From Novosphingobium arvoryzae (GTDB lineage Bacteria; Pseudomonadota; Alphaproteobacteria; Sphingomonadales; Sphingomonadaceae): DNA of 64,000 nucleotides. Under the pieces are notes generated by a model. The model worked only from the letters and a program-made list of their open reading frames with translations. It made no database searches and had not been told where the DNA came from. The translations under genes and the position numbers were made by a program. Below are positions 1-64,000 of this stretch, piece by piece (the stretch's first letter is position 1; every line of letters begins with the position of its first letter). The stretch covers positions 62,001-126,000 of the forward strand of contig NZ_BMZD01000004.1 of the NCBI RefSeq assembly GCF_014652615.1, written 5' to 3'.

Positions 1-165
1 CAGCCCCGCCGGACTGACCGCGCGCGGTGGCGGGTCGTGGGGGCGGTGTGCTGCCGCGTGGTCCAGCGCGGCGTCGAGCGCCTGCACCTCGCGCGCCGTA
101 AAGCTGCGGCGCAGCATGCGGCGCACGGCATCGAACACGGGTTTGCGATCAATCTGGGGAATCAT
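1..165 (-). CDS. Truncated N-terminus, possible lysozyme (GH24-like)
   Basis: Only the first 55 codons lie in the window and the frame stays open through the left edge. It starts MIPQIDRKPVFDAV and runs to RAVSPAGL. An ATG at 165 is preceded by GGAGG six bases upstream on the minus strand, a strong ribosome binding site. Sphingomonad phage-type lysozymes often have a short helical head of this style before a catalytic domain beginning near S-x-x-G-L. The resemblance is from memory and the catalytic part is not visible, so the function is a guess. It sits downstream of glnA, separated by the glnA terminator. Confidence 0.45.
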   Translation of the reverse strand, partial: MIPQIDRKPVFDAVRRMLRRSFTAREVQALDAALDHAAAHRPHDPPPRAVSPAGL

Positions 166-255
166 GGCGGGCCTCCGCATGCGGGAAAAGGAGGCGATTC
201 AACTAAGCCAGACGGACCCCTGTAGGAAAATGAAATGTCGCGCCGCCGGCATGAC

Positions 256-288
256 AAAAAGGGCGCCCGGATCGCTCCGGACGCCCTT
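256..288 (-). terminator. Rho-independent terminator of glnA
   Basis: On the minus strand, a 10-bp stem (261-270 pairs with 277-286, one G-U pair) closes a 6-base loop. A run of five T residues (256-260 on the plus strand reads A) follows. It lies about 30 bases past the glnA stop. Confidence 0.8.
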
Positions 289-317
289 CCTGATACCCTC
301 TGACCGGGTCGCAGAGA

Positions 318-1727
318 TCAGAGGCTATAGTACATGTCGAACTCGACCGCCGACGGCGTGGTTTCCCAGCGCATCACTTCCGGCCACTTCAGTTCGATAT
401 AGGCTTCGATCTGGTCCTTGGTAAAGACGCCGCCCTGCAGCAGGAAGTCGTGATCGGCTTCCAGGGCTTCCAGCGCTTCGCGCAGGCTGCCGCAGACGGT
501 CGGCACTTCGGCCAGTTCGGCCGGCGGCAGATCGTACAGGTTCTTGTCCATGGCTTCGCCCGGGTGGATCTTGTTCTTGATCCCGTCGAGACCGGCCATC
601 AGCAGCGCGGCATAGCACAGGTAGGGGTTGGCCATCGCGTCGGGGAAGCGGAATTCCACGCGCTTGGCCTTGTCACCCGCACCGTACGGAATGCGGCACG
701 AAGCCGAACGGTTGCGGGCCGAATAGGCCAGCAGCACGGGGGCTTCGTAACCCGGCACCAGGCGCTTGTAGCTGTTGGTGGTCGGGTTGGTGATCGCGTT
801 CAGGGCCTTGGCATGCTTGATCACGCCGCCAATGAAGTAGAGGCACATGTCCGACAGACCGGCATAGCCGTTGCCCGCGAACAGGGGCTTGCCGCCGTCC
901 CAGATCGAGATGTGGGTGTGCATGCCCGAACCGTTGTCGGCCTTGATCGGCTTCGGCATGAAGGTCGCGGTCTTGCCATAGGCATGGGCAACCTGCTGCA
1001 CGACATACTTGTAGACCTGCATGCGGTCAGCGGTCTGCACCAGCGTGCCGAAGGTCAGGCCCAGTTCGTGCTGCGCGCTTGCCACTTCGTGGTGGTGCTT
1101 GTCGCAGGGCAGGCCCATTTCGAGCATGGTCGAGACCATTTCGCCGCGCACGTCGACCAGGCTGTCGACCGGCGCCACCGGGAAGTAGCCACCCTTGGCG
1201 CGCGGACGGTGCGCCATGTTGCCGCCTTCGTACTGCTTGTTCGAGTTGGTCGGCAGTTCGATATCGTCGATGCTGAAGCCGTTGCCGTTGTAGCCGTCGT
1301 AGAAGCGGACGTCGTCGAACACGAAGAATTCGGCTTCCGGACCGACATAGACGGTGTCACCGAAACCGGCCGAGCGGACATAGGCTTCAGCGCGCTTCGC
1401 GGTCGAGCGCGGGTCGCGGGCATAGAGGTCGCCGGTCGAGGGCTCGACGATGTCGCAGCAGATGATCAGCATCGGCGTGGCGCTGAACGGATCGGTGTAG
1501 ACCGCGTCCAGATCGGGCTTCAGGATCATGTCGGATTCGTTGATGGCCTTCCAGCCTTCGATCGACGAACCGTCGAACATCAGGCCGTCTTCCAGCTCAT
1601 CCTCGCCCAGCACCGAGGCGACCATGGTCAGGTGCTGCCACTTGCCCTTGGGATCGGTGAAGCGCAGATCGACCCATTCGATTTCCTCATCCTTGATGCG
1701 CTTGAGGATGTCCTTCGCGTTAGCCAT
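318..1727 (-). CDS. glnA: Type I glutamine synthetase
   Basis: Makes glutamine from glutamate, ammonia and ATP as a cytoplasmic dodecamer. The 469-residue protein starts [15 protein letters not shown] at an ATG preceded by AAGGA, which is the normal length and start for the family. A longer open frame upstream is not needed. Visible signatures are FDGSSIEGW near residue 50, the ATP-binding loop [16 protein letters not shown] in the middle, and NLYDLPPAE near residue 398. The last holds the tyrosine adenylylated by GlnE, so this is the regulated GSI-beta type. It lies 70 bases downstream of glnB on the same strand, the classic glnBA operon, and is followed by a terminator. Confidence 0.98.
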
Positions 1728-1797
1728 TTGTCGTCCTTCTGGATGCCCCGCCCGGCAATGGTCGGGGCGGATGATTGAACTGGAGTGGTGTGGGTAA

Positions 1798-2157
<360 letters not shown>

Positions 2158-2212
2158 CTACGCCGGATCCGCTCTCGCGGCCCGACTGTCCGAATGCCAC
2201 TCCAACCCCGGA

Positions 2213-2228
2213 ATCAAGAATCGTGCCA
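2213..2228 (-). promoter_or_regulatory. Possible sigma-54 (-24/-12) promoter of glnBA
   Basis: On the minus strand the sequence reads TGGCAC-GATTC-TTGAT, against the sigma-54 consensus TGGCAC-N5-TTGCW. The -24 element is perfect. The -12 element has GA in place of GC, which is a real weakness. Distance to the glnB start is about 77 bases. A weak NtrC-like half-palindrome (TGCA...GGTGC, 2282-2296) lies upstream, but its arms are one base closer than the consensus. Confidence 0.35.
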
Positions 2229-2347
2229 GTGGCGATGACCAGGCTCTAGGCGATCCACAACCCACGGAAAAGAGCGGAATTTGCAATATCCGGTGCGAAA
2301 CGGGGCAGAGGGTGACAAGATTTGTGCGCAAACAGACCGCAAGGAAC

Positions 2348-2384
2348 GCCTAAATTTTCAGCACGGCATGCCTAAAATTTAGGC
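2348..2384. repeat. Paired GCCTAAA-type palindromic motifs
   Basis: A perfect odd palindrome gcctaaa-a-tttaggc occupies 2370-2384. A second partial copy, gcctaaatttt, starts at 2348, 22 bases away. This AT-rich pair sits between the argC stop and the glnB promoter region in very GC-rich surroundings. It could be an operator or part of an argC terminator hairpin; no T-run follows in the right place, so operator is slightly preferred. Confidence 0.4.
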
Positions 2385-2395
2385 GTGCACGCGTT

Positions 2396-3319
2396 CTAGA
2401 GGGACAGGCCCGCCGTTTCGGGCAAGCCCGCCATTAGGTTCAGGCTCTGCACGGCCGCGCCGCTGGCACCCTTGCCGAGGTTGTCCAGCTTGGCCACCAG
2501 CCGCGCCTGCGAACCGTCTGCCGCACCGAACACCCACAGGTCCAGCCGGTCGCTCGGCTGCATCGAGCAGCGCAGCAGCAGCTCGTCACGCGGCTCGTCA
2601 TGCACGGTCACCAGTGCGCTGCCGGTGTAGAATTCCACCAGGGCCAGCCGCAGCACTTCGGGCGAACCGGTCATCGGCATCGCGGCCAGCGGCACCGGCA
2701 CTTCGACCAGCATGCCCCGGTGCGCGGGGATCACGGCCGGGGCAAACAGAGGGGCGTGGGTCAGGCCGGCATAGCGCTGCATTTCGGCCAGGTGCTTGTG
2801 CCCCAGGCCCAGTCCATAGGCGCGGAACGCGATGTCGCCATCATCCTCGAACCGCTGGATCAGCGCCTTGCCGCCGCCGGAATAGCCCGACACGGCATTG
2901 ACGGTATAGGGCCAGTCGGCTGGCAGCAGTCCGGCGCGCACCAGCGGCGCGACCAGCGCGAGGAAGCCGGTGGGATAGCAGCCCGGATTGGACACCCGCG
3001 TGGCGGCGGCAATCGCATCGCGCCCCACCAGTTCGGGGAAGCCATAGGTCCAGCCATCGGCCACGCGGTGCGCGGTCGATGCATCGACGATGCGGACCTT
3101 GCTGCCTTCGGCCATGGCCACCGCTTCGCGCGCGGCATCGTCGGGCAGGCACAGCACCGCGAAATCGGCCGCGTGGTAGGCATCGCGGCGCGCATCCGCG
3201 CTCTTGCGCTGCTGCTCGTCCAGAATGATCAGTTCGAATTCGCTGCGCGGGCTGAGCCGTTCGACGATCTCTAGGCCCGTGGTGCCCGCCGCGCCGTCGA
3301 TGAAGACCGAATGGGTCAT
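2396..3319 (-). CDS. argC: N-acetyl-gamma-glutamyl-phosphate reductase (short type)
   Basis: Third step of arginine synthesis: NADPH-dependent reduction of N-acetylglutamyl phosphate. The 307-residue length matches the short (type 2) ArgC class. The N-terminus VFIDGAAGTTG is the nucleotide-binding turn, and Cys114 in SNPGCYPTG is the catalytic residue. The conserved GHKHLAEM and IPAHRG segments follow. Its ATG at 3319 overlaps the stop of the SH3 gene (ATGA), so translation is probably coupled. argH is nearby at 4879 on the other strand. Confidence 0.95.
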   Translation of the reverse strand: MTHSVFIDGAAGTTGLEIVERLSPRSEFELIILDEQQRKSADARRDAYHAADFAVLCLPDDAAREAVAMAEGSKVRIVDASTAHRVADGWTYGFPELVGRDAIAAATRVSNPGCYPTGFLALVAPLVRAGLLPADWPYTVNAVSGYSGGGKALIQRFEDDGDIAFRAYGLGLGHKHLAEMQRYAGLTHAPLFAPAVIPAHRGMLVEVPVPLAAMPMTGSPEVLRLALVEFYTGSALVTVHDEPRDELLLRCSMQPSDRLDLWVFGAADGSQARLVAKLDNLGKGASGAAVQSLNLMAGLPETAGLSL

Positions 3320-3720
3320 GCCGCTTCCAGCACGTCCAGCGGGAGGTAGCCGACGAAGCCATCTTCGCCGACCTGACCCCAGGCCCAGCCGCCCGCCATG
3401 TCGAGCACGTTGAACACGGTGCCGCCCGGCAACCGGTCGCGCACATCGGCATCGGTGCGGTTGGCCGCAAGCAGGTCTGCTCCGGCCGCGCTCACCCGGT
3501 GTTCCATCGGCACGGCATAATGCGGGACGAACACCTTTCCCGCCAGGCGGATGTGCGCCAGATCCCCGCGCACGGGCCAATGGGCCGCGTCGAGCGGCAG
3601 GCTTGGCCCGGCAAGATGAAGCTGCCCATCGGGAATTGCGCTGGTCGTCAACTCGATCTGTCCCCAGTTCCGGAAAAGCGGGCGCTTAGCCCCGCTTGGC
3701 CCGGCTATCAAGTCGTCCAT
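3316..3720 (-). CDS. SH3-like domain protein, NlpC/P60 N-terminal part only
   Basis: 134 residues. The middle segment HWPVRGDLAHIRLAGKVFVP and the end GGWAWGQVGEDGFVGYLPLD resemble the bacterial SH3-like region that, in sphingomonad C40 (NlpC/P60) peptidases, precedes the catalytic Cys-His domain. No catalytic domain follows: the frame stops four bases into argC. It could be a free-standing wall-binding domain or the remnant of a peptidase. There is no obvious signal peptide. It lies in a minus-strand run between a membrane protein gene and argC. Confidence 0.7.
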   Translation of the reverse strand: MDDLIAGPSGAKRPLFRNWGQIELTTSAIPDGQLHLAGPSLPLDAAHWPVRGDLAHIRLAGKVFVPHYAVPMEHRVSAAGADLLAANRTDADVRDRLPGGTVFNVLDMAGGWAWGQVGEDGFVGYLPLDVLEAA

Positions 3721-3729
3721 TGACCGCGA

Positions 3730-4266
3730 TCAGGCGGCCGATTGGCGAAACAGCTTGCCCGCGCCCAGCCACAACAGGACGTAGAACAGCGTGAACACCG
3801 GAGTGAAGCCGATCCCGGTCACCGCCAGGCCAAGGCCCAGCAAGGCCTGCGCCGCCGCCAGCATCGTCATGACCCGGGCCATGCCCGCGGCTTCGAACCG
3901 CACTGCCAGTGCGCCGAACGCCCCCATGGCCAGCAGCGCGAAGAACAGCAGGTTCACCGGGTTGCCCTCGTTACCGATGATGCCAACGGCCAGATTGGCC
4001 ATGACCATCAGGAACGCTCCGCCAATCGCAAGGCAGGCGGCAACGCGGTAGGCGGCGTTGGCGGCGCCCAGCCGCAGCACCACTTCAAACCCGGCGCATC
4101 CGGCCAGCAGCATGGCCGCGAACACCCCGAAGTCGAACGCGTCCCAGTTCATTCCGGTCACGGTCAGCTGGGCAATGACCGGCACCAGCATGACCAAGGC
4201 AGCCAGACTCCAGATCGCCAGCCGCCATTTCGCGGTGGTGGTGGGCAGGGGGGAGGTCAGCGGCAT
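3730..4266 (-). CDS. Small integral membrane protein of unknown function
   Basis: 178 residues with about five hydrophobic helices (near residues 18-36, 47-65, 73-96, 103-121 and 130-172). I do not recognise the family. A good ribosome binding site (AAAGGA) precedes the ATG. It lies between a tlpA-like gene upstream and the SH3 gene nine bases downstream, suggesting cotranscription. Confidence 0.75.
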   Translation of the reverse strand: MPLTSPLPTTTAKWRLAIWSLAALVMLVPVIAQLTVTGMNWDAFDFGVFAAMLLAGCAGFEVVLRLGAANAAYRVAACLAIGGAFLMVMANLAVGIIGNEGNPVNLLFFALLAMGAFGALAVRFEAAGMARVMTMLAAAQALLGLGLAVTGIGFTPVFTLFYVLLWLGAGKLFRQSAA

Positions 4267-4319
4267 GGCTCATCCTTTGGAGCGAAAGCGGGAAACGGCC
4301 TATTGTGGCGCAGTTCGGA

Positions 4320-4913
4320 TCAGTTGGAAACTGTCTCCGCCAGCATCCTGGCGGTTTCGGCATTGGCCCAGTCATGCCCGCCGACAAACCGCCACACCTC
4401 GCGCCCCTCGGCGTCGTAATAGATCGTGGTCGGCAGAGTCTGCACTTCGTAGTGCATCGCCAGGGCGTTGTCGGGGTCGAGCCACGGCTCGAGGTTCTTG
4501 ACGCCGCGCTGCGCCAGGAATTCGCCCACGCGCTCCGGCTGGCCCAGATCCTGGCTGATGGTCAGCACTTTCAATTCGCCCGCGCGGTCCGCCGCAAGCT
4601 TGTCCAGCGTCGGCAGCTCCGCCACGCAGGGTGCGCACCAGGTGGCCCACAGGTTGATCAGCACCGGCTTGCCCTTCAGGCTGGCCAGCGTCAGGCTTTT
4701 GCCCGCCGGGTCCTTGAAGGTGAAGTCTGGTAGCTGGCTGCCCCGCTTGGACCGGTCGATGGTGCCGTGCAGTTCCTTTGACGCTGCGTCCGCGGCGGTT
4801 GATGCTTGCGGTTGCGCCTTGTCCCCGCTTTCCCTATCGCACCCGGCGATCAGGACAGTGCAGCCGAGGACAAGGGCTTTGAACGAGCGGGACGACAGCA
4901 AGAGCGGCTCCAA
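4320..4913 (-). CDS. TlpA-family thiol-disulfide oxidoreductase lipoprotein
   Basis: Periplasm-facing thioredoxin-fold reductase. A hydrophobic head ends in the lipobox LIAGC (Cys25), then comes a low-complexity linker and a thioredoxin domain with TWCAPC (Cys93, Cys96). The cis-proline region TLPTT lies near residue 160. Such proteins keep cytochrome c apocysteines or other envelope thiols reduced. No ATG is available, and the TTG at 4913 is the best start. This makes the 5' end face, or overlap, the start of argH on the other strand. Confidence 0.88.
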
Positions 4914-6291
4914 TCAGATGTGGGGCGGGCGGTTCGCCGAAGGGCCTTCCGCAATCATGCGGGAGATAAATGCCTCCATCCCGTTCGACAAGGCGCTGTG
5001 GCGACAGGACATCACCGCATCGAAAGCCCATGTCGCCATGCTGGGCGCGCAGGGAATCGTTTCGGCCGAGGATGCCGCCACGATCACCACCGGACTGGAC
5101 CGGGTCGCCGCCGAGTATGAGGCGCACGGGGTTCCCGAAAACTGGGACCTTGAAGACATTCACATGACCACCGAGAGCCGGCTGGCCGAACTGATCGGCC
5201 CGGTCGCGGGGCGCCTGCACACCGCGCGCAGCCGCAACGATCAGGTGGCAACCGATTTCCGCCTGTGGGTGCGCGAGGCGATGGAGCAGGCCGACGCAGG
5301 GCTGCACGCGCTGCAAGTCGCGCTAGTCACCCGCGCGGACGAACATGCGGATAGCATCATGCCCGGTTTTACCCACCTGCAGACCGCGCAGCCGGTTACG
5401 CTGGGGCATCACCTGATGGCCTATTACGAGATGGCCGCGCGCGACCGGTCGCGCTTTGCCGATGCGCGCGCGCGGATGAACCAGTCGCCGCTGGGGGCGG
5501 CGGCGCTGGCGGGCACCGGCTTCCCGATTGATCGCCATGCCACGGCCGCCGCGCTGGGGTTTGACGCGCCGACGCGCAACAGCCTCGATTCCGTATCGGA
5601 CCGCGATTTCGCACTCGATTACCTGATGGCCGCGGCCCAGACCGCGCTGCACCTGTCGCGGCTGGCGGAGGAATTCATCATCTGGGCCAGCCAACCGTTC
5701 GGCTTTGTGCGTCTGCCGGACAGCCTCTCCACCGGCAGCTCGATCATGCCGCAGAAGAAGAACCCCGACGCGGCGGAACTGGTGCGCGGTCATGCCGGGC
5801 GGATTGTGGGGTGCCTGACCAGCCTGATGATCACCATGAAGGGCCTGCCACTGGCCTATTCGAAGGACATGCAGGACGACAAGCCGCCGGTGTTCGAAGC
5901 CGCCGGGCTGCTGACACTGTGTATCGCCGCCATGACCGGGATGGTCGAAGCCACGACATTCCGCACCGACCGGATGCGCGCCGCGGCGGAGCTCGGCTAT
6001 GCCACCGCCACCGATCTGGCCGACTGGCTGGTGCGGCAGGCGGGCATCCCCTTCCGCGAGGCGCACCACATCACCGGCAGCGCGGTGAAGCTGGCGGAAA
6101 GCCGGGGCATCGCGCTGGACCAGTTGCCGCTGGCCGACTTGCAGGCCATCGACGCGCGGGTGGATGAGCGGGTCTATGCCGCGCTCTCGGTCGAGGCGTC
6201 GGTCGCCGCGCGCGCTAGTTATGGCGGAACCGCGCCGGAACAGGTAAAGGCCCGCGTGGCCGAAGCGCGCGTGGCGCTGGGCCTGGAGTGA
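4879..6291 (+). CDS. argH: Argininosuccinate lyase
   Basis: Splits argininosuccinate into arginine and fumarate in the last arginine step. The hallmark near the middle is [19 protein letters not shown], the fumarase/aspartase-superfamily signature with the catalytic serine loop. [15 protein letters not shown] and [12 protein letters not shown] are also present. I chose the TTG at 4879 because GAGG lies nine bases upstream and because SNQMWGGRF, normally internal, is in frame. The ATG at 4918 (MWGGRF) is the alternative. The stop overlaps the region of the next gene, lptM-like. Confidence 0.95.
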
Positions 6292-6296
6292 CCGTG

Positions 6297-6551
6297 ATGC
6301 GCCGCCTGCTCTTCCCTGTTGCGGTTCTGGCCCCGGCCCTGATGCTGGCCGCCTGCGGCCAGCGGGCCGACCTGAAACCGCAGGCTGGCGAATCGCTCCC
6401 GCCCGCTCCCTATGGCCGCGACGTGCAGCCCAAGGCCGAGGCCTTGCTGAAAACCACGCCCCAGTCAGCGCCGGAACGCAGCGTGGAACTGCGAAAAAGC
6501 TCGCAGCCGCGCACCGACGATCCGTTTGACCTGCCCCCTTCCGAAGACTGA
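6297..6551 (+). CDS. Small lipoprotein, LptM (YifL)-like
   Basis: 84 residues with a signal peptide ending in LAAC (Cys20), then GQRADLKP and a proline-rich, charged tail. Short lipoproteins of this form, encoded beside lysA or dapF, belong to the LptM/YifL group that helps LptD mature in the outer membrane. The assignment rests on motif and neighbourhood. I chose the ATG at 6297 because GGAG lies eight bases upstream; GTG codons at 6288 and 6294 are possible. It lies between argH and lysA, nine bases before the latter. Confidence 0.75.
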   Translation: MRRLLFPVAVLAPALMLAACGQRADLKPQAGESLPPAPYGRDVQPKAEALLKTTPQSAPERSVELRKSSQPRTDDPFDLPPSED

Positions 6552-6560
6552 GAATTACCC

Positions 6561-7823
6561 ATGGACCATTTCGAACTTCGTGGCGGCGTGCTTTACGCCG
6601 AGGACGTCCCCTTGACCGCCATTGCCGAGGCGGTTGGCACTCCCGTCTATGTCTATTCGCGCGCCACGCTGGCCCGCCATGCGCGCGTGTTCCGCGAGGC
6701 GCTGTCCATCCTGCCCCGGTTCGAGGTGGCCTATGCGATCAAGGCCAACCCCAACCTGTCGGTGATCAAGGTCGTCGCGGCCGAAGGGTTTGGCGCGGAC
6801 GTGGTGTCGCAGGGCGAGATGGAACGGGCGCTGGCCGCTGGGGTTCCGGCATCGGGCGTGGTCTTTTCGGGCGTGGGCAAGAGCGCGGTAGAGATGATCG
6901 CCGCGCTGGAAGCCGGGATTGGCCAGTTCAACCTGGAAAGCGAGGAAGAAGGCGTCGAGCTGGCCGCACTGGCCGCCGCGCGCGGCAAGGTTGCGACGTG
7001 CGCGCTGCGGGTGAACCCGGATGTCGATGCCGGCACGCACGGCAAGATCTCGACCGGCAAGGCCGAAAACAAGTTCGGGGTGCCTTATGACCGCGCTGGC
7101 GGCATCTATGCGCGTCTGTCTGCCCTGCCGGGGATGAACCTGCGCGGGCTGGCCGTGCATATCGGCAGCCAGTTGCAGAGCCTCGACCCGCTTGCAGCGG
7201 CCTTCGCCAAGATGGGCGACCTGATGCGCGCGATCCGCGCCGAGGGCCACAGCGTGACCCACATGGACCTGGGCGGCGGCGTGGGCGTGACCTACAAGGC
7301 GGGCGACGTCTATCCCGATCCGCAGGACTATGCCGCGATGGTCGCCCGCGTCACCGCGGACTGGGACGTAACGCTGATGTTCGAACCGGGCCGGGTCATC
7401 ACCGGCAACACCGGGGTGCTGCTGACCGAGGTGATCCGGGTGAAGCAGGGCGTGGTCGCACCGTTCGTGGTCGTCGATGCGGCAATGAACGATCTGGCCC
7501 GTCCGGCGATGTATGACGCATGGCACGATTTCGTGGCGGTCAGGCCCAATGGCCGCACGATGACCGCCAATATCGTCGGTCCGATCTGCGAGAGTTCCGA
7601 CACCTTTGCGATGGGCCGGGTGATCGACGAAGTGGCGCAGGGCGATCTTGCCGTGTTCCGCACTGCCGGTGCTTACGGCGCGACGATGGCCAGCACGTAC
7701 AACAGCCGCGCGCTGGTGCCCGAAGTCATGGTCGATGGTGACAAGTGGGCCGTGGTGGCCGACCGCATCCAGCCTGCCACGATCCTGGCGGCGGAGCGGG
7801 TGCCCGACTTCCTGAAGGACTGA
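6561..7823 (+). CDS. lysA: Diaminopimelate decarboxylase
   Basis: PLP enzyme that makes L-lysine from meso-diaminopimelate. At 420 residues it has the usual family length. Lys61 in YAIKANPN forms the Schiff base. HIGSQ, DLGGGVGV, EPGR and the active-site cysteine in GPICESSD are all visible in the expected order. It follows the lptM-like gene by nine bases and precedes the siroheme synthase gene by six, suggesting one operon with argH. Confidence 0.97.
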   Translation: MDHFELRGGVLYAEDVPLTAIAEAVGTPVYVYSRATLARHARVFREALSILPRFEVAYAIKANPNLSVIKVVAAEGFGADVVSQGEMERALAAGVPASGVVFSGVGKSAVEMIAALEAGIGQFNLESEEEGVELAALAAARGKVATCALRVNPDVDAGTHGKISTGKAENKFGVPYDRAGGIYARLSALPGMNLRGLAVHIGSQLQSLDPLAAAFAKMGDLMRAIRAEGHSVTHMDLGGGVGVTYKAGDVYPDPQDYAAMVARVTADWDVTLMFEPGRVITGNTGVLLTEVIRVKQGVVAPFVVVDAAMNDLARPAMYDAWHDFVAVRPNGRTMTANIVGPICESSDTFAMGRVIDEVAQGDLAVFRTAGAYGATMASTYNSRALVPEVMVDGDKWAVVADRIQPATILAAERVPDFLKD

Positions 7824-7829
7824 GACGCG

Positions 7830-8597
7830 ATGCACAGCCTGCCGCTGCTTCATCGCCTGAACGGCCAGCCGGTGATCGTGCTGGGCGAAGGCGAGGCGGC
7901 AACGGCCAAGGCACGGCTGCTGGAACGGGCTGGCGCGCGGATCGTGGGAGAGGATAACCCACACGCGCGGCTGGCCTTCGTGGCGCTGGACGATCCCGAT
8001 GCGGTGGTCGCGCGGCTCAAGGCGCGCGGCCTGCTGGTCAATGCGGTCGACCGTCCGGACTTGTGCGATTTTACCGTGCCCAGCCTGCTGGAACGCGGGC
8101 CGGTGCTGGTGGCGGTGGGCACGGGCGGGGCGTCCGCCGGCCTTGCCAAGGCGCTGCGGCTGCGGCTGGAAACGCTGTTGCCGGCATCGCTGGGCGAACT
8201 TGCCAACGGCCTGGCGACAGGGCGTGCCAGGCTGCGCGCGCGCTGGCCGGATGCGGGGCAACGTCGGCGTGCGCTGGATGCCGCATTGGCGGAAGGGGGC
8301 GCGCTGGATCCCTTGGCGGCAGGCAGTGCTGCGGCGCTGGAGGCATGGCTGGACGGCGCGCAACCGGGTGAGGGCGGGGTGCGGGAATTCACTGTCCGCT
8401 CGGACGATCCCGATGACCTGACGTTGCGTCAGGCCCGCTGGCTGGGCAGCGCAGATGTGGTCGCGCATGAACCCGGGACAGCGGAGGCGATCCTGATCCG
8501 CGCGCGCGCCGATGCCGTGCGGGTGGAACTGCCCCCTGGCGCGGCAGCGCCGGATGGGTCCGGTCTGACCGTGGTTATTCGCCGTCAATCGGGCTGA
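7830..8597 (+). CDS. Siroheme synthase N-terminal type (precorrin-2 dehydrogenase) with degenerate tail
   Basis: 255 residues. The first 110 or so form a Rossmann domain starting VIVLGEGEAATAKARLLERA, as in Met8/CysG-N, which oxidises precorrin-2 and inserts iron. NAVDRPDLCDFTVPS is the catalytic segment with the conserved Asp. Residues from about 198 (DDPDDLTLRQARWLGSADVV) look like a fragment of the CysG C-terminal methyltransferase, without its SAM-binding remainder. A separate SUMT would therefore be required. The 3' end overlaps the convergent thioesterase gene by 23 bases. Confidence 0.85.
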   Translation: MHSLPLLHRLNGQPVIVLGEGEAATAKARLLERAGARIVGEDNPHARLAFVALDDPDAVVARLKARGLLVNAVDRPDLCDFTVPSLLERGPVLVAVGTGGASAGLAKALRLRLETLLPASLGELANGLATGRARLRARWPDAGQRRRALDAALAEGGALDPLAAGSAAALEAWLDGAQPGEGGVREFTVRSDDPDDLTLRQARWLGSADVVAHEPGTAEAILIRARADAVRVELPPGAAAPDGSGLTVVIRRQSG

Positions 8598-8985
8598 GCA
8601 GGATCTTCATCTGCGCCAGCGCGATCGGCCTCTTGCGGTCGTCCTGCCAGGCTTCGGCATTGACCAGCGCCACGCGCCGGCCCGCGCGGGTGACGTTGCC
8701 CAGCGCATAAGTGACCTGCTGGGTCCCGCCGCGCATGAATTCGACCTGCACGTTGACGGGCTTCAGCCGCATATTTTCGCCGCGCCGCTCCATTTCGGCG
8801 CGCAGGGCGGCCACGGCGGCCATTTCCATCAGCCCGCTCATCGCGCCGCCATGGAGAAAGCCGGGGCGGCCCATCATCCGGTCGGTGAAGTCCACCGCCA
8901 GCACGGGCATGCCATCTTCCTCGCGGTCGATGTGGATGCCCAGCGCGGTGGCATAGGGCGGCAGGGTCGATCCGATCGTGCTCAC
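8575..8985 (-). CDS. PaaI-type hotdog thioesterase (second of pair)
   Basis: 136 residues starting at a GTG whose bases overlap the stop of the upstream thioesterase gene (GTGA). The hotdog helix motif GFLHGGAMSGLMEMA, with the HGG turn, marks a PaaI/YbgC-like acyl-CoA thioesterase. Substrate cannot be told. Two adjacent paralogues suggest a heteromer or a duplicated function. Its 3' end overlaps the siroheme synthase gene by 23 bases on the opposite strand. Confidence 0.88.
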   Translation of the reverse strand: MSTIGSTLPPYATALGIHIDREEDGMPVLAVDFTDRMMGRPGFLHGGAMSGLMEMAAVAALRAEMERRGENMRLKPVNVQVEFMRGGTQQVTYALGNVTRAGRRVALVNAEAWQDDRKRPIALAQMKILLSPIDGE

Positions 8986-9458
8986 AGGTAGGTTCCGTGC
9001 GTTGCCATGAACGTGCCGGTGACGTGCGCCACCGGGTCTTCCGGATCGCCATCGTGGGCGATGCCGCGAATGAACGAGATCGTGCGCGTCAGCTTGTAGC
9101 ATTCGCCGCGCCCGATCACGGTGCGCCCCGGCACGGCGGCCCGCATGTAGTCCACCCGCAAGTCCAGCGTGGCATGCGGCACGAACTTGCCGCACAGCGC
9201 CCAGACCGACATCGATGTCGCATTGTCCATCAGGCTGATGATCGGACCGGATGCCAGCACGCCGGTTTCCGCCACGCCGACCAGTTCCTCGCGCCAGGGC
9301 AGGGCCAGCTCCATCCAGCCGGTGCCGTGTGCGTGATACGTCAGGCCCAGCCAGCCACCGTGGCCGTGTCGGGTCATCAGCTTGGCCGCGCGGGCCGGAT
9401 CGAACACGCTGCCCGGCGGCAGATCGTGCAGACTCTTGGGTGCGGACACTTCACTCAT
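8982..9458 (-). CDS. PaaI-type hotdog thioesterase (first of pair)
   Basis: 158 residues. The hotdog core includes GVLASGPIISLMDNATSMSV and LRVDYMRAAVPGRTV, typical of the PaaI thioesterase family. The usual HGG turn is replaced by ASG, so activity or substrate may differ from its neighbour. Translationally coupled to the following thioesterase. It is divergent from the peptide gene at 9576, with the AT-rich shared upstream region 9486-9510. Confidence 0.88.
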   Translation of the reverse strand: MSEVSAPKSLHDLPPGSVFDPARAAKLMTRHGHGGWLGLTYHAHGTGWMELALPWREELVGVAETGVLASGPIISLMDNATSMSVWALCGKFVPHATLDLRVDYMRAAVPGRTVIGRGECYKLTRTISFIRGIAHDGDPEDPVAHVTGTFMATHGTYL

Positions 9459-9485
9459 GCGGTTTCTCTGCGCAGCCGAAGGCCG

Positions 9486-9510
9486 GATTACAATCTTTTA
9501 ATTTAAGCTG
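9486..9510. promoter_or_regulatory. AT-rich island between divergent genes, candidate promoter region
   Basis: The segment containing ttacaatcttttaatttaag is strongly AT-rich in a region near 65% GC. It lies between the minus-strand thioesterase genes (start 9458) and the plus-strand peptide gene (start 9576). Both TACAAT and TTTAAT resemble -10 elements. No clean -35 partner can be assigned. Confidence 0.35.
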
Positions 9511-9575
9511 GCGGGCTGACCCGGCGATGGCTGCAAGGGCGAGGCGCAGTGTCTCGCGATTGCAGGGGAATGACC

Positions 9576-9728
9576 ATGAACCTTCCGAAAATCGACGTGT
9601 CCGCGCTGCCCGATCTGGATCACCTGATCGGCGTGTTCGGCAGCATCGCCAGTCCGCTGGCACCGGCCCAGGCTGACGATTCGGTCATCATTGCGATGGT
9701 GTTCGTCTGTGAAATCCTGATGCCCTGA
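9576..9728 (+). CDS. 50-residue peptide, candidate modified-peptide precursor
   Basis: A short gene with a good ribosome binding site (AGGGG, 9564-9568, seven bases before the ATG at 9576). An ATG at 9570 in the same frame is too close to it. The product starts MNLPKIDVSALPDLDHLIGV, with an amphipathic leader-like half. An Ala/Pro hinge (SPLAPAQADD) follows, then a hydrophobic end DSVIIAMVFVCEILMP with Cys45. This leader-hinge-core look, and two downstream genes that include a putative oxygenase, suggest a ribosomally made, modified peptide. I do not recognise the family. It could also be a small membrane-associated protein. Confidence 0.65.
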   Translation: MNLPKIDVSALPDLDHLIGVFGSIASPLAPAQADDSVIIAMVFVCEILMP

Positions 9729-9744
9729 GCCGGGCGGATTCCGG

Positions 9745-10722
9745 ATGCACATTCGACCGGAACTGGCGGCGCTGCGGAGTGATGACACTCCGCAGCGCCA
9801 CGCCCAGGCCCGCCTGATCGCGGCGGTGGATGGCTGGCGGGCGACCCCGCCGGTCGCCGCCGCCACGGCCGAACTGGAGCGCTTCGGGCAGGGGCGCGCG
9901 CTTGACGAGTTGCCCCTGCTTTCGGCGCTGTTTGCCGCGGATGATCCCTCCGCTCAGCAGTTCACCAGTGCGCTGGTGAACGTGCTGGTCGCAGAGCTGG
10001 GGGCTGATCCGCTGGGACAGGTGCCTATGCGCCACTTCAGCGATGGCCTGCTGGCCTCGCTGGTGCTGGCGCGGCGGGGCAGCGCGGTGCTGGCACTCCA
10101 GGCCATCGACGGTGCGGCGCTGGCCCGCCGGCCAGAGCCGCTGTCGGCCAGCTTCGCAGCGACAGAGACCTGGGAGCACGTGCTGGCCGGTTCCGCCACG
10201 GTGGAGCGGGTGCGGATCGAGCAAGTTTTGCCCGACCGGGCGGTGCTGCAGCGAGATTCTCGGCAACTGAGCGCGGGAACGACCGGCCACCGCTATTGTG
10301 CGGAAGAGGCCCAGGTTCTGCGTCAGGTGCCGGGGACGATGGTGGTGCTGAAGCTGCAGCGCACCCTCGATCCCAGCGCGCCAACGCGGGAATACCGGAT
10401 GTCTGACGGGGTCTTGCTTCATCAGGCCGCGGGCAGTCCGCGCGAAAGCCGGCTGGAACTGACCGCGGCGCTGCTGGGGCGGATGGGGCGCAGGGATGCC
10501 GCCCCGCTGCTTGCCGCCATGGCGGAGGAACAGGGCGGGGTCGGCCTGCGCTGGCAGGCGCTGCGCGAATGCCTGGGGCTGGATACCGCGCTGGGGTTCG
10601 CTGCGCTGCGGACCGTGGCCCAGCGCGGCGACGATCCGCTTGCCGCACCGGCGGGTGCCCTGCTGGCGCAGTTGCTTGAACAATACCCTGAACTGGCCGG
10701 AGTAGCCCGATGCCCCGCGTAA
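9745..10722 (+). CDS. Uncharacterised protein with C-terminal HEAT-like helices
   Basis: 325 residues, no signal peptide or membrane segment. The N-terminal half is helical. A beta-rich middle (about 134-222) contains ETWEHVLAGS and EEAQVLRQVPGTMVVLKLQRTL. The end (about 235-315) looks like HEAT/ARM repeat helices. I do not recognise the family. It begins 16 bases after the peptide gene and its last 13 bases overlap the cupin-fold gene, so the three are almost certainly one transcript. Possible roles are leader-peptide binding or scaffolding of the modifying enzyme; both are inference. Confidence 0.8.
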   Translation: MHIRPELAALRSDDTPQRHAQARLIAAVDGWRATPPVAAATAELERFGQGRALDELPLLSALFAADDPSAQQFTSALVNVLVAELGADPLGQVPMRHFSDGLLASLVLARRGSAVLALQAIDGAALARRPEPLSASFAATETWEHVLAGSATVERVRIEQVLPDRAVLQRDSRQLSAGTTGHRYCAEEAQVLRQVPGTMVVLKLQRTLDPSAPTREYRMSDGVLLHQAAGSPRESRLELTAALLGRMGRRDAAPLLAAMAEEQGGVGLRWQALRECLGLDTALGFAALRTVAQRGDDPLAAPAGALLAQLLEQYPELAGVARCPA

Positions 10723-11615
10723 TCGAACTGGAAGATGCCCAAACCGCCACGCTCGCAGAGACGGTGGAGGCCATCGCGGGCAGCGGCTTCGATCCGCACG
10801 ATGATGCCAGTCTGAGCCACGCCGCACTGTGGTTGCGGCGGCTGGGCAATGATCGGGATTTCCTTGGCGATATCCTGATCCGCGAATTGGCCCAGCGCCA
10901 CCGCGATGACGTGCTGGACAATGCCTATGGGCCGCAGGTGGTCATGCTGGCGCCGCCATGCGGGCAGTTCTTCATTCGCGCGAACCTGTGGCCTTCGCCC
11001 GATGAGCACATGGTGCGGGCGAGTGGCGGGCCATCGTTTGCCTATGGTTTGCCGCACGATCACAACTTTTCGTTTCTGACGCTGGGCTATTTCGGGCCGG
11101 GGTATTGGAGCGATTATTACGAGTTCGATTACGCGGAAGTGGCCGGTTTCCGGGGTGAATCGGTGCCGTCATTGCGGTTTGTCGAGCGGGCGCGGCTCGA
11201 GCCGGGGAAGCTGATGCTCTATCGCGCCCACGTGGATGTCCATGCGCAACTGCCCGCCGATGCGCTGTCCGTTTCCCTGAACGTGATGCATACCAGCGGG
11301 GCACAGGGCTGGCTTGACCAGTACCGCTTCGACCTTGAGCGGCGCGAGATCGGCGCCATCATTTCACCGGGGCCGAGCGAGGTGTTCCTGAAACTTGCGG
11401 TGGGCCTGGGCAGCGACGAGGCGCTGGACCTGGCGCACCGGTTCGCCCGCCGCCACCCCAGCGACCGGCTGCGGCTGGCCGCATGGGATGCACTGGCCGG
11501 GCGCGAGGAAGCACCCGAGGCGCGCGATGCCCTGTGGCGCGAGGCGGAAGGGGCCGGAAGCCTGCTGGTGGCGAAGGAAGCGCAGGGGCGGCGGGCCGAA
11601 CTGGCCGGGGCTTAG
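10710..11615 (+). CDS. Cupin-fold putative metal-dependent oxygenase
   Basis: 301 residues. The core (about 85-210) reads like a double-stranded beta-helix enzyme. His116-Asp117-His118 lie in the turn [14 protein letters not shown], and acidic residues are at 138-140. A second motif, [16 protein letters not shown], has His174 and His178. An HxH-plus-distal-His arrangement suits Fe(II)-dependent hydroxylases or dioxygenases. A helical tail resembles the HEAT part of the upstream partner. It starts inside the preceding gene, implying coupled translation, and ends with a 4-base overlap on convergent ruvX. The substrate may be the 50-residue peptide at 9576. Confidence 0.75.
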
Positions 11616-12091
11616 GCGAACCCGCCGGCCAGCGCGTCGATCGCGGCCTGGAGGATCACCGCTGCGGCCGCCGAATCGATTCGCTCGGCGCGCTTGGCGC
11701 GGCTGAAATCCTGCGCGATCAGGGCGCTGGTGGCGCTGGCGGTGGACCAGCGCTCGTCCCACAGCAGGATCGGCAGGCCCAGCACTGCCAGGTTGCGGGC
11801 ATAGGCGCGGCTGGACTGGCTGCGCGGTCCTTCGCTGCCGTCCATGTTCAGCGGCAGGCCGATGACGATGCCCTTGATGTCGCGCTCGGCAATCAGCGCG
11901 GCGAGCAGCGCCTTGTCCGCGCCGAACTTGCCCCGCTTCAGCGTCTTGCCGGGCGAGGCAAAGCGCCAGCCCGCATCGCAGAACGCGGTGCCGATGGTCT
12001 GCGTGCCCAGGTCCAGCCCCAGCAGCGCTCCGGCGGCGGGCAGGGCATCGCGCAGTTCGAGCGCGCTGGTGGTGATCAGCGGGTCACTCAC
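11612..12091 (-). CDS. ruvX: Putative pre-16S rRNA nuclease / Holliday junction resolvase YqgF
   Basis: RNase H-fold nuclease that matures the 5' end of 16S rRNA. 159 residues from the GTG at 12091, which overlaps the stop of the upstream gene (GTGA). A GTG at 12106 is also open but less likely. [15 protein letters not shown] carries the first catalytic Asp, [18 protein letters not shown] is the family loop, and DERWSTASA and [10 protein letters not shown] carry the other acids. Last gene of the pyrE operon. Confidence 0.93.
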
Positions 12092-13197
12092 CGGGCCGCC
12101 TGCCACGCCGCGACCCGGCGGGTGAAGTCTGCCCGCACGTTCATCCAGAACAGCGGGATGTCGTAGACGTGATAATTGTTCCCCGGCAGCACGTAATCGC
12201 CCATTTCCGGGGCCGATTGCAGCGACAGCATCCCGTCGGGGCGGCAGGTGGCGGGGACGAAGGCGGGCTTGATCTCGCCATTCTCAAGCTTGTCGTCGGG
12301 CACCAGTGCGCCAAGGTTGGCGCTGGCCGGGGCCGTGCCGCCCGCGCTGCCGGTGAGCGGGTTGGAGCAGAGGAACGCGCTGCCCTTGAGCGACTGGCCA
12401 TCCAGCCCCTTGTCGGCTTCGTAGGCGGCAATCGTCATCGCCGGATCGGCCGGCTCGCCGTAGCTCAGCCAGCTCATCACGCAGCCGGGCTGCTCGGCAA
12501 TGTTGCACGGTTGCAGGCCCATTTGCGGCAGATCATGCTTCAGCGACAGCGGCCAGCCGACCAGATAGGCGGCGGCAATCCGCTGGCCAAGCGGCTGGTC
12601 CTTCACCCGCTCGGCCATCAGGCGGCGCAAGTGCAGCGCGCCCTGGCTGTGCCCGGCCAGCACGATCGGCATATCCGCCGGGATCTGGCTGACAAAGTGA
12701 TCAAAGGCCTGCAGCACGTCGCCATAAGCCAGATCCAGCGCCTTCGCGCGGTCCTCGCCCTGCGTCAGGAACGCGCCGAACGCGGCCTGGCGATAGCGCG
12801 GGGCCCAGATCTGCTCGGCCCCGGCGAACGGGCTTGCCATGGCGCGAATGAACGTGACGGCGCGGGTGCGGGCCTCGTTATCACCCAGCGGCGCATTCCA
12901 GTGCGCCTTGGCGAGGTAGCTGGTGGGGTGGACGAAGAACACCGCCGCGCGGACCGGGGTGGGGGCGGGCGGGCCCTTGGGCGCCCAGCGCGCCGGATCG
13001 TTGCGTGAATTCGGGCTGACCAGCCACATCCCCGGTTCGGCATATTGGGCTGAGCTCAGCGCACTCTGGGATTCGAACTGCCCCGATGGCTTGAACGCCA
13101 GCCGGCTGAGCGTGTCGGGATAGAACGTCAGCGCAAGCCGTCCGGCGATGAAGATCGCAATGCAGACCGCGATGAAATACAGGAACTTGCGAGCCAT
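12088..13197 (-). CDS. DUF3089 alpha/beta-hydrolase-like membrane-anchored protein
   Basis: 369 residues with one N-terminal hydrophobic helix (about 6-24), probably anchoring it facing the periplasm. [10 protein letters not shown], then the nucleophile elbow [12 protein letters not shown] with its Ser, and a C-terminal [11 protein letters not shown] His region are typical of the DUF3089 hydrolase-like family. Substrate unknown. It sits three bases after the AI-2E-family transporter gene and overlaps ruvX. Confidence 0.9.
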
Positions 13198-13200
13198 TCT

Positions 13201-14247
13201 TCAACCTTCGTTGGGGGCATTGCGGAGCGACTGGCGCTCCAGCGCGACCTTGATCATCGCAACCAGCGGGTCGGCCAGCATCAGCCCGATGATCCCGAAC
13301 AGCGCGCCCATGATGAGCTGCGCGCCCAGCACCAGCGCCGGGGCAAGGTCCGCCGTGCGCTTGGCCACCATCGGGACGATGATGTTGCCGTCCACCGTCT
13401 GCACCACGATGTAGACGATGATGCAATAGATCCCCATGTCGACGCCGCCGGAAAAGCCGACGATGACCATCAGCAAGCCGGAAATCGGCGCGCCGATATT
13501 CGGCAGGAACGCCAGCAGGCCGGTCAGCAGGCCCAGCAGCCCCGCCATCGGCACGCCATAGATCGCCAGCATCGCCCAGGTGGCGATCCCTTCGACGAAC
13601 ATCCCCAGCAGCCGCCCGAACATCAGCATCCGCAGCGTCTTGCCCATTTCGGCGGTCGTGCCGGCAAAATGCTCACGCTCGCGCACGGGCAGCATCCAGG
13701 CGACGCCGCGCCGGTAGAGCTGCGGCTCGGCCGCGAAATAGATGCCCATCACCAGGATCAGGAACGCCGTGGTCAGCCCGCCCAGCACCCCGCCGACCGC
13801 GCTGGTCAGCTGGCTGACGCCGCCCAGCGCCTTTTCCGCGATGCCCTGGATATTGGCGGCGTTGATCGCGAAGCCGTGGCTCTGCAGCCAGTCGATCGCG
13901 CGCAGGGCCTGCGTCTCGACAATGGCGGGCAGGGCGGCGGCTTCCGCCGCGATCTGCTGCCCGGCGAACATCGCGGTCCAGCCCAGAAACGCCACGCCGG
14001 CCAGCAGGACGATCGTGACCCGGATGCCGCGTGGCAGCGGCAGCACCCGGCCAAGCAGGCGGGCGCCGCCATCGATCATCGCGGCAAACACCATGCCGCC
14101 GAAAATCACCAGCAGGGGCTGGGCGAGGAACGCCACCAGCGCGACCAGCACCGCCATGCCGATCCACACGGCGGCGCGCTTGGCCTCTTGCCGCATCAGC
14201 GGATCGCTGATGTCGGTCGGACCCGCCTTTTCCAGATCGGCCATCAT
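13201..14247 (-). CDS. AI-2E family (PerM/UPF0118) transporter
   Basis: 348-residue polytopic membrane protein with about seven to eight hydrophobic helices. The C-terminal QTVDGNIIVPMVAKRTADLAP and GIIGLMLADPLVAM segments are characteristic of the UPF0118/AI-2E exporter superfamily. Its ATG overlaps the lepB stop (ATGA), so it is translated with the operon. The actual substrate cannot be inferred. Confidence 0.93.
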   Translation of the reverse strand: MMADLEKAGPTDISDPLMRQEAKRAAVWIGMAVLVALVAFLAQPLLVIFGGMVFAAMIDGGARLLGRVLPLPRGIRVTIVLLAGVAFLGWTAMFAGQQIAAEAAALPAIVETQALRAIDWLQSHGFAINAANIQGIAEKALGGVSQLTSAVGGVLGGLTTAFLILVMGIYFAAEPQLYRRGVAWMLPVREREHFAGTTAEMGKTLRMLMFGRLLGMFVEGIATWAMLAIYGVPMAGLLGLLTGLLAFLPNIGAPISGLLMVIVGFSGGVDMGIYCIIVYIVVQTVDGNIIVPMVAKRTADLAPALVLGAQLIMGALFGIIGLMLADPLVAMIKVALERQSLRNAPNEG

Positions 14248-15152
14248 TTCCCTCCTTCAGGCACGTGCACCGGCCGCAGGCTGCGCCACGCGCGGCCTTC
14301 GCGCAAGGCGCCCCACCAGCTCAGCGGGTTCCAGCTTTCGCTGCCGTTGAGGCTGAATGTCGTGAATTCGGCGCGCCCGCCCACATCGGACAGCGGCACT
14401 GGACCGCCCAGACCGCTTTCCTCCAGCGACACGCGGCTGTCGGCGGAATGATCGCGGTTGTCGCCCATTAGGAACACGTGCCCCGCCGGAACCGTCACTT
14501 CGGCCATGTTGTCGAGCGTCTGGCGGACATGATCGATCACGATGAAGCTGGCGCCGTTGGGCATCGTTTCGCGGTAGGCGGGCAGTTCATAGACATCGCG
14601 TCCGCTGGGCAGCCGGGTGCGATAGGGCCCGAACGCGTCGTAGCAGTGCGACTGGTAGACGGCATCGCCGCACATCAGCTGGTCGTCGGCGGGCAATTGC
14701 ACGGTCGGCACGATTTCGCGCCGGATCGGCTTGCCGTTCAGGATGATCAGCCCTTCCTTCAGCGCGATCCGGTCTCCCGGCAGGGCCACGACGCGCTTGA
14801 TCAGGTCCTCGTTGCGGTTGCGCGGCACGGCGATGACGATGTCGCCATAGTCCGGCGTGCTGCCTGCCACGCGCCAGTCCGAGCGCGGCAGCAGGTGGAA
14901 ACTGACCGAGGCCCAGTTCCAGCCATAGGGGAACTTCGACACGACCAGCCGGTCGCCGACCAGCAGGTTCGGCATCATCGAGATCGAGGGGATGTAGAAC
15001 GGCTTGGCAATGAAGCTGTGAAACGCCAGCACCGCCAGCAGCATCACCGCAAGGCTGCGAATCTCGGCCAGCCAGTCCACCTTATCCTGGGCCTTAGTCG
15101 GGGTATCCGCAGTTGCGGGCGCGGCAGGATCGGAAACAGTCTCGTCGGTCAT
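14244..15152 (-). CDS. lepB: Signal peptidase I
   Basis: Cleaves signal peptides at the periplasmic face of the inner membrane. 302 residues with one transmembrane helix near 33-50. Ser58 in [12 protein letters not shown] is the nucleophile, Lys119 in [14 protein letters not shown] is the general base, and [11 protein letters not shown] is the C-terminal box. The usual SMxPT is SMMPN here. It overlaps acpS upstream and the AI-2E gene downstream by four bases each. rnc, often next in sphingomonads, is not found. Confidence 0.97.
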
Positions 15153-15568
15153 GCGTCAGTCGGTTCCGGCAATTTGCGGGCTTCGATCACCACGAAAGCC
15201 TGGGCCCAGGGGTGATCGTCGGTCAGGGTCAGGTGGATGACGGCGGCGTGTCCGGGCGGGGTGATCGCGGTCAGGCGCGCCGCCGCGCCGCCCGTCAGCG
15301 CCAGCGTCGGCGCGCCCGAGCGGGCATTGACCACGCCGATGTCCTTCATGAACACCCCGGCCTTGAACCCCGTGCCGACCGCCTTGGAAAAAGCTTCCTT
15401 CGCGGCAAAGCGCTTGGCCAGCGTGCCCGCCTTGGTGAAGGGGCGGCTGTTGCCCTTGGCGCGTTCGATGTCGGTGAAGACCCGGTTCTCGAAGCGCTCG
15501 CCAAAGCGGGCCAGCGAATTGGCGATCCGGTCAATGTTGCAGAGGTCGGACCCGATGGCGATGATCAC
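15149..15568 (-). CDS. acpS: Holo-[acyl-carrier-protein] synthase
   Basis: Transfers phosphopantetheine from CoA to ACP. 139 residues, normal length. [11 protein letters not shown] holds the Mg-binding Asp and [14 protein letters not shown] the Glu and Lys of the active site. Overlaps pdxJ and lepB by ATGA junctions. Confidence 0.97.
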
Positions 15569-16296
15569 CGCGCCGCGTCCATCAGTTCGCGCATCTTCAC
15601 CACCGCATTCTCCAGCCCAACAAATACTGCCTCGCCAATGAGATAGTGGCCAATGTTCAATTCCGCCAGTTGCGGAATCGCGGCCACGGCCTGGACGTTG
15701 TCATAAGTAAGGCCGTGCCCGGCGTGGGGTTCGATGCCGTTGCGCGCGGCGAGCGCGGCCATGTCGGCAATGCGCTTGAGCTCCACCGCGCGCGCTTCGC
15801 CGTCCGCATGGGCATATTCGCCGGTGTGGAATTCCACCACTTGCGCACCCAGCCGGATCGCGGCGTCGAGTTGGCGCACTTCGGGGGCGATGAACAGGCT
15901 GACCCGGATGCCGGCATCCGCCAGCTTCTGCACGATGGGGTAGAGCCGGTTGTGCTGCCCGGCCGCGTCCAGTCCGCCTTCGGTGGTGCGTTCCTCGCGC
16001 CGTTCGGGAACGATGCAGGCCGCGTGCGGCTGGTGGCGCAGGGCGATCGCCAGCATTTCCTCGGTTGCGGCCATTTCCAGGTTGAGCGGCAGGTTGGTCG
16101 CCGCCTGGATTCGGGCCAGGTCCTCGTCGCGGATATGGCGGCGATCCTCGCGCAGGTGCGCGGTGATCCCGTCGCCGCCGCAGGCCGCGACGATTTCCGC
16201 CGCGCGGACCGGATCGGGATGATCGCCGCCGCGCGCGTTGCGGATCGTCGCGACGTGGTCGATGTTGACGCCCAGGCGGAGGCGGGAAGGGATCAT
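15565..16296 (-). CDS. pdxJ: Pyridoxine 5'-phosphate synthase
   Basis: Last step of DXP-dependent vitamin B6 synthesis, condensing 1-deoxyxylulose 5-phosphate with 3-amino-2-oxopropyl phosphate. 243 residues. [17 protein letters not shown] at the N-terminus, [12 protein letters not shown] and [12 protein letters not shown] near the end are diagnostic. It lies 27 bases after pyrE and overlaps acpS by four bases. Confidence 0.98.
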
Positions 16297-16323
16297 GGCA
16301 AAGTCCTGTGCGGAGTCCTGTAA

Positions 16324-16908
16324 TCAGGGATTTGCGCGGCTGCCCGGCTTGACCGCAGGGGTTGCGGCCAGTTCGGGCGGCAGCTCGTCCTCGGCATAAG
16401 TCGGAAAGTTGATGGCGATAAGCGGGTAGAAAGGCACCCCCAGGTCGACCGATCCGCCCGACCGGTCGACCAGCGCGGCTTCGGCGATCACTTCGCCGCC
16501 GGCTTCCTGAACGGCCTTGATCGCCTCGCGGCTCGACAGGCCGGTGGTGACGACGTCTTCCACCATCAGCACTTTCTCGCCCGGTTCGATGGTAAAGCCG
16601 CGGCGCAGTTCGAACGTGCCGGTGGGGCGCTCCACGAATACGGCCTCTAGACCTAGTGCGCGGCCCATTTCATGGCCGATGATCACCCCGCCCATGGCCG
16701 GCGCGACCACCTTGGTCAGCTCCTTGCGCAGCTCGCGCGGGAGCTTTGCGGCCAGCGCGGCGGCGAGGCGCGAGGCCCGCATCGGGTCCATCAGAACCCG
16801 CGCACATTGCAGGTAGTGCGCGCTGTGGCGTCCCGACGAAAGCAGGAAATGCCCCTCCAGCAAGGCCTTGCTGGCGCGGAACTCGGCCAGAACGTCTTCG
16901 TCCTGCAT
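16324..16908 (-). CDS. pyrE: Orotate phosphoribosyltransferase
   Basis: Joins orotate and PRPP to OMP in pyrimidine synthesis. 194 residues from MQDEDVLAEF. The open frame extends ten codons further, but the ATG at 16908 gives the family length and has AAAGGA 11 bases upstream. The PRPP loop is VLMVEDVVTTGLSS and the N-terminal FLLSSGRHS is typical. First gene of a seven-gene minus operon; it is divergent from ctaC. Confidence 0.96.
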   Translation of the reverse strand: MQDEDVLAEFRASKALLEGHFLLSSGRHSAHYLQCARVLMDPMRASRLAAALAAKLPRELRKELTKVVAPAMGGVIIGHEMGRALGLEAVFVERPTGTFELRRGFTIEPGEKVLMVEDVVTTGLSSREAIKAVQEAGGEVIAEAALVDRSGGSVDLGVPFYPLIAINFPTYAEDELPPELAATPAVKPGSRANP

Positions 16909-16991
16909 ATTGGTTACGGTCCTTTTCCGATATTGCATCGCCCGGGCGAAGGGCGTCGTTGCGATCTGTCAAAAATATCCCCTAGAGGCGC

Positions 16992-17020
16992 TTGAGTGCC
17001 CTCGCAAGCGCGCGTATAGG
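16992..17020 (+). promoter_or_regulatory. Candidate housekeeping promoter of ctaC operon
   Basis: TTGAGT (16992-16997) and TATAGG (17015-17020) are separated by exactly 17 bases and lie 83 bases upstream of the ctaC ATG. Confidence 0.45.
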
Positions 17021-17102
17021 CCCTCCCAAATTGTGACTCCCATGGGGCAGGAGGGGGCATGCTGTTCTCTTGCCGACAAAGGAAAGCGAAAGCACAAGAA
17101 CG

Positions 17103-18194
17103 ATGAAATTCGGCCAATCTGCCCGTTCAGCGGGTCGCACGATCAAGGCGATCGGACTTTCCCTGGCGCTGCTCGCCGCGCCGCAGGTGGCGAATGCCCA
17201 GGCGGCTGCCGCCGAAGCGACCGCCACCGAAGCGGCTGCGGTTGCGACCGATGCCGCCGCGGCAACGGCTGCCCCGGCGGTCGCCGCCCCGGCTCCCGCT
17301 CCGGCGGCTCCGGCGGTTGATCCCAACGATCCGCGCTTCAAGGTTGCGCCCGGCGGCTACACGCCAATGCAGCCGACTCCGGGCAAGGGCATGCCGGTGG
17401 ATGGCGGCCTGGGCACCCAGACCCAGTTCTCCGACGTCGGCGATCAGGCCAACGCCCTGCACGACGCGCTGCTCTATATCATCGTCGCGATCACGATCTT
17501 CGTGTTCCTGCTGCTCGCCTTCGTGGTGCTGCGCTTCAATAAGCGCGCCAACCCGGTGCCGTCTAAGACCAGCCACAACACCGCCCTCGAAGTGGTGTGG
17601 ACGGCCGTGCCGATCCTGATCCTGCTGGGTATCGCGGTGCCCTCGATCTCGCTGATCGCCAAGCAGTTCGAACCCGCTCCAGCCAAGGCCCTGACGATCA
17701 AGGCCACCGGCAACCAGTGGTTCTGGACCTACACCTACCCCGACAATGGCGGGTTCGAAGTGATCTCGAACATGCTGCCGGACGAGGAAGCGGCCAAGCG
17801 CGGCGAACCGCTCAAGATGGGCGTCGACTATCGCATGGTCGTGCCGGTGGGTGAGCCGATCCGCCTGCAGGTGACCGCAGCCGACGTGATCCACTCGTTC
17901 GCGATCCCCTCGCTGTGGTACAAGATCGACGGCGTTCCGGGTCGCATCAACGAAAAGACCCTGACCATCCGCGAACCGGGCGTGTACTACGGCCAGTGCT
18001 CGGAACTGTGCGGCGTCCGCCACGGCTATATGCCGATCGCGATCGAAGCGCTGCCGCGTGACAAGTTCAATGCCTGGGTGCTGACGCAGTCGGGCGGCAA
18101 GATCGACGGGCTGCCCGAAGCGCCCGCCGCTGCTGAAGCCGCTCCCGCTGCCGCCGCGCCCGCTGCCGAAGCCGCTCCGGCTCCTGCCGCCTGA
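17103..18194 (+). CDS. ctaC: Cytochrome c oxidase subunit II
   Basis: Carries the CuA centre that takes electrons from cytochrome c. 363 residues: signal peptide ending ANAQ near residue 37, an unusual Ala/Pro-rich stretch to about 75, two transmembrane helices (about 122-145 and 163-185), then the CuA domain. [18 protein letters not shown] and [18 protein letters not shown] provide the His, two Cys, Glu carbonyl, His and Met ligands, all intact. A second Ala/Glu/Pro-rich tail ends the protein. The ATG at 17103 gives a proper signal peptide. The Shine-Dalgarno is weak. Confidence 0.97.
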
Positions 18195-18223
18195 ACCCGA
18201 TTAGACAAGGACAAGGTTTAGCC

Positions 18224-19912
18224 ATGGCTACTACCGCAGACCATTTCCAGGCGCACGACGACGGGGCGCATGCACACGACGATCATGATCACCTGCCGGG
18301 TTTCTTCGCCCGCTGGTTCATGTCGACCAACCACAAGGACATCGGGACGCTGTACCTGATCTTCGCGATCATCGCGGGGATCATCGGCGGCGCCTTCTCG
18401 GGCATGATGCGTTTCGAGCTGGCCGAGCCGGGCATCCAGTATCTCGACATGTTCGCCAAGTGGTTCGGCAACCCGAACCCCAGCTTTGACCAGCAGCTTC
18501 ACCTGTGGAACGTGCTGATCACCGCGCACGGCCTGATCATGGTGTTCTTCCTGGTCATGCCGGCGATCATCGGTGGCTTCGGCAACTGGTTCATCCCGAT
18601 CATGATCGGCGCGCCGGACATGGCGTTCCCGCGCATGAACAACATCTCGTTCTGGCTGACTGTGGCGGGCTTCGTCTCGCTGCTCTGCTCGGCGTTCGTG
18701 CCGGGCGGCGTGGCCAACGGTGCCGGCGTGGGCTGGACGGCCTATGCACCGCTGTCGACCTATGGCTCGACCGGTCCGGCGATGGACTTCGCGATCTTCT
18801 CGCTGCACCTCGCCGGTGCCGCGTCGATCATGGGCGCGATCAACTTCATCACCACCATCTTCAACATGCGCGCGCCGGGCATGACCCTGCACAAGATGCC
18901 GCTGTTCGTGTGGTCGGTGCTGGTCACCGCGTTCCTGCTGCTGCTGGCGCTGCCGGTGCTGGCCGCCGCGATCACCATGCTGATCACCGACCGTAACTTC
19001 GGCACCACCTTCTTCGATCCGTCGGGCGGTGGCGATCCGATCCTGTACCAGCACCTGTTCTGGTTCTTCGGTCACCCCGAAGTGTACATCATGATCCTGC
19101 CGGCCTTCGGCATCATCAGCCAGATCGTCTCGACCTTCTCGAAGAAGCCGGTGTTCGGCTACCTCGGCATGGCCTACGCGATGGTCGCCATCGGCGTAGT
19201 CGGGTTCGTCGTGTGGGCGCACCACATGTACACCTCGGGCCTGTCGGTTAACACCAAGATGTACTTCACGGCCGCGACGATGGTGATCGCCGTGCCGACC
19301 GGCGTGAAGATCTTCTCGTGGATCGCGACGATGTGGGGCGGCAGCCTCGAGTTCAAGTCGCCGATGGTCTGGGCGCTGGGCTTCATCTTCCTGTTCACCG
19401 TGGGCGGCGTGACCGGCGTGGTCCTGGCCAACGGCGGCGTGGACGACGTGCTGCACGACACCTACTACGTGGTGGCGCACTTCCACTACGTGCTGTCGCT
19501 GGGCGCGGTGACGGGCCTGTTCGCGGGCTTCTACTACTGGTTCCCGAAGATGAGCGGCCGGATGCACTCCGAGTTCCTGTCGCACCTGCACTTCTGGGTG
19601 TTCTTCGTCGGCGTGAACCTGATCTTCTTCCCGCAGCACTTCCTGGGTCTGCAGGGGATGCCGCGCCGCTATCCGGACTACACCCCGGCCTATGAATACT
19701 GGAACGCGATCTCGACGCTGGGCTACAAGATCATGGCCGCAAGCCTCGTGATCTGGTTCATCAACATCATCTACGCCTTCACCGCTGGCAAGAAGGCTCC
19801 GGCCAACTACTGGGGCGAAGGCGCGACGACGCTGGAATGGACCCTGTCGAGCCCGCCGCCGTTCCACCAGTTCGAAACCCTGCCCGTCATCGACGACAAG
19901 GGTCATCACTGA
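18224..19912 (+). CDS. ctaD: Cytochrome c oxidase subunit I
   Basis: Catalytic aa3-type subunit with haem a and the haem a3-CuB site; pumps protons. 562 residues, about 12 transmembrane helices. [13 protein letters not shown], the CuB and proton-channel segment [27 protein letters not shown], and the haem ligands in [12 protein letters not shown] are intact. AAGGACAAGG precedes the ATG at good spacing. The 30-base gap to ctaC indicates one operon, ending at the terminator near 19955. Confidence 0.98.
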
Positions 19913-19954
19913 GAACGGTCTGACGGCAAGCTTGCCTGATTGCTGAAACGAACG

Positions 19955-19983
19955 CGCCCCGGCCCATAAAGCCGGGGCGTTTT
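19955..19983 (+). terminator. Rho-independent terminator after ctaD
   Basis: A perfect 9-bp stem (cgccccggc at 19955-19963 with gccggggcg at 19971-19979) closes a 7-base loop. TTTT follows at 19980-19983. It separates ctaCD from the rest of the oxidase assembly genes. Confidence 0.85.
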
Positions 19984-20111
19984 CGTGTGCTCGTGCGCTT
20001 TCCGCATTGCGGGCCGTGCAGGGACGCGGCAATCCATTGGCGAAGCGCCAAGATGCGCCGGATCGCGGTGCGGTGGTGCTGCACGCGATGACGACAGGGG
20101 AAGGACGAACG

Positions 20112-21095
20112 ATGCCCGAATTGCGCCAGATCGACTGCGGCGAAGTTACCTTGCGTTGCGCCATCGAGGGGCCTGTCGTCGGTACCGCGCCACTGGCGAT
20201 CATGGTCCACGGCTTTCCGGAAAGCTGGTATTCGTGGCGTCACCAGCTGGGGCCGGTCGCGGCGGCCGGGTTTACCGCATGCGCCATCGACGTGCGCGGC
20301 TATGGCGGGTCGGACAAGCCCCATGCGGTCGACGCCTATGCGATGGAGCGGCTGGTCGGCGATCTGGTCTGCCTGCGCGATGCGTTGGTGCCGGGCCAGC
20401 AGGTGGTGCTGATCGGGCACGATTGGGGCGCACCGATCGTCTGGAATTCCACGCTGGCCCGGCCGGACGTGTTCCGCGCGGTGGCGGCGATGTCGGTCCC
20501 GTTCGCGGGCGTGCCGGACCGCCCGTTTACCGAGGTGTTCCGCGAACACTTCACCAGCCAGGGCCGGTTCTTTTACCAGGAGTTCTTTCAGGAACCCGGC
20601 GTGGCCGAGGCGGAGGCCGAGGCCGATCCGCGCGCGTTCCTGCGCAAGATGCTCTATTCAATCTCGGGCGATGCGCCGCTGGGCAACCACTGGGACAAGC
20701 CGCTGGGCGCGACGTTCCTTGAAGGGTTGCCGGATGTCGCCGACCCGGACGGGCTGCCCGGCTGGCTGAGCGATGCGGACCTGACGTTCTATGCCGGTGA
20801 AATGACCGCTTCGGGCTTTCGCGGTCCGCTCAACCGCTATCGCAACCACGAGGCCGATTTTGCCTGGGCACAGCAGTTCCGGGGTCGGCGAATCGAGTGC
20901 CCGGCGCTGTTCATCGGCGGCACGCGCGATCCCGCCACGTCGCTGTTCGGCGCCGTGGCAGACCCGGTGGCGATGATGCGTCCGCTCGTTCCCAACGTGG
21001 AAGGCCACATTCTGGAAGGCTGCGGCCACTGGACCCAGCAGGAGCGACCGGCAGAGGTCAATGCGCTGCTCGTCGATTGGCTCGAAAGACTGTAG
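20112..21095 (+). CDS. Alpha/beta hydrolase, epoxide hydrolase-like
   Basis: 327 residues from an ATG with GGGGAAGGA upstream. HGFPESWYSW is the oxyanion-hole motif, Asp104 in GHDWGAP the nucleophile, and GCGHW near the C-terminus the catalytic His. This set is characteristic of soluble epoxide hydrolases; haloalkane dehalogenases are the main alternative. It is an odd insertion between ctaD and ctaB, after a terminator, so it probably has its own promoter. Confidence 0.88.
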   Translation: MPELRQIDCGEVTLRCAIEGPVVGTAPLAIMVHGFPESWYSWRHQLGPVAAAGFTACAIDVRGYGGSDKPHAVDAYAMERLVGDLVCLRDALVPGQQVVLIGHDWGAPIVWNSTLARPDVFRAVAAMSVPFAGVPDRPFTEVFREHFTSQGRFFYQEFFQEPGVAEAEAEADPRAFLRKMLYSISGDAPLGNHWDKPLGATFLEGLPDVADPDGLPGWLSDADLTFYAGEMTASGFRGPLNRYRNHEADFAWAQQFRGRRIECPALFIGGTRDPATSLFGAVADPVAMMRPLVPNVEGHILEGCGHWTQQERPAEVNALLVDWLERL

Positions 21096-21143
21096 CAATC
21101 GGCCTTTCCAGCGACGCCGCGGCAGACTATAGCGCCGACGATC

Positions 21144-22058
21144 ATGACTGCCCAAGCTGCCCCTGCCGTGCATCCGCTGCCCGCTGACTGGCGCGATTTC
21201 TTCGCGCTGACCAAGCCGCGCGTGATGACGCTGGTGATCTTCACCGGGCTGTGCGGGCTGCTCGCCGCGCCGGGGCCGGTCAACCCGCTGATCGGGTTCA
21301 CCGCGATCCTGTGCATCGCCATCGGCGCGGGCGGATCGGCCGCGCTCAACCAGTGGTGGGAAGCCGACCTTGACGCCCTGATGAAGCGCACGGCTGATCG
21401 TCCGCTGCCATCAGGTCGGATGCAGCGCCACTCCGCGCTCAGTTTCGGCCTGATTCTGGCGCTCGCATCGGTGTTTGTCATGGCCGTGGCAGTGAGCTGG
21501 CTGGCCGCGCTGATCCTGGCGATCTCGATCGTCTATTATTCGGTCGTCTACACGATCTGGCTCAAGCCGCGCACGCCGCAGAACATCGTGATTGGTGGCG
21601 GGGCCGGGGCATTTCCGCCGATGATCGGCTGGATCGCCGCGACCGGCGAGATCACGCTGATGCCGATCCTGCTGTTCGCGATCATCTTTTTCTGGACCCC
21701 GCCGCATTTCTGGGCGCTCGCGCTGTTCGTCGAGACGGACTATGCCAAGGCGGGAATTCCGATGATGCCGGTTGTGGCCGGGCATCATTCCACGCGCCGC
21801 CAGATCCTGGTCTATGCGGTGCTGCTGCTTCCGCTCAGCCTGGCACCGTTCTGGTTTGCCGGGGCTGGGGCGGTCTATGGCGCTTCGGCGCTGCTGCTGT
21901 CGGCAGTGTTCCTGCTGCTCAGCTTACGTGTCGCGGTGTTCCGGGGGGACGCGACGGACATGGACATGCGCCCTGAAAAGCGCCTGTTCGCCTTCTCGGT
22001 CATCTACCTGTTCGCGCTGTTCGGCGCGCTGGTGGCCGACCGTTGGATCATGGGATAA
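21144..22058 (+). CDS. ctaB: Protoheme IX farnesyltransferase (haem O synthase)
   Basis: Adds a farnesyl tail to haem B, the first step to haem A. 304 residues, polytopic. [20 protein letters not shown] contains the prenyltransferase Asp-rich motif, and [20 protein letters not shown] is the conserved COX10 segment. Followed within five bases by the small CoxF-like gene. Confidence 0.97.
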
Positions 22059-22062
22059 GTCG

Positions 22063-22209
22063 ATGACCCTACCGGAAAACAACGATGCCGAACGCCGCCG
22101 TATCCAGAAAGGGCGGAACATTGCGCTGGGCCTGGTGCTGCTGGGCTTTGTCGTGCTGTTCTATTTCCTCACCTTTGTGAAGATGGCTCCGCAAGGCAAT
22201 GCTGGCTGA
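22063..22209 (+). CDS. Small single-span protein between ctaB and ctaG (CoxF-like)
   Basis: 48 residues: a charged head (MTLPENNDAERRRIQKGRN) followed by one hydrophobic helix. Alphaproteobacterial cox clusters often carry such a small protein here. The ctaG start lies inside its last 11 bases, supporting real translation. Function in oxidase assembly is inferred from position only. Confidence 0.7.
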   Translation: MTLPENNDAERRRIQKGRNIALGLVLLGFVVLFYFLTFVKMAPQGNAG

Positions 22210-22750
22210 CGCGCTCCCCCGCAATCGCAACGCCCGCACCGGCCTGATCGCGCTGGGCGGGGCCCTTGCCATGCTCGGCCTGGGGTTCGCCTCGGTCCCG
22301 CTTTACCGGCTGTTCTGCCAGGTTACCGGCTTTGGCGGCACGACCATGAAGGTCAGCGAGGCGCAGGCCTCGACCGTCAAGGTTGCAGCCGGAAGCATCT
22401 CGGTCCGTTTCGATGCCAACGTCGACCGTGGCATGCCGTGGAAGTTCGCGCCGCAGCAGGTCACGCAGGAGATGCGGATCGGCACGCGCAAGATGGCGTT
22501 CTACAAGGCGGAAAACCTGTCGGACAAGCCGGTGACAGGTGTCGCCAGCTTCAACGTCGAGCCGGAATACGTTGGCAAGTACTTCAACAAGATCCAGTGC
22601 TTCTGCTTTGAGCGGCAGACGCTGCAGCCCGGCCAGTCGATCGACATGCCGGTGATCTATTACGTCGACCCCAAGATCCTCGACGATCCGGAAGCGAAGA
22701 ACGTCGAGCAGATCACGCTGAGCTACACTTTCCACGTTGCTGCGGAATAG
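22199..22750 (+). CDS. ctaG: Cytochrome c oxidase assembly protein CtaG (Cox11)
   Basis: Delivers copper to the CuB site. 183 residues with one N-terminal transmembrane helix (about 17-37) and a periplasmic immunoglobulin-like domain. The copper-binding KIQCFCFERQTLQPGQ and the early CQVTGFGGT are the Cox11 signatures. It overlaps the preceding small gene by 11 bases. Confidence 0.97.
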   Translation: MLADALPRNRNARTGLIALGGALAMLGLGFASVPLYRLFCQVTGFGGTTMKVSEAQASTVKVAAGSISVRFDANVDRGMPWKFAPQQVTQEMRIGTRKMAFYKAENLSDKPVTGVASFNVEPEYVGKYFNKIQCFCFERQTLQPGQSIDMPVIYYVDPKILDDPEAKNVEQITLSYTFHVAAE

Positions 22751-22855
22751 CCGCGCAAAGACACTGGACCGGGTGAAGTCAGCACGATAAGGGCGTCTGG
22801 AATTTTGGCCCGCGCGTTCGCGGTGGGCAGAGGGATAAACGGGGACCAAACCATC

Positions 22856-23677
22856 ATGGCCGGAACCAAGAATCACGATTTTCACATCCTGCCGCCCGAT
22901 CTGGTGCCGCTGATGACCACCATCGGCGCGTTCACCTTCACGACCGGCATGGTGCTGAACATGCACGACATGGCCGGTGGCAAGGTCGTGCCCTGGCTGG
23001 GGCTGGCGCTGCTGATCGCTTCGGCCTGGCAGTGGTTCGCCAAGATCATCCAGGAAGCCCACGCGGGCGATCATACCCCGGTGGTGCAGTTGCATCAGCG
23101 CTACGGGATGATCCTGTTCATCGCTTCGGAAGTGATGTTCTTCGTCGGCTGGTTCTGGGCGTTCTTCGATTTCGCGCTGTTCCCCTCGGAAGTGGCCGAA
23201 GTGGTGGGCGGGCAATTCCCGCCGGTGGCCATCGAGGAAGTGATCAACGCCTTCGATCTGCCGCTGCTGAACACCCTCATCCTGCTGTGCTCGGGCACCA
23301 CGGTGACCTGGGCGCACCATTCGCTGATCCACGGTGATCGCGACGGCCTGAAGAAGGGGCTGTGGGCCACGGTGGCGCTGGGCCTGCTGTTCACCTCGAT
23401 CCAGGCGTATGAATATGCCGCCGCTCCGTTCGGCTTCGGTGGCAACACCTACAGCTCGGCGTTCTACATGGCGACCGGCTTCCACGGGTTCCACGTGATC
23501 ATCGGCACGATCATGCTGATCGTCTGCCTGAAGCGCGCCTACAACGGCGACTTCACGCCCAAGCAGCACTTCGGTTTTGAAGCCGCTGCCTGGTACTGGC
23601 ACTTCGTCGACGTCGTGTGGCTGTTCCTGTTCGTCGCGGTCTATGTCTGGGGCGGCTGGGGCTATCCCACGCACTGA
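22856..23677 (+). CDS. ctaE: Cytochrome c oxidase subunit III
   Basis: Third core subunit of the aa3 oxidase, about seven transmembrane helices, 273 residues. VMFFVGWFWAFFDFALFP, TTVTWAHHSLI, TGFHGFHVIIGT and WYWHFVDVVWLFLF are typical. The ATG at 22856 fits MAGTKNHDFHILPP, the normal N-terminus. Its stop overlaps the next ATG (TGATG). The 105 bases before it hold no feature I can name with confidence. Confidence 0.97.
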   Translation: MAGTKNHDFHILPPDLVPLMTTIGAFTFTTGMVLNMHDMAGGKVVPWLGLALLIASAWQWFAKIIQEAHAGDHTPVVQLHQRYGMILFIASEVMFFVGWFWAFFDFALFPSEVAEVVGGQFPPVAIEEVINAFDLPLLNTLILLCSGTTVTWAHHSLIHGDRDGLKKGLWATVALGLLFTSIQAYEYAAAPFGFGGNTYSSAFYMATGFHGFHVIIGTIMLIVCLKRAYNGDFTPKQHFGFEAAAWYWHFVDVVWLFLFVAVYVWGGWGYPTH

Positions 23678-24066
23678 TGCCTGACGGCAGCAACCAAGCA
23701 TCCGAAGGGCAGCCGGGACTCGTTCCGGCTGCCCTTTTCGGTCTGTGCCCGCAATGCGGCGCGCGCACGCTGTTTGCCGGACTGGCGCGGTTCGCACCGC
23801 GTTGCCGGGTCTGCGGTCTGGACTATGGGCAGTTCAACGTGGGTGACGGACCGGCGGCGTTCCTGACGCTGCTGATCGGCGCGCTCACGCTGGTGCTGGC
23901 GCTGTGGCTGGAGTTCAGCTGGCATCCGCCGGTCTGGGTCCATGCCCTGGTCTGGATCCCGTTCGTGGCCGGGACCACGCTATGGGGCCTTCGCGTCGCC
24001 AAGGCGGCACTGCTGATAACGGAATTCCGGCGCGATGCCGGTGAAGGGCGGTTGAAGGATCAATGA
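23677..24066 (+). CDS. DUF983 membrane protein with zinc-ribbon-like cysteines
   Basis: 129 residues. CPQCG and CRVCG cysteine pairs precede two hydrophobic helices (about 62-82 and 88-108). DUF983 proteins are common in alphaproteobacterial cox operons, between ctaE and SURF1 as here. Start overlaps the ctaE stop. Molecular role unknown. Confidence 0.9.
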   Translation: MPDGSNQASEGQPGLVPAALFGLCPQCGARTLFAGLARFAPRCRVCGLDYGQFNVGDGPAAFLTLLIGALTLVLALWLEFSWHPPVWVHALVWIPFVAGTTLWGLRVAKAALLITEFRRDAGEGRLKDQ

Positions 24067-24638
24067 GGCGGATTCCGGTTCTTGCGACGCTGCTGGTGGT
24101 CGGAGCGATTGGCGTGATGATCGCGCTGGGCGTGTGGCAGCTCGGCCGCGCGCAGCAGAAGGAAGCCCTGCTGGCAAGCTATGCGGCGGTCGGCGGCAAC
24201 ACGGCCGAAGTGCCGTTCCCGGCCACGGCCAAAGCGGCCGAGCCGGTGCTGTTCCGCCGCAGCCGGGTGGATTGCCGACCGAGCGGACCGGACGCGCCGG
24301 TTGCAGGGCATAACGCCGCTGGCACCACCGGCTGGGCCCATGCCTTCATCTGCCCGCTGCCGGGTGGGGGCAGTGCGGAAGTGCTGATCGGCTGGTCGAA
24401 AGATCTGCAGCCCCGCGTGTGGACCGGCGGCGTGGTGACCGGCACCGTCGCGCTGGGGGCCGGGGAAACGGTCCGCCTGATCGCCGATCCGCCGCTTGCC
24501 GGGCTGGATGCCAACGCCCGGCCCGATCCGGCCAGCATTCCCAACAACCATCTGTCCTATGCGATCCAGTGGTTCCTGTTCGCACTTACCGCGCTGGTGA
24601 TCTACGCGATCGCACTGCGCAAGCGGATGGCGCTCTAG
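24063..24638 (+). CDS. SURF1-family cytochrome oxidase biogenesis protein
   Basis: 191 residues with a hydrophobic helix at each end (about 5-24 and 166-184), the SURF1 topology. LGVWQLGRAQQKEALL matches the family start, and NNHLSYAIQWFLFA the conserved end. Thought to help insert haem A into subunit I. Overlaps the DUF983 gene by four bases. Confidence 0.93.
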   Translation: MRRIPVLATLLVVGAIGVMIALGVWQLGRAQQKEALLASYAAVGGNTAEVPFPATAKAAEPVLFRRSRVDCRPSGPDAPVAGHNAAGTTGWAHAFICPLPGGGSAEVLIGWSKDLQPRVWTGGVVTGTVALGAGETVRLIADPPLAGLDANARPDPASIPNNHLSYAIQWFLFALTALVIYAIALRKRMAL

Positions 24639-24679
24639 GGTTTCAATTCGCGCAAACTCCGGCTAACGCCCGCCGCGCG

Positions 24680-26080
24680 ATGGAATATATCTCAACCCGT
24701 GGAAGCGCCCCGGCGCTCGATTTCGAAGGCGCAACGCTCGCCGGTCTGGCCAGCGATGGTGGTCTGTATGTGCCGCGCGAATGGCCGCGTTTCTCGAAAG
24801 AGGAGATCGCCGGGTTTGCCGGGCTGTCCTATGCCGAGTTGGCGCAGCGGATCATGCTGCCTTTCGTGGGAGACAGCCTGACGCCGGAACGGCTGCTGGA
24901 ACTGACTACCCAGGCCTATGGCCGCTTTGCGCATAAGGCGGTGACCCCGCTGAAGCAGCTGGACGAGCAGCAGTGGCTGCTGGAGCTGTTCCACGGCCCG
25001 ACGCTGGCGTTCAAGGACGTCGCGCTGCAACTGCTGGGCCTGTTGTTCGAGGAATTCCTGGGCCGGGGCGGCGATCCGCTGACCATCGTCGGGGCGACAT
25101 CGGGCGATACCGGTTCCGCCGCGATTGACGCGGTCGCGGGCCGTGCGCGGGTCGATATCTTCATGCTGCACCCCAAGGGGCGCGTGTCGGACGTCCAGCG
25201 GCGCCAGATGACCACGGTGCTGGCTCCCAACGTCCACAACATCGCCATCGAAGGCACGTTCGACGATGCGCAGGCGATGGTGAAGCGGATGTTCAACGAT
25301 CAGGGCATGACCAGCCGGTTCAGCATCGGCGCGGTCAATTCGATCAACTGGGCACGGTTGATGGCGCAAGTGGTCTATTACTTCGCCGCCGGGCTGCAAC
25401 TGGGCGCGCCGCACCGCGAAGTGGCCTTTGCCGTGCCGACCGGCAATTTCGGGGACGTGTTCGCGGGCTATGTTGCGGCGCAGATGGGCCTGCCGGTGGC
25501 GAAGCTGATCGTGGCGACCAACGTCAACGACATCCTGCATCGCGCGCTGACCTCGGGCGACTATTCCGCCGGTACGGTCACGCCCACGGCGGCGCCGTCG
25601 ATGGACATCCAGGTTTCCTCCAACTTCGAACGGCTGCTGTTCGACCTCGGCGGACGCGATGGCGCGGCGCTGGCGGCGCAGATGGCCGGGTTCGAATCGA
25701 CCAAGGTGATGCAGCTGACCAACGCGCAGCGCGAAGGCGCGGCCCGGTTGTTCACCAGCGCCCGTGCCGATGCCAGCGACATGGCCAACGCGATTCGCTG
25801 GGCCTGGGAAGAATGCGGTGAGCTGCTCGATCCGCACACCGCCATCGGCCTGCATGCGGCGCGGAACGCGGGGCTGCCCGCGGATGTTCCGGTTGTCACG
25901 CTGGCGACGGCCCATCCGGCCAAGTTCCGCGACGCGGTGGAACGGGCAACCGGCCAGCGGCCGACCTTGCCCGCGCGGATCGGCGACCTGTTCGAGCGCG
26001 AGGAGCGCCTGATCGAGTTGCCCGGCGATTATGACACGATTGCCGCCCATGTTGCGGCCCATGCGGTCGCGCGGGGATAA
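24680..26080 (+). CDS. thrC: Threonine synthase
   Basis: PLP enzyme turning O-phosphohomoserine into threonine. 466 residues, the long gamma-proteobacterial/fungal class. Lys112 in HGPTLAFKDVALQ binds PLP, and GATSGDTGSAA is the phosphate loop. MEYISTRG is the usual start, yet no clear Shine-Dalgarno lies before the ATG at 24680. Linked to SURF1, as in other alphaproteobacteria. Stop overlaps the next ATG (TAATG). Confidence 0.97.
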   Translation: MEYISTRGSAPALDFEGATLAGLASDGGLYVPREWPRFSKEEIAGFAGLSYAELAQRIMLPFVGDSLTPERLLELTTQAYGRFAHKAVTPLKQLDEQQWLLELFHGPTLAFKDVALQLLGLLFEEFLGRGGDPLTIVGATSGDTGSAAIDAVAGRARVDIFMLHPKGRVSDVQRRQMTTVLAPNVHNIAIEGTFDDAQAMVKRMFNDQGMTSRFSIGAVNSINWARLMAQVVYYFAAGLQLGAPHREVAFAVPTGNFGDVFAGYVAAQMGLPVAKLIVATNVNDILHRALTSGDYSAGTVTPTAAPSMDIQVSSNFERLLFDLGGRDGAALAAQMAGFESTKVMQLTNAQREGAARLFTSARADASDMANAIRWAWEECGELLDPHTAIGLHAARNAGLPADVPVVTLATAHPAKFRDAVERATGQRPTLPARIGDLFEREERLIELPGDYDTIAAHVAAHAVARG

Positions 26081-26991
26081 TGGCCGATCTCGATCCGCAG
26101 GCCCGCTTGCTCTGCGGCGAGGGCTGGTCCGATTATGGCCTGATCGACAGCGGCGACGGGCGCAAGCTGGAACGGTACGGCCCGCACCGCTTCATCCGCC
26201 CCGATGCGCAGGCGCTGTGGGCGCCCCGGCTGGAACGCTGGAAGTCTGATGGGGAGTTCGTGCCCGGATCGGACGAGGACGGCGGCGGGCGCTGGCAGTT
26301 TGCCAACCCGGTTCCGCGCGACGGTTGGCCGCTGGGCTGGCCCAACGGTGAGGACGCCGTGCGCTTTACCGCGCAGTGCACCCCGTTCCGCCACCTGGGC
26401 TTCTTCCCGGACATGGCCCCGGTGTGGGACTGGATGGGGACGCAACTGGGCGAGCGGCGCGATGCGTCGACGCTCAACCTGTTCGGTTACACCGGCGTCG
26501 GTACTCTGGCGCTGTCGCGCTATGGCGCGGTGACGCACGTCGATGCGTCGAAGAAATCCGTCACCCAGGCGCGCGCCAATGCCGCGCTGTCAGGCATGGA
26601 CGGGCGGCCGATTCGCTGGATCGTGGACGATGCGGCCAAGTTCACCGCCCGCGAAGTGCGGCGGGGCAAGCGCTATGACGGGATCATCCTCGACCCGCCC
26701 AAGTTCGGTCGCGGACCGGAAGGCGAAGTCTGGCGGCTGGAGGATCACCTGCCGGGGCTGGTGCATGATTGCGCCAAGCTGCTCGATGCGGACAGCAAGT
26801 TCCTGTTCCTGACGGTTTACGCGGTGCGCATGTCGTCGCTGGCGATCGGCGGCCTGCTGGCCGAAGCCTGTGCGGACCTGCCCGGCGTGGTCGAGCACGG
26901 CGAACTGGTGGTGCGCGAAGAGGGCGAGGGCGGAATCGGCGCAGGCCGCATGCTGCCCACGGCCATTTTCGCCCGCTGGCGGAACGGCTAG
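26080..26991 (+). CDS. Class I SAM-dependent rRNA methyltransferase-like protein
   Basis: 303 residues. TLNLFGYTGVGTLALSRYGA is SAM motif I, the acidic residue in HVDASKKSVTQARAN follows, and ILDPPKFGRGP is the DPPK motif of the RlmI/RlmK-type RNA cytosine methyltransferase group. It lacks the N-terminal PUA domain of RlmI. The RNA target cannot be named. Start overlaps the thrC stop. Confidence 0.88.
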   Translation: MADLDPQARLLCGEGWSDYGLIDSGDGRKLERYGPHRFIRPDAQALWAPRLERWKSDGEFVPGSDEDGGGRWQFANPVPRDGWPLGWPNGEDAVRFTAQCTPFRHLGFFPDMAPVWDWMGTQLGERRDASTLNLFGYTGVGTLALSRYGAVTHVDASKKSVTQARANAALSGMDGRPIRWIVDDAAKFTAREVRRGKRYDGIILDPPKFGRGPEGEVWRLEDHLPGLVHDCAKLLDADSKFLFLTVYAVRMSSLAIGGLLAEACADLPGVVEHGELVVREEGEGGIGAGRMLPTAIFARWRNG

Positions 26992-27048
26992 ATGACTTGT
27001 CCGTTTCGGCGGGCCGGTGCCGCAACTGCTATCTGGACGGCCCGCAAT

Positions 27049-27069
27049 TTAGTAAGTAAAGCATACTAA
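27049..27069. promoter_or_regulatory. AT-rich inverted repeat before folB
   Basis: TTAGTA (27049-27054) and TACTAA (27064-27069) form an inverted repeat with a 9-base spacer, ending two bases before the folB ATG. The whole is an AT-rich patch in GC-rich DNA. It may be an operator or part of a promoter; no canonical ribosome binding site is visible. Confidence 0.35.
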
Positions 27070-27071
27070 TT

Positions 27072-27443
27072 ATGACCGACAGTCTGATCCTTGAGGTTGC
27101 TGATTTCGAACACGATGTCCTGACTGGCATCTATTCGGAGGAAACCGGCCGCCCGCAGCCGCTGCGCTTCACCATCACCGTGCGGCTGAAGCCCGCAGAC
27201 CGGTACGAGCCGGACACGCCGCTCGACGCCAGCAAAAACTACATGGACCTGAAGTTCGCCGCGTCCGAAGCCCTGCCGCAGGGCGTGCATTTCAAGCTGA
27301 TCGAGGCGGTCGCGGATCACATCTGCGAAACCCTGTTCGTGCAGGACGCGCGGGTGGAGGCCGTGACGGTGAAGATCGTCAAGCTGGCGATCAGCGAGAA
27401 TGGCGAACGGATCGGCATGACCCTGACGCGGGAGCGCAAGTGA
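27072..27443 (+). CDS. folB: Dihydroneopterin aldolase-family protein
   Basis: Folate pathway, cleaving dihydroneopterin to hydroxymethyl-dihydropterin. 123 residues of the T-fold: VLTGIYSEETGRPQPLRFTI near the N-terminus and VKIVKLAISENGERIGMTL near the end. FolX (epimerase) is the alternative. Its stop overlaps the next ATG (TGATG). Confidence 0.85.
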   Translation: MTDSLILEVADFEHDVLTGIYSEETGRPQPLRFTITVRLKPADRYEPDTPLDASKNYMDLKFAASEALPQGVHFKLIEAVADHICETLFVQDARVEAVTVKIVKLAISENGERIGMTLTRERK

Positions 27444-27772
27444 TGCAGCCGGTGCGGATCGCGGGCTTGCCGGATGATCCCCTGGCTGCCGCCGCGCGGT
27501 TCCACGCCGAACTGGTTCCCGCCCTGCCGACAGAGGGTGACGTGTTGCTGGTATTCGCCCCGGCCGAGCACCCGCACCGGGGTTGGCGCGAAGCGGCGGT
27601 TGGCGCGCTGGGCCGCGCTTTCGCTCCGCGCCGGATCAACGCCATCGCCAGCGACAATCCGGACGCAGTGGATTCTGCGCTGGCCTATCTCGCCACGGCG
27701 CAGGGGCTGACCGGGCAATATCTGCCACTGGATGACGCCGGGGCCGGGGCTGTGTTACCGTCTGGCGCATGA
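27443..27772 (+). CDS. Short protein with an SDR-like C-terminus
   Basis: 109 residues. The end, [20 protein letters not shown], resembles the last strand of short-chain dehydrogenases (the xTGQxxxxDGG segment). The N-terminal GxxxGxG nucleotide loop and the YxxxK pair are absent. It could be a decayed FolM-type pteridine reductase, given its overlap with folB, or an independent small protein. Start overlaps the folB stop and its stop overlaps the moaA ATG. Confidence 0.65.
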
Positions 27773-28773
27773 GCGAGCCAGTACCCTTAATCGACCAGTT
27801 CCAGCGGCGCATTTCCTATCTGCGCCTGTCGGTGACCGACCGGTGCGATCTGCGCTGCGGCTATTGCATGCCCGAACGGCAGGAATTCCTGCCGCGCAAG
27901 GACGTGCTCAGCCTTGAGGAACTGCACCGGCTGGCACTGGGCTTCATCGCGCGCGGGGTGACCAAGCTGCGCCTGACTGGCGGCGAGCCGCTGGTGCGGC
28001 GCGACATGATCGAACTGGTGCAGGCGCTGGGGCGCAAGCTGGGTGATGGGTTGGAGGAGCTGACGCTCACCACCAACGGCACCCGGCTGGCCGAGTTTGC
28101 CGATTCTATCGCTGCGGCGGGGGTGAAGCGAATCAACGTTTCGCTCGATACGCTGGACCGGGCCGGGTTTGCGCGGCTGGCCCGGCGCGATTCGCTGCCG
28201 CAGGTGCTGGAAGGGATCGCGGCGGCGCGGGCGGCGGGCTTGCGGGTCAAGCTCAACACCGTGGCGCTGAAAGGCATCAACGAAGCGGAACTGCCCGAAC
28301 TGATCGCATGGGCGCACGGGCAGGGGATGGACCTGACCCTGATCGAGGTCATGCCGCTGGGCGAGGTAGAGGCCGACCGGTTCGACCACTACCTGCCGCT
28401 GACCGCTGTGCGCGCCGCGCTGGAGGCTCGCTTCACCCTGGCCGACAGCCCCCACCGCACCGGCGGTCCGGCGCGTTATGTCGAGGTGGCCGAAACGGGC
28501 GGGCGCTTGGGGTTCATCACCCCGCTCACCAACAACTTCTGCGATGGTTGCAACCGGGTGCGGGTGACCGCGACGGGGCAGCTTTTTGCCTGCCTGGGCG
28601 GGACGGAGCAGGTGGACCTGCGCGCCGCGCTGCGATCCGACGATCCCGATGCGGCATTGTCGGCGGCGCTCGATACGGCCATGCGGATCAAGCCGCTGCG
28701 CCACGCCTTTGCGATCGACCGGCCCGGCGCCGCCCCGGCGCTGGCGCGGCATATGTCGATGACCGGAGGCTAG
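27769..28773 (+). CDS. moaA: GTP 3',8-cyclase (molybdenum cofactor)
   Basis: Radical SAM enzyme, first step from GTP toward cyclic pyranopterin. 334 residues. Cys26, Cys30 and Cys33 in [11 protein letters not shown] hold the SAM cluster. The second cluster cysteines are in [12 protein letters not shown] and FACLG. The C-terminal Gly-Gly (MTGG) needed for activity is present. [11 protein letters not shown] follows as expected. Three bases ahead of moaD. Confidence 0.98.
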
Positions 28774-28776
28774 GCG

Positions 28777-29010
28777 ATGGCACGGCTGGTGTTCCTGGGG
28801 CGGCTGACCGACTTGGCGGGCTGCGCAGAGCTGGAGGTTGCGCCCGGTCCGCTGGAAACGGTGCTGGCTGGGCTCGATCCGGCGCTGGCGCTGGCCCTGC
28901 TGGATGAACGCGTGCGAATCGCACTCAACGGCGACCTGATCGGGGATCGCGGCGTGGTGCTAGCTGCCGGGGATGAGCTGGCATTCCTGCCGCCGGTGAG
29001 CGGGGGATAG
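28777..29010 (+). CDS. moaD: Molybdopterin synthase small subunit
   Basis: Ubiquitin-like sulphur carrier of 77 residues ending in the essential Gly-Gly (LPPVSGG), which is thiocarboxylated by MoeB. Sits one base ahead of moaE. Confidence 0.95.
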   Translation: MARLVFLGRLTDLAGCAELEVAPGPLETVLAGLDPALALALLDERVRIALNGDLIGDRGVVLAAGDELAFLPPVSGG

Positions 29011-29011
29011 C

Positions 29012-29458
29012 ATGGCCGACGATGTCCGCCTGCTGACCGCTGCCTTCGACCCTGCCGAGGAACTGCGCCGGTTCACCGCCGCCCATCCCAGCGCCGGGGG
29101 CGTGGTCAGCTTTCTGGGGCAGGTCCGCCAGGACGACGCGGTCGAGGCGCTGGAGCTGCAGCACTATGGCCCGTTGACCCTGCCGGGGATGGAACGGCTG
29201 GCCGGGATCGTGCACAGCCGCTGGGCGCTTGACGGGATACTGATCCTGCATCGTAGCGGTGTGATGCGGCCGGCCGAACCGATCGTGCTGGTGGCGGCCG
29301 CATCGCGCCACCGCCGCGACTCCTTTGCCGCGGCGGACTTCGCGATGGACCACCTCAAGGCCGAAAGCTGGTTCTGGAAGCGCGAGCAGACGGGCGGCGT
29401 GTGGCGCTGGATCGAGCCGCGCCCGCAGGACTATGCCGATCTGGACCGTTGGATCTAG
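29012..29458 (+). CDS. moaE: Molybdopterin synthase large subunit
   Basis: Catalytic partner of MoaD; converts cyclic pyranopterin to molybdopterin. 148 residues. GGVVSFLGQVR, RSGVMRPAEPIVLVAAAS and the active-site lysines in HLKAESWFWKRE are intact. The 3' end overlaps the convergent lipoprotein gene by four bases. Confidence 0.97.
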   Translation: MADDVRLLTAAFDPAEELRRFTAAHPSAGGVVSFLGQVRQDDAVEALELQHYGPLTLPGMERLAGIVHSRWALDGILILHRSGVMRPAEPIVLVAAASRHRRDSFAAADFAMDHLKAESWFWKREQTGGVWRWIEPRPQDYADLDRWI

Positions 29459-29964
29459 CGCGCGAGTCGCTCGCCCAGTTCGCCCACCACATGGTCTTGC
29501 CGGGCCACCAGCGCGATGACGGTATCGCGGGCAGCCGCAATCGCGCGGGCGTCAGCGGCGTCGATTCGCGCGGCGGCATAGAGCTCATCCAGTTCCGCCA
29601 GCGCCACCATTGCATCGCTGCGGGCCGATTCTAGCTGCGACAGCGCAACCGACGCCACCGCCCAGCTTTCACTGCCCAGCGCCGCGCCGGTGGCACTGCC
29701 GACCAGCGCGCGGGCCTGCGCCTCGCGCGCGGAGAAGCGTTCGTCCGCGGCGCGGGCGGTGGAGACCAGCGAATCGAGTCGGCCCAGAACCGCCGCCGAT
29801 GGGGCCGGGCCGGGCTGCGTGCTGGCGGCAGCGGGCAATGCCGCGCCGCTCACCCGTTCGGCCGGACGCCGCGCGAGCGAGGGATATTCGGCAATGTCAT
29901 TGGCGCAGCCGGCCAGAGAAAGTGCGCTTGCGGCGAGCAGCAGGATGGGGGATGAGCGGTGCAT
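29455..29964 (-). CDS. Hypothetical lipoprotein, helical
   Basis: 169 residues with a signal peptide and lipobox LAGC at Cys19. The mature part is Ala-rich and probably a helical bundle. No family recognised. Single gene, convergent with moaE and divergent from rplU. Confidence 0.75.
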
Positions 29965-30027
29965 CGTCCGGCCATAGCATGCCGGGCGCGGACTGCCATA
30001 GGGCGTGACTTTCCGGCGCTTCCAGCG

Positions 30028-30056
30028 TTGACAGCACGGCGGCCTTGCACTATCGG
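30028..30056 (+). promoter_or_regulatory. Candidate promoter of rplU-rpmA
   Basis: TTGACA (30028-30033), a perfect -35, is followed after 17 bases by TATCGG (30051-30056), a moderate -10. It leaves a leader of about 90 bases before rplU. Confidence 0.5.
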
Positions 30057-30153
30057 CGGCCCTTCTTCCGGACCCCTGCCGTTCAGGTGGGGCGTCTGGC
30101 GCATTGTCCGAAACCGGGCGGTGCGGTCAGGATTAACGAACGGATACGATACG

Positions 30154-30519
30154 ATGTTCGCAGTTGTGCGCACGGGCGGCAAGCAATACCGGGTTGCCGC
30201 CGGAGACAAGATCGCGGTTGAAAAGCTGGCTGGCGAAGCTGGTGAGACCATCACGCTGAGCGACGTTCTGCTGGCCGGCGACGGCGGCGAAGTGAAGGAT
30301 GCTGCGGGCGTTGTCGTCTCGGCTGAGATCATCGCGCAGGCGAAGTCGGAAAAGGTGATCGTTTTCAAGAAGCGTCGCCGTCACAACTATCGTCGTCGCA
30401 ACGGCCACCGCCAGCAGATGACCCTGCTGCGCATCGTCGCCGTGGGTGGCGCCGAAGCCAAGGCTGCGCCGAAGAAGGCCGCCGCCAAGAAGGCCGAACC
30501 GGCCGCAGCTGCTGAATAA
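30154..30519 (+). CDS. rplU: Large-subunit ribosomal protein bL21
   Basis: 121 residues starting [38 protein letters not shown] is the rRNA-binding signature. A Lys/Ala-rich extension of about 22 residues at the C-terminus is common in alphaproteobacteria. The ATG at 30154 is the family start. Operon with rpmA, 19 bases on. Confidence 0.98.
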
Positions 30520-30538
30520 GATTCCGGAGTAGTTCGAG

Positions 30539-30805
30539 ATGGCACATAAGAAAGCAGGCGGCTCTTCGCGTAACGGTCGCGACTCAGCAGGCCGCCGCCT
30601 TGGCGTGAAGAAGTTCGGCGGTCAGGAAGTGATCGGCGGCAACATCATCATCCGTCAGCGCGGGACCAAGGTGTACCCGGGCGCCAACGTCGGCATGGGC
30701 AAGGATCACACCCTGTTCGCGCTGACCGAAGGCCGCGTGCGCTTCCACGATGGGAAGCTTGGCCGCAAGTACGTGTCGGTCGACATGGCTGTCGCCGCCG
30801 AATAA
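30539..30805 (+). CDS. rpmA: Large-subunit ribosomal protein bL27
   Basis: 88 residues. The N-terminus [20 protein letters not shown] reaches the peptidyl-transferase centre and needs no processing here. [12 protein letters not shown] appears as [12 protein letters not shown]. Followed by three hairpins. Confidence 0.98.
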
Positions 30806-30821
30806 GCGGATGGTCGATAAA

Positions 30822-30901
30822 GGGCCATCCTGACGGGATGGCCCAGTCGGCACCAGAAGCCGACTTTACAAGGGAGCGGGCCAGGCCTGTCTCCCTTTTT
30901 T
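30822..30901 (+). terminator. Three stacked hairpins, the last a rho-independent terminator
   Basis: Hairpin 1: 9-bp stem 30822-30830 with 30836-30844. Hairpin 2: AGTCGG 30845-30850 with CCGACT 30860-30865. Hairpin 3: AAGGGAG 30870-30876 with CTCCCTT 30891-30897, followed by T to 30901. Only the third has a U-tract and would end rplU-rpmA transcription. Confidence 0.75.
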
Positions 30902-31037
30902 CGTGCTCCCTTTGGCTGGTTTTCCGACTGGTATCGGTGCGGGCTGGTGCGGCCCGGCTCCGCCGAGGAAAGCCGTAATGGCAATGTCACGCAAGGCCCC
31001 TACGCGGGCTGCGGGGCGACGAAGGGAGTGCGATCAA

Positions 31038-31604
31038 ATGTTTATTCGCAGCGAACGGCTGTTCCTGCGGCCCGGCTGGCCGGAGGATTGGGAAGAACTG
31101 CTGGGCGGCATCGCTGACGAGGCGGTGGTCCGCAATCTGGCGCAGGCACCGTGGCCCTACACCGCGGACGACGCCCGCGCCTTCCTGCGCCAGCCGCAGG
31201 ATCCGCGCCTGCCGAACTTTTTCGTGACCCTGCCGACCAGCGCCGCACCGGCCGAAATCATCGGCGGGATTGCGCTGATGCGCGGTGAGAGCGGGGCGGA
31301 ACTGGGCTACTGGATCGCGCCTGACCATTGGGGGCAGGGCTATGCCACCGAGGCCACGCGCGCGGTTCTGGGTCTGGCGCGGACGCTGGGGCATCGCCGG
31401 GTGACGGCGGGGCCGTTCACCGACAATCCCGCTTCGGCGCGGGTGCTGCGCAAGGCCGGCTTTCGCCCGACCGGCGAAATGCGCGCCTGCTATAGCCGCG
31501 CGCGCGGGCGCACGGTGCCAGCCGCCATCCACGCGATCGAGCTGGGGGAACCCGGCAGCTGCGACGGCGGCGACGATGGCGTTCCGGCCATGCGCGCCGC
31601 CTGA
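31038..31604 (+). CDS. GNAT-family N-acetyltransferase (RimJ/RimL-like)
   Basis: 188 residues from the ATG at 31038, which has GAAGGGAG upstream; the frame is open further back but without support. ERLFLRPGWPEDWEEL and ELGYWIAPDHWGQGYATEA (acetyl-CoA loop), then NPASARVLRKAGF, are typical of the RimJ/RimL type that acetylates amino groups. Target unknown. Followed by a terminator. Confidence 0.9.
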   Translation: MFIRSERLFLRPGWPEDWEELLGGIADEAVVRNLAQAPWPYTADDARAFLRQPQDPRLPNFFVTLPTSAAPAEIIGGIALMRGESGAELGYWIAPDHWGQGYATEATRAVLGLARTLGHRRVTAGPFTDNPASARVLRKAGFRPTGEMRACYSRARGRTVPAAIHAIELGEPGSCDGGDDGVPAMRAA

Positions 31605-31616
31605 ACCCAACAAAAA

Positions 31617-31652
31617 GGCCCCGAACCAGCGCGGTTCGGGGCCCTTTCTTTT
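31617..31652. terminator. Bidirectional rho-independent terminator
   Basis: An 11-bp perfect stem (31617-31627 with 31633-31643) with a 5-base loop lies between convergent genes. T-rich sequence follows on the plus strand, and AAAAA precedes it at 31612-31616, so it can serve both strands. Confidence 0.88.
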
Positions 31653-31665
31653 CTGAGGAATACGC

Positions 31666-32595
31666 TCAGGCCGATTGGAGCCGGGCGTCCTGAAACTCGC
31701 TGTCGGCCTTGCCGATGAGGGCGCGGTCGTCGTGGTTCCACGGGTGGAAGCCGGGCATGAAATAGGCGAACCAGGCCGGGATGATCCGGCGCAGCACGCC
31801 GGGAGTGCCCAGCAGGTACCAGGCCAGCTTCAGCTTCACTTTCGGACCGGTCAGCCCGTCTTGCGCCAGCAGTTCCAGCGTGTCGTTCCAGCGGTTGCGG
31901 ATGAAGTTCACGGTGATGACCAGCATCATCAGCGACTTCAGCTTCCAGCGGCGCCAGCGGCTCCAGTCGCGCGTGGCATGGCGGAAGGTGTCGAACGCGA
32001 CACCCTTGTGCTCGATCTCCTCGATCGCGTGCCAGCGCCACATCGCCACGGTTTCCGGCTCACCGCCCGCGAAGTGCTGCGGGTTGGCCAGGAATTCGTG
32101 CGCCATCATCGCGGTGTAGTGTTCCAGCGCCATCGTCGCGGTCAGGTTCACGATCGCCGGGCGCTGCTTGATCATCGCCATCAGTTCTTCCAGCCGCGCG
32201 TCGATCTTCGAGAGGTCATAGCCGGCATCCACTGCCGCCTTGTTGAACACCACGTGTTCGCGGGTGTGGTTGATTTCCTGCTTCACGAAAGCGCGGATTT
32301 CTTCTTCCAGCTTCGGCGGCACGCCATCGCGGTGGGCCTTGACCGCTTCGATGAACATGGCCTCGCCGCGCGGGAACGTGGCCGACAGGGCGTTGTGCCA
32401 GGCGGTGGCGATGGGATCGTTGTTCAGCCACCAGCGGCTGGGCTGCCTGGTGCGGCCAAAACGCTGGTCGCGAATGGTGATCACCAGATCGTCCGGGGTC
32501 GGCGTGACCAGATCGGCCACAGGTGCCTTGCCCGACGGGGCGGTGGGTTCTAGGGCGGAGTTGGGTTCCAGCGGGAACTTGGTCGGTGCGTTCAT
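31666..32595 (-). CDS. Metal-dependent hydrolase-like protein (PF10118 type)
   Basis: 309 residues from the ATG at 32595. Conserved His/Glu pairs, QEINHTREHVVFN, ALEHYTAMMAHEFL and WRWHAIEEIEHKGVAFD, suggest a ferritin-like di-metal site as in the predicted metal-dependent hydrolase family. Substrate unknown. It is divergent from a TetR regulator gene only 28 bases away, a likely regulator-target pair. Confidence 0.85.
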   Translation of the reverse strand: MNAPTKFPLEPNSALEPTAPSGKAPVADLVTPTPDDLVITIRDQRFGRTRQPSRWWLNNDPIATAWHNALSATFPRGEAMFIEAVKAHRDGVPPKLEEEIRAFVKQEINHTREHVVFNKAAVDAGYDLSKIDARLEELMAMIKQRPAIVNLTATMALEHYTAMMAHEFLANPQHFAGGEPETVAMWRWHAIEEIEHKGVAFDTFRHATRDWSRWRRWKLKSLMMLVITVNFIRNRWNDTLELLAQDGLTGPKVKLKLAWYLLGTPGVLRRIIPAWFAYFMPGFHPWNHDDRALIGKADSEFQDARLQSA

Positions 32596-32615
32596 GCCGC
32601 TAAAGATAGAGTAAC

Positions 32616-32629
32616 TGACACCAATGTCA
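32616..32629. promoter_or_regulatory. Candidate TetR operator TGACA-CCAA-TGTCA
   Basis: A perfect inverted repeat with 5-base arms and a 4-base spacer lies between the divergent genes and includes the ATG (32624) of the TetR gene. The form TGACA-N-TGTCA is common for TetR-family operators. Confidence 0.5.
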
Positions 32630-33220
32630 ATAAGGAAGCGTCTCACCCAGGAAGAGAGCCGCACTGCGGCCCTGGAAGCCGCGCGCGCGCTGCTGATCGA
32701 ACTGGGGCCGCAGGCGGTCACGCTGAAGGCGGTTGCCTCGCGAATCGGGCGTACGCACGCCAACCTGCTCCACCATTTCGGCTCGGCCGCAGGGCTGCAA
32801 AAGGCGCTGGCCGAACACCTGGCCGTCACCATCTGCGCCACGATCGAGGACGCGGTGATCGCCAGCCGGACGGGGCAGGGCAGCCCGCGCGACGTGGTCG
32901 ACCTGACGTTCGATGCCTTCGACAAGGAAGGCGGTGCCGCGCTGGCCAGCTGGATGTTGGTCAGCGGGAACGAGGATGCGCTCGATCCGATCGTCGATGT
33001 GATTCACGATCTGGTGACCGGGCTGGATGATTTCGGATCCGGGCAGATGCGCGACACGACTCACGCCCTGTGCCTTCTCGCGCTGGGCGATGCGCTGATG
33101 GGCGGCGCCCTCACGCACTCGCTGGGCCTGCCGCGCAGTTCGGCGCGCGATACGGCGGAAAAGATGCTGGTCGAAGCGGCAGTCCACGCCGGAATCGTGG
33201 TGCCGGGGCCGATTGGCTAG
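32624..33220 (+). CDS. TetR/AcrR-family transcriptional regulator
   Basis: 198 residues. The N-terminal helix-turn-helix spans about 12-56 (AVTLKAVASRIGRTHANLLHHFGS). The ligand-binding domain is variable. The ATG lies inside an inverted repeat and has no ribosome binding site, so the mRNA may be leaderless and autorepressed. Probably controls the adjacent divergent hydrolase gene. Overlaps ygfZ by four bases at its 3' end. Confidence 0.9.
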   Translation: MSIRKRLTQEESRTAALEAARALLIELGPQAVTLKAVASRIGRTHANLLHHFGSAAGLQKALAEHLAVTICATIEDAVIASRTGQGSPRDVVDLTFDAFDKEGGAALASWMLVSGNEDALDPIVDVIHDLVTGLDDFGSGQMRDTTHALCLLALGDALMGGALTHSLGLPRSSARDTAEKMLVEAAVHAGIVVPGPIG

Positions 33221-33927
33221 GCCAGGTTCAGCCACTCCGGCAACCATTCGGGGGCGATGTCCTCGACCCGGCGATGATCGACGGCAAGCCCTAGCTCCGG
33301 GTAGGTCGTCCGTTGGCGGGCCGGATCGGATGCCGCCAGCGGCAGCACCACCAGCCGCCGGTTGACCTTTTGCCGCCAGTTCATCCGCGCGGTGTTTTCC
33401 TGCCCGACATAGCAGCCCTTGGTGAAGCTGACGCCGCCCAGTTCGGCCGCGTTGCATTCCAGCCAGAGCAGGTCGGTCAGTTCTGCCGCGCCTTCGCACA
33501 CGCCGTGGCTCAGCCGGTGCGCGAGCCACGCCGCATCCGCCGCTTCGCCTTCCTGCGCGCCCAGCCAGCGCTGACCAAGTGCGGACAGGCGCGGATCGGG
33601 GGCGGGGCCGGTGCCGGCCTGCCAGTGAACCGCCAGCGAATCGTCCCGGGCGATGGCGATCTTGCGGCGCAGGCGGTAGAGCGACAGGCGCCTGGCCAGC
33701 GCATCGGCATGGGCGGCTTCGCAGTCGATCAGCAGGTCCGCGCCGTCACCGTGGACGATGAAGTCGAACAGCACTTTGCCTTGCGGCGAGAGCAGTGCCG
33801 CCCAGGCCGGCAGCGCGCCGGTCACATCGTTCGTCACCAACCCCTGCAGAAAGGCGCGGACATCCTCGTCCGGCTCACTCGGGGACAGGCGGATTACGGC
33901 GCGAGCGGTGAGGCGGGTTGCAGTCAT
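33217..33927 (-). CDS. ygfZ: Folate-binding Fe-S cluster assembly protein YgfZ
   Basis: Tetrahydrofolate-dependent factor for repair or assembly of certain 4Fe-4S proteins. 236 residues. The signature SFTKGCYVGQENTARM contains the redox Cys of the K-G-C-Y-x-G-Q-E motif. Short compared with E. coli (326). Divergent from pyrC. Confidence 0.93.
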   Translation of the reverse strand: MTATRLTARAVIRLSPSEPDEDVRAFLQGLVTNDVTGALPAWAALLSPQGKVLFDFIVHGDGADLLIDCEAAHADALARRLSLYRLRRKIAIARDDSLAVHWQAGTGPAPDPRLSALGQRWLGAQEGEAADAAWLAHRLSHGVCEGAAELTDLLWLECNAAELGGVSFTKGCYVGQENTARMNWRQKVNRRLVVLPLAASDPARQRTTYPELGLAVDHRRVEDIAPEWLPEWLNLA

Positions 33928-33965
33928 GGATGACAGATAGGGGGCGCTTTGCCTAAGGGGAAGGG

Positions 33966-35006
33966 ATGACCATCCCGACTCGCCTGACGATCCGCCGCCC
34001 TGATGACTGGCACGTGCACTTGCGCGATGGAGCGCTGCTGGCCGGGGTCGCCCCGTGGACCGCGCGCCAGTTCGCCCGCGCCATCGTGATGCCCAATCTT
34101 TCGCCGCCGATGACCGACGTGGCGGGCGTTGCGGCTTACCGCGACCGGATCCTGGCGGCGCTGCCGGAGGGGAGCGACTTCACCCCGCTGATGACGCTCT
34201 ATCTGACCGATTCGACCGACCCGGAGGAGGTCGCGCGCGGGTTTGCGGCGGGCGTGTTCGTTGCGGCAAAGCTCTATCCGGCGCATGCCACCACTGGCTC
34301 CGCCCACGGGGTGACGGACATCGCCAACATTCGCGCGGTGCTGGAAACGATGCAGAAGATCGGCATGCCGCTGCTGGTGCATGGCGAAGTGACCGATGCG
34401 CACGTCGACATCTTCGACCGCGAGGCCGTGTTCATCGACCGCACGATGACCGCGCTGGTGCGCGACATGCCTGACCTGAAGGTGGTGTTCGAACACATCA
34501 CGACCGAGGAAGCCGCGCAGTTCGTGGCCGAGGCGAGCGACAAGGTGGCCGCGACCATCACCCCGCAGCACCTGCACCTCAACCGCAACGCCATGCTGGT
34601 CGGCGGCATTCGCCCGCACGCTTATTGCCTGCCGGTGGCCAAGCGCGAAAAGCACCGGCTGGCGCTGCGCAAGGCGGCGACTTCGGGCAGCGCGAAGTTC
34701 TTCCTGGGCACCGATACCGCGCCGCATGCCAAGCACCTGAAGGAAGCCGCCTGTGGCTGTGCGGGTCTGTTCAATGCCCCGTTCGCGCTGGAAAGCTATA
34801 TCACCGCGTTCGATCAGGAAGGGGCGCTCGACAAGTTCGAGGCGTTCGCATCCGAAAACGGCCCACGCTTCTACGGCTTGCCGCTGAACGAAGGCACGGT
34901 GACGCTGGAGCGCGGGGACGTGGTGGTGCCAGAGGTGATCGACGCGAATGGGACCGCCATCGTGCCGTTCCACGCGGGCGAAACGCTGGGCTGGCGGCTG
35001 GTTTAG
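33966..35006 (+). CDS. pyrC: Dihydroorotase (class II)
   Basis: Third step of pyrimidine synthesis. 346 residues. His16 and His18 in DWHVHLRDG bind zinc, and Lys102 in [12 protein letters not shown] is the carbamylated bridge. LLVHGEV and VFEHITT supply further His ligands. TDTAPH near residue 250 holds the catalytic Asp. The stop abuts the palindromic element at 35007. Confidence 0.97.
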
Positions 35007-35138
35007 ATTCTGTTCCACTAGCGTGGAAGCGGCACCGGCCCGCTCCCCCGCCCGGCCACCCAACAATAGTACCCTATGGGTGGCCGGGCGGGGGAGTGGG
35101 CCGGTGCCGCGACTGTTTCAGTGTAACTGAAACAGACT
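35007..35138. repeat. Nested palindromic element filling a convergent intergenic gap
   Basis: Three hairpins in a row. The first is TTCCAC-TAGC-GTGGAA (35013-35028). The second is a giant stem of 34 bp with one G-U pair (35029-35062 with 35077-35110, loop 14). The third has a 10-bp stem (35113-35122 with 35126-35135, loop 3). The outer ends are imperfect inverted repeats of each other (TTCTGTT... and ...AACAGA). It spans the gap from the pyrC stop to the rarD stop. It looks like a dispersed extragenic palindrome or MITE-like element; it could also act as a two-way terminator. Confidence 0.75.
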
Positions 35139-36041
35139 CTAAGCCGCCCGCGCGGCCTTGCGCTTGGCCAGCAGGTCCCACACGAACAGCGCAATCGCGC
35201 ACCAGATCAGGATGAAGCACACGACCTGCGTGGTGCCGAGCGGCTCGGACGACAGGAAGAAGGCCTGCACGAACACCATCGTCGGGTCGATATACTGGAC
35301 CATGCCCAGCACCGAATAATCCATCCGCTGCGCCGCCACCGCGAACAGGATCAGCGGCACGGCGGTTACCAGCCCGGCGCAGGCGAGCAGCGCGCTGAGC
35401 GACCATTCGTGGCCGAACGAAATGCCCTGCGGGGTCGTGGCCGCCCAGCCGATCAGGCCCACGGCCAGCGGCAGCAGGACGATGGTTTCCACCGTCAGCC
35501 CCGGCAGCGATCCCACCGGGGTCAGCTTGCGCACCAGCCCATAGCCGCAGAACGAGACCGCCAGCGCGAGGCTGATCCCCAGCATGTCGAGCGCGTCCCA
35601 TGCCAGCAGCGAAACCCCCGCCGCCGCCAGCGCCACGCCCCCCCACTGGCGATGGCTCAGCCGTTCGCCCAGGAACAGCGTGCCCGCCAGCACGTTTGCC
35701 AGCGGGTTGATGTAGTAACCCAGGCTGGCGGCGAAGACGTGGCCCTGCTGGATCGCGACGATATAGGTCAGCCAGTTGGTGGCGATCAGCAGCGCGCTGA
35801 GCGTCAGCAGCATCAGCACGCGGCGATTGGTCAGCGCGGCCCACAGTTCCTTTGATTGTCCCGCGACGGCCACGAACAGCGCGCAGACCGGCAGCGTGAA
35901 CAGGATCCGCCAGCCGACGAATTCGAACGGTGGCACCGTTTTGAACAGCACCAGGTAGAGCGGCAGCAGACCCCAGATGAGGTGTGCGCCCAGCGCGAAA
36001 GGCAGGCCGCTTTTGCGCGGCACGGGCTGATCGTGTTCCAT
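35139..36041 (-). CDS. rarD: EamA/RarD-type drug-metabolite transporter
   Basis: 300 residues, ten predicted transmembrane helices in two EamA halves. HLIWGLLPLYL, NWLTYIVAIQQGHVFAASLGYYINPL and LGMVQYIDPTMVFVQAFF are characteristic of RarD. Substrate unknown (chloramphenicol-sensitive protein in other bacteria). Single gene. Confidence 0.93.
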   Translation of the reverse strand: MEHDQPVPRKSGLPFALGAHLIWGLLPLYLVLFKTVPPFEFVGWRILFTLPVCALFVAVAGQSKELWAALTNRRVLMLLTLSALLIATNWLTYIVAIQQGHVFAASLGYYINPLANVLAGTLFLGERLSHRQWGGVALAAAGVSLLAWDALDMLGISLALAVSFCGYGLVRKLTPVGSLPGLTVETIVLLPLAVGLIGWAATTPQGISFGHEWSLSALLACAGLVTAVPLILFAVAAQRMDYSVLGMVQYIDPTMVFVQAFFLSSEPLGTTQVVCFILIWCAIALFVWDLLAKRKAARAA

Positions 36042-36165
36042 CCGCTGGTCGCGCTAGCGAAGAAAAATCACCGCGACACGCAAAATGTGCGTTCCTGACA
36101 GCGCGGTTGCCGCTCGTTCAGGTTGAGGGGCTTATAGCTGAACGCAAGAGATCAGGAGAACGATC

Positions 36166-36624
36166 ATGTCGAAGTTCCTCAAGACTGCCGCCCTTGCCCT
36201 GACCGTTCCCGCCGTGCTGGCAACCGCGATGCCTGCCGCCGCCCGCGACCGCGACTGGGACGATCGCGGTGGCCGCTGGGAACAGCGGGACCGGTATGAC
36301 CGCTACGAAGGCCGTTACGAAACCCGTCGGGGCGATTACCGCCGCGATCGGGGCTATGGCGACTATGGCCGCTACCAGACCCGCGTGCGTTATGACGAGC
36401 CGATCTATGCCAACACCCGCGTCTGGCATGGTGACGATGGCCGCTATTACTGCCGCCGCAGCGACGGCACGACGGGCCTTGTGATCGGCGGCGTGGCGGG
36501 TGCGCTGATTGGCCGCGAAGTCGCTGGCCGCCGGGGCGACCGCACGGTTGGCGCAATTCTCGGCGCTGCGGGCGGGGCACTGCTGGGCCGCGCGATCGAT
36601 CGCGGCGGATCGAGCTGCCGCTGA
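36166..36624 (+). CDS. Periplasmic glycine-zipper protein
   Basis: 152 residues with signal peptide (cleavage near AAARD). An Arg/Tyr/Asp-rich RcnB-like stretch follows, and then a glycine-zipper two-helix region (about 104-145: LVIGGVAGALIGREVAG and VGAILGAAGGALLGR). Such proteins associate with the outer membrane. AGGAGA precedes the ATG. Followed by a terminator hairpin. Confidence 0.85.
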   Translation: MSKFLKTAALALTVPAVLATAMPAAARDRDWDDRGGRWEQRDRYDRYEGRYETRRGDYRRDRGYGDYGRYQTRVRYDEPIYANTRVWHGDDGRYYCRRSDGTTGLVIGGVAGALIGREVAGRRGDRTVGAILGAAGGALLGRAIDRGGSSCR

Positions 36625-36658
36625 GTTTTTTCACGGGACTTCCCTCTCCCTGAACCTT

Positions 36659-36696
36659 GCGCCTCCGGGTCCGTGCGATCCGGGGGCGCTTTCTTG
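36659..36696 (+). terminator. Probable terminator after glycine-zipper gene
   Basis: Stem gcgcctccgg (36659-36668) with ccgggggcgc (36680-36689), one G-U pair, 11-base loop, then TTTCTT. Confidence 0.65.
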
Positions 36697-36725
36697 TTAA
36701 CCAGCGGTGGGTTAGAGGTGCGGTG

Positions 36726-37433
36726 ATGTCCGCCGCCCGCGCCATGCTTCTGCCCGTCGTGTTGCTGCTCACCGCTTGCGGTTCGGGCGCGCCGGAGGCC
36801 GACCCGCTGGCCGAGCGCGACCCGGCAGTCACCGCTGCGCTGGCCGACCCGCTGATGGCCGACCCGGACCTGACCAGCCAGAACCGGGGCAACGCTGCGC
36901 TGACCGGGGGCGGACCGGCGGCGGGTGAAATCCCGCCCTTCAAGCGCGGTCAGGCCGAACTCGACGCGGCCCGAGCCGCTGCACTCGATCTGGTGGGCGG
37001 GGCCCTGCGCGCGGCCCCTGCGGCCAGTGCGGAGCAGGAAACTTCGCCGGCCGATGCCGCCACTGCCGCAGCCTTGGTGCGCGCGCTCCCGTGGGGCCGC
37101 AGTTGTGCCGACAAACTGGGCTATACCGCCGCATGGGCCGCGAAACTGCCGCCAGCCCTGCCGGTCTACCCGCGCGGACACGTGCAGGAAGCGGCTGGCA
37201 GCGATGCCGCCGGGTGCCGCATTCGCGCCGTCAATTTCCAGACGCCGGTTCCCGGCAGCGAAGTCGTGGATTTCTATGCCACCGTGGCGGGCAAGGGCGG
37301 CTTTGCCCTGACCGCTGGCCGGGCGGGTGCCGACCTGACGCTGACCGGGAAAGCGGGCGGCAGCGTGTTCGCGCTGTTCGTGCGTGAGCGTGCGGGCGTG
37401 ACCGAGGTCAACCTGGTCACCAGCGGCGGCTGA
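36726..37433 (+). CDS. Hypothetical lipoprotein
   Basis: 235 residues. Signal peptide with LTAC lipobox (Cys18). An Ala-rich middle precedes a compact C-terminal domain (about 120-235) that includes LPVYPRGHVQEAAGSDAAGC and VPGSEVVDFYATVAGKGGF. No family recognised. GGTG lies just before the ATG. Convergent with astD, directly abutting it. Confidence 0.8.
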   Translation: MSAARAMLLPVVLLLTACGSGAPEADPLAERDPAVTAALADPLMADPDLTSQNRGNAALTGGGPAAGEIPPFKRGQAELDAARAAALDLVGGALRAAPAASAEQETSPADAATAAALVRALPWGRSCADKLGYTAAWAAKLPPALPVYPRGHVQEAAGSDAAGCRIRAVNFQTPVPGSEVVDFYATVAGKGGFALTAGRAGADLTLTGKAGGSVFALFVRERAGVTEVNLVTSGG

Positions 37434-38849
37434 TCAGCTTTCGCGCAGGCCCACGCCGATCATCGCGCGCGGCTGTTCCATCTCGTTCGAGGCCACCGGA
37501 TAGGCGCAGTAATCCGCGGCGTAATAGGCGCTGGGGCGATGGTTGCCCGACAGGCCCACGCCGCCGAAGGGCGCGGCCGAGGAAGCGCCGTTGGTCGGGC
37601 GGTTCCAGTTGATGACCCCGGCGCGGATGTTGGCCCAGAAGCGGTTATATTCCGCCGGGGTGCCGCCCACCAGCGAGGCGGACAGGCCGAAGCGGCTATT
37701 GTTCGCCTCGGCAATGGCTTCGTCGAAATCGCCCACGCGGATCACTTGCAGCAGCGGGCCGAACAGTTCGACATCTGGCCGGTCCTTCACCCCGGTCACG
37801 TCGATGATCGCGGGGGACAGGAACGGCAGGTCGTCGCGCGGGCGGACCAGGTGCTTGATCGCCTTGCCGCCGTGGCTGAGCAGGTAGAGGAAGCTTTCGG
37901 TCAGCCCGTCGGCGCTCTGGTTGTCGATCACCGGGCCCATGAACGGGGCGGGATCGTCAAACGGGGCGCCCACGATGATCCGGTCGGCCAGGCGCTTCAC
38001 CTCGGCGATCACGGCGTCATACATGGTCGACTTGATGATGAGGCGGCGACCGGCGGTGCAGCGCTGCCCGGCAGTGGTGAAGGCCGATTGCACGACCAGC
38101 GCCGCGGCATCGGTGATCTTGGGCGTGTCCCACAGCACGATCGGGTTGTTGCCGCCCATTTCCAGCGCGACGATCTTGTCCGGCCGGGCGGCGAGCTTGC
38201 GGTTGATCGCGATCCCGGCGTGGGCACTGCCGGTGAACAGCACGCCGTCGATCCCGTCATGCGCGACCAGCGCCTGTCCTTCCTCCGGGCCGCCGACCAG
38301 CAGCTGCACGATGGCGGCGGAAATCCCGGCGCGGTGAAAGCACTGCACCAGCGCCTCGCCCGTGGCGGGGGTTTTCTCGCTCGGCTTGAACACCACCGCG
38401 TTGCCCGCGATCAGCGCGGGGACGATGTGGCCGTTGGGCAGGTGCGCGGGGAAGTTGTAGGGGCCCAGCACCGCCATCACGCCGTGCGGCTTGTGGCGGA
38501 GTGCGGCGGTGCCCTGCAGCGCGCCGTCCAGTTTGCGCTGCGAAGTCCGCTCGGCATAGGCACGGATCGAAATCTCGACCTTGTTGACCACGCTCTCGAC
38601 TTCGGTGCGGGATTCCCACAGCGGCTTGCCGGTTTCCCGGGAGATCAGGGTAGCGAGCTTTTCCGCGTCCTTGCGCACTTCGTTGGCGAAGCGGCGCATC
38701 AGTTCCATGCGGTTGGACAGCGGCTGCGCGGCCCAGGCCGGCCAAGCCCGGCGGGCGCGATCCACGATATCGTCCACGTTGCCGCGCTTGCCGCGCCACA
38801 GTTCCGCCCCAGTGGCGGGTTCAAAGGAAATGATCTGCGAAGTGCCCAA
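37434..38849 (-). CDS. astD: Succinylglutamate-semialdehyde dehydrogenase
   Basis: NAD-dependent aldehyde dehydrogenase of the arginine succinyltransferase pathway. 471 residues. ALEMGGNNPIVLWD holds the catalytic Glu and FTTAGQRCTAGRRLI the catalytic Cys. GVLFTGSAHAG is the NAD motif. Starts at TTG (MGTSQIISFEP) with GACGGGA upstream. No other ast genes lie nearby, which is unusual since astA is often its neighbour. Confidence 0.93.
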   Translation of the reverse strand: MGTSQIISFEPATGAELWRGKRGNVDDIVDRARRAWPAWAAQPLSNRMELMRRFANEVRKDAEKLATLISRETGKPLWESRTEVESVVNKVEISIRAYAERTSQRKLDGALQGTAALRHKPHGVMAVLGPYNFPAHLPNGHIVPALIAGNAVVFKPSEKTPATGEALVQCFHRAGISAAIVQLLVGGPEEGQALVAHDGIDGVLFTGSAHAGIAINRKLAARPDKIVALEMGGNNPIVLWDTPKITDAAALVVQSAFTTAGQRCTAGRRLIIKSTMYDAVIAEVKRLADRIIVGAPFDDPAPFMGPVIDNQSADGLTESFLYLLSHGGKAIKHLVRPRDDLPFLSPAIIDVTGVKDRPDVELFGPLLQVIRVGDFDEAIAEANNSRFGLSASLVGGTPAEYNRFWANIRAGVINWNRPTNGASSAAPFGGVGLSGNHRPSAYYAADYCAYPVASNEMEQPRAMIGVGLRES

Positions 38850-38968
38850 AATTCCCGTCCCAGTTCTGGTATGCCGGTTGCGACCCCGGGGAGAGGCCCA
38901 GCCTTAGCTGGTCCGCTTGTCCAAGAAAAGCCTTGCGCCCCTGATAACCGCAAACCCTGACTTTTTGC

Positions 38969-40351
38969 TTACCACGGCACTCCGAGTGCTTCGCCCAGCC
39001 GCCGGATCGCAGCAATCTGCTCGGCCAGTGGCGCCCAGTCGTCCGCCGTATCGATGGCTGACCAGATCCGTTCGACCTCGTCGAGCACCAGGGTTGGCGG
39101 AGCCGGCTCGTTCCACAACGGGTGCGCCGCGCCAGCCGGACGATAGCCGCGCAGCGCCGTGCCAAAGTCCCCGTCAGGCGGATTGGCGCCATGGCGATGA
39201 CGGTGGAAGAACACGTCGGGCGATGAGCCGCTGTCGCGCATGGCGCGCTCGGCGTGGGCGATCAGCGCGGAATCGGCTTCGAACCCTTGCGATTCCAGCC
39301 CCAGCCGCCACAGGAACTGGCGGGCCAGCGCCTGCTGGTAAAGCAGGGCAAAGCGATTGAGCGCGGCAATCAGCGGCTCAGCCGGGACCAGCTGGCGCAG
39401 CGCGATGGCCAGTTGCCCGCAATTCCAGTGCAGCGCTTCCGGCTGGCGGCCAAATGCGTAAAGCCCGTTGTGGTCGAAATAGGCGGCGGTGAAGGCCGGG
39501 TCCCACCGGGGCAGCCAGCGCCACGGGCCATAGTCGAAACTTTCGCCCGAAATGTTCATGTTGTCGGTGTTGAGCACGCCGTGAACGAAGCCGGCGGCCA
39601 TCCACTGCGCGGCGAGCGCAGCGAGCCGTTCGACCACCTGGTGCAGCAGGATCACCGCCGGTTCATCCCGCCCCGGCGCGTCGGCGGGCGGGGGCGGTCC
39701 GGGAAATTGCGCCAGGCAATATTCTATCAGCGCGGCCATGTTGTCCGGCTGCTCCAGCACCGCGAGCCGCTGGAACGTGCCGATCCGGATATGACCGTGG
39801 CTCAGCCGGACCATCACCGCGGAGCGGGTGGGCGAGGGCTCGTCCTGCCGGTAGAGGTCCTCGCCCGTCTCGATCACCGAGAATGTCTTGCTGGTGTTGA
39901 CCCCCAGCGCCTCGAGCATTTCCGTGGCGAGGATTTCCCGCACCGCGCCCTTCAGCGTCAGGCGCCCGTCGCCCTGCCGGCTCCACGGTGTCTGCCCGGA
40001 GCCCTTGGTGCCCAGGTCCAGCAAGCGGCCCGCACCATCGCGCAGCTGGGCAAACAGAAAGCCCCGGCCATCGCCCAGTTCCGGGTTGTATACGCGGAAC
40101 TGGTGGCCGTGATAGCGCAGCGCCAGTGGCTGGGGCAGATTGCCGGGCAGGGCCTCGAACCGGCCGAAATGGCGGGTCCAGTCCGCATCCGTCAGGTCGG
40201 CCAGGCCAACCGCGTTGTCCCAGCGGCGGTTGCGAAAGCGCAGTGTGGTGGCGGGGAAGTCCGCCGCGCGCACCGGATCGGCCAGCCACGGGGCCAGTGC
40301 CGAAATGGGCGTGTCAGGTGAATAGCCGGCGGCTTGCGGTTCTGCGCGCAT
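38969..40351 (-). CDS. selO: Protein adenylyltransferase SelO
   Basis: Pseudokinase-fold enzyme that attaches AMP to target proteins in redox control. 460 residues from the ATG at 40351. LLDLGTKGSGQTPWSRQGDG, LTLKGAVREILATEML (with the Lys-Glu pair) and VHGVLNTDNMNISGESFDYG (with the metal-binding residues) are diagnostic. The protein ends EALGVPW without the C-terminal redox Cys found in E. coli SelO. Divergent from the hydrolase at 40417. Confidence 0.95.
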   Translation of the reverse strand: MRAEPQAAGYSPDTPISALAPWLADPVRAADFPATTLRFRNRRWDNAVGLADLTDADWTRHFGRFEALPGNLPQPLALRYHGHQFRVYNPELGDGRGFLFAQLRDGAGRLLDLGTKGSGQTPWSRQGDGRLTLKGAVREILATEMLEALGVNTSKTFSVIETGEDLYRQDEPSPTRSAVMVRLSHGHIRIGTFQRLAVLEQPDNMAALIEYCLAQFPGPPPPADAPGRDEPAVILLHQVVERLAALAAQWMAAGFVHGVLNTDNMNISGESFDYGPWRWLPRWDPAFTAAYFDHNGLYAFGRQPEALHWNCGQLAIALRQLVPAEPLIAALNRFALLYQQALARQFLWRLGLESQGFEADSALIAHAERAMRDSGSSPDVFFHRHRHGANPPDGDFGTALRGYRPAGAAHPLWNEPAPPTLVLDEVERIWSAIDTADDWAPLAEQIAAIRRLGEALGVPW

Positions 40352-40416
40352 CGGGCAATAGTGGCGATGAACCTCGCGCGGCACAAGCTGCGCCAACAAG
40401 GATTTCTGGCATTACC

Positions 40417-41277
40417 ATGACCGCTTACGCCGACCGTTTCTGGACCAGCCGGGACGGGCTGAAACTGCATTACCGCGAATATGTCGGGCGCGAAGACCGT
40501 CCGCCGGTAATCTGCCTGCCCGGCCTGACCCGCAATGCCCGCGATTTCGAAACCCTGGCCGAACGGCTGGCGGGCGAATGGCGGGTGCTGTGCCCTGAAA
40601 ACCGGGGCCGGGGCGACAGCGCCTATGCCAAGGATTCGGCCACCTACAACCCGCTGCAATACGTGCAGGATCTGGGCGCGCTGTTCGAGGAAGCCGGGAT
40701 CGAGCGGTTCGTGGCCATCGGCACCTCGCTGGGCGGGCTGCTGACGATGATCATGGCGATGACCACGCCCGAAAAGCTGGCTGGGGCGGTGCTCAACGAC
40801 ATCGGGCCGGAAATCAACCCCGAGGGGCTGGAGCGCATTCGCGGCTATGTCGGGCAGGGCCGCAATTTCCCCACGTGGATGCACGCCGCGCGCGCGCTGG
40901 AGGAATCGCAAGGGTCGGCCTTCCCCGATTTCACGGCCGAGGACTGGCTGGCGATGGCCAAGCGCTGCATGGTGGTGGGCAGCAACGGGCGGATCGTGTT
41001 CGATTACGACATGAAGATCGCCGAACCGTTCTCGCAGCCGGGTGGCGAAGCCGGGGTCGACATGTGGCCCGGCGTTGACGGGCTGGCGGGCAAGCCGGTG
41101 CTGCTGCTGCGCGGCGAATTGTCGGACCTGTTCACGCCGGAAACGCTGGCGGCGATGGCCGCGCGCCTGCCGGGCTGCGAAACCGTCACCGTCCCGCGCG
41201 TTGGCCATGCGCCCACGCTGGATGAGCCGGAATCGTTCGCCGCGATCCAGCGGCTGCTGGCCAAAGTGGCTGGATGA
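40417..41277 (+). CDS. Alpha/beta fold hydrolase
   Basis: 286 residues. VICLPGLTRNARDFE is the oxyanion region, IGTSLGGLL the Ser elbow, LLRGELSDLFTP the acid region and RVGHAPTLDEP the His. AAGGA lies upstream of the ATG. Substrate unknown. Overlaps the glycosyltransferase gene by four bases. Confidence 0.9.
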   Translation: MTAYADRFWTSRDGLKLHYREYVGREDRPPVICLPGLTRNARDFETLAERLAGEWRVLCPENRGRGDSAYAKDSATYNPLQYVQDLGALFEEAGIERFVAIGTSLGGLLTMIMAMTTPEKLAGAVLNDIGPEINPEGLERIRGYVGQGRNFPTWMHAARALEESQGSAFPDFTAEDWLAMAKRCMVVGSNGRIVFDYDMKIAEPFSQPGGEAGVDMWPGVDGLAGKPVLLLRGELSDLFTPETLAAMAARLPGCETVTVPRVGHAPTLDEPESFAAIQRLLAKVAG

Positions 41278-42428
41278 GCGCGAAACCAGCGGCGCCGCGC
41301 CTGCGGTTGCTGCATCTGCATTCCAGCTTTTCGCCGGGCGGCAAGGAACTGCGCGCGGCAAAGCTGATGAACGCGTTCGGGCCGGGAATCGACCACACCG
41401 TCGTGTCGGCGGTGCCGGGGGAACTGGGCGCGGCCAGCGCGGTCGATCCGGCGATCAGCGTCCATTATCCGGATGATTTCCCGGCGCTGGCGGGCCGCCC
41501 CTGGCCGCGCCGGCTGATGGGAATTGCGCAGGCGATGCGCGGGTTCGATCTGGTGCTGACCTATAACTGGGGCGCCATGGACGCGGTCATGGCCCACACC
41601 CTGTTTGCCGAGGCGCTCAACCTGCCGCCACTGGTGCATCACGAGGATGGCTTCAACCAGGACGAGGCGGAGCGGCTGAAGCCCGCGCGCAACCTGTTCC
41701 GCCGCATCGCGCTGTTCCGCGCGCAGGCGCTGGTGGTGCCCTCGCAGCGGCTGGAACAGATCGCGCGCACCGTGTGGCAGCAACCGGCAGCCAGGGTCCG
41801 GCGGGTGCCGAACGGCATTCCCGTTGCAGCCTATGCCCACCGGCCAGAGCCCGATGTCCTGCCGCGCCTGATCAAGCATCCCGGCGAATACTGGCTGGGC
41901 ACGCTGGCGGGCCTGCGCAAGGTCAAGAACCTGCCCCGGCTGGTCCGCGCCTTTGCCGCGCTGCCCGAGGAATGGCAGCTGGTGATTGTCGGCGAAGGGC
42001 CGGAACGCGATGCAATCCGGGCAGAGGCGGTCGCGCTGAACATCGGCCACCGCGTCCACTTGCCCGGCTTCGCGCCCGATCCGGCCAGGGTGGTGGGCCT
42101 GTTCGACCTGTTCGCGCTCTCGTCCGACAGCGAACAGTTCCCGATTTCGGTGGTGGAGGCGATGGCCGCCGGGCTTGCCGTGGTCGCCCCGCAAGTGGGC
42201 GATGTGGCGGCGATGGTGGCCGAGCCGAACCGCCGGTTCCTGACCCCCATCGGCGATGACGCGGCCTTGGCCGCAGCGCTGGCCGACCTTGCCGCAGATG
42301 CCCAGACCCGCGCGGTGATCGGAGCCGCAAACCGCTCGAAGGTGGAGGCGGAGTATGACGAAGCGACGATGGTCGCGACTTATGCGCGGATCTATGCCGG
42401 GGCGATGGGGAAGGTAAAGTTTCCCTGA
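41274..42428 (+). CDS. GT4-family glycosyltransferase
   Basis: 384 residues, GT-B fold. RLLHLHSSFSPGGKELRAA is the acceptor-domain start. VIVGEGPERDAIR and PISVVEAMAAGLAVVAPQVG hold the nucleotide-sugar E-x7-E pattern. No other polysaccharide genes are near, so the product glycan is unknown. The 122-base gap that follows has a short palindrome near 42450 but no clear terminator. Confidence 0.9.
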   Translation: MSAKPAAPRLRLLHLHSSFSPGGKELRAAKLMNAFGPGIDHTVVSAVPGELGAASAVDPAISVHYPDDFPALAGRPWPRRLMGIAQAMRGFDLVLTYNWGAMDAVMAHTLFAEALNLPPLVHHEDGFNQDEAERLKPARNLFRRIALFRAQALVVPSQRLEQIARTVWQQPAARVRRVPNGIPVAAYAHRPEPDVLPRLIKHPGEYWLGTLAGLRKVKNLPRLVRAFAALPEEWQLVIVGEGPERDAIRAEAVALNIGHRVHLPGFAPDPARVVGLFDLFALSSDSEQFPISVVEAMAAGLAVVAPQVGDVAAMVAEPNRRFLTPIGDDAALAAALADLAADAQTRAVIGAANRSKVEAEYDEATMVATYARIYAGAMGKVKFP

Positions 42429-42550
42429 TCCGCGCTCTACTCTCATTCACCCGCGCTTAAGCGGGCAAAAGCCACAGATCGGGCGTTGAAAAGGCCCACC
42501 CTTGCGCTAAACAGCCCGCCAGAGCGTAGTTTACCAGAAAGCATACCGAA

Positions 42551-43309
42551 TTGGCCCTGCCTACCACTCCTTCCGCACCTTCCGGCAAGCCTGCGAATGA
42601 TCGCGATGCGGCCCAGCAGGACGTGTTCCTGCGCGAAGTGGATGAAGCGCTGCGCGAGCAGCAGATGGTCGATATTGCCAAGCGTTACGGCAAGCTGATC
42701 GGCGGCGGCATCGCGCTGTTGCTGGCGGGGTTGGGCGGCTATCTGTACTGGGATCACTCAGTCAAGCAGGCCGCTGGCGAAGTCAGCGAAAAGACCACGC
42801 TGGTGCTCGATCGGCTGGCTGCCGGGCCGACCTCTGCCGGGGCCGCGCTCAAGGATCTGGAAGCGCTGAAGAGCGAAGGTAGCGCGGGCGCGCGCGCGAA
42901 TGCCGCGATGCTCCATGCCGCCGCGCTGGTCCAGACCGGCAAGGCAGAGGAAGCCGCCAAGGAATTTGCCGCGCTGGCCGCCAATCCGGAAGCGCCGCAG
43001 CCGCTGCGCGATCTGGCCGCGATCCGCGAACTGGCGATCCGGTTCGACGCCGTGCCGCCGCAGCAGGTCATCGACCGGCTGAAGCCGCTGGCCGTGCCGG
43101 GCAATCCGTGGTTCGGCAGCGCGGGCGAGCTGGTGGGCATGGCCTACCTCAAGCAGGGCAAGCCGGATCTGGCCGGGCCGCTGTTCGCCGCGATCGGCAA
43201 GGACAAGGATGTGCCGCAATCGCTGGCGTCGCGGATGCGGCAGCTGGCGGGGCAGCTCGGATACGAATCAGGCGATGCCGCCGCCACTGTGGCCCCGGCG
43301 CAGAACTGA
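42551..43309 (+). CDS. Tetratricopeptide-like inner-membrane protein (YfgM type)
   Basis: 252 residues. A short cytoplasmic head precedes one transmembrane helix (about 56-74: IGGGIALLLAGLGGYLYW). A periplasmic helical-repeat domain follows, like YfgM, the chaperone-linked partner of SecYEG. It sits directly before bamB, as in E. coli. The start at TTG 42551 is the best available and has no strong ribosome binding site, so it is uncertain. Confidence 0.85.
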   Translation: MALPTTPSAPSGKPANDRDAAQQDVFLREVDEALREQQMVDIAKRYGKLIGGGIALLLAGLGGYLYWDHSVKQAAGEVSEKTTLVLDRLAAGPTSAGAALKDLEALKSEGSAGARANAAMLHAAALVQTGKAEEAAKEFAALAANPEAPQPLRDLAAIRELAIRFDAVPPQQVIDRLKPLAVPGNPWFGSAGELVGMAYLKQGKPDLAGPLFAAIGKDKDVPQSLASRMRQLAGQLGYESGDAAATVAPAQN

Positions 43310-43329
43310 CCCAAAGTCACAAGGACGAG

Positions 43330-44676
43330 ATGATGCCGTCACCCCAAATTACCCGCCGTCTGGCCGCCCCGCTGGCGGTGGTCCTGGCCGTCGCCCTGTC
43401 AGGCTGCGGCGTGTTCGGCGGCAAGGACAAGCCGACGACGCCGACCATCGGCAACCGCATCCCGATCCTGTCGAAGGTCGATACGTCGGCCAAGGTCGAT
43501 CCGGCGCTGGCCGGCATCAGCGTGATCGTGCCGCCCGCCACGGCCAATGCCGATTGGCCGCAGGCCGGCGGCACCGCCAACAAGAACATCGGCAACCTGG
43601 CCCTGTCGGCCAGCCCGGCCCGCTCGTGGTCGGTGCAGATCGCCGGTTCGACCAAGAAGCAGCGCCTGGGCGCTTCGCCGGTGGTCGGCGGCGGACAGCT
43701 GTTCGTGATGGACACCGATGGCGTGGTTCACGCGTTTGACGCGCAGACCGGCGCGGCCCGCTGGCGGCAGGGCTTCCAGATCCAGGGCGATGGCTCCAAC
43801 TCGGTCTATGGCGGCGGCGCGGCCTATGACAGCGGGCGCGTTTACATCACCACCGGCATGGGCGAAGTCGCCGCGTTGGACGCGACCGACGGCAAGGTGC
43901 TGTGGAAGGTCAAGCCGGCCGGGCCGCTGCGCGGTTCGCCGACCATCGCCTATAACGCGGTGTTCGTGATGACCATGGACAACCAGCTGTGGTCGCTCAA
44001 CGCGGCGGATGGCGCGCCGCTCTGGAACGAAACCTCCTCCACCGGGCAGACCGGGGTGTTCGGCGTGGCCGCGCCCGCTGCCGGGCAGGGCACCGTGATC
44101 GCGGGCTTTTCCACCGGTGAACTGACCGCGTTCCGCTATGAAAACGGCCGCCAGCTGTGGAACGACGCGCTGGCGCGCACTTCGCTGTCGACGTCGGTCG
44201 GCGTGCTGACCGACATCGACGCCGATCCGATCATCGACCGCGGCCGGGTCTATGCGCTGGGTCAGGGCGGGCGCATGGCCGCTTATGAACTGGTGACCGG
44301 CCAGCGCATCTGGGAACTCAACCTCGCGGGGATTTCCACCCCGGCGATCGCGGGCGACTGGATCTTCACGCTGACCGACGATGGCAAGCTGCTGTGCATG
44401 GCGCGCACCACCGGCAAGGTCCGCTGGCTGGCGCAGCTGGCCCAGTATGAAAATCCGGAAAAGAAGAAGAACCCGATCTTCTGGACCGGTCCGGTGCTGG
44501 CCGGGGAGCGCCTGTGGTTTGCCAACTCGCGCGGGGAAATCCACTCCGCCGGGATCGCCGATGGCCAGCCGCGCCTGTTTGCCGAGCTGAAGGAGCCGGT
44601 CACGCTGGCCCCGATCGTGGCGGGCGGCACGCTCTATGTGCTGGACGACAGCGGCCGGATCACCGCGTTCCGCTGA
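43330..44676 (+). CDS. bamB: Outer membrane assembly lipoprotein BamB-like (PQQ-repeat beta-propeller)
   Basis: 448 residues. Signal peptide with LSGC lipobox. Repeated PQQ-type blades, for example DTDGVVHAFDAQTGAARWRQ and GEVAALDATDGKVLWKVK, span about 90-448. BamB helps BamA insert beta-barrels. AAGGACGAG precedes two adjacent ATGs; the one at 43333 has slightly better spacing. Follows yfgM by 20 bases. der, the usual next gene, is missing. Confidence 0.93.
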   Translation: MMPSPQITRRLAAPLAVVLAVALSGCGVFGGKDKPTTPTIGNRIPILSKVDTSAKVDPALAGISVIVPPATANADWPQAGGTANKNIGNLALSASPARSWSVQIAGSTKKQRLGASPVVGGGQLFVMDTDGVVHAFDAQTGAARWRQGFQIQGDGSNSVYGGGAAYDSGRVYITTGMGEVAALDATDGKVLWKVKPAGPLRGSPTIAYNAVFVMTMDNQLWSLNAADGAPLWNETSSTGQTGVFGVAAPAAGQGTVIAGFSTGELTAFRYENGRQLWNDALARTSLSTSVGVLTDIDADPIIDRGRVYALGQGGRMAAYELVTGQRIWELNLAGISTPAIAGDWIFTLTDDGKLLCMARTTGKVRWLAQLAQYENPEKKKNPIFWTGPVLAGERLWFANSRGEIHSAGIADGQPRLFAELKEPVTLAPIVAGGTLYVLDDSGRITAFR

Positions 44677-44720
44677 CCCGCGTTACCGGCCCTTTAACCC
44701 TTCGCCGTTAAGGCGGAGGG

Positions 44721-46070
44721 ATGACCGCGCGCAATCCCGTGGCCGATCCCCGGCCCGCCAGCGATGTTTCGTCCGCCGTCGGCTTTGTCGGCGTGGGCGG
44801 GCTGTGCGCGTGGATTCTGTTCTGTCACTTCTATCCCGAGATCGCCTCGCTGCTGGGCCTGTCGGCAGAGCGCGGGCGGCTGACCGGGCCGATGGCGGCG
44901 CTGTTCGGGCTGGTTGCCGCCGCGCTGCCGATGGTGTTGTGGTCGGTGCTGGTGGACAAGGTCCACCGCCGCCCCTCGACCGGAATCGACTGGGACAATC
45001 CGCGCCCTGTGGCGGACATTATCGACATTTCGATCACGAAACTGGCGGGGCTGTGGGCCACGTGGGCGCTGATCGCCGGGCTCTATTGCCTCGGTCGGTG
45101 GTACTGGGACGATTTCTACGCGATCTCGATGCAGGTGCTGGGGCTGGCGGCGGTGCCGCTGTTCCTGCTCTCCATCCCCTACGTCATCTGGCTCGACCGG
45201 GTGTTGGTGGAGCCGCGCGACGCGTCCTGGCATTTCGGCGCGGCGCTGGTCGGGCGTGAGGCGCACGATCCGCAGATGATCTGGATTCACTTGCGCGCCT
45301 GGGCGGTGAAGGGCTTTTTCACCGCCTTCATGATCGCCATCGTCCCCGCCGCGTTCGCGGAACTGGTGGGCAAAGACTGGTCCGATCAGTTCGCCAATCC
45401 CGTGGCCTTCGCCGGCATTCTGGTGCTGCTGATGTTCGTGTTCGACGAACAGATCGGCACGGTCGGCTATATCCTCACCATGAAGCCGCTCGACGCGCAG
45501 ATCCGCTCGGCCAACCCCTACCTCGCGGGCTGGGTTGCGGCGCTGGCGTGTTATCCGCCGTTCCAGCTGATGCAGGGCGGTGGGCCGCTGTTCTATCAGT
45601 CGAACACGGCGGACTGGACGTTCTGGCTGGGCGAATACCCCGCGCTGATGTGGGGCTGGGCCGGGCTGCTGGTGCTGCTCACCGCGATTTACGCCTGGGC
45701 GACCATCGCGTTCGGCATCCGCTTTTCCAACCTGACCTATCGCGGCGTGCTGACCAACGGCCCCTATGCCTACACGCGCCATCCGGCCTATTTGTCGAAG
45801 AATGCGTTCTGGTGGGTGTCGGTGCTGCCGTTCCTCGTCACCAGCGGGTCGCTGGTCGATGCGGTGCGCAACACGTTTTTCCTGGGCTGTGTCAGCGCGA
45901 TTTACTTCTGGCGGGCCAAGACCGAGGAAGCCCACCTGCTGGGCGAAGACCCGAAGTATGGCGAATACCATGCGTGGATGAACCGCCACGGCCTCATCAC
46001 CGCGCCGTTGCACCAGCTGTGGCAGGGGATTGCGGGGCGGCGCAGTCCGGTGTTGCAGGCGGCGGAGTAA
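44721..46070 (+). CDS. Polytopic membrane protein with ICMT/PEMT-like methyltransferase tail
   Basis: 449 residues, about ten transmembrane helices. The end, TNGPYAYTRHPAYLSKN with RAKTEEAHLLGEDPKYGEYH, carries the ICMT/PEMT signature (RHPxY, E-x-x-L). The N-terminal 300 residues of extra helices are unlike simple ICMTs. Substrate unknown, perhaps a lipid or isoprenoid thiol. Lies 44 bases after bamB. Confidence 0.85.
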   Translation: MTARNPVADPRPASDVSSAVGFVGVGGLCAWILFCHFYPEIASLLGLSAERGRLTGPMAALFGLVAAALPMVLWSVLVDKVHRRPSTGIDWDNPRPVADIIDISITKLAGLWATWALIAGLYCLGRWYWDDFYAISMQVLGLAAVPLFLLSIPYVIWLDRVLVEPRDASWHFGAALVGREAHDPQMIWIHLRAWAVKGFFTAFMIAIVPAAFAELVGKDWSDQFANPVAFAGILVLLMFVFDEQIGTVGYILTMKPLDAQIRSANPYLAGWVAALACYPPFQLMQGGGPLFYQSNTADWTFWLGEYPALMWGWAGLLVLLTAIYAWATIAFGIRFSNLTYRGVLTNGPYAYTRHPAYLSKNAFWWVSVLPFLVTSGSLVDAVRNTFFLGCVSAIYFWRAKTEEAHLLGEDPKYGEYHAWMNRHGLITAPLHQLWQGIAGRRSPVLQAAE

Positions 46071-46087
46071 GCCCGCCTCCTGCCGCC

Positions 46088-46390
46088 TCAGATCGTTTCC
46101 GATCCGCTCACTTCATAAACCGTGATGGCTCGCCCGGTCAGGCCCAGCCCGGCGCGTTCTTCGGCCCAGACGGCCATGTGCGGCGTTTTCAGATGCGCGG
46201 CGAGCTGCTCGCGGCTGGCCCAGACTTCGCTGACCCGGATCAGGCCGGGGTCCAGCACGTCCTCGGCATAATTGTATTCGATGCAGCCGTCCTCGGCGCG
46301 GGTGGCGTCCATCACCTTGCGCATCGCGGGGCGGGCTTCGTCCATCCGCTCGGCCGGAATGCGGAACTGCCCGATCACCGCGACCGTCAT
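46088..46390 (-). CDS. Antibiotic biosynthesis monooxygenase (ABM)-family protein
   Basis: 100 residues, ferredoxin-like dimeric alpha-beta barrel. GCIEYNYAEDVLDPGLIRVSE and WASREQLAAHLKTPHM are typical of YgiN-like quinol monooxygenases. Its ATG overlaps the gshA stop (TGATG), so it is translated with it. Confidence 0.88.
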   Translation of the reverse strand: MTVAVIGQFRIPAERMDEARPAMRKVMDATRAEDGCIEYNYAEDVLDPGLIRVSEVWASREQLAAHLKTPHMAVWAEERAGLGLTGRAITVYEVSGSETI

Positions 46391-47775
46391 CAGAACGCTT
46401 CCTCGTACACGCGCGACAGGTCGCCGTTCCATTCGCCGTGGAACTTGTCGAGCAGGCGCTGCGCCGGAACCTTGCCGCTGGCGACGATTTCGTCGAGCGG
46501 GTTCAGGAAGGCGCATTCGTTGTCGCCCGCCTTGTTCAGCCGCGCCCGCGCGGCGAGGCCGCTGCGCGAGATGGCCAGCACTTCGGCGGCAATATCTTTC
46601 AGCTTGCCGCCGCCCCCAAAAACACCTTTGGGCAGCGGCGCATCCAGCCCCAGCTTCGGCACGGCGGAGCGCAGGGCTTCGCGCCCGTCCATGTCCCAGC
46701 CCTTGACCAAGTCCCATGCCGCATCGAGCGCGGTCTGGTCATAGAGCAGGCCGACCCACAGCGCGGGCAGCGCGCAGATCCGGCTCCACGGCCCGCCATC
46801 GGCACCGCGCATTTCGAGGAAGCTTTTCAGCCGCACTTCGGGGAACGCGGTGGACAGGTGATCCTGCCAGTCGCTCGCCGTCGGGCGTTCGCCGGGCAGC
46901 GCGGGCAGTTTCCCGTCGAGGAAATCGCGGAAGCTTTGCCCCGCCGCGTCGATGTACTTGCCGTCGCGGTAGACGAAGTACATCGGCACATCGAGCATGT
47001 ATTCGGCGTAGCGTTCGTAGCCGAACCCGTCCTCGAACACGAACGGCAGCATGCCGGTGCGGGCCGGATCGGTATCCGACCAGATATGGCTGCGGTATGA
47101 GAGGAACCCGTTGGGCTTGCCATCGGTGAACGGCGAATTGGCGAACAGCGCGGTCGCCAGCGGTTGCAGCGCCAGGCTGGTGCGGAATTTCTGCACCATG
47201 TCCGCCTCGCTCGAATAATCGAGGTTCACCTGGATCGTGCAGGTCCGCAGCATCATGTCGAGGCCCATCGTGCCCACGCGCGGCATGTGCCGCAGCATGA
47301 TCGCATAGCGGCCCTTGGGCATGATCGGCAGTTCTTCGCGGGTCTTGTCCGGCCACATGCCGAGGCCAAGGAAGCCCGTGCCGGTGCGCTCGCCAATCGC
47401 CTTGACCTGATCGAGGTGGCGGCCGGTTTCGGCGCAGGTCTGGTGCAGGTTTTCCAGCGGCGCGCCGGACAGTTCCAGCTGGCCCGCCGGTTCCAGGCTG
47501 ATCGCCCCGTCGCTGCCCGACAGCGCGATGACGTTGCCGCCTTCGACCACCGGTTCCCAGCCGAAATCCTCCAGCGATTTCAGCATGTCGCGGATGCCGC
47601 CCGGTTCCTCGTAGGACGGGGCGTGATGATCGCTGCGGGCGAAGACCAGCTTTTCGTGCTCGGTGCCGATCCGCCAGCGGTCGCGCGGCTTTTCGCCCTT
47701 GATCATCGGGGCGATCAGCTGGGCGGTGCTTTCGATCACGGGATCGTTGCGATCTGAAACCTGTCGGGTGCTCAT
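46390..47775 (-). CDS. gshA: Glutamate-cysteine ligase (alpha-proteobacterial/plant type)
   Basis: First step of glutathione synthesis. 461 residues. WRIGTEHEKLVF is the N-terminal ATP/Glu site, EPAGQLELSGAPL and MMLRTCTIQVNLDYSSE are signature segments of the plant-like GshA. Followed by the overlapping ABM gene. Confidence 0.96.
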   Translation of the reverse strand: MSTRQVSDRNDPVIESTAQLIAPMIKGEKPRDRWRIGTEHEKLVFARSDHHAPSYEEPGGIRDMLKSLEDFGWEPVVEGGNVIALSGSDGAISLEPAGQLELSGAPLENLHQTCAETGRHLDQVKAIGERTGTGFLGLGMWPDKTREELPIMPKGRYAIMLRHMPRVGTMGLDMMLRTCTIQVNLDYSSEADMVQKFRTSLALQPLATALFANSPFTDGKPNGFLSYRSHIWSDTDPARTGMLPFVFEDGFGYERYAEYMLDVPMYFVYRDGKYIDAAGQSFRDFLDGKLPALPGERPTASDWQDHLSTAFPEVRLKSFLEMRGADGGPWSRICALPALWVGLLYDQTALDAAWDLVKGWDMDGREALRSAVPKLGLDAPLPKGVFGGGGKLKDIAAEVLAISRSGLAARARLNKAGDNECAFLNPLDEIVASGKVPAQRLLDKFHGEWNGDLSRVYEEAF

Positions 47776-47827
47776 GGGCGGGAGTTAGTGCTTTGCAGGC
47801 CGCGATGCCAGCAAATTGTAAGCATTG

Positions 47828-48571
47828 CTACCAGTCGCCCGCTGTCCCCATCCACAGCGCGGTTCCGGCCATCGCGGCCGTCTCCCCGCGCAGGATGCGC
47901 GGCCCCAGCGTGATCGCGCGGGTGGCGGCGTGGGCGCGGATCGCGGTGCGCTCCTCCGCGTCGAAGCCGCCTTCCGGGCCGGTCAGCAAGGCGGCGGGGC
48001 CGGTGTGCGCGGCAAAGGCGGCAGCGGCCGGATCGCCGCCATTCTCGTCGGCAAAGAACAGCGCGCGCGCCGAATCCCACCCGCGCAGCAGCGCGTCCAG
48101 CTTCACCGGCGCGGCCAGCCGGGGCAGGGCGGTGCGGGCGCATTGCTCCGCCGCCTCGGTCAGGATCGCGGTCGCGCGGTCAAGGTTCAGCTTGTCAGCC
48201 ACGCAGCGCCGGGTCAGCACCGGCTGAATCTGCCGAACGCCCAGCTCGCCGGCCTTTTCCAGCAGCAGATCGAACCGGTCCTTCTTCAGCAGCGCGGCGC
48301 AAAGCATGAAGTCCGGCACGTCCTCACGCGCGCGCAGCAGCATTTCGGGCACCAGCACCACATCCCGCTTGCCCGCGCTGGCGACGCGCGCGGCCCATTC
48401 GCCGGTCTGGTCGTCGCACAGGATCACCGCGTCGCCTGCGCCAATCCGCATCACGCGCGAAAGGTAATGCGCCTGCGGCCCGTCGATGGCCACGGCCACG
48501 CCCTCCGCCAGCGGGGCGGGGACGAACAGGCGCGGGGCGCTCTTGGGCGGCCAAGCAGGCGTAGCGGGCAT
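47828..48571 (-). CDS. rsmE: 16S rRNA (uracil-1498-N3)-methyltransferase
   Basis: SPOUT-class enzyme. 247 residues. PRLFVPAPL and AHYLSRVMRIGAGD form the N-terminal PUA-like domain. AALLTGPEGGFDAEER and LGPRILRGETAAM form the knotted SAM site. Upstream of gshA by 52 bases on the same strand; divergent from ubiA. Confidence 0.97.
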   Translation of the reverse strand: MPATPAWPPKSAPRLFVPAPLAEGVAVAIDGPQAHYLSRVMRIGAGDAVILCDDQTGEWAARVASAGKRDVVLVPEMLLRAREDVPDFMLCAALLKKDRFDLLLEKAGELGVRQIQPVLTRRCVADKLNLDRATAILTEAAEQCARTALPRLAAPVKLDALLRGWDSARALFFADENGGDPAAAAFAAHTGPAALLTGPEGGFDAEERTAIRAHAATRAITLGPRILRGETAAMAGTALWMGTAGDW

Positions 48572-48615
48572 GGCGTTCCTCTAGCGCATTTTCGCGGGCA
48601 GGCTAGAGAGCGGAC

Positions 48616-49518
48616 ATGACCGCCGAAATCGTTCCCGATTCCCAGCACAAGGGGCTGGTCGCTGCGCTGCCGGCGCGCTTGCGCAACTATGCCCTGCTGG
48701 CCCGGTTTGACCGGCCGATCGGCTGGTGGCTGCTGTTCTGGCCTTGCGCCTGGGGGCTGCTGCTGGCGGGTGGGCAGAGCCGGTGGGATTTGCTGGCGTG
48801 GATGCTGCTGGGTTCGATCGCGATGCGCGGGGCGGGCTGCGTCTATAACGACATTGTCGATGCCGATCTGGACAAGCAGGTTGCCCGCACCGCCGCGCGG
48901 CCCATCGCCAGCGGCGCGGTGAGCAAACGGGCGGCGTGGGTCTGGCTCTTGGCGCTCGCCGCGGTGGGCCTGATCGTGCTGCTGCAATTGCGCACCGCTG
49001 CGCAGCTGGTCGCGCTGGGCAGTCTGGCGCTGGTTGCGGCCTATCCCTTCATGAAGCGGATCACCGGGTTCCCGCAGGCGTGGCTGGGGCTGGTGTTCAC
49101 CTGGGGCGCGCCGACGGGCTGGGTGGCGATCCGGGGCGACGGGCTGGACGTGCTGGCCGCGCTCTATGCCGGGGCGGTGCTGTGGTGCATCGGCTATGAT
49201 ACGATCTATGCCTGTCAGGACCGCGAGGATGACGCGATGGTCGGTATCGGCTCCAGCGCGCTGACGCTGGGGCGGCACGTGCGCGGCGGCGTCGCGGCGT
49301 TCTATGCCGGGGCAGTCTTGTGCTGGGCGCTGGCGTTCTGGTGGCTGCGGCCCGATCCGCTGGCGCTGCTGGCGCTGGCCCCCGCCGTGCTGCACCTGGG
49401 CTGGCAAGTGCTGACCCTGAACCCCGACGATGGCGACAACGCGCTCGCCCGGTTCCGCGCCAACCGCTTTACCGGGCTGCTGCTGGCGCTGGGCTGCTGG
49501 GTGGTCGGCAACGCCTGA
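48616..49518 (+). CDS. ubiA: 4-hydroxybenzoate polyprenyltransferase
   Basis: Prenylates 4-hydroxybenzoate in ubiquinone synthesis. 300 residues, polytopic. The Asp-rich motifs are CVYNDIVDADLDKQVARTAA and DTIYACQDREDDAMVGIGS. RFDRPIGWWLLFWPC is typical. Its stop overlaps the next ATG (TGATG). Confidence 0.97.
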   Translation: MTAEIVPDSQHKGLVAALPARLRNYALLARFDRPIGWWLLFWPCAWGLLLAGGQSRWDLLAWMLLGSIAMRGAGCVYNDIVDADLDKQVARTAARPIASGAVSKRAAWVWLLALAAVGLIVLLQLRTAAQLVALGSLALVAAYPFMKRITGFPQAWLGLVFTWGAPTGWVAIRGDGLDVLAALYAGAVLWCIGYDTIYACQDREDDAMVGIGSSALTLGRHVRGGVAAFYAGAVLCWALAFWWLRPDPLALLALAPAVLHLGWQVLTLNPDDGDNALARFRANRFTGLLLALGCWVVGNA

Positions 49519-50114
49519 TGTGCAACCTCTACCGCCTGCACCAGTCCGCGGCAGAGGTGGCGAAAGTGTTCGATGTCGCCGCCGCGCCGGGGCTGAACTT
49601 CAGCGCGGAGGTCTATCCCGGCTATCCGGGGCTGGTGGTGGAAGGCGGCGCGGCGCGGGTGATGCACTGGGGCTTTCCGCTGGTCCTGACCGGCAAGCAG
49701 GGGCAGAAACTGAAGCCCAAGCCCGTCACCAATGCCCGCGACGACAAACTGCACACCGCGTTCTGGCGCGACAGCTTCGTCCACCGCCGCTGCCTGGTTC
49801 CGGTCAGCCAGTGGGCCGAACCGCGTGGGGCACCGCGCCGGATGACGCGCAGTTGGTATGGCCTGCCCGATGCGAACCTGTTTGCGGTGGCGGGGCTGTG
49901 GCGACCAACTGCCGAATGGGGCGATTGCTATACGCTGGTTATGGTCGACAGCAGCGCGCAGATGGCCGAGGTGCATGACCGGATGCCGGTAATCCTGCAC
50001 CGCGCCGACTGGCCGCGCTGGACCGGCGGTGCGCCCGCCGAGGCCTTTGGCCTGTGCAAGACCTGGACCGGCGCGCTGGCGGCTGACCATACCGACCAGC
50101 GCTGGGCGGGCTGA
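49518..50114 (+). CDS. SRAP (HMCES/YedK) DNA-protein crosslink protein
   Basis: Shields abasic sites in single-stranded DNA by forming a thiazolidine crosslink. 198 residues. Cys2 in MCNLYRL is the attacking residue after Met removal. KPVTNARDDKL, HRRCLVPVSQWAEP (catalytic Glu aligned to the usual FYEW) and RMPVILH (His) are present. Overlaps ubiA by one base; convergent with smc. Confidence 0.93.
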   Translation: MCNLYRLHQSAAEVAKVFDVAAAPGLNFSAEVYPGYPGLVVEGGAARVMHWGFPLVLTGKQGQKLKPKPVTNARDDKLHTAFWRDSFVHRRCLVPVSQWAEPRGAPRRMTRSWYGLPDANLFAVAGLWRPTAEWGDCYTLVMVDSSAQMAEVHDRMPVILHRADWPRWTGGAPAEAFGLCKTWTGALAADHTDQRWAG

Positions 50115-50121
50115 ACCGGCC

Positions 50122-53100
50122 CTATTCCGCCGCGAGCAACCGCTCGGCCGCGCTCAGGTCCACGCTGACGAGGCGCGACACCCCGCGTTCGACCATCGTC
50201 ACCCCGAACAGGCGGTGCATCCGGCTCATCGTCACGGCGTTGTGGGTGACGATCAGGTAACGGGTGTCGGTTTCCTTCACCATCGCGTCGAGCAGGTCGC
50301 AGAACCGTTCGATATTGGCATCGTCGAGCGGCGCGTCGACTTCGTCCAGCACGCAGATCGGCGCGGGGTTGGTCAGGAACAGCGCGAAGATCAGCGCGAC
50401 CGCCGTCAGCGCCTGTTCCCCGCCCGACAGCAGGGTCAGCGATTGCAGCCGCTTGCCCGGCGGCTGGGCATAGATTTCAAGGCCAGCTTCCAGCGGATCG
50501 TCCGAATCGACCAGCGCCAGATGCGCCTGCCCGCCTTCGAACAGGCGCGTGAACAGGCGGCGGAAATGGCCATCGACCGCCTCGAACGCGGCGCGCAGCC
50601 GTTCGCGGCCCTCGCGGTTGAGGCTGCCGATCGAGCCGCGCAGGCGGTTGACCGCTTCGGCCAGCTCGGCCTGTTCTGCCGCGCTGGTGCCCTGCCGCGC
50701 TTCGGCCGCGGCGAGTTCTTCGGCGGCGACCAGGTTGACCGGGCCGATCCGTTCCCGGTCGGCCACCAGCCGGTCATGCGCGGCGGATTCCTCGGGGGCA
50801 GAGGCGACTTCGGCAGACGCGAAGCCGAACCGTTCGGGCAGCAACGGGGGCGGGCACTGGAACCGCTCGCCCGAAATCCCGGCCATTTCCTGCCGCCGCG
50901 CTTCCTCGTTCTCGGCCCGCGCGGTCGCCCCGGCGCGGGCTTCGCGGGCAGAGGCGAGCGCTTCGTTGGCGGCGGCAAAGGCGGTTTCGGTGCGGCGCGC
51001 GGCCTCGGTGGTTTCGGTCACGCGCACCTCGGCGGCGGCAAGGTCGGCGGCCAGCCGGGTGCGGATCGCCTCGCCCGCCTCGATCTCGCGCAGCAGGCTG
51101 GCGGGCTTGGCGGCGACGACCGCACGTTCCTCGGCAATTTCCTCGAACCGGCGGGTCATCTGCGACAGGCGGCTAGCGGCATCCCCGGCGCGGGCCTGCC
51201 AGCCCTTGATGTCGCTGCGCTGGGTGGCGGTGCGCTCGCGCGCAACGGCCAGCGCCGAATCGTGTGCGGCCAGCGCGGCGGTTGCGGCCTGCAGTCCGGT
51301 GCGGGCACCATCGTGGCGGGCCTGCGCGGCGGCGAGTTGGGCGCGCCCGCTGGCCATGTCGGGCAGGGCGGCGCGTTTGGCCTGCGCGGCGTCGCGCTCG
51401 GCTTCGGCCTGCTTGCGCTGTTCGGCCAGATCGGTCGCGGCGGCGGCGAGTTCGGCGCGGCGAGCCTCCAGCCGGGCCTTGGCGGCCTCCGCTTGATCGA
51501 CCCCGCGCAGCGCGGCGCGTTCGGCATCGGCAGCGGCAGCGGCAGCGCGTTCGGCCGCGACGATGGCCAGTTGCAACTCGCTGAGCGCGGCGGCCACGCG
51601 GGCCTGATCGGCCTCTGCCGCTGCGGCGACATCCCGCAAGGGCGGCAACTGCGCTTCCAGTGCGGCAAAGCGGTTTTCCGCCTCCAGCCGCGCCGCTTCC
51701 GCCGCGCCTTCGCCGCGCGCGACGAACCCGTCCCACCGGCGGATGCGCCCGGCCAGCGTCACCAGCCATTCGCCCGGAGCCAGCGCCCGGCCATCATCGG
51801 CTTCGGCCACGTGGACCAGCGCCAGCCGCGCGGCGAGCTGCGGTGGGCATTCGGGAACATGCGCGGCAAGGCTGTCCGCCACCGGCTGCGGCGCCGCCGC
51901 CCCGGTCCAGTAGCGCCCGTCCTCGTCCGCCGGCGCGGGGCCCAGCGCGGTCTTGGCGTCGCGCCCCAGCACGGCGGCGAGCGCGCGTTCATAGCCCGGC
52001 TCGGCGCGCACGGCGTCGAGCGCGACCGGCAGGCCATGCTTGGCGCTGGCCTGCTTGGCGCGCGCCTCGCGGTCGCGCAGCAGCGCGGTATATTCCCGCT
52101 CCACTCCGGCCAGTTCGGCCCGTGCGGCGGCCAGCGCGCTGGAGGCGGTGTCGCGCTCGGCCTGCAACTCTCCCTTGCGGGCCTGCTGCGCTTCCAGTTC
52201 GGCGCGGGCCGTTGCCAGCGCTTCGGCGGCGGCGGCGCGGGCGCGTTCGGCCTCGGCCAGCGCGGCGTCTGGATCGCCTTCGCGGGCCAGACTGTCGCGC
52301 AAGTCCTGCTGGCGGCGGGCGTCGGCGTCGAGGCGGGCAAGGCGCTGATCGGCGGCGGCAAGGGCGGCATCGGCCACGCGCCATTCCGCCTCCACCCCGG
52401 CCTGCTGCGCGGTGGCGTTGGCGAGGGTGAGTTCGGCGCTGCGCAGCGCGCGATCAGCTTCTTCCAGTGCGGCCACCACCGACGGGCGGCGAGCCTCGTC
52501 GGCGGTGAGGGCGGCTTCGCTGGCGGCAAGTTCGCGCTCCAGCCGGCCCAGCGCCTCGGCGGCATCGCGGGTCAGCCGGTCGGCATCGCCGCGATCCTCC
52601 TCCAGCCGCTGGTGCTGCCGGTCGAGGTCCTTGAGGCGCTGTTCGGCGGCTTCGAGCTGGCTGGTCAGCTGGGCCATGCGGTGGCCGTGGGCGGTGGCAT
52701 CGTCGCGCCGGTCGGCCAGCTCGTCGCGCGCCTCGGCCAGCGCTTCGGCCGCAGCGTGCTGGGCGTCCTGCGCGGCTTTCATCGCGGCTTGCGTGTCGGT
52801 CACGCGCGTGTCCGCCGCTTGCGCTTCGGCCCGGGCGGCGGCAGCGGCGGCGGCGGCATCGCGCCAGCGGGCAAAGACCAGCCGTGCCTCGGCCACGCGG
52901 ACCTTTTCCGACAGCGCGGTATAGCGTTCGGCCGCGCGGGCCTGGCGGCGCAGGGTGGCGATCTGCTGGTCGAGCCCGGCCATCAGGTCTTCCAGCCGCG
53001 CTAGATTGGCTTCGGTCGCGCGCAGTTTCTGCTCGGCGTCCTTGCGCCGCACGTGCAGACCCGCGATCCCCGCCGCTTCTTCCAGCATCATCCGGCGTTC

Positions 53101-53547
53101 GGCAGGCTTGGCCGCGATCACGGCGGCGATCCGCCCCTGCGAGACGAGCGCCGGGGAATGCGCACCGGTAGCGGCATCGGCGAACACCAGCGCGACGTCC
53201 TTGGCCCGCACATCACGGCCATTGACGCGATAGGCGCTGCCCGCCCCGCGTTCGATCCGGCGGACGACTTCCAGTTCCTCGCGCGCGGCGGTTTCCGCGA
53301 CCAGCACCACTTCGGCAAAGTCGCGCGGCGGGCGCTGGGCGGTGCCCGCGAAGATCACATCTTCCATCCCGCCGCCGCGCATCGACTTGGGCGAGCTTTC
53401 GCCCATGACCCAGCGGATCGCTTCGAGCAGGTTGGACTTGCCGCAGCCGTTGGGGCCGACGACCCCGGTCAGCCCCGGTTCGATGCGCAGTTCAGCCGGC
53501 TCGACAAAGCTCTTGAAGCCGGAGAGCCTGAGCCGCCTGAAGCGCAT
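50122..53547 (-). CDS. smc: Chromosome segregation protein SMC
   Basis: Condensin ATPase. 1141 residues. Walker A GPNGCGKS at 31-38. Long Ala/Arg/Glu-rich coiled coils lie at about 170-470 and 640-920, with the hinge between them (about 490-610). The ABC signature LLSGGEQALTAVAL and Walker B ICVLDEVDAPLDD are near the end. Its high-GC codon usage produces a long false open frame on the opposite strand. Two genes for DsbA-like proteins follow on the same strand upstream. Confidence 0.97.
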   Translation of the reverse strand: MRFRRLRLSGFKSFVEPAELRIEPGLTGVVGPNGCGKSNLLEAIRWVMGESSPKSMRGGGMEDVIFAGTAQRPPRDFAEVVLVAETAAREELEVVRRIERGAGSAYRVNGRDVRAKDVALVFADAATGAHSPALVSQGRIAAVIAAKPAERRMMLEEAAGIAGLHVRRKDAEQKLRATEANLARLEDLMAGLDQQIATLRRQARAAERYTALSEKVRVAEARLVFARWRDAAAAAAAARAEAQAADTRVTDTQAAMKAAQDAQHAAAEALAEARDELADRRDDATAHGHRMAQLTSQLEAAEQRLKDLDRQHQRLEEDRGDADRLTRDAAEALGRLERELAASEAALTADEARRPSVVAALEEADRALRSAELTLANATAQQAGVEAEWRVADAALAAADQRLARLDADARRQQDLRDSLAREGDPDAALAEAERARAAAAEALATARAELEAQQARKGELQAERDTASSALAAARAELAGVEREYTALLRDREARAKQASAKHGLPVALDAVRAEPGYERALAAVLGRDAKTALGPAPADEDGRYWTGAAAPQPVADSLAAHVPECPPQLAARLALVHVAEADDGRALAPGEWLVTLAGRIRRWDGFVARGEGAAEAARLEAENRFAALEAQLPPLRDVAAAAEADQARVAAALSELQLAIVAAERAAAAAADAERAALRGVDQAEAAKARLEARRAELAAAATDLAEQRKQAEAERDAAQAKRAALPDMASGRAQLAAAQARHDGARTGLQAATAALAAHDSALAVARERTATQRSDIKGWQARAGDAASRLSQMTRRFEEIAEERAVVAAKPASLLREIEAGEAIRTRLAADLAAAEVRVTETTEAARRTETAFAAANEALASAREARAGATARAENEEARRQEMAGISGERFQCPPPLLPERFGFASAEVASAPEESAAHDRLVADRERIGPVNLVAAEELAAAEARQGTSAAEQAELAEAVNRLRGSIGSLNREGRERLRAAFEAVDGHFRRLFTRLFEGGQAHLALVDSDDPLEAGLEIYAQPPGKRLQSLTLLSGGEQALTAVALIFALFLTNPAPICVLDEVDAPLDDANIERFCDLLDAMVKETDTRYLIVTHNAVTMSRMHRLFGVTMVERGVSRLVSVDLSAAERLLAAE

Positions 53548-53577
53548 CGGACCGGGCCTGTTACCCGTTCACCCGGA

Positions 53578-54333
53578 TCAGCGGGCGCCCAGCCGTTCGA
53601 GGTCGGCCTTCAGCTTGTCCCAGGTGTTGTAATCGGTCTTCTGGCCGTTGAGCAGGAACGTGGGCGTCCCTTCGATCTGGTACTGCTCGCCCGCGGCCTG
53701 GGTCTGCGCGGCCAGCTTTTCGGCCTTGGCGGCGTCGGCGAGGCAGGCGTTGGCCTGATCCTTGGAAATGCCGCGCGCGGTGACGTATTCGGTCAGCCCA
53801 GTCAGTTCGCCCAGCGCCGGGCCGCGCTGCGCCGGCGGCAGCGAGAAGGCAGCCTGCTGCTGTTCCTTGCTGGCGGACTGCGCCTTTTCAAAGATGCCGG
53901 CCTGATAGGCGAACACCTGATCGGTCAGCGCGAAGAAGGTTTCCGGGGTGCCGCACTGGGTCAGCTGGGTGGCGGTAATGTCGATCGCATCGCGCACGAA
54001 ATTGCGCAGTTCATAGCTGACCCGGCCGCTGGCGACGAAGTTGTCGCGCAGTTCGGCGCTGGCCGCTTCGGCGAATTCGGCGCAGTGCGAGCAGGTCAGC
54101 GAGGCGAATTCGACGATCTTGATCGGCGCATCCGGGTTGCCCATGCGGTAGCCGCCCTCTGGCGTGATCACGACGGTCTCGGCCCACGACTTGCCCGCGG
54201 GCGGGGCGATCCTGGCAATCGGTTCGCCGGTCGGCCCGGCGGGAGCAGCGTCTTCCTTGCTGCCGCAAGCGGCGAGGCCAAGGGCCAGCGGAGCCAGCGC
54301 GGCGGAGAGCAGGATGCGGCGGAATGCGGTCAT
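53578..54333 (-). CDS. DsbA-like thioredoxin-domain lipoprotein
   Basis: 251 residues. Signal peptide with LAAC lipobox (Cys23), then a DsbA-type thioredoxin fold with FASLTCSHCAEF (Cys81, Cys84) and the cis-Pro loop EGTPTFLLNG. It is in the DsbG/BdbD-like class with CSHC active site. It likely acts on envelope thiols. Next to a paralogue at 54464. Confidence 0.9.
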   Translation of the reverse strand: MTAFRRILLSAALAPLALGLAACGSKEDAAPAGPTGEPIARIAPPAGKSWAETVVITPEGGYRMGNPDAPIKIVEFASLTCSHCAEFAEAASAELRDNFVASGRVSYELRNFVRDAIDITATQLTQCGTPETFFALTDQVFAYQAGIFEKAQSASKEQQQAAFSLPPAQRGPALGELTGLTEYVTARGISKDQANACLADAAKAEKLAAQTQAAGEQYQIEGTPTFLLNGQKTDYNTWDKLKADLERLGAR

Positions 54334-54463
54334 CGTTGGTCGTCCTCGAAATGATCTGCCGACAGGCTAACCCGGCGGCGCGGGGGATTGAAAGGATCAT
54401 GGTGGATTGGCGCACAGCCTTCTCCACAGGGGATTGCCGATAAATAGCGTTTCCGCGGCGAAA

Positions 54464-55171
54464 CTAAAGCCGCGCCGCGATCTGGGGTTCCAGCAGGTCC
54501 CACCCGTTGGTGCCGACCAGCAATTGCCCGTTCAGCGTGAACGAGGGGGTGTGATCCACGCCCAGCTTGTCCGACGCCGCCGAAATCGCGGCGAGCCGTT
54601 CGGCCAGGGCGTTGTCGCTGATGCACTTGTCCAGCGTCATCCGGTCATACCCGCGCGTGGCCATCATGTCATAGAAATGGAAATCACTGGCCACGGCGCG
54701 CATCCGCATCGCGCGGTCGCCAGTGTACCAGCGGTTGCGCTGGGCCGGGGTGGAGCGGGCAATGCCCTGGATCCACTTCGACTGGCTGCGCAGGAACATC
54801 GAATGGTTGATCAGGAACTTCGACGGCGGCCCGCAATTGACCAGCTGGGCAATGGTGGCATCGACCGGATCGCGCAGGACGTGGTTGATCTCCACCGACA
54901 CCGCGCCGGACTGGACATACTTCAGCCGCAGCGCCGCTTCGGACGCGATGTGGAATTCCGCGCAGTGCGAGCAGGTGTAGCTGACGTATTCCCCCAGCCT
55001 GACCTTGGCATTGGGGTTGCCCAGCAGATGGGTGCCGCTGGGCGTGCGGGCGACCAGGGCGTTCCAGTTGGCGGGCGCGGCGGCACGCGTCGCGGCCTTT
55101 TTCGGGGCCGGAGCAGCGGCAAGACTGGTTGAAGCGATGGCCAGCACGGCCAGCAGGCGGATCGCGCGCAT
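54464..55171 (-). CDS. DsbA-like periplasmic thiol oxidoreductase
   Basis: 235 residues with a cleavable signal peptide (about 20 residues). YVSYTCSHCAEFH (Cys67, Cys70) and DHTPSFTLNG (cis-Pro) show an active thioredoxin fold. It is related to the lipoprotein at 53578 and may be its periplasmic counterpart. Its start overlaps the end of the DUF721 gene (one base). Confidence 0.9.
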   Translation of the reverse strand: MRAIRLLAVLAIASTSLAAAPAPKKAATRAAAPANWNALVARTPSGTHLLGNPNAKVRLGEYVSYTCSHCAEFHIASEAALRLKYVQSGAVSVEINHVLRDPVDATIAQLVNCGPPSKFLINHSMFLRSQSKWIQGIARSTPAQRNRWYTGDRAMRMRAVASDFHFYDMMATRGYDRMTLDKCISDNALAERLAAISAASDKLGVDHTPSFTLNGQLLVGTNGWDLLEPQIAARL

Positions 55172-55713
55172 TACTTGGTCTTGTCCCCTTCGTTGGTGCC
55201 CAGGCTGCGCGCCAGCGATTCCAGCACGGTGCGCAGTTCCGGATCGCCGATATCGCGCAGGCTTTCGCCCAGTTCCAGCGGAATCGGGCGCAGCGATGGC
55301 GGCGCGGCGGTGGTCGGTTTGGCGGGCGGCGGCTTAACCTCGCCTTGCCGGATCTTCACTTTGGCAACGGCCTTGTAGCCGAAGAAGCGGTTCACCCGCT
55401 CGATGATTTCGGGAACGACGTGCTGGATGATCGGCGCGTGTGCCGGGACGACCACCAGTTGCAGGATGCCATCGGCCTTTTCACCGGGAGGGAAGCGGAT
55501 CGATTCCGGGGCGCAGATGCGGGCGTGACTGGGGCCGACGATTTCGGGCCAGCGGGTGACGACGCTGGACTGGACGAAGCCGAACCGGCGAAAGGCCGTG
55601 CGGCCGATTTCGGGCATCAGATCGGCAATGGCGCGCACGCCGGAGCCGCGCGGCCGCTCGAACTTGCGGCCCGAACTGCCAGTGCTGCTGCCTTTGTCTC
55701 CGGTCTTGGTCAT
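55171..55713 (-). CDS. DUF721 (DciA-like) protein
   Basis: 180 residues from the ATG at 55713. The core (about 30-115) reads GFVQSSVVTRWPEIVGPSHA and LVVVPAHAPIIQHVVPEI, the DUF721 fold now known as DciA, the ancestral replicative-helicase loader. The Pro-rich, low-complexity C-terminus is typical. Divergent from mutY across 43 bases. Confidence 0.88.
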   Translation of the reverse strand: MTKTGDKGSSTGSSGRKFERPRGSGVRAIADLMPEIGRTAFRRFGFVQSSVVTRWPEIVGPSHARICAPESIRFPPGEKADGILQLVVVPAHAPIIQHVVPEIIERVNRFFGYKAVAKVKIRQGEVKPPPAKPTTAAPPSLRPIPLELGESLRDIGDPELRTVLESLARSLGTNEGDKTK

Positions 55714-55756
55714 TGCTGGCGTTCCATTGTGCTGCGCGCTTTGCCATAGCGGGGCG

Positions 55757-56806
55757 ATGGACGCCAGCACGCAGACCATCGCCGCCGCCTTGCTCGGCTG
55801 GTATGACGCCAATGCCCGCACGCTGCCCTGGCGCAGCCCGCCGGGATCGCCGCCGCCCGATCCCTACCGGGTGTGGCTGTCCGAAGTGATGCTGCAACAG
55901 ACCACCGTCGCGGCGGTCGGCCCCTATTTCGCAAGGTTCACCACGCGCTGGCCGACAGTGGAGGCACTGGCGGCGGCGGACGAGGCTGAGGTCATGGCCG
56001 CATGGGCGGGGCTGGGATACTATGCCCGCGCCCGCAACCTGATCGCCTGTGCAAAGGCCGTCGCGGCGCGTGGCGGGGTGTTTCCGGGGACCGAGGCGGA
56101 GCTGCGCGCCCTGCCGGGGCTGGGTGCCTATACCGCCGCAGCGGTCGCCGCGATCGCGTTTGAGCAGCGCGCCGTGGTGGTTGACGCCAATGTCGAGCGG
56201 GTCGTGGCGCGGCTGTTCGCGATCGATGAACCGCTGCCGGGCGCGCGCAAGGCGATCCGGGCGCGGGCGGATGCCATCACGCCGCAAAGCCGCGCGGGCG
56301 ATTTCGCGCAGGCCATGATGGACCTGGGTTCGGGCGTCTGCACGGTCCGCGCGCCGCGCTGCCTGCTCTGCCCGCTGAGCCACGCCTGCGCCGGGCGCGC
56401 GGCGGGGGCGGAGCGGTTTCCGGTCAAGCCGCCCAAGGTCGCCAAGCCGCAGCGGCGCGGGCGGGCGTTCTGGATCGAGCAGGACGGCGCCGTCTGGCTG
56501 GTGCGGCGCGGGGGCACGGGCATGCTCGCGGGGATGCGCGCGCTGCCCGATGACGGCTGGAGCGCGCGCGGGGATGGCGCAGGCGAAGCGCCGCTGCCGG
56601 ATGCTGCTTGGGCCAACGGCGGCGCGGTGCGGCACGGCTTCACCCATTTCGATCTCGATTTGCAATTGATGCTTTATTCGGGAAGCGATTGGGTTAGTTT
56701 CCCCCCCGACGCGGGCGAGTGGTGGCCGCTGGACCAGCTGGAAACGGCTGGCCTGCCCACCCTGTTCGCCAAGGCCGCGCAACTGGCGATGGCGCAAAAA
56801 GAATAG
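55757..56806 (+). CDS. mutY: Adenine DNA glycosylase
   Basis: Removes A mispaired with 8-oxoG. 349 residues. Glu43 in LSEVMLQQT and Asp143 in VVDANVERV are catalytic. Cys195, Cys202, Cys205 and Cys211 bind the 4Fe-4S cluster with the exact C-x6-C-x2-C-x5-C spacing. The C-terminal Nudix-like domain recognises 8-oxoG. Confidence 0.97.
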   Translation: MDASTQTIAAALLGWYDANARTLPWRSPPGSPPPDPYRVWLSEVMLQQTTVAAVGPYFARFTTRWPTVEALAAADEAEVMAAWAGLGYYARARNLIACAKAVAARGGVFPGTEAELRALPGLGAYTAAAVAAIAFEQRAVVVDANVERVVARLFAIDEPLPGARKAIRARADAITPQSRAGDFAQAMMDLGSGVCTVRAPRCLLCPLSHACAGRAAGAERFPVKPPKVAKPQRRGRAFWIEQDGAVWLVRRGGTGMLAGMRALPDDGWSARGDGAGEAPLPDAAWANGGAVRHGFTHFDLDLQLMLYSGSDWVSFPPDAGEWWPLDQLETAGLPTLFAKAAQLAMAQKE

Positions 56807-56819
56807 TCGGGAGAATACC

Positions 56820-58130
56820 TTGCCTGCTGAATTTCATGTCGAACTGACGCGCCGCCGCCTGCTTTCTTCCGGGCTGTGGCTGGGGGCCGGAGCAGGGCTG
56901 GCTGGCCTGCCGCTGGCGCGCGCGCTGGCCGCGCCGCAGCCGTTGCCGTGGACCAACGTGACCGGGCTGATCGACAGCTATGTCGCGCCGCGCAAGCTGG
57001 CCGGGGCCGTGGCGGCGATGGGGCGCGGGTTCGATCCGGCGCAGATCATCGCGCGCGGCACCCACGCGCTGGACAATCCCGTCCCGATCGGCGCGGACAG
57101 TCTGTTCCGGATCTATTCGATGACCAAGCCGATCACCGGCATGGCGGCGATGATCCTGATCGATGAAGGCAAGCTGGTGCTGGACCAGCCGATTGCCGAT
57201 CTCCTGCCGAAGTTCGCGAAGATGCAGGTGCAGGCCGTGCCGGATGGTTCGATCACCGAACTGGTGCCGGCGACCCGCGCGATCACGGTGCGCCACCTGC
57301 TGACCCACACGGCGGGGCTGGGCTATTCGATCATCCAGACCGGCCCGATCAAGACCGCTTATGAACGCGCGGGCGTGGTGCCGGGGCAGGTCAGCCGGAC
57401 CCAGGCGCGCGGGATGCCGGACGTGCCGACCGCGCCGAGCCTGGCCGAATTTGCCGACCGGCTGGCCGAGCTGCCGCTGGTCTATCAGCCGGGGACGCAG
57501 TGGAGCTATTCGGTCAGCCTGGACCTGCTGGGCCGGGTGATCGAACTGGCCAGCGGGCAATCGTTCGAGGGTTTTCTGCAAGACCGCCTGTTCGGCCCCT
57601 GCGGCATGGACAGCACGTTCTTCCGCGTTCCCGCGTCTGCGGCGGCGCGGCTGACCGACAATTACGGCGTCGACAAGACCGGGCTGGTCCCGCTCGATCC
57701 GGCGGGCAATTCGATCTACCTCGATGCCCCCGCGTTCCCGTTCGGCGGGGCGGGGCTGGTATCCAGCCCGCGCGATTACGACCGGTTCCTGCTGATGTTG
57801 CTGGGCAAGGGCGTGCTGGGCGGCAAGCGCGTGATGAGCGAGCGGGCCGTGACCGTCGGCATGTCGAACCTGCTGCCCGAAGGTGCGGCGACCGCGGGAA
57901 CGATGGTCGACAGTGCGGGCTTTGGCGCGGGCGGCCGGGTTGGCCTTGGCAACACTTCCGGCCAGTTTGGCTGGGGCGGTGCGGCCGGGACCGTGGCGAT
58001 GGTGGATGCCGCGCGCGGGGTCCGCGCTTCGTTCTACACCCAGTACATGCCGTCCAACGCCTATCCGCTGCATGCCGATTTCCCCAAGGCGGTTGCCGCT
58101 GACATGATCGCCCTGGCCAAGGGAGCCTGA
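56820..58130 (+). CDS. Tat-exported serine hydrolase (beta-lactamase family)
   Basis: 436 residues from TTG 56820, which has GGGAGA six bases upstream. A twin-arginine signal (LTRRRLLSSG) opens the protein. Ser100-Met-Thr-Lys103 (RIYSMTKPITG) is the SxxK pair and WSYSVSLDLLG the YxN-like element; the N is replaced by V. The GxxG-like end WGGAAGT follows. It is more probably an esterase or peptidase than a true beta-lactamase. Two bases ahead of nudC. Confidence 0.9.
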   Translation: MPAEFHVELTRRRLLSSGLWLGAGAGLAGLPLARALAAPQPLPWTNVTGLIDSYVAPRKLAGAVAAMGRGFDPAQIIARGTHALDNPVPIGADSLFRIYSMTKPITGMAAMILIDEGKLVLDQPIADLLPKFAKMQVQAVPDGSITELVPATRAITVRHLLTHTAGLGYSIIQTGPIKTAYERAGVVPGQVSRTQARGMPDVPTAPSLAEFADRLAELPLVYQPGTQWSYSVSLDLLGRVIELASGQSFEGFLQDRLFGPCGMDSTFFRVPASAAARLTDNYGVDKTGLVPLDPAGNSIYLDAPAFPFGGAGLVSSPRDYDRFLLMLLGKGVLGGKRVMSERAVTVGMSNLLPEGAATAGTMVDSAGFGAGGRVGLGNTSGQFGWGGAAGTVAMVDAARGVRASFYTQYMPSNAYPLHADFPKAVAADMIALAKGA

Positions 58131-58132
58131 CG

Positions 58133-59005
58133 ATGCAGATTGCCTTTGCCGGATCGCGGCTGGACCGCGCCGATCACATCCGCGCCGATCCGGACCGGCT
58201 GGAAAGCCTGATGGACTGGCGCGCGCGGCTGCTTCGGCTGGACGGGCTGGACCCTGAAATCACGCCCGAAGGCACGCTGGCGTGGGGCACCCTGGCCGAT
58301 GCCGCGCCCGACAGCGAACTGGTGTTCCTGGGCCTGCGCGACGGGAAGGGCTGCTTTGCCGAAGTCGCGGCCAAGCTGATCGGCTCGGTCGCGCCCGCCA
58401 ATCCGCGCCTGTGGGCGGCGATGTCGGCGCTCGATCCGGAAGAACTGGCGACCTATGGTGCGGCGCGCTCGCTGGTGGACTGGCATGCCCGTCACCGCTT
58501 CTGCGCGCGCTGCGGTGCGCCGACCCGGCTGGCCAAGGGCGGCTGGCAGCGCAATTGCACCAATGATGCCTGCAAGGGCGAGCATTTCCCGCGCGTCGAT
58601 CCGGTCACGATCATGCTGGTCGAGCATTCGGGCCGCCTGCTGCTGGGCCGCCAGCCGCGCTTTCCCCCGCGCCGCTTTTCCGCACTGGCGGGGTTCGTGG
58701 AGCCGGGCGAAAGCATCGAGGAGGCCGTGGCGCGCGAAGTGCTGGAGGAAGCCGGGGTGCGGGTCACGTCCGTGTCCTACATCGCCAGCCAGCCCTGGCC
58801 GTTCCCGTCCAGCCTGATGATGGGCTGCCATGCCGTGGCCGCAGACGACGCGCTGACCATCGACACGACCGAGCTGGAAGAGGCCGACTGGTTCACGCGT
58901 GAGGAAGTTGCCGCCGCGATGGCCGGGGACGAGGGCGGGCGGTTCCTCGCGCCGCCGCCCCAGGCGATTGCGCATCACTTGCTGAAATGGTGGCTCGAAC
59001 GATGA
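58133..59005 (+). CDS. nudC: NAD+/NADH diphosphatase (RNA-decapping Nudix)
   Basis: 290 residues. CARCG and CTNDAC form the zinc site. GFVEPGESIEEAVAREVLEE is the Nudix box and SQPWPFPSS the NudC-specific NADH motif. Its stop overlaps the next ATG (ATGA). Confidence 0.97.
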   Translation: MQIAFAGSRLDRADHIRADPDRLESLMDWRARLLRLDGLDPEITPEGTLAWGTLADAAPDSELVFLGLRDGKGCFAEVAAKLIGSVAPANPRLWAAMSALDPEELATYGAARSLVDWHARHRFCARCGAPTRLAKGGWQRNCTNDACKGEHFPRVDPVTIMLVEHSGRLLLGRQPRFPPRRFSALAGFVEPGESIEEAVAREVLEEAGVRVTSVSYIASQPWPFPSSLMMGCHAVAADDALTIDTTELEEADWFTREEVAAAMAGDEGGRFLAPPPQAIAHHLLKWWLER

Positions 59006-59682
59006 CCCAGCCCGCCAAACTCACCATCGACATCTACTCCGACGTCATGTGCCCGTGGTGCGTGATCGGTTACAGCCAGTTGAACAAGGCGCTGGGCGAA
59101 CTGGCGGGCGAGGTCGAGGCGGAGGTCCGCTGGCTGCCGTTCGAGCTGAACCCCGATATGCCTCCCGAAGGCGAGGGGCAGGACGAACACATCGCCCGCA
59201 AGTATGGCCGCACGCCCGATCAGGTCGCGGCAAATCGCGGGCAGTTGCACGGTGCGGGCGACCGGGCGGGCTATTCGTTCCGCTATGCCGGGCCGGGCGA
59301 TGCGCCCAAGGCGATGATGTGGAACACCAACCGTGCCCACCGCCTGCTCAAATGGGCGCTGATCGAAGCCGGGCCGACAGTCCAGACCGCGCTGAAGCGG
59401 GCGCTGTTCGATGCCCATTTCCAGCAGCGCCGCAACGTGTCCGATTCCGCCGTGCTGGTGGAACTGGCCGAGGGCGTCGGGCTTGATCCGGCCGGAGCCG
59501 CCGCTGCGCTCGATGACGAGACGCTGGGCCTGCTGGTTCGCCGCGAACAGGCCGCCGCGTGGGACATGAACATTTCGGGCGTGCCGGCGATGATCGTCAA
59601 CGGTAAGTACCTGATCCCCGGGGCGCAGGAGCCTGAAGTCTATGCCAACGCCCTGCGCCGGGTCGTGGCCAAGGGCCTATAG
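59002..59682 (+). CDS. FrnE-like DsbA-family oxidoreductase
   Basis: 226 residues, cytoplasmic (no signal). IYSDVMCPWCVIG (Cys17, Cys20) and ISGVPAMIVNGKYL (cis-Pro) match the FrnE/2-hydroxychromene isomerase-like DsbA group. Coupled to nudC by an ATGA overlap. May repair oxidised proteins; partner unknown. Confidence 0.92.
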   Translation: MTQPAKLTIDIYSDVMCPWCVIGYSQLNKALGELAGEVEAEVRWLPFELNPDMPPEGEGQDEHIARKYGRTPDQVAANRGQLHGAGDRAGYSFRYAGPGDAPKAMMWNTNRAHRLLKWALIEAGPTVQTALKRALFDAHFQQRRNVSDSAVLVELAEGVGLDPAGAAAALDDETLGLLVRREQAAAWDMNISGVPAMIVNGKYLIPGAQEPEVYANALRRVVAKGL

Positions 59683-59788
59683 CGCCGTTTACCTCGGATT
59701 TACCGCAAGCGTTGGCAATAACTTCAAAAGGTTATGCGACTACGCTTCCAAGCTCGAATCCCGATGCGGGCGGTAGCAAGAGGTCGCA

Positions 59789-60178
59789 ATGTCTATTTTC
59801 ATCGCACGGACGCGTTCCGTGCTTCGCCGTTTGCAGCGCGATCGCGCCGGCGTTTCCTCGCTTGAACTGGGCATTGTGGCATCCCTGATCGCGCTGGCCG
59901 CGCTGCAGGGCCTGACGCTGCTGGGCGGTGAAGTGGAGAGCGATGTGAACGCGGCGACCGGCGCGGTGACCGAAAAGCGGTCGGTGCGGGCGGATCCGTT
60001 TGCCGGGCGCGAACGCACCGGCACGGCAGAGACGGAGAATCCCACCGAACCGCCGATTGCCGCGGCAGAGGCCATGCCGGATCAGGTTGCCGAACCGCCC
60101 TATGAGGTGGTGCAAGAATACACCGTGAACGCAACCCAGCCTCCACCGGCGGCGCAAACGGTCTTGCCTGCGCCTTGA
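59789..60178 (+). CDS. Flp/TadE-like prepilin with Pro-rich tail
   Basis: 129 residues. A basic head leads to AGVSSLELGIVASLIALAAL. Gly21 with Glu at +5 and a following hydrophobic helix are the type IVb prepilin features. The mature part is short and then becomes Pro/Glu/Thr-rich, unlike a typical Flp pilin. No tad or cpa genes are near. Stop overlaps the start of the GGDEF gene (TTGA). Confidence 0.7.
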   Translation: MSIFIARTRSVLRRLQRDRAGVSSLELGIVASLIALAALQGLTLLGGEVESDVNAATGAVTEKRSVRADPFAGRERTGTAETENPTEPPIAAAEAMPDQVAEPPYEVVQEYTVNATQPPPAAQTVLPAP

Positions 60179-62037
60179 CGATCGCTGCCGAGCGCCGCTT
60201 GCGCACGATCGCTGTCCGGCTGCGTACATGGTGGCGGCCAATCCTCACGGCGGTGATGCTGTGCCTGGCGATGCTGTTGATCGGGCCGTCCGATCCGCTG
60301 GACCGCCGCCTGTCGGACCGGTTGCTGGTGCGCCAGGCGCTGCCGGCCGAACCGGCCTTGCTGGTGGTGGAAATCAATGCCGCCGACATGCGCGCCTACG
60401 GCGGCCCGCCGATCAGCCGCGCCCTGTTGGCGCGGATGCTCGACCGGCTGGCCGAAGGCGGCGCGCGCCGCGTGCTGGTGGACCTGATCCTGACCGAGCC
60501 GCTGGACGCCGGAGTCGACCGCCAGCTGTCCGCGGCAATGCGGCGGCTGGGGCCGAAGCGGCTTGCCCTGGTGTCCGGTGTGCATCCCGGCGAACGACCC
60601 TATGCCGCGTTCATGCGCAGCACGGCGCTGGTGGATGGGCGGCTCACCCCGGATCCGGACAGCTGGCATCGCAGGATCGGCTATGCCGATGCGAACTGGG
60701 GCGCAAACCCCGCGATCTGGCTGGCGACCGGACGGGCCGATCCGGCGCCCGTTGCCCTGGACCTGAGGATATCCGCGCGCGCGGTTGAGCGGCGCAGCGC
60801 CGGCCAGCTGCTGGCCAGCCGCGATTCGCTGGATGGGCGGATCGTGGTCATCAGCGCCAGTCCCCAGATCGCGCCGTCACGCGTCATGCTGCCGCTGAAC
60901 CAGGCCGCCAGCCGTGGCACCGTGCTGGCCCTGGCGGCGCAGGGCGTGTTGCAGGGCTACCCGGCGATGCAGGAACGCGGGGCGATCATGAACGGCGTGC
61001 TGCTGGTCATGAGCGTGGCGCTTGGCTTTGCCGCCGCGCTTTCGGCGCGGTCGGGGCGGATGCTGGTGCTGTTGCTGCTGGCGGGCGGTGCGGTCCTGTT
61101 CTCGCTGAGCCTTGCGGTGGGACGGAGCTATGCGGTCGAAGTGTTTCCGGCGCGCATCCTGGCGACTTTCCTGGTCATGGCCAATGTCACCGTGATCCAG
61201 CGCTTGCGCATCGTCCCGATGATGGCGTCGTTCCTGCGCGGGGACGTTACCCCGGAGGAGGCCTGGGTCTGGCGCAGCTGGGACAATTCCAGCCACCCGG
61301 CGCTGCTGCTGGCGGCTGACGGGCGGATCAAGCGGTTCAATCCGGCCGCCGCGGACCTCGTCGCGCGTCATGGCGACCACCTCGCCCCGCTGTGCGCGCC
61401 GCGACTGGGCGAACGGGCCGAGGAACTGGAACTGACCGGGCCGGAGGGCGCGTCATCCTGGTTTCTGCTCGATTGGCCGGACCCGCGCATTGCGATGGTC
61501 ATCCTGCGCGACAACACGGCGATCCAGACGGCCCACGATGCGATGCGTCGCCAGCTGTTGACCGACGAACTGACCGGCAAGGCGAACCGGCGCGGCTTTG
61601 ATCATGCCCTTGATCTCGCGGCGGGACGGGGCAGGGCCTTCGCCGTGTTCTTCATCGACATGAACGGGTTCAAGGCCGTGAACGATACGTATGGCCATGA
61701 TGCCGGCGATGAACTGCTGGTGATCGTGGCCAGCCGTCTGGGCGCGCTGGTGGGGCCAGAGGACGTTGTCGCCCGGCTGGGCGGGGATGAATTCGCCGTG
61801 GTCGTGACCAGCATGGACGATGCGGTCCGCGCGCGCGAACTGGCCCAGGCGATGCGGCGGGCGATTGCCGAGCCGTGCTGGCTCAGCAGCGTGGCGGCGA
61901 GCGTTGTCGTCGGGGCCGCGGTAGGCCACGCGCTGGCTGCGGCGGATGGCACGCGGTCCGACCCGGCGGCTCTCGTCCGGCGCGCTGACAAGGCCATGTA
62001 TCGCGACAAGCTGGGCTCGAAGCTGAAAGCGGCCTGA
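60175..62037 (+). CDS. CHASE2-GGDEF putative diguanylate cyclase
   Basis: 620 residues from TTG 60175. One transmembrane helix near 22-38, an extracytoplasmic CHASE2 domain (about 45-240), three further helices (about 262-345), a PAS-like stretch (about 370-455) and a GGDEF domain (about 465-615, RLGGDEFAV). GGDEF is intact, so it can make cyclic di-GMP. The I-site RxxD position reads GPED, so product inhibition may be lost. Coupled to the prepilin gene. Confidence 0.92.
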   Translation: MTIAAERRLRTIAVRLRTWWRPILTAVMLCLAMLLIGPSDPLDRRLSDRLLVRQALPAEPALLVVEINAADMRAYGGPPISRALLARMLDRLAEGGARRVLVDLILTEPLDAGVDRQLSAAMRRLGPKRLALVSGVHPGERPYAAFMRSTALVDGRLTPDPDSWHRRIGYADANWGANPAIWLATGRADPAPVALDLRISARAVERRSAGQLLASRDSLDGRIVVISASPQIAPSRVMLPLNQAASRGTVLALAAQGVLQGYPAMQERGAIMNGVLLVMSVALGFAAALSARSGRMLVLLLLAGGAVLFSLSLAVGRSYAVEVFPARILATFLVMANVTVIQRLRIVPMMASFLRGDVTPEEAWVWRSWDNSSHPALLLAADGRIKRFNPAAADLVARHGDHLAPLCAPRLGERAEELELTGPEGASSWFLLDWPDPRIAMVILRDNTAIQTAHDAMRRQLLTDELTGKANRRGFDHALDLAAGRGRAFAVFFIDMNGFKAVNDTYGHDAGDELLVIVASRLGALVGPEDVVARLGGDEFAVVVTSMDDAVRARELAQAMRRAIAEPCWLSSVAASVVVGAAVGHALAAADGTRSDPAALVRRADKAMYRDKLGSKLKAA

Positions 62038-62047
62038 TCGCCGGCGT

Positions 62048-62461
62048 CTAGACCAGTCCCAGCCGCGCCAGGTTGGCGGCGAGTTCGCCAGGCAGGACAT
62101 CGCCCGCCGTCTCGCCATCGGCGAGGTCGCGCGGGGCATCGGCCTCGGTCAGGTAACGCCAGCCCTGATGGGCGCGCTTGGGCGAGGGGTGGACGTCGAT
62201 CAGCCGGGCGGAAATGACGATGTGGGTGCGGCCGTTCTCCGCCTCCTCGAACCCCAGGATTTCCGACCGGGCGACCAGCTGGTGCTTGTAGATCCAGAAC
62301 AGCGAGCCATTGGCCGAACCGTCACCGGGCACGATTTCGGCATGGCGCTTGGGCAGATAGCGGGTGGTCAGCCGCGCGATCTCGCCGCGTCCGGCAAACC
62401 AGTCGTGCAGTTCTTCCAGCGATTGCGCGCCATAGGCGACTTTGGTGAGGTGCAGCGGCAT
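62048..62461 (-). CDS. DUF1489-family protein
   Basis: 137 residues. MPLHLTKVAYGAQSLEELHDW and TTRYLPKRHAEIVPGDGS, GSLFWIYKHQLVAR and TEADAPRDL match DUF1489, a conserved alphaproteobacterial family of unknown function. Nine bases downstream of mgtE. Confidence 0.9.
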   Translation of the reverse strand: MPLHLTKVAYGAQSLEELHDWFAGRGEIARLTTRYLPKRHAEIVPGDGSANGSLFWIYKHQLVARSEILGFEEAENGRTHIVISARLIDVHPSPKRAHQGWRYLTEADAPRDLADGETAGDVLPGELAANLARLGLV

Positions 62462-62470
62462 GGGCCGGCC

Positions 62471-63904
62471 CTATCCCACCAGTCCTGATGCGACGGCAAG
62501 ACCCAGGAACGCGAAAAAGCCCATCGAATCGGTAATCATCGTCACGAACACCGAACTGGCCACCGCCGGGTCCTGGCCCATGCGGTCCAGCGTGACCGGC
62601 ACCAGCACGCCGGCCAGGCCCGCGGTGACGATGTTGGTCAGCACCGCCGCGCCGATCACCGCGCCCAGCAGCGGGCTGGCAAAGACCAGCGCCGTCGCCA
62701 GCCCGATCAGCGTGGCGACCGTGCCGCCGTTCAGCATCGCGACGCGCAATTCGCGCCACAGGATGCGGCGGGTGTTGGCGCGGGTCAGCTGGTTGGTGGC
62801 AAGAGCGCGCACCGCCACGGCCATCGTCTGCGTGCCCGCATTCCCCCCGATCGAGGCGACCATGGGGGACAGCGCCGCCAGCGCGACCAGCTTTTCGATC
62901 GCGCCGCTGAAGCTGGAAATGATCGTCGCGCCCAGCAGCGCGGTCAGCAGGTTCGCGACCAGCCAGCGCACGCGGCTGACATAGCTGTCGCGGATCGGCT
63001 CGTTGACGTCGCCATCGCCCGCACCGGACAGCAGCAGCACGTCCTCGCCCGCTTCTTCCTGGATGATGTGGACGACGTCATCGACGGTGATCTGGCCGAC
63101 CAGCCGCCCGCTTTCATCGACGACAGCGGCGGAAATCAGTGCGTATTTCTGGAACCGCAGCGCGACTTCTTCCTGGTCCATGCTGACCGGGATCAGCGTC
63201 TGGTCGCGCTGCATCACGTCGGTCAGGCGGATCGCGCGGGGCGTGCGCAGGATCCAGCTGAGCGCGCAGGTGCCGACCGGGTGGTGGCGCGCGTCGACGA
63301 TGAACACTTCCCAGAACTCGTTGGCCAGCTCGTGGCTGTCGCGCAGGAAATCGATCAGGTCGCCCACGGTCATGTGTTCGGGCACGGCCACGAAATCGCG
63401 GCTCATCAACCGGCCGGCGGATTCTTCCGGGTAGGACAGCGCGCTTTCGATCGCGGCGCGGTCTTCCGGCTCCATCTCGGCCAGCACGGCCTGCTGGTCG
63501 CGCTCGTCGAGGTCCTCCAGCATCGCCACCGCGTCGTCGGTATCGAGCTGTTCGGCAATATCGGCGATGGCTTCGGCGGGCAGCGATTCGACCAGCAGCT
63601 CGCGCACGTGGTCGTTCAGCTCGGCAAACACCTCGCTGCCCATCAGGTCGTTGATCGCCTTGGCGAGCACCGGCCGTTCCTCGACCTCGATCAACTCGAA
63701 CAGGTCGGCGATGTCGGCAGGGTGGAGCGGCTCCACCAGCGCATAGACGGTTTCCTGGTCGTCCTCGGCCAGCGCATCCTGCACGCGGCGGACGAAGTCC
63801 TTTTTCAGGGTGTTCTCTTCGTCCAGACTATCGGATTCGCGCGGAAGTTCGGCCGCGTGTGCGGCATCGTCCAGCAGCGTGAGATCGCGATCCTCGACAG
63901 TCAT
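62471..63904 (-). CDS. mgtE: Magnesium transporter MgtE
   Basis: 477 residues. An N-terminal helical domain rich in acidic residues and two CBS domains (about 155-275) sense cytosolic Mg2+. Five transmembrane helices at the end include LSPMVASIGGNAGTQTMAVA, the pore signature. Divergent from whatever lies beyond 64000; the 96 bases at the right edge hold no gene I can identify. Confidence 0.96.
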   Translation of the reverse strand: MTVEDRDLTLLDDAAHAAELPRESDSLDEENTLKKDFVRRVQDALAEDDQETVYALVEPLHPADIADLFELIEVEERPVLAKAINDLMGSEVFAELNDHVRELLVESLPAEAIADIAEQLDTDDAVAMLEDLDERDQQAVLAEMEPEDRAAIESALSYPEESAGRLMSRDFVAVPEHMTVGDLIDFLRDSHELANEFWEVFIVDARHHPVGTCALSWILRTPRAIRLTDVMQRDQTLIPVSMDQEEVALRFQKYALISAAVVDESGRLVGQITVDDVVHIIQEEAGEDVLLLSGAGDGDVNEPIRDSYVSRVRWLVANLLTALLGATIISSFSGAIEKLVALAALSPMVASIGGNAGTQTMAVAVRALATNQLTRANTRRILWRELRVAMLNGGTVATLIGLATALVFASPLLGAVIGAAVLTNIVTAGLAGVLVPVTLDRMGQDPAVASSVFVTMITDSMGFFAFLGLAVASGLVG

Positions 63905-64000
63905 TGCGGCCGGTCTAGGCCGGTCGCGCGCAAAAGCAACCGGGCAGCGCTGTCAAAAGCGTGACTTTGTGGCGCGCGCGCTTATATCCCGCTGCAATTG

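Follow-up and report, generated by a model that had tools for sequence, protein, structure and literature searches.

A conserved short peptide gene of sphingomonad bacteria linked to two paralogous cupin genes: a candidate RiPP-like operon

Very short open reading frames ahead of larger genes raise the question of whether a genuine peptide is encoded and, if so, whether it is a substrate of the neighbouring gene products. Such a case was found in a 64,000-nucleotide stretch of the Novosphingobium arvoryzae genome (hereafter the window). The original prediction, made from the nucleotide sequence alone, placed an uncatalogued gene of 50 residues at positions 9576-9728 and considered it, together with the two genes that follow, a candidate for an undescribed RiPP-type or small signalling system.

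Identification and conservation of the peptide gene

In silico analysis revealed an open reading frame of 50 codons exactly at 9576..9728 of the forward strand, here designated P, which encodes the putative precursor peptide MNLPKIDVSALPDLDHLIGVFGSIASPLAPAQADDSVIIAMVFVCEILMP. The anticipated ribosome site is also present; as read from the sequence, a Shine-Dalgarno-like AGGGG occupies 9564..9568 (+), 7 nt ahead of the ATG. A second in-frame ATG is located at 9570, and the alignment of homologues favours the ATG at 9576 as the start of P. No model for the peptide was found in Pfam or NCBIfam.

A whole-genome search of 200 genomes of the family returned 53 matches of P at E <= 4e-4, and homologues occur in about a quarter of the sampled family genomes. 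No internal stop was found in any of the 53 matches, the frame being open in all. Weak matches beyond E about 1e-3 (e.g. at loci L068 and L070) were rejected as chance. The consensus of a 38-member alignment is MxLPKIDLSxLPDLDxxTGxFGSLSDxxxAxxDDRIVIxMVYxYExxPP, with the N-terminal block LPKID..LPDLD..TG.FGS as its most conserved part. Compared to the closest relative (L071), the window gene differs in 12 codons, 9 of them silently; under a null in which three quarters of the changes are expected to be replacements, the binomial probability of three or fewer replacements among 12 codon changes is 0.0004. In the first 23 codons of 77 sequences, codon positions 1, 2 and 3 show 5.5, 2.7 and 10.8 differences per pair, respectively. 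As judged from these substitution patterns, protein-level constraint acts on P. The open reading frame is a real gene, conserved in many sphingomonad bacteria and absent from the standard catalogues. Two outcomes that would have refuted the original prediction, namely a frame unconserved in genomes keeping both downstream genes or a frame shift in close relatives, were not met.

The stop codon of P lies 16 nt ahead of the start of the following gene, a distance that would suit a translated leader or attenuator frame merely coupling translation to that gene. The amino acid sequence is conserved over most of P and silent changes are in excess, which speaks against such a role; on the comparative data this explanation is largely refuted, and hardly any credence is left to it.

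The peptide had been described as an amphipathic half, a hinge and a hydrophobic end with one cysteine. The alignments bear out the layout, with a conserved N-terminal block, a variable hinge and a Val/Ile-rich end. The putative leader part (9576..9644, +; residues 1-23, MNLPKIDVSALPDLDHLIGVFGS) is the best conserved block, and its leader role is inferred; the hinge (9645..9677, +; residues 24-34) varies in both sequence and length; the putative core (9678..9725, +; residues 35-50, DSVIIAMVFVCEILMP) is rich in Val and Ile. The weight placed on the cysteine had to be given up. It is residue 45 of the window peptide, where Tyr is found in 70 of 73 aligned homologues, including L071, and Cys in the window alone; the cysteine is, by this alignment, a local Tyr-to-Cys substitution in the window and not a conserved feature. 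A Tyr followed by Asp or Glu near the C-terminus is near invariant in the lineage.

Organization of the operon

The genes designated A (9745..10722, +) and B (10710..11615, +) follow P successively, B overlapping A by 13 nt. Matches of P had been expected to precede homologues of these two genes, and this linkage was found. Among 40 fetched flanks, a convincing P was always accompanied by A and B directly downstream, except at the decayed locus L065 and at L029, where only the end of B is present. In loci fetched independently via B, all from Novosphingobium and Erythrobacteraceae, A precedes B and P directly precedes A in 78 out of 80. The two exceptions are L114, which starts inside A at a contig edge, and L122, which possesses neither P nor the N-terminal half of A.

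Upstream of the operon, in divergent orientation, lie two neighbouring genes for hotdog-fold thioesterases (4HBT, TIGR00369; window positions 8575-8988 and 8982-9458, both on the minus strand). This pair stays upstream of the operon in most genera, and a ruvX-like gene is found downstream in many loci. The locus is thereby syntenic across genera, which indicates vertical retention of the operon, a resident of many genomes in Novosphingobium and Erythrobacteraceae. No adjacent transporter or protease gene was found at the window operon.

At L065 (10065-10229) a P with a degraded leader occurs without A or B, and the 3 kb locus L029 keeps P followed only by the C-terminal part of B; both are apparent relics, and in the case of L065 P decays where A and B have been lost. 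This decay and the hydrophobic C-terminus of P could be accommodated by a toxin-antitoxin-like system, in which a hydrophobic toxic peptide is held harmless by A-B. Such a system is considered very improbable: at about 10-12 residues, the hydrophobic stretch is rather short to cross a membrane, PADLOC gave no model or match for P, A or B, and the genes keep a stable syntenic chromosomal place in whole clades.

Proteins encoded by genes A and B

Gene B encodes a putative iron-dependent oxidative maturase of 301 aa. Its AlphaFold model (pLDDT 89) comprises a helical N-terminus, a cupin barrel and a HEAT-like helical region (residues 222-300; 11373..11609, +). The best solved matches of the model are thiol dioxygenases (8vni, 4qma, 4wvz, 4tlf, CDO, PCO and ADO), with Z 13.4, rmsd 3.9 and 171 aligned positions for 8vni in VIA-align, and the alignment with these enzymes covers residues 11-219. 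The relationship also appears in hhalign, where a diverse B alignment matches CDO_I members with E 6e-5 (local) and 1.2e-6 (global). No Pfam or NCBIfam family model was matched above threshold, a sub-threshold HEAT_2 being the only match, and the B profile retrieved no relative when searched against PDB sequences.

The first two putative metal-ligand histidines, within H116-D117-H118 (11055..11063, +), align to the HDH motif of CDO_I, and the third, H178 (11241..11243, +), to the third CDO_I histidine. In the column census H116 and H118 are invariant (78/78 close and 16/16 diverse B members), and H178 is present in 78/78 close and 15/16 diverse members. A Ser-His-Tyr catalytic triad is common to the CDO family (PMC10966181). 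At the site of this triad, located by profile alignment and column census at S189-L-N191-V-M193 (11274..11288, +), B contains S189, N191 instead of His and Met or Leu at position 193 instead of Tyr, so the triad is not met. By predicted fold, profile and ligands, B is a member of the thiol-dioxygenase clan without a defining thiol-dioxygenase feature, the triad. A B copy at L201 (7805-8716), with the third ligand His replaced by Arg (RDVRSL), is probably decaying; it lies in genome G305, for which an in-frame TAG in B was reported.

The 325-aa product of gene A, a putative peptide-binding partner, begins with helices, continues with a cupin barrel in which metal histidines are not conserved, and ends in a HEAT-like C-terminus. 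Its AlphaFold model (pLDDT 93) is organised like that of B and finds the same structural neighbours (Z about 10). The HEAT-like helical region (residues 232-319; 10438..10701, +) is supported by the model and by Pfam HEAT_2 matches in homologues; its R269-W270 motif (window A numbering) is near-invariant and is kept in most members even at 15-18% identity. No family was found in A by Pfam or NCBIfam, and neither A nor B matched the DUF692 domain. The diverse A and B profiles (A6 and A7) align colinearly over 291 columns with hhalign E 3e-11; the hhalign comparison of the close alignments (A4 vs A5) was not significant, and only the diverse ones revealed the paralogy. On this profile evidence, A and B are colinear paralogues. 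Since the column census detected no histidine conserved across the A family, A is read, from sequence and model, as a catalytically dead paralogue of B. The idea that the two downstream genes may modify the peptide gained ground from this paralogous pair, in which one member has an intact oxygenase-type metal site; a modifying role is inferred from fold and metal site, and modification itself has not been shown.

Distant gene pairs and accessory genes

Of 198 genomes from the order, 56 carry B. Elsewhere in the phylum it is rare (2 outside the family among 398 genomes), and one gammaproteobacterial order contains it in 5 of 296 genomes. No relative was found in phages, and viral contigs yielded only one. 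A match on a Vibrio plasmid (H2, 22.7% identity) was too weak to be used.

The short gene adjoins A and B also in the remote pairs. In these distant loci (Sphingomonas-type and gammaproteobacterial), an upstream ORF of 33-57 aa has a hydrophobic, mostly Val/Ile-rich end, and in the Sphingomonas-type loci an IDIxxLPEL-type motif is frequently retained in it as well. The C-terminal ends are AGVFGVIVVAVVIFL (L207), ELGIVITIAVVIL (L208), DPVFVIPIIIILTKTL (L209), STIVMIVVAIGPKIK (L217), GGPICVVMIVIPA (L233), DPVFVIPIIIVA (L234), GIPLIVAAVIVLYSSPAN (L235) and DPALIASIIAIIIVTA (L236). P of the remote loci is too diverged for the profile, and only the plan of a short ORF ahead of A with a hydrophobic end remains. 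A score for the Val/Ile end exceeded every control window (264-297 per locus) in 9 of 10 testable loci, the exception being L222; L236 was too short for control windows and was left out. The combined p-value of 9e-13 is overstated, as the score was devised after part of the peptides had been seen. L222 (genome G889) contains an A-B pair without a recognisable P, and a Cupin_8/JmjC-like protein (E 4e-41) is encoded ahead of the pair at 5073-6020.

Exporter genes accompany the operon at L217 and L235, and none is found next to the window operon. On the Alteromonas stellipolaris plasmid pASTE61-200 (L217), genes for a Yip1-like protein, HlyD, a MacB-type ATPase and a MacB/FtsX permease are followed by two tiny unannotated ORFs and then by A, B, an ABC ATPase and an ABC-2 permease. 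The second tiny ORF of this plasmid (L217:6836-6961, MKIPKLKNEAKHAVGTSVDETVGAACFGIGMAVGVYLNQLR), beside the Val/Ile-ended one, could be a second precursor. At L235 B is directly followed by genes for an ABC ATPase and for a presumed permease without a Pfam match, and a Yip1-like protein gene is present at L233.

Three observations make a substrate the simplest reading of P: its evolution is the fastest, a leader-like block is retained, and its end carries a feature common to nearly all loci. The main rival to this reading leaves P unmodified: it would belong permanently to a complex with A and B as a small third subunit, insert its hydrophobic end into the A-B interface and serve as an activator or regulatory microprotein, while B acts on a small molecule. 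The linkage of P is indeed no looser than that of A and B themselves, the operon has been inherited vertically in a syntenic setting, the paralogues A and B are an obvious heteromer candidate, and the C-terminal Tyr-Asp/Glu hardly varies in the lineage. However, B remains 27-46% identical across the A-B pairs while P diverges until only a short leader-like motif or the Val/Ile end can be recognised, a pattern typical of a substrate and unusual for a subunit, and the exporter genes at L217 and L235 also count against a permanent subunit. The subunit explanation is thus judged unlikely, though it deserves to be kept in mind.

An OmpR/PhoB-type DNA-binding gene directly follows B in the same orientation in nine Sphingomonas-type loci (L192, L193, L196-L200, L203 and L206). 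Three of the encoded proteins were scanned and gave a Trans_reg_C match without a Response_reg match, and their receiver-like part may be atypical. P, modified or not, might accordingly be sensed by a linked atypical response regulator, with the operon reporting oxygen or another B-dependent state in the manner of ADO and plant PCO, oxygen sensors of the clan to which B belongs. Nevertheless, neither the window nor its close relatives have such a regulator beside the operon, and ADO/PCO act on an N-terminal Cys, which P does not have; signalling of this kind appears improbable, more so than the subunit role.

Proposed function and comparison with known systems

The reading of P-A-B as a compact RiPP-like operon, with P as the precursor, A as a peptide-guiding dead paralogue and B as an oxidative maturase, is held to be rather probable, with considerable reservation. 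The leader would comprise residues 1-23 of P and be joined through the variable hinge to a core, which the Val/Ile-rich C-terminus would provide. The metal-free A may bind the leader and dock the peptide, a step that is only inferred. B, with its three-histidine iron-type site and no Ser-His-Tyr triad, would then catalyse an O2-dependent oxidation of a residue within that hydrophobic core; the reaction and its target are likewise inferences, the likeliest targets in this lineage being the near-invariant Tyr before Asp/Glu, or a Val or Ile. The product might subsequently be exported or act as an intracellular signal, and neither modification nor cleavage nor export of P has been shown. The proposal is weakened by the absence of any known modified product and by the synteny across genera, which suits a resident function better than a mobile bacteriocin. 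In Pfam and NCBIfam, A and B matched none of the families known for RiPP enzymes or recognition elements, a search that would miss a diverged element. Such domains are common but not universal, and many RiPP classes do without one.

Several characterized systems resemble parts of the locus. The thiol dioxygenases (cysteine dioxygenase, 3-mercaptopropionate dioxygenase, mercaptosuccinate dioxygenase and ADO/PCO) have the cupin fold and the HDH...H three-histidine metal site in common with B. In contrast to them, B lacks the Ser-His-Tyr triad, continues into HEAT-like helices at its C-terminal side and is accompanied by a dead paralogue encoded next to it. Of these enzymes, ADO/PCO take peptides as substrates, whose termini they oxidise. 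A conserved Cys is missing from P, the putative substrate, and a small-molecule thiol substrate of B is not excluded. In crocagin biosynthesis the duplicated pair CgnB/CgnE guides the precursor peptide, the second copy having repeatedly lost its metal site (PMC10070186). A and B, a presumably active copy with a dead one at its side, resemble this arrangement, but CgnB/CgnE descend from zinc aminopeptidases and not from cupins (PMC10070186), and they were rejected as homologues, leaving an analogy only. Daptides have a short hydrophobic core, and MpaB recognises the leader and recruits the oxidising MpaC (PMC10036551); the enzymes differ from A and B, and P does not share the Thr that is conserved at the C-terminus of daptides. 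MNIO (DUF692) systems combine an iron oxidase and a partner protein acting on a short precursor, and a cupin-fold RiPP hydroxylase, PbsQ, is known (PMC12257519). A and B differ from these systems in having no DUF692 match, and PbsQ has its relatives among JmjC proteins, B in the cysteine-dioxygenase clan.

The broader proposal is an undescribed RiPP class of Alpha- and Gammaproteobacteria, in which a triad-less cupin of the cysteine-dioxygenase clan, with its dead paralogue, acts as an O2-dependent peptide maturase on Val/Ile-rich cores, the product being exported in some lineages and linked to an atypical OmpR-type regulator in others. It is put forward tentatively, its chances falling somewhat short of even. 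A search of the open-access literature found no description of the system, and an earlier description is not excluded. The original prediction of an undescribed RiPP-type or small signalling candidate gains support from the linkage, and the chemistry remains unproven.

Conclusions

If the proposal is true, the operon would represent a new type of peptide-modifying enzyme from an oxygenase clan so far known for thiol oxidation. A short Val/Ile-ended ORF followed by A and B would provide a signature for mining a peptide family missed by family databases. Many Novosphingobium and Erythrobacteraceae genomes harbour the operon, so that culturable strains are open to gene deletion as a test of its role.
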